IMG/VR virus record: IMGVR_UViG_3300035034_002202
Location: 1-20,566 of that record
Reading direction: 5' to 3' (one strand)
Length of the DNA: 20,566 bases
Origin: a virus
Positions 1 to 20,566 of this stretch are shown in pieces. A program made the translations under genes and the position numbers. The notes below the pieces were generated by a model. That model saw only the letters and a program-made list of their open reading frames with translations. It made no database searches and was not told the origin of the DNA. How positions within the stretch are numbered: the stretch's first letter is position 1; each line of letters opens with the position of its first letter.

Positions 1-3000
1 CCGTTGGTGCCTATAATTACTTGTATCTCGGTGTCTGGCTTACCGATGGTAACAACTGGCTCGACGTATCCAGTGCCATTGTTAACCATATTGATACTTG
101 TGATATACCCCAGTAGCTTTCCGTTGCTGTCTGTTACATTTGCGCTGGCGCTTGCTCCAGCGCCCGGGCCGTTGGCGTCGGTGATGGTAACAATTGGTGC
201 GCGGGTATATCCGGCTCCCTGATCAGTTGTTGTGCCAGTGCCATTGATATCAATGGCAGTGATTGGCCCGGGGTTGCCCCATGTGATATCATTAGGATCG
301 ATCACTGCCTGACCGCTAACCGTAAATGTTTCTAACGAGTAAAAATCACCAGGATCAGTTATAGTGATGTCAGTTATAACACCATCTCTAATTATTGGCC
401 TTGCTGTTGCTCCGGAACCAGGTCCGGTTATCAATACCTCTGGTACATAATATCCCGCGCCATTATTAGTTAATGCTATTTCTGCAATTGTGTTGCTGGT
501 GACACTGACTTCTGCCTCGGCAAATGATGTCGGTTCTCCTTTGACATCAATAAACAGCACATTTGTATTGTTCGGGGAGAAGTCGGAGCCCAATCCTGAG
601 TCTCCATCTATTATATCAATTACTTCGCCATTTCTTAATAGTAACACTTTCTCGATTGAAAACTTAACTGAAGCACCTACAAGCTCTACACCGTTTCGGA
701 ATACTATTGGTTTAATGTTTCCATTAGGTCCGGTACTCGATGGCTGGGTCTGATTGTACGATATTGTCTTGGCCAACTCAGGGTCCAGTGTGTAATCACC
801 GCCTGGGTTGACAACTGTGATTGCCCCTGCATTAACTGTAAATGTGGCACCACCTGCCTGTAGTGCAACTGGGTCTCCAGTTGGGTTACCTGGGCTATTT
901 GCAGGTATAATACGACCGTCGAATGCACTGGTGTTGTTTGTTCCAATTGTGATTACATCACCGTCATTTAAAGTGAATGACGGTGTGAAAGTACTGCCGT
1001 CTACGTTTTCGGTTTCTAGTACAATGCTGTCTACTTTTAATACAGGTATAATTTGTTCGTCAGAGGCTAGCGAGCCGGGCACTGTGGTGCCATCTGGTTT
1101 AATCCATATTGGTTCGTCATATATAAACACTCTCGGAAATGCAAAATCGTCGCCGCCTGATAGTACATTAACGCCGGAAATTCTGCTGTTTGCTACCACT
1201 ACCTCGAGCTCAACAGGATCTGCAGGATTTGCATTCGAACAATACACTCTGTACAATGCGTTGGTATACCCGAGGCCTGCATTTTCTACTACTACACTGG
1301 CAATAACTCCATCTAATACAATTGGAGTTAGTATGGCGCCGGTGCCGCGTGGGTTATCTTCGATGGTTACGCTAGGCGGATTGTTTATGTCGTATCCTGT
1401 TCCGTTTGTGGTAACATCAATCTTAGATATTGATCTATTTACGGTGAGTGATATAACTTCGTTACTGGCACTGCCTGTTACAAGTGCGCCGCCATCTTGA
1501 TATGCAACTGCTGGGAATATATATCCTTTGCCATTGGGCTGATCGCCCAATGTCACTGCTGACAATATGCCGTCTTCTACTGTTACACGAGGCGTTGGCA
1601 AGCGTGATTCTAATCCTCGGTTGAAAGCGTTGTTGTTGGCAAGTCGAGTAGTTGATCGAAGTTCACGTACAAGTGTTGCAATCTCAGCGTTATAATCATT
1701 GCCACGATCGGTTTTTATTTCGATGTTCTGAACAACCGTTACTAAACCAGTTCCTCTGCCGGTGGCACCGACAATACCAAAGTCTTTGATATCGCCTGCG
1801 TTGTCAACATATTCGAACCCGCTTAGTCCGTTATCAAACGACCAGTTAAGTGCTTGCGCCGCGCTGGCCGCGTCTGCTGAGTTATATGGTTCTTCGCCGG
1901 GAAATGCAATTGATAAATCGAGTGTCTGTCCTATAAAAGAATAAAAAGGATCATTGCCGGCTGGGCCACCAGCATGCGGGAACGGTATTAAATTTGTTTT
2001 AAGATCTGCGGTAGTAGTTTCGTCCGGTAAGCTCTGATCTGGTACATATTCAAACGGAAATGTCGGTTCAGTATTGCCAAACGGCAATTTGTATGCAATG
2101 AACACCCACTGGTGTCCGGCATAGTCTTCATCAATTCTGTTATACTCTGGCACAAACATTACTGATGATGCACCTGTTGCAGATGTATTGGTATTAACAC
2201 TGGGCAAATTGGCATAGGCAGTAACAGTATTGTTATCGGTGTCTTGGTATTCGTATGACAAATCTACTCTTACAACATACCCGTATGTAACATCTTGGTA
2301 ATTTAATCCGCCACTTATTATGTTTATGGCTTGTATTCCACCGTCGGCGTCTACTTCAGTTACTTGTGCGGAAAATCCCGAGCCATACGGATGTTCAATA
2401 TGCACTGTGGCATCAATCGCTCCGGGTGCAGATGGTACGACTGCGGTGAATGTTGCTGTTGCTGTGGCACCGAAACCCTCGAAGTTGTTACAAGTTATTA
2501 CAATTGTCGGGTTGGTATACCCAGTGCCTCCATTGACAACTGTAATAGATTGAACTTGCCGACCGGCAGGGAAGCCGTCGGGATCAGTGGCGTCTACCAG
2601 CACAGCTTCTAGTACTGCACCTGTGCCAGTCGGATCAGTTAAATTAATAGTGACACCGGAACTTGTGTAAAATGACCCGGAGTTGGTTACAGTGACACTT
2701 TCAATTGCCCCGGTACCTGAGCCCGCGCCACTGCTACCACCGTATCCTGTACCCGGCTCACCAATTATAAAACTGGTTACGGAACCTCTTGAAACCAGTG
2801 CGCGTGCGCTTGCAGTGACATTGGGCAATACATCTGTTATCTCTATAACAGGGTTGGTGTAGCTGTCTTCAACTGACCTAGTGGGGTCCGGTTGTTGTAG
2901 CGTTGTGATCGATGAGATCGATATAATATTACCCGATCCATTTATTGCTACTACTAAATCTTCAGTGGTGCCATTTGGATCCACCAATGTGGCTCTGACA

Positions 3001-3395
3001 CCGGCGGTATAGTTTTCCCCATCGTTTTCGATTACAAACTCAGTCACCGGACCGCCGTTATTGACTTCTACTTCGATCACTGCGCCGGTTCCAGAACTAC
3101 TTGATACAAATGCAGTTGCAGGTTCAACTGGTACAGTTCCTAGAACTTGATTGGCAACTGCAACATACGAGTTGGATATCGATTCGTTCGATACGGTGTC
3201 TGTAATGTAATCGTTATATATTTCGATTATCGGTGCAGTTATACTTGAGGGGTTATTTGGGTCGGCACCAATAAAGAGCTGTCCTGTATCGACTGCAAGA
3301 CCTAGCTCGCCCGGGAGCAGAGGCTGAGGTAAGTGTTGTCTTAACCCTCTTCTATTCTGAATTCTTGCCGAGATAATTGTTTGCTGGTCAGCCAT
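1..3395 (-). CDS. Giant beta-repeat tail-fibre-like structural protein (partial, 3' end off window)
   Basis: I read this frame codon by codon and found no stop from ATG at 3395 to the window edge, giving 1131 residues with the C-terminus missing. An in-frame TAA sits one codon upstream of the ATG, and AAGGA lies about 11 bases before it. Residues 1-50 (RRGLRQ, LLPGELGLAVDTGQLFIG) resemble the N-terminal domain of phage tropism-determinant and fibre proteins. Residues about 60-370 and 600-1131 carry around a dozen degenerate units built on G-x-G-Y-x-x-P followed by GxGAxA, for example GTGYTNP at 290 and GTGYVEP near the end. A non-repetitive middle (about 370-605) includes HQWVFIAYKLPFG and EIATLVRELRSTTRLANN. 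The likely role is a virion fibre or other adhesion structure; this is inferred from architecture. A late promoter lies just upstream. Confidence 0.85.
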   Translation of the reverse strand, partial: MADQQTIISARIQNRRGLRQHLPQPLLPGELGLAVDTGQLFIGADPNNPSSITAPIIEIYNDYITDTVSNESISNSYVAVANQVLGTVPVEPATAFVSSSSGTGAVIEVEVNNGGPVTEFVIENDGENYTAGVRATLVDPNGTTEDLVVAINGSGNIISISSITTLQQPDPTRSVEDSYTNPVIEITDVLPNVTASARALVSRGSVTSFIIGEPGTGYGGSSGAGSGTGAIESVTVTNSGSFYTSSGVTINLTDPTGTGAVLEAVLVDATDPDGFPAGRQVQSITVVNGGTGYTNPTIVITCNNFEGFGATATATFTAVVPSAPGAIDATVHIEHPYGSGFSAQVTEVDADGGIQAINIISGGLNYQDVTYGYVVRVDLSYEYQDTDNNTVTAYANLPSVNTNTSATGASSVMFVPEYNRIDEDYAGHQWVFIAYKLPFGNTEPTFPFEYVPDQSLPDETTTADLKTNLIPFPHAGGPAGNDPFYSFIGQTLDLSIAFPGEEPYNSADAASAAQALNWSFDNGLSGFEYVDNAGDIKDFGIVGATGRGTGLVTVVQNIEIKTDRGNDYNAEIATLVRELRSTTRLANNNAFNRGLESRLPTPRVTVEDGILSAVTLGDQPNGKGYIFPAVAYQDGGALVTGSASNEVISLTVNRSISKIDVTTNGTGYDINNPPSVTIEDNPRGTGAILTPIVLDGVIASVVVENAGLGYTNALYRVYCSNANPADPVELEVVVANSRISGVNVLSGGDDFAFPRVFIYDEPIWIKPDGTTVPGSLASDEQIIPVLKVDSIVLETENVDGSTFTPSFTLNDGDVITIGTNNTSAFDGRIIPANSPGNPTGDPVALQAGGATFTVNAGAITVVNPGGDYTLDPELAKTISYNQTQPSSTGPNGNIKPIVFRNGVELVGASVKFSIEKVLLLRNGEVIDIIDGDSGLGSDFSPNNTNVLFIDVKGEPTSFAEAEVSVTSNTIAEIALTNNGAGYYVPEVLITGPGSGATARPIIRDGVITDITITDPGDFYSLETFTVSGQAVIDPNDITWGNPGPITAIDINGTGTTTDQGAGYTRAPIVTITDANGPGAGASASANVTDSNGKLLGYITSINMVNNGTGYVEPVVTIGKPDTEIQVIIGTN

Positions 3396-3400
3396 GTGTT

Positions 3401-3413
3401 ATCAATCCTTGAT
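3401..3413 (-). promoter_or_regulatory. Ribosome binding site inside a small inverted repeat (fibre gene)
   Basis: The minus strand reads ATCAA-GGA-TTGAT. The Shine-Dalgarno core AAGGA therefore spans one arm and the loop of a 5-bp self-complementary element upstream of the fibre ATG. Twelve of these bases recur exactly at 11988-11999 before the GTG start of another gene. The stem is short and may not form in vivo. Confidence 0.4.
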
Positions 3414-3428
3414 GTTATTCGTTTTATG

Positions 3429-3436
3429 TATTTATT
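3429..3436 (-). promoter_or_regulatory. T4-type late promoter for the giant fibre gene
   Basis: The minus strand reads AATAAATAC, one base different from the GATAAATAC used elsewhere in the window and close to T4 TATAAATA. It ends 33 bases before the fibre ATG. Its TAA is also the stop codon of the upstream exonuclease (3432-3434). In T4 such sites are read by the phage sigma factor gp55 together with gp33 and the sliding clamp. Confidence 0.7.
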
Positions 3437-4100
3437 CGAATTTGTATGTTTCGTAAAAGGAATAAAGACGATCATACCACATTGTTTTATATTTCTTCCA
3501 CTCTTCGCCTTCAATGACAAACTCTAAGTAACGTCCTGAGTGACAGCCCATCATTATAACACCCTTTTGTATGTCTGTGTCAAACATTTCATTGTGGGCT
3601 TCTGCATACGCAACGAGTTGCAAGAAGTAATCTTCTATCCACTCTTTCTTTTTATCTTGTTTTGAGTTTTTAAAATCAATGATTGCCGGCATGCCTCGGT
3701 GTAGTCCTACGCAATCCACTGTGCCTGCATACATATCAGATAAGAATAGTGGCGCTTCTATGCCCCACACTGCATCGACGTGCGCTAATCCTTTCTTGAT
3801 TATTAGGTTGGCAAGAACTTGTGAGAAGTAATTGCCAGTGGGCTTGGTGCCGTGGTTGATATAGTTTTCGAGGTTCAAGTGTAGTTGGTTGCCTACACCT
3901 CTGGATTGTTCTGAAATTCGATGAGCTTCTACTTCGCCTACACGCTCACGCCAAGCAACAAGAGCAGACTTATCTGCGGTGCTGTCTAACACGGTGGTTA
4001 CTGAGGGTAATGGACGATTACCACCTACTTCGTAGTGTCGATATCCATTTCGAGTGACTCTGTCGAGTTCTTTATAATTGTATGTTTGAGATAATAGCAT
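3432..4100 (-). CDS. PD-(D/E)XK exonuclease (Cas4/MGME1-like phage exonuclease)
   Basis: A protein of 222 residues. The motifs of the PD-(D/E)XK exonuclease superfamily appear in order: GNQLHLNLE with H74 and E78, GTVDC with D129, IIDFK with D142 and K144, and QLVAY (Q161, Y165), the QxxxY motif of AddB/Cas4/MGME1-type enzymes. PSVTTVL at 32-38 fits the family N-terminus. The expected activity is metal-dependent degradation of DNA ends, in recombination or host DNA breakdown. The gene has its own sigma70-type promoter whose -10 box ends six bases before the ATG, with no Shine-Dalgarno, so the mRNA may be leaderless. It sits between two structural modules, and its stop lies inside the late promoter of the fibre gene. 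The family call is firm; the physiological substrate is inferred. Confidence 0.85.
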   Translation of the reverse strand: MLLSQTYNYKELDRVTRNGYRHYEVGGNRPLPSVTTVLDSTADKSALVAWRERVGEVEAHRISEQSRGVGNQLHLNLENYINHGTKPTGNYFSQVLANLIIKKGLAHVDAVWGIEAPLFLSDMYAGTVDCVGLHRGMPAIIDFKNSKQDKKKEWIEDYFLQLVAYAEAHNEMFDTDIQKGVIMMGCHSGRYLEFVIEGEEWKKYKTMWYDRLYSFYETYKFE

Positions 4101-4125
4101 CCTGTAATTATAACAGAATGCTATT
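4093..4125. repeat. 33-bp imperfect palindrome over the exonuclease promoter and start codon
   Basis: Two 16-base arms surround a central base, and 14 of the 16 pairs match: AATAGCAT, one mismatch, CTGT, one mismatch, AT, then the mirror image. It covers the -10 hexamer (4107-4112) and the ATG (4098-4100). If transcription begins near the ATG, only one arm is transcribed. The symmetry then makes more sense as a DNA-level operator than as an RNA hairpin. Confidence 0.6.
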
Positions 4126-4135
4126 CGGTTGTCAA
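4107..4135 (-). promoter_or_regulatory. Consensus sigma70-type (early) promoter of the exonuclease gene
   Basis: The -35 box is TTGACA (4130-4135), the spacer is 17 bases, and the -10 box is TATAAT (4107-4112) preceded by TGT, an extended -10. Both hexamers match the bacterial consensus in all six positions. The stop codon TAG of the preceding gene ends two bases upstream of the -35. The predicted start of transcription falls on or next to the ATG at 4100. Confidence 0.85.
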
Positions 4136-4136
4136 C

Positions 4137-5030
4137 CTAGCACCAACAGATTTTCCACTGAATTGTGGTATTTGTTGTTGAGTTGATTTGTGCGGTTATG
4201 CTGTAACCTTTTTTGCGGAAGTATGTTATAACGCTTTGTATATCTTTTTCAACTGGGCAAGCCGCTGCCTGGTCGCTAAGATACAAATAGTAGTTAAGTG
4301 GATCTACGCCTGGTATAGGATTTGTTGTGAATGTTACTAATACCGTTGCATCTGCACCACCTGATGTTTCTGCTGGCACAACCGTTGCTGTTGTGGTCGA
4401 TTGGTAGCTGTGACCGACATTGTCAATTGTTACACCGGTGATCGAACCGTTGGTGTCGTCTACTGCAAGTGTTAACACTGCACCTGCTCCATTGCCAGCG
4501 TTCGATAACGCAATAGTAGGAAGTAAAGGAACATAGCCCGAACCACTAGATATAATAGTAACGCCCGTTATCTCTCCTGTGCTTAAATCAACTTGTACAG
4601 TTGCATCGAACTCAATGCCCGATGGATGTACAATTACAATGGTTGCATCTGCCAAGCCGCCGCTTGTATACCCAGTGCCACCTGCTGTAAGAGTGACCTC
4701 GGTAATGCTGCCGGTGGCATTAATGGTTAAATCAGCTGTTGCACCTGTTCCTGGGCCATCGAACTCAACTGTTGCAACTACTGGCTGGTAATCCTGACCG
4801 GCGTTGGTCACAATTGCAGATGCAAGCGAACCAAAGAAAGTCATTGGTGTGTCGCCTGCTACCACTGTGCAATAAGTACCCGATATGCAGTAATCTGCAT
4901 CGTTGCCATTGGCGCAATTCTGCACAGCATCAAGTATCTTTTCTTGTATTAAATTAATTTCTTTTAGTACCACTTTATTAATACTAACAAGATTCGATGC
5001 TTCGCTTGCTGATAAAAAATTATCTGACAT
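4137..5030 (-). CDS. Beta-repeat virion protein
   Basis: A protein of 297 residues starting at ATG with AGGAT four bases upstream. Residues 1-70 form a helical, then Cys-containing head. Residues 78-235 hold four repeats with period about 43, marked by GQDYQP (Y81), GTGYTS (Y121), GSGYVP (Y166) and GHSYQS (Y209), each followed by GxGAxA-like strands. These are the same kind of unit as in the giant fibre gene at 1-3395. The C-terminus (PVEKDIQSVITYFRKKGYSITAQ, then TIQWKICWC) resembles a terminal module I recall from cyanophage structural proteins. It is the last gene of a late unit with 5346-6464 and 5038-5346. The role is probably a fibre or surface protein; no enzyme motif is visible. Confidence 0.75.
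   Translation of the reverse strand: MSDNFLSASEASNLVSINKVVLKEINLIQEKILDAVQNCANGNDADYCISGTYCTVVAGDTPMTFFGSLASAIVTNAGQDYQPVVATVEFDGPGTGATADLTINATGSITEVTLTAGGTGYTSGGLADATIVIVHPSGIEFDATVQVDLSTGEITGVTIISSGSGYVPLLPTIALSNAGNGAGAVLTLAVDDTNGSITGVTIDNVGHSYQSTTTATVVPAETSGGADATVLVTFTTNPIPGVDPLNYYLYLSDQAAACPVEKDIQSVITYFRKKGYSITAQINSTTNTTIQWKICWC
4360..4800 (-). repeat. Four tandem degenerate beta-repeats within the 297-residue protein
   Basis: The encoded tyrosines at residues 81, 121, 166 and 209 mark units 40-45 residues long. The similarity is visible in protein (GxGY followed by GAGAxL or GATADL). DNA identity between units is low, which suggests old duplications. Confidence 0.6.
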
Positions 5031-5037
5031 GATTATC

Positions 5038-5346
5038 CTATATGTCTACTGCACTGTCGGCCATTGAATCAACCTGGTCACCCGAGTTTTCGCCAGTGTC
5101 CGTCAAGCTGGTTTCTTGTCCCACGTTCAGTTCGTCACCTTGAGCAGACTTAACAAATGGGCTATCAGCTACAACAGACAGAATTCCTTCCTCTGTTGCA
5201 TTGATGCCCATGTTTCGTAAGGCACGTACTAACTTCGATACGCTAATTGTTTCTACACCCCTAGCAACACTGGACGCAATCAAATCGTTCATTGTTGAAA
5301 GCAGTTGATCAGCATGCCCTTCGTTTAGTAGTTCGTGTGCTCTCAT
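5038..5346 (-). CDS. Small protein of a late structural unit, function unknown
   Basis: A protein of 102 residues. Its ATG shares one base with the stop of the preceding gene (TAATG at 5346), so translation is probably coupled. Residues 1-70 are predicted helical, with SVSKLVRALRNMGINATEEG looking like a small helix-turn-helix-like bundle. The tail from about 75 is acidic and low in complexity. The next gene starts seven bases downstream. I recognise no family. Its place between two probable virion proteins suggests an assembly or structural role. Confidence 0.75.
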   Translation of the reverse strand: MRAHELLNEGHADQLLSTMNDLIASSVARGVETISVSKLVRALRNMGINATEEGILSVVADSPFVKSAQGDELNVGQETSLTDTGENSGDQVDSMADSAVDI

Positions 5347-6464
5347 TACTTTACTTTTTTGTGCTTGGCTAGTTGCTCTTGCAAGTGCTTCATCTTCTGT
5401 GCAAGTTTACGCTTGGCTGATTCGTTGCGTGGACGTCCTAATGCTTCGTCTTCATCTGCCGCGCCCATATCTCCAAGCTCGACGTCTAAGTCATCCAAGT
5501 CGCCATCAAGACTTGAGTCAATGTCTAAATCGCCTTCGGCGCCATCGTCGATGTCTAAATCGATATCCATGTCAACGTCATCTGCCGAGCCCATATCTCC
5601 CAACTCATTTTGGCTATCTAGGTCCATGTCAACTGCAAAGTTCAAGTTGCCTCGTGCCATTTCCTGTACAGCATTATCAATTTGTTCTTTTGACTCGTAC
5701 AATGCATCAAGTACATGCTGTAGAGTTAATTGAGTTGTTTCATGAAAACCATGCGCTTCGGCATTGCCGTAGTTCTGACGCATTTGGTCAGCAAGTGGCG
5801 GAAGGTCTTCGTTTTGTAAACGACCGATTTTTTCGATCATTTCTTGTAGGCTTTTACTAAAGCCCTTGGTTGCTATTACAATTTCTGCTTCTTCTACTTC
5901 GGATTCTAGTAACTTACGTAGATCCTTAACAAAGCTTTCTGTGATGTCGCGGCTTTCTAGTTTCATTTCTTGGGTACCTTGTTGAGGGTTTACATCTGGG
6001 TATTCATTGCCGTCTGATAGTCGGGCGGTACATATATTGGACACGTCGTTTTGCACGCGCATGTCGTCAAAACGCCAGTGGCTTGATCTGTACTCTTTCA
6101 TTGCAGATCGTAATGCATCTTCGAACTCATCGCCAACTGTTGTTGCCTTGACTACGAAATCACATAACCATTTAACTACTTGAGCATAGGCTTGATCTTG
6201 TTTACTTTCGTTTATTTCATGTTTAGCTTGCAAAATTTGCACAGCTTCACGCATCAAAATAAATTTTGATAGGTCTGGGCAAGTTTCGCTTTTCTTGCCT
6301 TTTCGCTTCAGGTTGTCAATTTTCTGCACAACAGATTCGGAAATCTTGTCAAGGTCCTTTAAGCAGGTATCCTTTTTAATCGAAACATTGAAATTTTCTT
6401 TCAATGTACGTGTTATAACAGAAAATCTTCGATTTGAAGCTTTCTCGAAGTCTTTCAACAGCAT
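5346..6464 (-). CDS. Acidic-repeat, scaffold-like structural protein
   Basis: A protein of 372 residues, ATG with AAAGGA upstream, first gene after the late promoter at 6493-6500. Residues 1-270 are mainly helical, with coiled-coil-like stretches (KDLRKLLESEVEEAEIVIA, LQEMIEKIGRL). Residues 278-340 are extremely Asp-rich and contain a duplication: ELGDMG at 287-292 and again at 329-334. The C-terminus flips to basic (KRKLAQKMKH to KKVK), next to the motif ALGRPRNESA, which I recall in T4-like marine phages. An acidic rod with a basic tail would suit a scaffolding, prohead-core or DNA-packing-associated protein. That role is inferred, not shown. Confidence 0.75.
   Translation of the reverse strand: MLLKDFEKASNRRFSVITRTLKENFNVSIKKDTCLKDLDKISESVVQKIDNLKRKGKKSETCPDLSKFILMREAVQILQAKHEINESKQDQAYAQVVKWLCDFVVKATTVGDEFEDALRSAMKEYRSSHWRFDDMRVQNDVSNICTARLSDGNEYPDVNPQQGTQEMKLESRDITESFVKDLRKLLESEVEEAEIVIATKGFSKSLQEMIEKIGRLQNEDLPPLADQMRQNYGNAEAHGFHETTQLTLQHVLDALYESKEQIDNAVQEMARGNLNFAVDMDLDSQNELGDMGSADDVDMDIDLDIDDGAEGDLDIDSSLDGDLDDLDVELGDMGAADEDEALGRPRNESAKRKLAQKMKHLQEQLAKHKKVK
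5455..5606 (-). repeat. Direct repeat encoding a duplicated acidic segment
   Basis: The 26 bases at 5455-5480 recur at 5581-5606 with three mismatches, a spacing of 126 bases (42 codons, in frame). This produces the doubled ELGDMG(S/A)AD in the acidic region of the 372-residue protein and points to a recent in-frame duplication. Confidence 0.7.
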
Positions 6465-6492
6465 AATATGTCCTTTATTCGGAATTTTTTAG

Positions 6493-6500
6493 TATTTATC
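6493..6500 (-). promoter_or_regulatory. T4-type late promoter
   Basis: The minus strand reads GATAAATACT, matching the T4 late box after its first base. It lies 28 bases upstream of the ATG at 6464. The preceding gene ends in TGA at 6499-6501, so stop codon and promoter overlap as TGATAAATAC. Confidence 0.8.
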
Positions 6501-7017
6501 ATTTCTTGATGTTTATCAAACATAATTGTCGAATCAGTGCTTTGTAATGGTTGCGCTTTTCTTTTGCATAATCATACTTAACAACAAGTGCGTTGGCACG
6601 GGAATTATCTTCGTCGTCGCCTTTTCTAAGTGTTGTAATAGTCCGATATAAATGTAAACAGTCGAAGTAATATTTAGTAAACTGTTTGTCCAGGTCTTGT
6701 ATGCTACACAGCATCGAAACTTTCTTTTGCTGTAGGGCAACCGACACCAACATGGCAGACTCTAGTAAAAAATAACAAGCTTCGTTACTGACCACTTGCT
6801 TGTTCTTATACACAATGTACGAGTCCTTTACTTTACTTATAAAGTGATCGCCAAGGTATATCTCTGTCTTGTTGTACAGATACGGAACACTATCGGCCTT
6901 TGCAGACTCAATAACACTGGTTACTAGAGATCCAAACTTATCGTTTAATAAGTCGCTGGAAGTCTTCTTCCTTGCTTTTGGATTTCTGCTTGGTGTCTTT
7001 TCTATCCTGGATTTCAT
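6499..7017 (-). CDS. Conserved-looking phage protein of unknown function
   Basis: A protein of 172 residues from ATG at 7017, preceded by a purine-rich AGGAAGAGAAG. A TTG nine codons earlier (7044) would also keep the frame open, but I find it less likely. Residues 1-20 are strongly basic (KSRIEKTPSRNPKARKK). The rest is a mixed alpha/beta domain with YIVYKNKQVVSNEACYFLLE and a helical C-terminus (KYYFDCLHLYRTITTLRKGDD). The first 80 bases overlap the 3' end of the gene at 6938-7723 in another frame. Last gene of a late unit. I do not recognise the family. Confidence 0.7.
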   Translation of the reverse strand: MKSRIEKTPSRNPKARKKTSSDLLNDKFGSLVTSVIESAKADSVPYLYNKTEIYLGDHFISKVKDSYIVYKNKQVVSNEACYFLLESAMLVSVALQQKKVSMLCSIQDLDKQFTKYYFDCLHLYRTITTLRKGDDEDNSRANALVVKYDYAKEKRNHYKALIRQLCLINIKK

Positions 7018-7723
7018 CTTGGTTCTTCTCTTCCTCTCGGTCAAGCCTGTTAAACTTTCTTAGCTGAACAGACGGCTTGTGTGAATCGCTGGTGTCGCCG
7101 ATGATCGACGGACTTGAAGCAATGTTACCTGCTGATGTCGAACCAACTGTTGCGCTTTCGGATATTCCTGCTAACTCACGTAGTCGAGACAAGTCTGCGC
7201 TTTCTTTTGCAAACTGACTGGCAAAGCCTGCTTTCATACCAGTTCCCATTTTATTGAAAAAAGCTGATATTGGACTTGTTGCATTTCTACCACGTGCGCT
7301 ACGGCCTTCGTACTCTTTGTATTGTTTGCCAGCGGCATTTGGATCTGTTTTTGCAAGATCTCTAATCTTTTCTAGTTCTTGTTGTTCGCCTGGTGCGGCT
7401 TGAGCAATAGCATCATCAAATGCTTTGGTCATATTCGGATCCATTGTTTCCGAGCTTGCAGGAGGTGCAGTGCTAGCAGGTCTGGACATTGCTGAATCAG
7501 GAACTCTAGGCTTGTTCATGTTCTGTGGTGTCGGGGGATCCATGGATTGCGTGGTTTGTATTCCTACATTTCCTTTATCTGCATTTGCTTCGAGCATGGT
7601 TTGGTATTCGCCGAAGCTCATGTTCTTGATTATAGTACGAGCTTCTTCTTTGGTAATGTTTCGACTTTCTGCAATATAATTTTCTCTACTAGCAATGTTG
7701 CCGAGTTGTGATTGTAAGTTCAT
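6938..7723 (-). CDS. Low-complexity late protein with RELAG motif
   Basis: A protein of 261 residues, ATG with AAAGGA upstream. The N-terminal 50 residues are helical. The middle (60-95) is rich in Pro, Ser, Thr and Met, and residues 100-145 are helical. LSRLRELAG at 178-186 is followed directly by ISESAT (187-192). The same two motifs occur in the 540-residue protein at 13062-14684. The C-terminus (228-261) is charged (DREEEKNQDEIQDRKD) and is encoded where the gene overlaps its neighbour. The domain order resembles an internal or assembly protein, with no catalytic motif. It lies in a late unit with two RVNGG-family proteins. Confidence 0.7.
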   Translation of the reverse strand: MNLQSQLGNIASRENYIAESRNITKEEARTIIKNMSFGEYQTMLEANADKGNVGIQTTQSMDPPTPQNMNKPRVPDSAMSRPASTAPPASSETMDPNMTKAFDDAIAQAAPGEQQELEKIRDLAKTDPNAAGKQYKEYEGRSARGRNATSPISAFFNKMGTGMKAGFASQFAKESADLSRLRELAGISESATVGSTSAGNIASSPSIIGDTSDSHKPSVQLRKFNRLDREEEKNQDEIQDRKDTKQKSKSKEEDFQRLIKR

Positions 7724-7731
7724 GTGTTCCT

Positions 7732-8208
7732 TTATAACTTGTTAACGCTGGTGAATTCGGTGTTTAGTCCGTTTCCAGCTGTAATAATTTGCACACCACT
7801 ATCTATTACTAACCCATGCATGTCGCTAACTAACAGTCCTACTGGATTGTCGTTTGAGTAATCATAAAAAATGTCTGCACGATCGCTTGCAAATTTCCAA
7901 ATGAACCCTTCGCCTGTTAAGCTAGGTGCACCTGCTGTTACTAAATCTGCAACTGCTTCTGGGTCATTCATGATAACCGGCATTGATCTTAATCCTATTG
8001 CCTGTAAAAATATCTCAAAGTTTTTCTGGCTTTGATCTTTTATTTCTCCAGTGGTTTCGATGTTAACACCACGTGTTATCTCATCTGCTTCTGCAGGATT
8101 GGTGTTAGGGTCAGTAAAAGCCAAAGGAGATGAAGCATAAACAACATAATACTGTAACGAACCTGTAACAGATTGTTGTGCGGTGGCCGCACCATTTATA
8201 CGTCTCAT
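7732..8208 (-). CDS. RVNGG-family small structural protein, paralogue 3
   Basis: A protein of 158 residues with a strong Shine-Dalgarno (AAAGGAGCAAAGGA) just before ATG. Its N-terminus (MRRINGAATAQQSVTGSLQYYVV) lines up with those of the genes at 8226-8732 and 8838-9251: a short strand with (K/R)-I/V-NG, a polar turn, then GSLxxxxV. The remainder differs from both. The centre (FEIFLQAIGLRSMPVIMND) looks helical, and the C-terminus (GLVIDSGVQIITAGNGLN) is strand-rich. There are 17 bases between it and the preceding paralogue. A virion surface or tail-associated role is inferred from the late operon and the family's repetition. Confidence 0.75.
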   Translation of the reverse strand: MRRINGAATAQQSVTGSLQYYVVYASSPLAFTDPNTNPAEADEITRGVNIETTGEIKDQSQKNFEIFLQAIGLRSMPVIMNDPEAVADLVTAGAPSLTGEGFIWKFASDRADIFYDYSNDNPVGLLVSDMHGLVIDSGVQIITAGNGLNTEFTSVNKL

Positions 8209-8225
8209 TCCTTTGCTCCTTTATG

Positions 8226-8732
8226 TTATGCCAATACGTAGGATACTTCTGTAACTGTTGTGCTAGTTAAATCGATGTTTTCAGTAACTGGTGTGACTGT
8301 GTTATCGCCTGCAGGGCCGCCGTTTGTAGTATTTACAGTGACAGTACCTAATGCAACAATTGCGGCAGTCATGGCGGCAACATCAATTTCGCCGTCTTCG
8401 TCTATCCAACCAATTGAAGTGTTTTCAACTGCAATGTGTATCTCGGCACACTCTGGTGTGCCTACTAAACCAATTTGTACAATTGTGCATCGTTCTGCAA
8501 TAGCTCGTAAAATTAGCTCGGCTGTTGATTCTGGCACTGCTTCGTCCTCGCCAACTAAATGAAAGTACTGCACAGTTGATCCTGTTGGACCGCCTTTGCT
8601 TGATGGTGGTATTGTTATTGAGCCGTCGCTTACTACATAGCCGAAGTTGGTATCTGCAATAATTTTAAAGTGTGACAGGCTACCCGATAGCATCTGGTCA
8701 GATACAATTCCGCCGTTTACTCTTAGAACCAT
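8226..8732 (-). CDS. RVNGG-family small structural protein, paralogue 2
   Basis: A protein of 168 residues, ATG preceded by CAGGAGAAATATC. The N-terminus MVLRVNGGIVSDQMLSGSLSHFKI matches the pattern of its two neighbours. Residues 66-82 (VPESTAELILRAIAERC) are helical. The C-terminal third is rich in Thr, Val and Asn and has strand-like character (TVTVNTTNGGPAGDN). It is the first gene behind the late promoter at 8762-8769 and heads the unit running to 6499. There are no transmembrane or signal segments. It is probably a virion component; the exact position in the particle is unknown. Confidence 0.75.
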   Translation of the reverse strand: MVLRVNGGIVSDQMLSGSLSHFKIIADTNFGYVVSDGSITIPPSSKGGPTGSTVQYFHLVGEDEAVPESTAELILRAIAERCTIVQIGLVGTPECAEIHIAVENTSIGWIDEDGEIDVAAMTAAIVALGTVTVNTTNGGPAGDNTVTPVTENIDLTSTTVTEVSYVLA

Positions 8733-8761
8733 GATATTTCTCCTGAAATAGTTATTTTGTG

Positions 8762-8769
8762 TATTTATC
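8762..8769 (-). promoter_or_regulatory. T4-type late promoter
   Basis: GATAAATACA on the minus strand, 29 bases before the ATG at 8732. It lies just downstream of the terminator at 8791-8816, so a new late transcript starts directly after the previous one ends. Confidence 0.8.
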
Positions 8770-8790
8770 GTTTCGAGAAACGTTAGTCAT

Positions 8791-8816
8791 AAAAAAACGG
8801 ACCGTGGTCCGTTTTT
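8791..8816 (-). terminator. Intrinsic terminator, probably bidirectional
   Basis: The stem CGGACC / GGTCCG (8798-8803 and 8806-8811) is flanked by seven A on the left and five T on the right. On the minus strand this gives a GC-rich hairpin followed by seven T, 22 bases after the end of the gene at 8838-9251. The plus strand also ends in a T run, so it could stop transcription both ways. Confidence 0.85.
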
Positions 8817-8837
8817 CATTTTACTTTTGCGCTATAC

Positions 8838-9251
8838 TTAGATTGAACGGAAGTACTGACCTTCGAACAATGTTAAGTCGCCAGCTACTGCGGCACGTAG
8901 TCCACTGAATACAGCAAATGCGATTTCAACAGTTGCGGCAACTGTATCACCATTTGCGTCATCGCCATCAACTGTAGTACCAGTTGAGATGATAGCATCG
9001 TCGTCAAGTGAGGTGTAACCCTGTGCATGACCAAGCATAACATCTACCTTTGTGCCCGTGGCATAAAGTTCAGATACTGCAAGTACAGTTGCTTTGTTTT
9101 CAAGCAATTTTGCAATTGCATTATCAAGAACTGAGTTTGGAATATCAAACGCAGAAGATGTGATATCGGCGCTGAATGTTAATGTAACGAATTCTACGTT
9201 ACGTTCTACCCAAACACCTGGCTGAATGCCACCGTTAACTTTAATTGTCAT
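8838..9251 (-). CDS. RVNGG-family small structural protein, paralogue 1 (monocistronic)
   Basis: A protein of 137 residues, ATG preceded by TGGAGAAACATT. The N-terminus is MTIKVNGGIQPGVWVERNVEFVTL, the family pattern shared with 8226-8732 and 7732-8208. The body is rich in Ala, Thr, Val and Asp, with alternating strands (VDVMLGHAQGY, TVAATVEIAFAVFSGLRAAV). The gene forms a complete single-gene unit: late promoter at 9300-9307, 5' hairpin at 9274-9290, strong ribosome binding site, and terminator at 8791-8816. Dedicated units of this kind are typical of abundant virion proteins, so an abundant capsid-decoration or tail protein is a fair guess. No enzymatic motif is present. Confidence 0.75.
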   Translation of the reverse strand: MTIKVNGGIQPGVWVERNVEFVTLTFSADITSSAFDIPNSVLDNAIAKLLENKATVLAVSELYATGTKVDVMLGHAQGYTSLDDDAIISTGTTVDGDDANGDTVAATVEIAFAVFSGLRAAVAGDLTLFEGQYFRSI

Positions 9252-9273
9252 AATGTTTCTCCATAATTTTTTT

Positions 9274-9290
9274 GCAAACCTTTTGTTTGC
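9274..9290 (-). promoter_or_regulatory. 5' leader hairpin of the monocistronic structural gene
   Basis: GCAAAC and GTTTGC form a 6-bp stem with a 5-base loop. The hairpin lies in the leader between the late promoter (9300-9307) and the ribosome binding site of the gene at 9251. It could protect the 5' end of an abundant mRNA. On the plus strand it is followed by T-rich sequence and might act as a weak terminator there. Confidence 0.5.
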
Positions 9291-9299
9291 TATTGTTTT

Positions 9300-9307
9300 T
9301 ATTTATC
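9300..9307 (-). promoter_or_regulatory. T4-type late promoter
   Basis: GATAAATAAA on the minus strand, 48 bases upstream of the ATG at 9251 and 22 bases after the stop of the gene at 9330-10364. The leader between this site and the ATG holds the hairpin at 9274-9290. Confidence 0.75.
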
Positions 9308-9329
9308 ATCTTTGGCAGAAAATATATCC

Positions 9330-10364
9330 TTATCCGACGAATTCATCGCCGTCTAAGTAGTCATTTGGCTTGCTTTTCATGGTAGCATAGTCTTTATGCA
9401 TATCTTCGTCGATATCGTCCTGTGCGCTTACTGTGCTATTGATAACATGCCATGCGTCGTCTACTTGGTCGGATTCAAGCAACCTGTCAAAGTGTGCAAT
9501 GGTTTGTGAGCTTGCAGTTTCGTGAAAATTTATTACATCGTCGTAGCTCACAGGGCACTCAGCGGCTTCGGCTTCTACTACACCACGTTCGCGATCAAAG
9601 TAACTTCCGTAGTAGGATGGCTTTACTGTGACTTCATATGCATCGCCTTTGCTGTCACGTATCAGTGCAACCATACCATCGCTTGTGGCGTGCGTCTTGA
9701 CAATGTCGTAATCGTTACTTTTACCGACAGTTCGAATAATGCCCATGGTATCCGTGAAGCTCAATCCCCTTGGCTGACCTCTTCCCGGGCGTCTTTCTTT
9801 GGTGCCTAAGTTGCCTTCGGCAAGAGGATCATCAGGATCAATGTCGCGGCTTTCTAATTCTGCACGCAATACACGAGGATCTAAATCCATCATCTGTGCG
9901 GCAATTATTAGCGGTTTTTTGATGCCGTGTACTGCATTGTTAGCAGATAGCTTCTTGAATGTTGCGACCGCAGAATCTAGCTTTTTCTGGTTGAATACAC
10001 GGGACAAACCGTGCCTGACGCCATGTGATATAAACCCTTCGTTCTTAGGATCGTCCGGTAACAATTCGATGTCGTCATCATCGTCTGCATGAGCGGTTGG
10101 CACTGAAAGAGGTTTAGCTTTAGATACTTGTAGCTTATCACCAAGTTTGTCTGTGGCAACGAACTTAACTTGATTGTCGTGGCCCATGTAATAGAAAGTA
10201 TTGTCGTACACGTATCCGGGGTATGTGTTTCTTCCGGATACTGTGGCCGGGCGGCCTGTTTTTATAATATCGTGCCAATCAAGTGATTCGGTAATGCGGC
10301 CTGAGCTTTCCCAGCAACTGTCTTCAAATTCTTTTAGAAATTTATCAAATCCATTTGATGTCAT
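9330..10364 (-). CDS. Phage protein of unknown function, 344 residues
   Basis: ATG preceded by AAGGAAG. The N-terminal part (1-85) includes a strand-rich segment, GYVYDNTFYYMGHDNQVKFVA. An acidic run, DDDDDIELLPDD, sits near residue 100. Residues 110-180 are helical (VRHGLSRVFNQKKLDSAVATFKKL then IIAAQMMDLDPRVLRAELE). Residues about 205-265 again look like a small beta domain (GMVALIRDSKGDAYEVTVKP), and the C-terminus is acidic. I recognise no family. It lies 16 bases after the nucleotidyltransferase gene and probably shares its sigma70-type promoter. A GATAAATACC inside that upstream gene (10550-10557) could add late expression. Confidence 0.7.
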   Translation of the reverse strand: MTSNGFDKFLKEFEDSCWESSGRITESLDWHDIIKTGRPATVSGRNTYPGYVYDNTFYYMGHDNQVKFVATDKLGDKLQVSKAKPLSVPTAHADDDDDIELLPDDPKNEGFISHGVRHGLSRVFNQKKLDSAVATFKKLSANNAVHGIKKPLIIAAQMMDLDPRVLRAELESRDIDPDDPLAEGNLGTKERRPGRGQPRGLSFTDTMGIIRTVGKSNDYDIVKTHATSDGMVALIRDSKGDAYEVTVKPSYYGSYFDRERGVVEAEAAECPVSYDDVINFHETASSQTIAHFDRLLESDQVDDAWHVINSTVSAQDDIDEDMHKDYATMKSKPNDYLDGDEFVG

Positions 10365-10380
10365 TGTACTTCCTTTGCGG

Positions 10381-11193
10381 CTACTTGATGTAGCGTGCTA
10401 TTTCAGTTGGGTAATCCCAACTCTTAGTTTTTAAATCGTGGTGATCAGAGAAATTATCTGCAATGCGATTATAAATTTCTTCGCGTTTCTTTACATCGTG
10501 CGCATACACAATGCCAACTGCTTCTATGATCTTCTCTGCGCTTGTTAGGTATTTATCATTTAACTGACCACGGAATAGCAGTCTTGCGACTTCAGCAGGG
10601 TTGTAATACGGGCCTTCGAGTTCGGTTTCCTTGGATGTCTTTGCGTATACACCATTGGGAAGAAACCGATAAGTTCTACGAATCTTGGTAAGTCCTGTTT
10701 TAGAAGACCACTTGTAACGCTTGCAATCAACACAAAGACCATCTGCATTAACATCGGTTGACAATTCTTCTCTGTCTGTCATGGATGCAAGTGCTGATAT
10801 TGCGGTGTTGCGGTGAGTGCCTTTCAAGCACGATTCCTCTGCGCTAGGCGAGTGATAATAAAAGTTAAGCCAAGTCGGATTACCAAATATAAAGTCAACT
10901 TGTACTTTATCGCCTGTCTCGGCAACTGTCCATGGAAAACTAATGTTGCCACCGAATTTTCTAACATCGTGGTCGTTGACCAGTGTCTTTGCAACCACAA
11001 ACAATTCAGTTTGTTTTTCTTTTGTGAGTAAATTGACTGCAATATCAAGGTCTCCACTCATTGGCTTCTTGCCCGCTGATCCAAGTAGTTTATAATCTGA
11101 CGGTATACCGAATGCTGTTACTATAGCGTTAACAGTTGTATTGATATGTTCTTTCTTGATTGGCTTAACATTACTAAAGGCATTGCCGCCCAT
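10381..11193 (-). CDS. DNA polymerase beta-fold nucleotidyltransferase
   Basis: A protein of 270 residues, ATG preceded by TAGGAGAACAAC. The active-site pattern of the pol-beta nucleotidyltransferase superfamily is visible: LLGSAG (G38, S39) followed by SGDLDI with D48 and D50, and the third acidic residue in KVQVDFIFG (D100). The following region has conserved-looking aromatic and basic residues (NPTWLNFYYHSP, KRYKWSSKTGLTKIRRTYRF), including a CVDC pair near residue 155, then a helical C-terminus. The enzyme would transfer a nucleotide to an unidentified acceptor (RNA, protein or small molecule). It starts an early-type unit with its own near-consensus sigma70 promoter. The superfamily call is good; the substrate is unknown. 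Confidence 0.75.
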   Translation of the reverse strand: MGGNAFSNVKPIKKEHINTTVNAIVTAFGIPSDYKLLGSAGKKPMSGDLDIAVNLLTKEKQTELFVVAKTLVNDHDVRKFGGNISFPWTVAETGDKVQVDFIFGNPTWLNFYYHSPSAEESCLKGTHRNTAISALASMTDREELSTDVNADGLCVDCKRYKWSSKTGLTKIRRTYRFLPNGVYAKTSKETELEGPYYNPAEVARLLFRGQLNDKYLTSAEKIIEAVGIVYAHDVKKREEIYNRIADNFSDHHDLKTKSWDYPTEIARYIK

Positions 11194-11222
11194 GTTGTTC
11201 TCCTATGAGTGTTAATGCCTTT

Positions 11223-11251
11223 AGTATACGCTAAGTGGTAGAGGTTGTCAA
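11223..11251 (-). promoter_or_regulatory. Sigma70-type (early) promoter of the nucleotidyltransferase unit
   Basis: The -35 is TTGACA (11246-11251), the spacer is 17 bases, and the -10 is TATACT (11223-11228), 11 of 12 consensus matches. As at the exonuclease promoter, the -35 continues as TTGACAACC and follows directly after the TAG stop of the upstream gene. Unlike that promoter, it leaves about 22 bases of leader with a normal Shine-Dalgarno. Confidence 0.85.
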
Positions 11252-11698
11252 CTAGACCCAGGGTGCGTTTTTGCTCCACGATCTACATGACCAGTAGCCT
11301 GCAGATGTCTTGTCTTTTTTCTGGTCGCACTTGTGTCTAGCACGGAAACTTTTCTTTGCATCTGGATCTGATCGCTTGATACTCATGTCGGGAGAGCCAA
11401 AACTAACCTTGACCACATTGCCCTTGGCGTTCTTGACATAGACATAATACTTTTTAGAGCCGCCGCGTTTGGGCTTGTTTAACTCAACCTGCTTGCCTTG
11501 GTAGTCAGCTTCTTCTAGCTGAGATGCAACAGGACCGTACACTTCGACGATGTTATCATCTACAACATATTCATTGACACCTTCGGGAACACAGTTGGGT
11601 ACTTCTTTGCCGTCTTTGGTCTTCATGCCGACCATTTTATAGTTTTTCCAGCACGGATCATCGTCTTCGTTTGTTTGTGTGAGTTCGAATAATCTCAT
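11252..11698 (-). CDS. Conserved phage protein with FRARHxC/YWSC module
   Basis: A protein of 148 residues; its ATG overlaps the preceding stop as ATGA. Two modules are visible. Residues 13-40 (DDPCWKNYKMVGMKTK, VPNCVPEG) hold Cys16 and Cys36. Residues 68-143 run from a Lys-rich strand segment (KKYYVYVKNAKGNVVKVSFG) to SFRARHKCDQKKDK and YWSCRSW, with Cys124 and Cys138. I recall both modules from T4-like marine phages, sometimes near prohead and head genes, but their function is not known to me. The paired cysteines could bind metal or form disulphides. The protein is strongly basic at the C-terminal end. Last gene of the late block beginning at 15242. Confidence 0.75.
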   Translation of the reverse strand: MRLFELTQTNEDDDPCWKNYKMVGMKTKDGKEVPNCVPEGVNEYVVDDNIVEVYGPVASQLEEADYQGKQVELNKPKRGGSKKYYVYVKNAKGNVVKVSFGSPDMSIKRSDPDAKKSFRARHKCDQKKDKTSAGYWSCRSWSKNAPWV

Positions 11699-11985
11699 GA
11701 TATATAGAAGTTCAGTTCAAACGGAGTGGTTTCGGTACCGCGGTTGTATACTTGTACTGCTATGCCTTTGTTTAGTTCCTTACCATCTTTGTGTAACGGT
11801 AGAAGCAGACTAACAGTTTCGCCCTCAGGTGGCTTACGAGGTCCGTTGTTAACCAATCGGAACCAATCATCTTCGCTTACATCTAAGCCTTGTTTCTCGA
11901 CAACTAACCTTGCATGATTAATAGCGGCCGAATATGTGCTAAAATACGTGCGTTCTAAGTCTCTTTTAATTTCGTCTAATCTCAC
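11695..11985 (-). CDS. Small conserved phage protein, GTG start
   Basis: I place the start at GTG 11985 because AAGGA lies six bases upstream. A longer frame from an ATG at 12021 lacks such a site and would extend further into the ligase gene. The product is 96 residues: helical N-terminus (LDEIKRDLERTYFSTYSAAINHARLVVEKQG), then DDWFRLVNNGPRKPPEG, then strands ending in AVQVYNRG and PFELNFYIS. The shape suggests a compact alpha/beta fold. It overlaps the ligase gene by 20 bases and the next gene by four. Family and role are unknown to me; the tight coupling suggests production together with its neighbours. Confidence 0.7.
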   Translation of the reverse strand: MRLDEIKRDLERTYFSTYSAAINHARLVVEKQGLDVSEDDWFRLVNNGPRKPPEGETVSLLLPLHKDGKELNKGIAVQVYNRGTETTPFELNFYIS

Positions 11986-13120
11986 TTTCAATCCTTGATA
12001 ATTCGTCAAATGCTGTAACAAAGGCGCTTCTATCTCGTGTTCTTACACAAGCGGTACGTCGTTCAGTGTATTCGTGTCCGGTGATGCCTATTACAGTTAT
12101 ACAATTCTTTTCTTCTGCTTGGTATTTATCTATCGTATCGAGATACTTACTTTTTAATTCGGCTACCTGTTCAAGAGTGGATATTTCGCCTGCTTCTTTT
12201 CGTATGTTCTTTATCGTATCTCGAAACTTCCATATAAAGTTCTTTACTAAAAGGAAGGCGTGCTGATCCACTAGCTTGAATTCAATGTTGCCATCGGTGA
12301 TCACAAAACCCTCGTTGAGCATGCTGAACGAATCCGTAAACATGTTCACTGGAAAAAGTGTTGATTTTTTTTGTCTTAGTATGTCGCGGTATCTAGAACG
12401 TAACGATTTGAATATTGGCTTAACATCTTTCCACGGTAAATCAAACTTTGCAGGATGTTGTCTGTTTAGCGGCCAGTCTATTATGTCATGCACTGTTAGA
12501 TCAACACCGGAAACATGCTGTGTGGCACATAGGAATATTTGTAAACTCGATAGATATCTGGTATTTAATTCATGTGTGTGGTGGTCAATGGTGCGTATGC
12601 GAAACGAATGTTGTTTTTTGCTGACTTCGCTTTCGGTGTATGATTTTAAATTGACTGTTTTACATTTAACGTTTTCGGTCTTACCGCTTATTGACTTCAA
12701 GAAATATAAGGGGGCTTTTTTAAACAGCACTATCGTTACCACATCGGTATTGTGAACATAACACACAACGTTAGGCTGGAATCCGATTAGTACTTCTGCT
12801 CCCACTTCCTCGTCCATTTCGATTAGTTGTTCGACATAAGTGGAGTGTTCAAGCAAGGCAGCAAGTGCTAATTTCTGAAAGTTGGTAAAGAAGGAGGTCT
12901 CGTAGTCTTCTACGCGATAGTATTTTTCTTTCTTGTCACGTCGGGTGTAAATGCCTTTTTCGTCACGCCCAACAACGATGTTCGAACCGTCTAGCTTTTC
13001 AGTACACGAAAAGTCTGCAGGGCGAGATAAAAAATCTAGTATGTCTTTTGCGGGTAGGTCTTCAAAGTGTTTCATGTCTTGTTCTGCCATAGCGAAGTTT
13101 TGTACTTCGTATAATAGCAT
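11966..13120 (-). CDS. ATP-dependent RNA/DNA ligase-like nucleotidyltransferase
   Basis: A protein of 384 residues from ATG at 13120 (a TTG two codons earlier is possible). Nucleotidyltransferase motifs of the covalent ligase/capping superfamily appear in order: motif I TEKLDGSN with the candidate AMP-accepting lysine K42, motif III-like GAEVLIGFQPNVVCY (E109), motif IV EGFVI (E270) and motif V FKLVD (K282). The spacing between motifs III and IV is long, with an inserted region (about 145-260). The N-terminus up to about residue 30 and the helical C-terminus (300-384) lie outside the catalytic core. It would join or repair nucleic acid ends, perhaps RNA as T4 Rnl1 and Rnl2 do. It lies unexpectedly within a late, mostly structural block. 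The substrate cannot be told from sequence. Confidence 0.7.
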   Translation of the reverse strand: MLLYEVQNFAMAEQDMKHFEDLPAKDILDFLSRPADFSCTEKLDGSNIVVGRDEKGIYTRRDKKEKYYRVEDYETSFFTNFQKLALAALLEHSTYVEQLIEMDEEVGAEVLIGFQPNVVCYVHNTDVVTIVLFKKAPLYFLKSISGKTENVKCKTVNLKSYTESEVSKKQHSFRIRTIDHHTHELNTRYLSSLQIFLCATQHVSGVDLTVHDIIDWPLNRQHPAKFDLPWKDVKPIFKSLRSRYRDILRQKKSTLFPVNMFTDSFSMLNEGFVITDGNIEFKLVDQHAFLLVKNFIWKFRDTIKNIRKEAGEISTLEQVAELKSKYLDTIDKYQAEEKNCITVIGITGHEYTERRTACVRTRDRSAFVTAFDELSRIESEIRRN

Positions 13121-14684
13121 CTTCAAATACTTTTTGCAACTGTTCCAGTGTAATAGATTCTATTGTTCGGGATGGTCGCACTCTTGTCTTCTCGCCTGGC
13201 TGTGTGCTAACTCTAGCTCTTGGCTTTTCTTTAGCGGCTTCTGGTGGGTTCTTAATTCTGACACGTTGTTTTTTGCCTGGTTCTTTTTCTTGCTCTGGTC
13301 TTACTGTCTGGCGTGTTTTATACAACTTTTTGCCTGCAATGTCGTTAAGCATATTCTTTTTAACTGTGCTGTCTAGTTTAGAAGAATTTCTTATTACTTT
13401 GGTAACTGCATTGACAAGGTCGCTGTATTCTTCGTATTCTTGTCTGTCGTGCAAATAGTTTACAGCTTCGCCGGCAACTCTTTCTGCATCGTCTGTTTTA
13501 GCAAACTCGCGTGTCCAACGTGTCATGTATTGCCTAACTGCTTTTGCTTGAGAGCCGTCGGATGCATTTGTTACACGTGAAACACGCAATAGCACTTGCT
13601 TGATCTGGCTGTCGGATATAACAGCTTCTTCTAACTGCACTGATTCAGATATTTCCTTTGGGTACATGGTTTCTAAGTAATCAACAACGTGCGCTGTTAA
13701 GTTAATTCCTTTGATTGCGTTTGCAAAGCGAGTAACCTTAGGGTTACTGCCTTCGCCACTGTCTACATCAGCTTTGCCGAATGCTTTGTTGATTTCACGA
13801 TTGGATAGTCCTGCACTACTGAGTATCTTTTTAATCTCATCTATGTCAGTTGGTCGACCGCGTTTATTCCATGTGGTCAATAACTCATCGTAACTTAACT
13901 CTGGCTTATCGCCAAAGCCAAACTTTTCGTTTACGTTGTCTGCCCCTGCTAACTCACGCATGCGGTCCAGTTCAAAGTTGCTGTCCAAATCGCTTTCATT
14001 TACCGATGCAGTATCTGCAGGCCCGAGGTCTTTAACTGATTTTTCTAATGCACTTGATAACTTTTTACCTTTCATTACTTCTGAGACAGTAGACAAGTAC
14101 AGTATAATCGATGGCACTGCAATGTTGCGCTTCATCATGTCTGTTGCGCTGGCAAGTGACGCTACTGCAAAGGCACCGTACTGTGGTGCTCCTTTTGCTA
14201 CTTTTTCAATTTCGCCGATCTCTTCGGAGATGCGTGTGTATGAACGTGGTAGACGTCGGGCTTGTTCACGGGTTTTTAAGACCTGGGCTTCTATTTTGCT
14301 ATCGATCATTTCGATGGTGCGAGTAGCTGTTGGGCCACCTTGCTTGATTATGTTTATTAGTTTAGTGGTAGATGGCTCGGCGGCTTTAACAAGCGAGGTG
14401 AGCTTACCTTTAATCTGGGTGGATATTTTTGCAATTTTGTCAGCTGAGCCAACATAGGCATCTTTTGCTTTGGTAACGAGCCCTTTTTCACTACGCATAG
14501 CAACGGCGGTTTTAAATATCCGAGTGGCATCGCTAGGAGACAAATCGGCTTCTGCTAACACAAGTCGTATTGCCTTATCCGGCAATTCAGAAAGTAATGT
14601 TGCCGATTCGGAAATAACTCTGTTTTGCTGGGCTGTGATTGTTACTGCATTCCGTGATACTGATTCAAATAACTTATCAATCAC
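13062..14684 (-). CDS. Large late structural or internal virion protein
   Basis: A protein of 540 residues from GTG at 14684, with AGGGAATT upstream. It is mainly helical. ISESAT lies at 24-29 and ELDRMRELAG at 238-247; both recur in the 261-residue protein at 6938-7723. Residues 170-205 are hydrophobic (AFAVASLASATDMM, IAVPSIILYLSTVSEVM) and could form a helical hairpin in a membrane or a protein core. SYDELLTTWNKRGRPTDIDE (264-283) begins a small helical module I recall from marine T4-like phages. The tail (455-510) is strongly basic with RVRIKNPPE and RARVSTQPGEK, suited to DNA contact. It may be an internal or prohead-core protein. Its 3' end overlaps the ligase gene by 59 bases. Confidence 0.7.
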   Translation of the reverse strand: MIDKLFESVSRNAVTITAQQNRVISESATLLSELPDKAIRLVLAEADLSPSDATRIFKTAVAMRSEKGLVTKAKDAYVGSADKIAKISTQIKGKLTSLVKAAEPSTTKLINIIKQGGPTATRTIEMIDSKIEAQVLKTREQARRLPRSYTRISEEIGEIEKVAKGAPQYGAFAVASLASATDMMKRNIAVPSIILYLSTVSEVMKGKKLSSALEKSVKDLGPADTASVNESDLDSNFELDRMRELAGADNVNEKFGFGDKPELSYDELLTTWNKRGRPTDIDEIKKILSSAGLSNREINKAFGKADVDSGEGSNPKVTRFANAIKGINLTAHVVDYLETMYPKEISESVQLEEAVISDSQIKQVLLRVSRVTNASDGSQAKAVRQYMTRWTREFAKTDDAERVAGEAVNYLHDRQEYEEYSDLVNAVTKVIRNSSKLDSTVKKNMLNDIAGKKLYKTRQTVRPEQEKEPGKKQRVRIKNPPEAAKEKPRARVSTQPGEKTRVRPSRTIESITLEQLQKVFEDAIIRSTKLRYGRTRHETL

Positions 14685-14988
14685 TTTTTAATTCCCTGTA
14701 TAACTGAGTTTTTTGTCTATTGTTAAACGTTTTAATTGTTGCTTTGGCTTTATTTAGATATCCAACTTCAGCATCCGATAGCTTTCGATCTTCTGGTTCG
14801 GGTTCGGGCTCAGTTAATCCCAAGTCGCTAACAATGTTATCAATTACAGTTTCGTCAACATCAGCCGACGCTAAGAATGATTTTAAATCACTGTCTTCTG
14901 CAGGGCGTCCGTCCGAGCTACCTGCTTTGATATTATTCTGCTTTGCATACTGTAGCCAACCTTTGATTAGATCCTTTGATGTTGCCAT
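14677..14988 (-). CDS. Small late protein, function unknown
   Basis: A protein of 103 residues, ATG with AAGGA upstream; its first base is shared with the preceding stop (TAATG). It is helical with an acidic linker (TEPEPEPEDRK near residues 60-70). The middle (DSDLKSFLASADVDETVIDNIVSDLG) resembles a helical segment of the 540-residue neighbour (IDEIKKILSSAGLSNREINKAF). The two may therefore share a small three-helix module. It overlaps that gene by eight bases. Confidence 0.7.
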   Translation of the reverse strand: MATSKDLIKGWLQYAKQNNIKAGSSDGRPAEDSDLKSFLASADVDETVIDNIVSDLGLTEPEPEPEDRKLSDAEVGYLNKAKATIKTFNNRQKTQLYRELKSD

Positions 14989-15242
14989 TAGTCCTTGGAT
15001 TCCTTAATTTTCATGATTGATCGAGAAAAGCGTTTAGGATCCTGACCGCGTATACTGCTTATAAATCGCTTTTGAAGCTGGTCAAAATCTTCTTTGTTAT
15101 ACTCACGTTCAAGCGTTTCTAGTAAATTTATTGCGGATGAAATAATATGCTGGGCACGCATTTCGAATGCATCCTCACGGCTTTCGACCGGGACGTATCT
15201 GCTAAGTGCCTTCATGATGCTTTCTCTGTTATTATCGCTCAA
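14988..15242 (-). CDS. Small late protein with TTG start, function unknown
   Basis: A protein of 84 residues. I keep the TTG at 15242 because GAAGAGG stands five bases before it; an ATG nine codons later has a poorer site. It is helical throughout: YVPVESREDAFEMRAQHIIS, then EREYNKEDFDQLQKRFISSI and a basic end, KRFSRSIMKIKESK. First gene after the late promoter at 15270-15277, coupled to the next gene by TAATG. No recognised family. Confidence 0.7.
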   Translation of the reverse strand: MSDNNRESIMKALSRYVPVESREDAFEMRAQHIISSAINLLETLEREYNKEDFDQLQKRFISSIRGQDPKRFSRSIMKIKESKD

Positions 15243-15269
15243 AACAACCTCTTCTATTCTTGTTTTCAG

Positions 15270-15277
15270 TATTTATC
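15270..15277 (-). promoter_or_regulatory. T4-type late promoter of the 15242-11252 block
   Basis: GATAAATACTG on the minus strand, the best match in the window to the T4 late box. It is fused to the TGA stop of the acetyltransferase gene (15276-15278) and lies 27 bases before the TTG start at 15242. Confidence 0.85.
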
Positions 15278-15755
15278 AAAAAATTACAGAATAAATATTT
15301 GAATCGCAAGGATCGGATTCAATAGTAACCCCGTAGTTCTTTAATGTGCATTCTAGCAATAATTCTGTTTTTCTAAACAATGCATTTGATGCTTTATTGT
15401 CTACGTTTACTACCCCATGTATTCGTTTAGCAAAGCAAGTGTTCTTTAAATAGCTTACCACATGCTTTATCATTTGTTCGCCGTGGCCTAAGTTGCGGTA
15501 TTCGGACTTTACCTCGAGCCCAATTTCATAAAAAGGAACTGCATGGTTTATAACCTTTGACTCTACTCGTCCTATAACTTCACCTTGGTAACGAACAATG
15601 TAAAGAAAAAACCAGGCTTGTTTGCTTAATGCCCATTGAAACAATTGTGCTTGTCGGCGTGGTTCTGCGCTCTCGGATACTGCTTTAAAGTCTGCAAAAT
15701 CCGCTTCGGTAAGCATAACAAATTCGTAGTCACCAAACTTGAATTTGCTATCCAT
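15276..15755 (-). CDS. GNAT-family N-acetyltransferase (RimJ/RimL-like)
   Basis: A protein of 159 residues; its ATG shares one base with the helicase stop (TAATG at 15755), with AAGG upstream. GNAT features: strand and loop at LYIVRYQGEVIGRVE (51-65), the acetyl-CoA loop RNLGHG (R87, G90, G92) after YEIGLEVKSEY, then a helix (QMIKHVVSYLKN). The C-terminal GVVNVDNKASNALFRKTEL is the usual RimJ/RimL-type segment in which the Asn and Phe pack against CoA. It would acetylate an amine, either a protein N-terminus or a small molecule. The position directly behind primase and helicase suggests early expression and an effect on host or replication proteins, which is inference. Confidence 0.8.
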   Translation of the reverse strand: MDSKFKFGDYEFVMLTEADFADFKAVSESAEPRRQAQLFQWALSKQAWFFLYIVRYQGEVIGRVESKVINHAVPFYEIGLEVKSEYRNLGHGEQMIKHVVSYLKNTCFAKRIHGVVNVDNKASNALFRKTELLLECTLKNYGVTIESDPCDSNIYSVIF

Positions 15756-17212
15756 TAATTGTCCATGCCTTTGAGTAAGTTCCTAAGCTGTGTTGTACGT
15801 TGGCCTACACCCTGTCCTTTATCGCTAGTGTCAGTCTTGTTTCTTTTATCTGATAACGCAGGGCTGGTTCCTTGAGCAGGGGGCTTCACTGTGTTGCTCT
15901 GTCGCAACTGGCTCATCACATTCTTGGTGCTCGATGTTAGTGCATCGTCATCACCTTCATCTAAATCGCTTATTCGTAATGTAACTGGTGAGAACGCTAA
16001 ATCTACTCTGCTACCTACACCTGCCGATGAACGTGTCTTCATGAACTGTATCTGATATCTTCCACTTTCTCGCATTGCTTGCGATGTAAAAATACCAATC
16101 ACGTTATCTGCTGTGTTGACTTTGGATATACCGCCTGCAATGTGACTTGGGTCAAATTCGACTTCTTCATATGAGCCCCTGTTCAACTGAGATGCTGTCA
16201 CACAAAGTATGTTCAGTTCAACTGCCATGTTGCGAAGTTCTTCTGATATGAACTTATCTTTCACAAACTGGTCGCTTGGACTAACTCTAGCAGATACAGG
16301 CATCATTAAGTCTAAGTAATCTACTAGCACAGCATCTATCCTCTTGCCAGTTTGTACTTCGAGCTCTTTGATGTATGCACGAATATCATGTGCTGTACAA
16401 CCATTAGGCATTTGTTTTAGGCGTAGTTCGCCTTTGTATTTGCGATAGAAGTTCTTTACCTTCATGGCAACGTTGTCTATGTCCTTGAGTACACCGCGGG
16501 TTTCTATGCCTGCTATCATTGCATCTATACGCATGCCAGTTAAGTTTTCACTTAGCTCAAGTGTTATGTAAACAACATTCAATCCTGCCTGTGCCCAGTT
16601 AACGCCCATGTTCTGTAAGAATAAGCTTTTGCCGGCACCTGATTGTCCTGCAAAGATACAAATTTCACCGCGGTTAAGTCCGCCGTATAATTTTGCATCC
16701 ACATCGCGCCAGCCAGTAGTAATCATACCGTTATTATCTTTAATAGCATTAAGGCGTGACACAGGATCATAAAAGTAATCAGTACCTAGGTTCTTGACTA
16801 GCCCTATCTGTACTGCTTCTTTGACTGCTTTTTCAACTTCTCCGTAACGATGCTCTTTGACCAGATCAACTGAATTCAGTATTACTGCTTCAATTGCCTT
16901 GTGTCGCACAAACGTTTCGTATTCGCCTAGAAACCAATCACTGTGACTTTCGTTTATGTCATCTAACTTTTCTAAACCTTTCTTTCCTGTAACAGCTTTA
17001 ATCTGTGCTATAGTAGGCAGGGAATTGTGGGCGGCACTGTGTTCTTCAAGAAATCGTATCACTGATTGATTTTCTTTATGATTGAAGTAATCGGGCTTGG
17101 TAATTCCTTTGCATCGGATAAACAGTTCCGGATCTGTGATCAGAAATTGAATAAACAAATCCTCAATTTCTTTTGTATAGTCCTTTATCTCGCTCAATGC
17201 TTCATTCTCCAT
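15755..17212 (-). CDS. 41: Replicative DNA helicase, T4 gp41-like (DnaB family)
   Basis: A protein of 485 residues, close to T4 gp41. The N-terminal helical domain (1-140) includes FLITDPELFIRCKGITKPDYF. The RecA-like core follows: Walker A GQSGAGKS at 189-196, DnaB motif VVYITLELSE (213-222), Walker B AVLVDYLDLM with D298, motif H3 VTASQLNR with Q342, and a C-terminal KTRSSAGVG arginine-finger region (392-400). The tail (420-485) is low in complexity and polar. It unwinds DNA ahead of the replication fork as a hexamer with primase. Its start overlaps the primase gene by 19 bases, so the pair is probably translated together. The acetyltransferase gene follows directly. Confidence 0.95.
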   Translation of the reverse strand: MENEALSEIKDYTKEIEDLFIQFLITDPELFIRCKGITKPDYFNHKENQSVIRFLEEHSAAHNSLPTIAQIKAVTGKKGLEKLDDINESHSDWFLGEYETFVRHKAIEAVILNSVDLVKEHRYGEVEKAVKEAVQIGLVKNLGTDYFYDPVSRLNAIKDNNGMITTGWRDVDAKLYGGLNRGEICIFAGQSGAGKSLFLQNMGVNWAQAGLNVVYITLELSENLTGMRIDAMIAGIETRGVLKDIDNVAMKVKNFYRKYKGELRLKQMPNGCTAHDIRAYIKELEVQTGKRIDAVLVDYLDLMMPVSARVSPSDQFVKDKFISEELRNMAVELNILCVTASQLNRGSYEEVEFDPSHIAGGISKVNTADNVIGIFTSQAMRESGRYQIQFMKTRSSAGVGSRVDLAFSPVTLRISDLDEGDDDALTSSTKNVMSQLRQSNTVKPPAQGTSPALSDKRNKTDTSDKGQGVGQRTTQLRNLLKGMDN

Positions 17213-18210
17213 TTTACCTGTGCTGAAAACGTATCGTAATCAGCGGCTTCCAGTATTGAAAGCATAGTAGTTATTCTTCCGTATTTTTCTACTGCCTTGG
17301 CGGCATCTTTGAATTCTGTATTCCAGAACGGAAAAGAAACTGCCCATCGATTGGCAACTGCAACATCGACTAACTGGCGGCCGCCTTTGTCAAAATCAGG
17401 CAATACAATAACTGTTTTATTTAACGACTTTATGAACGCAACTTGCGTATCGTTGATTTCGTTGCCTTGTGTCGATAAGCCATTTATGGCATACGCATCT
17501 ATTACACCCTCGGTCAATATAATATAATCATTGTGTGAATCTTGCCTATCGAGATTATATATAAAGTCGGATGGTGATATGTTGTAATATTTTGTGATTG
17601 CTTTGTTGTTGGGTTCGCCTGCGTATCTACCGGTGAAGCCTACAATATTATTTCTGTATGTAAACGGAATAACCAGTCTCTTGTTGAGCATTCCATTGGG
17701 CTGTGGTGTCCAGTAAAACTGATCAAAGTTTCTTATGCCGCGCTCATATGCATACTCAAGTACTTTAAGAAAGTTACGATCAGTGCATCCGTTATCTGCC
17801 CATTCCTGCACAGTTAATGCACTGGCGGGTAATGTAGCAGGTATCCACTTCGAACTGATGTTCTCGGCAATTTGCAGTTCTTTAACTGCATCCTTGCCAT
17901 AGTGCATTTTGTAAAGATCGAAGTTTAGTTGCTTTACTGTGTTGTGGGGTATTCCAATTTCTTGAAGGAACAGCGAGAATTCTCTGCTAAATGTTTCGCC
18001 TGGTACAAATTTTGACTTATGCCTACAGTTAAAACAACTCGTGGCAATGCCTCCGTCCGGAGAAAATACTATTCCGAAGCGGCCTCGTCTATCAGGAGAC
18101 TCTCCATGATGATGACACATCATGCAGTTGCGGCTTGACCAGCCTTTCCTTGTCTGCTGTACGGAACCGAGGTGATCCCGTATTAAACTTTCTAGTGTAT
18201 CCTTTACCAT
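17194..18210 (-). CDS. 61: DNA primase, T4 gp61-like
   Basis: I choose the ATG at 18210 (338 residues; T4 gp61 has 342), because a start at 18246 would lie inside the promoter. The zinc-binding domain is clear: C29-x2-C32 and C59-x2-C62 (NCMMCHHHGES, SCFNCRHKS). A TOPRIM core follows with LTEGVIDAY (E234, D238) and LPDFDKGG (D272, D274). The enzyme makes RNA primers for lagging-strand synthesis in complex with gp41, encoded next. The -10 box ends seven bases before the ATG and no Shine-Dalgarno fits between, so translation may be leaderless. Confidence 0.93.
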   Translation of the reverse strand: MVKDTLESLIRDHLGSVQQTRKGWSSRNCMMCHHHGESPDRRGRFGIVFSPDGGIATSCFNCRHKSKFVPGETFSREFSLFLQEIGIPHNTVKQLNFDLYKMHYGKDAVKELQIAENISSKWIPATLPASALTVQEWADNGCTDRNFLKVLEYAYERGIRNFDQFYWTPQPNGMLNKRLVIPFTYRNNIVGFTGRYAGEPNNKAITKYYNISPSDFIYNLDRQDSHNDYIILTEGVIDAYAINGLSTQGNEINDTQVAFIKSLNKTVIVLPDFDKGGRQLVDVAVANRWAVSFPFWNTEFKDAAKAVEKYGRITTMLSILEAADYDTFSAQVKWRMKH

Positions 18211-18217
18211 AGTCGCT

Positions 18218-18246
18218 ATTATAACACATCCGTTACGACCTTGCAA
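18218..18246 (-). promoter_or_regulatory. Sigma70-type (early) promoter of the primase-helicase unit
   Basis: The -10 is TATAAT (18218-18223), preceded by TGT (extended -10). The spacer is 17 bases and the -35 is TTGCAA (18241-18246), a 4 of 6 match. The extended -10 could compensate for the weak -35. The stop of the upstream gene (18233-18235) lies in the spacer. Predicted transcription start is at or next to the ATG at 18210. Confidence 0.75.
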
Positions 18247-19099
18247 TCACTTTTACTATAGATCCATCATTTTCCGAAGGGTCGGGCTCGTAAACAAACT
18301 TGAGCCACATATAATTTCCTTCGAATGAAAAGAACCGCGTTCCGGTGTATTCAAAGAACTCAATGAAATCTGCATCATCATATACTTTTATGTTGAACCA
18401 GCCGCGATCTATATCTGGATTAGGTGTTTGATCCAAGGTACCAAAAACTTTTAACTTACCTGTGTAGTTATCGGCGTATACTGAGAATGAGTGCAAGTTT
18501 CCGATTGCACCACTTGAACGCGGAGTAGGCAATGCTTCTGAGTAAAAACGTGAAGCTCTGTCCTGTAATTCAACTACAAAGAATCTGTTTTCGGTCCACT
18601 CGCCTTCTAGTATAATAATGCTTGGCTTCGGTGCGCGATTCGCTTGATCTGTTACTTCGATTGTCAAGTCAATGTTGTTGTCGTAATCTGTGTAAAATGC
18701 CGTGTGAACATAATCGCCAATCACGCCGGTAATCAAATTGTCCGCTTTGACCAATACTATTTTATATAGTCCTACTTGAACATCGGATAAATCGCTTTCG
18801 AGAACTTCTAACGACATGAAACCTTTGGCTACTCCGTTATACAGTTTTCTTTCGAGAATTATTTCACTTGTTACCAAATCTATAATTCTTGCATAAACTG
18901 ATTTGTCACAAATGTTGGCTGGAGTACGATCTGGATTGAATACTCTGAACTGGAGTGAGTTATCTACTCCCTTGTGCAATTTCATTGGTCTTTTATTCAT
19001 AGGTGCGTTGTCCATAACATCGTTAGTAAACCTATCTCGCTTGAGTAATAGGCGTCGTACATCTTTGTATAAATATAGGTGCTGGGTAGAAGTTTCCAC
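18233..19099 (-). CDS. Late virion structural protein, BppU-like N-terminus
   Basis: A protein of 288 residues from GTG at 19099, with AAGGG seven bases upstream. Residues about 35-140 look like a beta domain similar in layout to the N-terminal domain of baseplate protein BppU (DNSLQFRVFNPDRTPANI, YARIIDLVTSEIILERKLY, VGLYKIVLVK, then DYVHTAFYTDYD). The C-terminal half (SFSVYADNYTGKLKVFGTLDQTP, EFFEYTGTRFFSFEGNYMWLKFVYEPD) resembles a module I recall from cyanophage structural proteins. It follows the late promoter at 19130-19137 and stands alone in front of the primase promoter. A baseplate or tail role is likely but inferred. Confidence 0.75.
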   Translation of the reverse strand: METSTQHLYLYKDVRRLLLKRDRFTNDVMDNAPMNKRPMKLHKGVDNSLQFRVFNPDRTPANICDKSVYARIIDLVTSEIILERKLYNGVAKGFMSLEVLESDLSDVQVGLYKIVLVKADNLITGVIGDYVHTAFYTDYDNNIDLTIEVTDQANRAPKPSIIILEGEWTENRFFVVELQDRASRFYSEALPTPRSSGAIGNLHSFSVYADNYTGKLKVFGTLDQTPNPDIDRGWFNIKVYDDADFIEFFEYTGTRFFSFEGNYMWLKFVYEPDPSENDGSIVKVIARS

Positions 19100-19109
19100 T
19101 GATAATCCC

Positions 19110-19139
19110 TTGAAACATATAATTACACGTATTTATCAA
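19110..19139 (+). promoter_or_regulatory. Possible weak promoter for the plus-strand gene
   Basis: TTGAAA (19110-19115), 18 bases, then TATCAA (19134-19139) upstream of the ATG at 19151. The match to sigma70 is partial. The site overlaps the oppositely directed late promoter at 19130-19137, so the two could interfere. Confidence 0.25.
19130..19137 (-). promoter_or_regulatory. T4-type late promoter of the structural gene at 18233-19099
   Basis: GATAAATACG on the minus strand, 30 bases before the GTG start at 19099. It occupies the short divergent gap between that gene and the only plus-strand gene. Confidence 0.75.
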
Positions 19140-19150
19140 TAAGAAGAGAT

Positions 19151-19522
19151 ATGATATTAACAGACAAGTTTAGAGAAAACTTTCCATTTATTAGTTGTGT
19201 GAAATGCAAAGAAAGAGAACACATTTGCATCATACAGAATCACGATGATAAGATTATGACCTTTTATGATTTTGGGAAGATAAGAATTGATAGTGAACTA
19301 AAGGACATATTATCACTAGGTGAAATATGGTGGCATGAAAGCAATCGCAAATTACCTATTAATGTGTTCCTTGGTTCGGCCATGAGACACTTTCAGTATT
19401 GCTTAACCACTATACCCATGAAAGATGCCGAGGTTGCGTTCGGGCCAATTACTAGCATGAACAACTTATTAACCAAGCGTATTAAGCGCAGACAAATACA
19501 ACTGGTTAGACGACCAGACTAA
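19151..19522 (+). CDS. Lone plus-strand phage protein, function unknown
   Basis: A protein of 123 residues, the only credible plus-strand gene. ATG is preceded by AAGAAGAG. Features: CVKCKEREHIC (C16, C19, C25), IMTFYDFGKIRID, then GEIWWHESNRKLPINVFLG and HFQYCLTTIPMKDAEVAFGP. I recall the WWHESNR(K)-P-I-N-FL pattern in proteins of unknown function from T4-like marine phages, which supports a real gene. The basic C-terminus (KRIKRRQIQLVRR) may contact nucleic acid. Its stop overlaps the stop of the convergent gene at 19519-20109 by four bases. The codon pattern resembles that of its neighbours and I see no sign of recent transfer. Confidence 0.75.
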   Translation: MILTDKFRENFPFISCVKCKEREHICIIQNHDDKIMTFYDFGKIRIDSELKDILSLGEIWWHESNRKLPINVFLGSAMRHFQYCLTTIPMKDAEVAFGPITSMNNLLTKRIKRRQIQLVRRPD

Positions 19523-20109
19523 TCCATTTCCTCTAGTTGCTCAACTAATAAATTCATCTGCACAGTAATTGCTATCGAATACGATATAGCGTGAGCACGT
19601 TTAAAGAAATATGATCCGTCGCTCGGGCGAGTCCACACTTCCTTTTCAATATCGGCCCAGGGTCTTCCTGTAAGATGTTTCTTGCCGGGTCTGATTAGTG
19701 CAAGCACCATTGCAAGCTGATTCACGCTCGTTGGACTGTACTGTTTAAGTAGTCCTGAGTATTCCTTAACATGAAATAATAGTTCTACAAAATCCTTGGC
19801 CAGTAACAATTCCCAGCGTGGTTCTTTGGCTAATAACGCCTTTAAATGCTCGTTAGATTTAACACCTTCGTAAACACCTGCGTTGAGGAAATCAACCTTA
19901 AAATACCCAAGTTTTTCGGCTTCTTTATAGTCGATAGTAGCAAGGTTTGTACTCGGGTCACGCGGTATGTTTTGGAAGTATACACCTGTGTTATGCTTCT
20001 CTGTTCTGTCTTGGCGAACAATAATTGCGCGGGCGGCTTTGAGTCCTGCTAATGCTTTATCACGGTCTGGAAAATCTAAGTCAATATCAAACGAGATCTT
20101 CTTTGTCAT
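19519..20109 (-). CDS. Minimal DNA polymerase III alpha (C-family) palm-like protein
   Basis: A protein of 196 residues, whereas DnaE has about 1100. Segments of DnaE appear in the right order. FDIDLDFPDRDKAL (7-20) matches the D-x-D active-site strand (D10, D12). KHNTGVYFQNIP (38-49) parallels KHAGGVVIAP. YKEAEKLGYFKVDFLNAG (61-78) matches the segment holding the third catalytic aspartate (D73). LAMVLALIRPGKK (132-144) matches the LVALFRPGP helix. YFFKRAHAISYSIAI (167-181) matches GFNKSHSAAYALV. PHP, most of the fingers, the clamp-binding and the C-terminal domains are absent. It may still bind nucleotide or primer, or regulate replication. Activity is unproven. The gene is ATGA-coupled to the one upstream. 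Confidence 0.75.
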   Translation of the reverse strand: MTKKISFDIDLDFPDRDKALAGLKAARAIIVRQDRTEKHNTGVYFQNIPRDPSTNLATIDYKEAEKLGYFKVDFLNAGVYEGVKSNEHLKALLAKEPRWELLLAKDFVELLFHVKEYSGLLKQYSPTSVNQLAMVLALIRPGKKHLTGRPWADIEKEVWTRPSDGSYFFKRAHAISYSIAITVQMNLLVEQLEEMD

Positions 20110-20566
20110 AGGCCTGATGCTCCTAGTATTTCCTTTGCAAACGTAACGTCCTCTTTGTACTTGATCATTTTACCTTGCCAAAACTTAGGATCAATTTTAC
20201 TTTCAATTATGCCAAACTGCTCGTCGTTGAATTCGTCGAGCAATTCAGTTGCGCTTCCTGCAAGGAATATTACCCATGGACTAATCTTGCCCATCTTGAT
20301 AACATACGTTGCTTCTGTTGCTGTAATCTCTCTAAAGAAGTTGCTTAGCTCTAAGTTCTTTCCTGTTGTCCACTTGTCCATGAATATAACAGATCGCTCA
20401 AGTGCCTTTTCGACAGGCTCGCGCTTTACAAAGTCATCCACAAACGCATCATAGACATGCTCTTTTTCCCAGTCGTTTAGCTTGACTCCATTCTTGATAA
20501 CAAAGTCAACAAACAATTCAGTGTCAATAGGTTCTATGGTGGTCAAGTGTCTTCCGAATTTAACAA
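20106..20566 (-). CDS. Unknown protein upstream of the mini-polymerase (possibly partial)
   Basis: At least 146 residues are visible from a TTG at 20546, with GGAAG about five bases upstream. The frame stays open to the window edge, so the true start may lie outside. It is mixed alpha/beta: ELFVDFVIKNGVKLNDWEKEHVYD, AFVDDFVKREPVEKALERSV, KMGKISPWVIFLAGSATELL, and a C-terminal helix with FAKEILGAS. It has no motif I recognise. Its stop overlaps the start of the mini-polymerase gene by four bases (ATGA), so both are made together and may act together. Confidence 0.65.
   Translation of the reverse strand, partial: VKFGRHLTTIEPIDTELFVDFVIKNGVKLNDWEKEHVYDAFVDDFVKREPVEKALERSVIFMDKWTTGKNLELSNFFREITATEATYVIKMGKISPWVIFLAGSATELLDEFNDEQFGIIESKIDPKFWQGKMIKYKEDVTFAKEILGASGL

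Follow-up and report, generated by a model that had tools for sequence, protein, structure and literature searches.

Background

In phage T4, the genes e, soc, 49 and I-TevI can be carried on a long upstream RNA in which the initiation site is hidden, and on a short RNA that stays open because its promoter lies within the 5′ arm of the hairpin (PMC3014915, PMC2988022). The hairpin of gene e cuts synthesis about 100-fold, and mobE of Aeh1 and segB are further cases of read-through hairpins (PMC3014915, PMC2988022). A conserved hairpin at the initiation site also lowers translation and tunes its timing in the sigG leader of B. subtilis (PMC5942855), and leaderless mRNAs have been described for lambda cI (PMC9031893) and for the −10-adjacent genes of Deinococcus (PMC12340547).

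The locus described here lies in a viral DNA of 20,566 nucleotides (IMG/VR record IMGVR_UViG_3300035034_002202, positions 1 to 20,566), referred to below as the window. We propose, with a probability of roughly 0.58 and on the basis of sequence and predicted folds, that an element at its exonuclease gene does double duty as the promoter and the RNA hairpin of a leaderless gene, hiding the AUG in read-through RNA. As in the T4 e group, a helix would cover the initiation site in the long RNA while the gene's own transcript escapes it; the AUG-sequestering helix is found in the predicted fold, and a local transcript lacking the 5′ arm follows from the promoter geometry. In the T4 group, however, a late local promoter is paired with an early long RNA, whereas in the window the local promoter is of the sigma70 type and the upstream promoters are of the late type, and where the T4 hairpins mask a Shine-Dalgarno sequence, the exonuclease mRNA is predicted to be leaderless with the AUG itself masked. 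The window thus has neither a late local promoter with early or middle upstream transcription nor a Shine-Dalgarno sequence in the freed transcript, and given the reversed timing and the leaderless freed mRNA, the locus would work like the T4 e group without being a member of it. The sigG hairpin is likewise placed at the initiation site, but it masks the ribosome-binding site of a leadered mRNA and contains no promoter. Lambda cI and the Deinococcus genes share with the window a −10 box a few bases from the start codon and no ribosome-binding site, but we saw no read-through-blocking hairpin described for them, and the gene considered here encodes a nuclease in large T4-like phages. No leaderless version of the T4-type read-through hairpin was found described in the open-access papers searched.

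The exonuclease gene, its promoter and its neighbors

The following features define the locus:

3432–4100, minus strand: exonuclease gene, PD-(D/E)XK type (PHROG 298, E 8.6e-53)
4093–4125, minus strand: inverted repeat spanning the exonuclease −10 box and start codon (repeat search and fold)
4093–4105, minus strand: 3′ arm ACAGGATGCTATT, including the AUG and codon 2 (sequence and fold)
4101–4106, minus strand: 6-nt discriminator TACAGG, which sets the predicted +1 on the A of ATG; offset kept in relatives
4107–4112, minus strand: −10 box TATAAT with a TG extended −10 (promoter scan)
4113–4125, minus strand: 5′ arm AATAGCATTCTGT, within the promoter spacer (sequence and fold)
4130–4135, minus strand: −35 box TTGACA, 12/12 match with a 17-nt spacer
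4137–5030, minus strand: upstream gene of the virion-structural type, its end resembling PA5oct gp245, which is found in virions

The N-terminus of the exonuclease aligns with its relatives from M1, indicating that the ATG at 4100–4098 on the minus strand is correctly assigned. The stop codon of the upstream gene lies 36 nt before this ATG, and the gap is occupied by the exonuclease promoter, the minus strand reading TTGACA-ACCGAATAGCATTCTGT-TATAAT-TACAGG-ATG-CTATTATCT from 4135 down to about 4090. This promoter, called near-consensus in a preliminary description of the locus, is a perfect sigma70-type promoter (TTGACA-17-TATAAT) and the only one to score 12/12 in a scan covering 10 kb (half of the window). 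No Shine-Dalgarno sequence precedes the exonuclease ATG; several of the neighboring structural genes do have one. Since only six bases separate TATAAT from the ATG, transcription is predicted to begin at the A of the AUG, and the message should be leaderless, starting at the AUG or no more than one or two nucleotides from it.

This spacing is conserved. In 28 of 78 distinct IMG/VR relatives, a −10 box with a −35 partner is found exactly 6 nt before the ATG; offsets of 5 or 7 nt add 11 more matches, and other offsets yield about two per position. Within the clade collected by the promoter pattern, the offset is 6 in every match that precedes an exonuclease. The exonuclease start therefore has the marks of a leaderless gene: a −10 box conserved at about 6–7 nt from the start, and no Shine-Dalgarno sequence. 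In the jumbo phage 121Q of E. coli, the exonuclease start has a leader and an AGGAG resembling a Shine-Dalgarno sequence, showing that leaderlessness is not universal across the family.

The exonuclease gene lies among structural genes, and those upstream of it carry T4-like late promoters. The motif GATAAATAC, which by its sequence is of the T4 late-promoter type, is present at six sites in the window, always on the minus strand (0.33 expected) and mostly 27–48 nt ahead of structural gene starts:

6492–6500, minus strand: GATAAATAC, nearest late promoter upstream of the exonuclease, possible source of read-through
8761–8769, minus strand: GATAAATAC
10549–10557, minus strand: GATAAATAC
12122–12130, minus strand: GATAAATAC
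15269–15277, minus strand: GATAAATAC
19129–19137, minus strand: GATAAATAC

The site at 6500 lies 2.4 kb upstream of the exonuclease with no terminator seen between them, and it is the predicted driver of the genes running into the exonuclease. Elsewhere among these genes, the protein encoded at 11966–13126 (minus strand) contains EKLDGSNIVVG, which we take to resemble motif I of nucleic acid ligases.

A palindrome over the −10 box and start codon

The repeat search agreed with the preliminary description in finding a 33-bp palindrome that spans the −10 box and the exonuclease start codon. Its arms (4093–4108 and 4110–4125) are 16 nt each, 88% complementary (14/16) and separated by 1 nt, and the minus strand reads AATAGCATTCTGT-tataatt-ACAGGATGCTATT. 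As sense-strand RNA, the same interval is predicted to fold into a helix of 13 bp including one G-U pair, with a 7-nt loop and the AUG inside; the fold energy is −18.7 kcal/mol for the surrounding 63–78 nt.

The palindrome had been judged unlikely to arise by chance, a statement that depends on whether its position is considered. It is the only palindrome of at least 14/16 (gap 0–7) in the whole window, and Markov shuffles of the window contain 0.09 such palindromes on average, with at least one in 5.7% of shuffles. The whole-window argument against an accidental palindrome is thus modest; its position makes chance much less likely. When the −35 box, the −10 box and all codons were held and the remainder randomized (n = 20,000), 51 sequences folded as stably and just 11 of these also buried the whole AUG, indicating that the codons for MLLS together with a TATAAT box do not account for the match.

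The nearest relatives retain the promoter, still 6 nt from the ATG, and in them the DNA palindrome is gone (9–10/16 at best). Their predicted read-through RNA still pairs the start region, using a 5′ arm that lies upstream of the −35 box or includes it, and such folds predict that relatives rebuild from other sequences a hairpin covering either the promoter or the start codon. No near-identical relative of the window's phage was found, and the evidence for compensatory change comes from a clade of 18 distinct aligned sequences. A two-helix structure pairs 84% of cells in this clade versus 27–47% when slid by 1–3 columns, a control biased towards the structure because it was written down from the same sequences. 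Three pairs have changed on both sides (A-U/U-A, G-C/U-A and A-U/G-C), and the covariation score of 0.114, versus 0.080 in shuffles that ignore relatedness, was reached by 0 of 500 shuffles. The clade contains 48 G-U cells versus 24 A-C cells, a tally that shared ancestry prevents from being independent evidence. RNAalifold by itself recovered only the inner stem of the structure.

Proposed mechanism

Host-type RNA polymerase would make a leaderless exonuclease mRNA from the local promoter, probably early; the early activity of a sigma70-type promoter in this phage is an inference from T4 biology. This transcript would begin inside the hairpin without the 5′ arm, and so be open and translated as a leaderless message. 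Late read-through transcripts from upstream would hold both arms and fold the 13-bp hairpin, burying the AUG and blocking initiation, and the same hairpin may stop re-initiation by ribosomes that finish the upstream gene 36 nt away. This mechanism is supported by the perfect promoter, the conserved 6-nt offset, the fold that buries the AUG, the clade covariation and the late promoters, together with the comparisons described below: the pooled opening cost of the AUG, the AUG pairing and inverted repeats at leaderless starts, and the PA5oct exonuclease in its setting among virion proteins. Read-through RNA that has no Shine-Dalgarno sequence may be poorly translated anyway, which would make the hairpin redundant; the locus provides a natural test of whether an internal AUG of this kind is ever used and needs masking. 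If the mechanism is true, an early-type gene can sit in a late cluster and go untranslated late with no protein regulator, and the T4 lysozyme paradigm would come to include leaderless mRNAs and the opposite timing.

Possible self-masking hairpins in other lineages

Among 22 lineages whose leaderless promoter is strong, 6 had a cost of opening the AUG above that of shuffled sequences at p < 0.05; pooled over all 22, Fisher's p was 0.0007, or 0.004 without the window. AUG masking among leaderless lineages is therefore not universal. The AUG is paired at 0.67 at leaderless versus 0.47 at other exonuclease starts (p = 0.003), and the leaderless set compared only with its own shuffles gave p = 0.13. 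Ungapped inverted repeats scoring at least 8 were present at 8 of 27 leaderless starts versus 2 of 48 others. The internal sense-strand mismatches of the repeats found are G-T or other, never A-C, which fits RNA pairing, the count being small. In several lineages, the hairpin covers the spacer and −10 box instead of the AUG. Perfect or near-perfect inverted repeats of 11 to 15 bp with unrelated sequences occur in lineages L210 (−36 to −7 from the ATG) and L169 (−36 to 0), where they span the promoters of other exonuclease relatives.

The cultured Pseudomonas jumbo phage PA5oct (NC_071039) provides the closest comparison. Its exonuclease, gp244, whose AUG begins at position 158242, is annotated without regulatory features. 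It is preceded by TTGACA-17-TATAAT-7-ATG with a hairpin of its own, and a scan of about 300 PA5oct ORFs gave no other clear case of such a promoter at a first ATG. The gene order structural genes, primase, helicase, structural genes and exonuclease is common to PA5oct and the window, and the PA5oct exonuclease lies between proteins found in its virions. The gp244 gene matches the window in lying between structural genes, in its perfect promoter and, by eye, in an ATAGC at the same spacer position in the hairpin; it differs in a 3′ arm that, also by eye, is shifted by 4 nt, and in an AUG that lies on the margin of a hairpin weaker than that of the window. The cost of opening this AUG is little above expectation (p = 0.39).

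The mechanism proposed for the window is weakened by the masking being significant in so few lineages and by the PA5oct result, as well as by the p value within the leaderless set and the partial RNAalifold structure. We consider it tentative, somewhat short of an even chance, that large T4-like phages use a general device in which early-type genes within late operons are leaderless and carry a self-masking hairpin. In such a device, the hairpin's 5′ arm and loop would themselves form the promoter, translation would be confined to transcripts that start at the gene, and one DNA stretch would act at once as promoter, initiation codon and RNA lock. Because the laboratory strain P. aeruginosa PAO1 is a host for PA5oct and related phages such as Paride, the leaderless start is directly testable.

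Alternative explanations

The leaderless promoter could be real and the hairpin a lineage-specific accident or unselected by-product with no regulatory role here. Around 6% of shuffled windows yield a palindrome as good and most leaderless lineages have no significant AUG masking, but the scarcity of matches under constrained randomization, the enrichment of leaderless starts for inverted repeats and the compensatory changes in the clade make this explanation improbable, though it fares best among the alternatives.

Somewhat less probable still is a DNA operator, the preliminary interpretation, in which a phage or host dimeric repressor would bind the palindrome at the −10 box and shut an early promoter. 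The dyad symmetry is near-perfect and placed on the −10 box and start, and other lineages (e.g., L210 and L168) carry perfect palindromes over the spacer and −10 box. Such repeats, which leave the AUG uncovered, keep the operator reading alive and count against RNA masking, since an operator would sit there too. The motif, however, is not kept in relatives: arm sequences differ in every lineage, spacing varies, and one clade shifts both the arm spacing and the position, with the 5′ arm upstream of −35. A search for the half-site gave 27 matches at up to 3 mismatches versus 23.8 expected, and thus no second copy beyond chance within the 20.6-kb record, which is a genome fragment; the internal mismatches are G-T rather than A-C. 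A pattern search of IMG/VR with the palindrome gave one chance-like match, in a 211-kb contig, with no exonuclease nearby and no promoter-start arrangement noted. Of the earlier interpretation, a regulatory repeat on the promoter and start that plausibly limits nuclease timing is retained, and the dimeric-repressor operator is set aside; a protein operator at 4093–4125 is possible but unsupported.

Bacterial sequences with a similar core were also considered. A pattern search of bacterial genomes gave 48 matches, mostly a tandem TGACAGCATGCTGTCA and terminator-like hairpins. The tandem TGACAGCATGCTGTCA, with the operator-like core AGCATnCTGT-n7-ACAGnATGCT, recurs in actinobacteria and others, including Streptomyces, Nocardia, Rhodopseudomonas and Ktedonobacter (L292–L339), and looks like the operator of some bacterial regulator; no relevant paper on it was found. 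These matches would favor an operator at the window site, but were rejected as evidence for one, as the TGAC/GTCA flanks of the bacterial motif are missing at 4093–4125. A LexA-type reading of CTGT...ACAG was rejected on spacing, which is CTG-N9-CAG, the LexA box of E. coli having N10.

A role for the hairpin in the upstream structural gene, as 3′ end protection, processing site or mRNA terminator, is very unlikely: the hairpin begins about 11 nt past that gene's stop codon, but in the clade its 3′ arm extends into the AUG or codon 2 of the downstream gene, away from the stop codon, and an intrinsic terminator was rejected because no U-run follows (the next bases are ATCTCAAACATA) and none is predicted there.

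Other predicted leaderless starts

A second start in the window has a layout similar to that predicted for the leaderless exonuclease:

17194–18210, minus strand: primase gene, predicted leaderless (TTGCAA at 18246–18241, TATAAT at 18223–18218, 7 nt to the ATG at 18210)

The spacing is TTGCAA-17-TATAAT-7-ATG (18210–18246), and no AUG-masking hairpin comparable to that of the exonuclease was found at this start. Genes with N-termini similar to that of the primase show the same leaderless layout in contigs G002 and G005, suggesting that leaderless starts may mark replication genes of this phage group; the PA5oct primase was absent from the leaderless-start scan of that phage. In lineage L237, the conserved exonuclease promoter is kept at about 810–831, the exonuclease start is missing from its usual place and a late-type TGATAAATA site follows soon after, which suggests that the gene was lost and its promoter orphaned.
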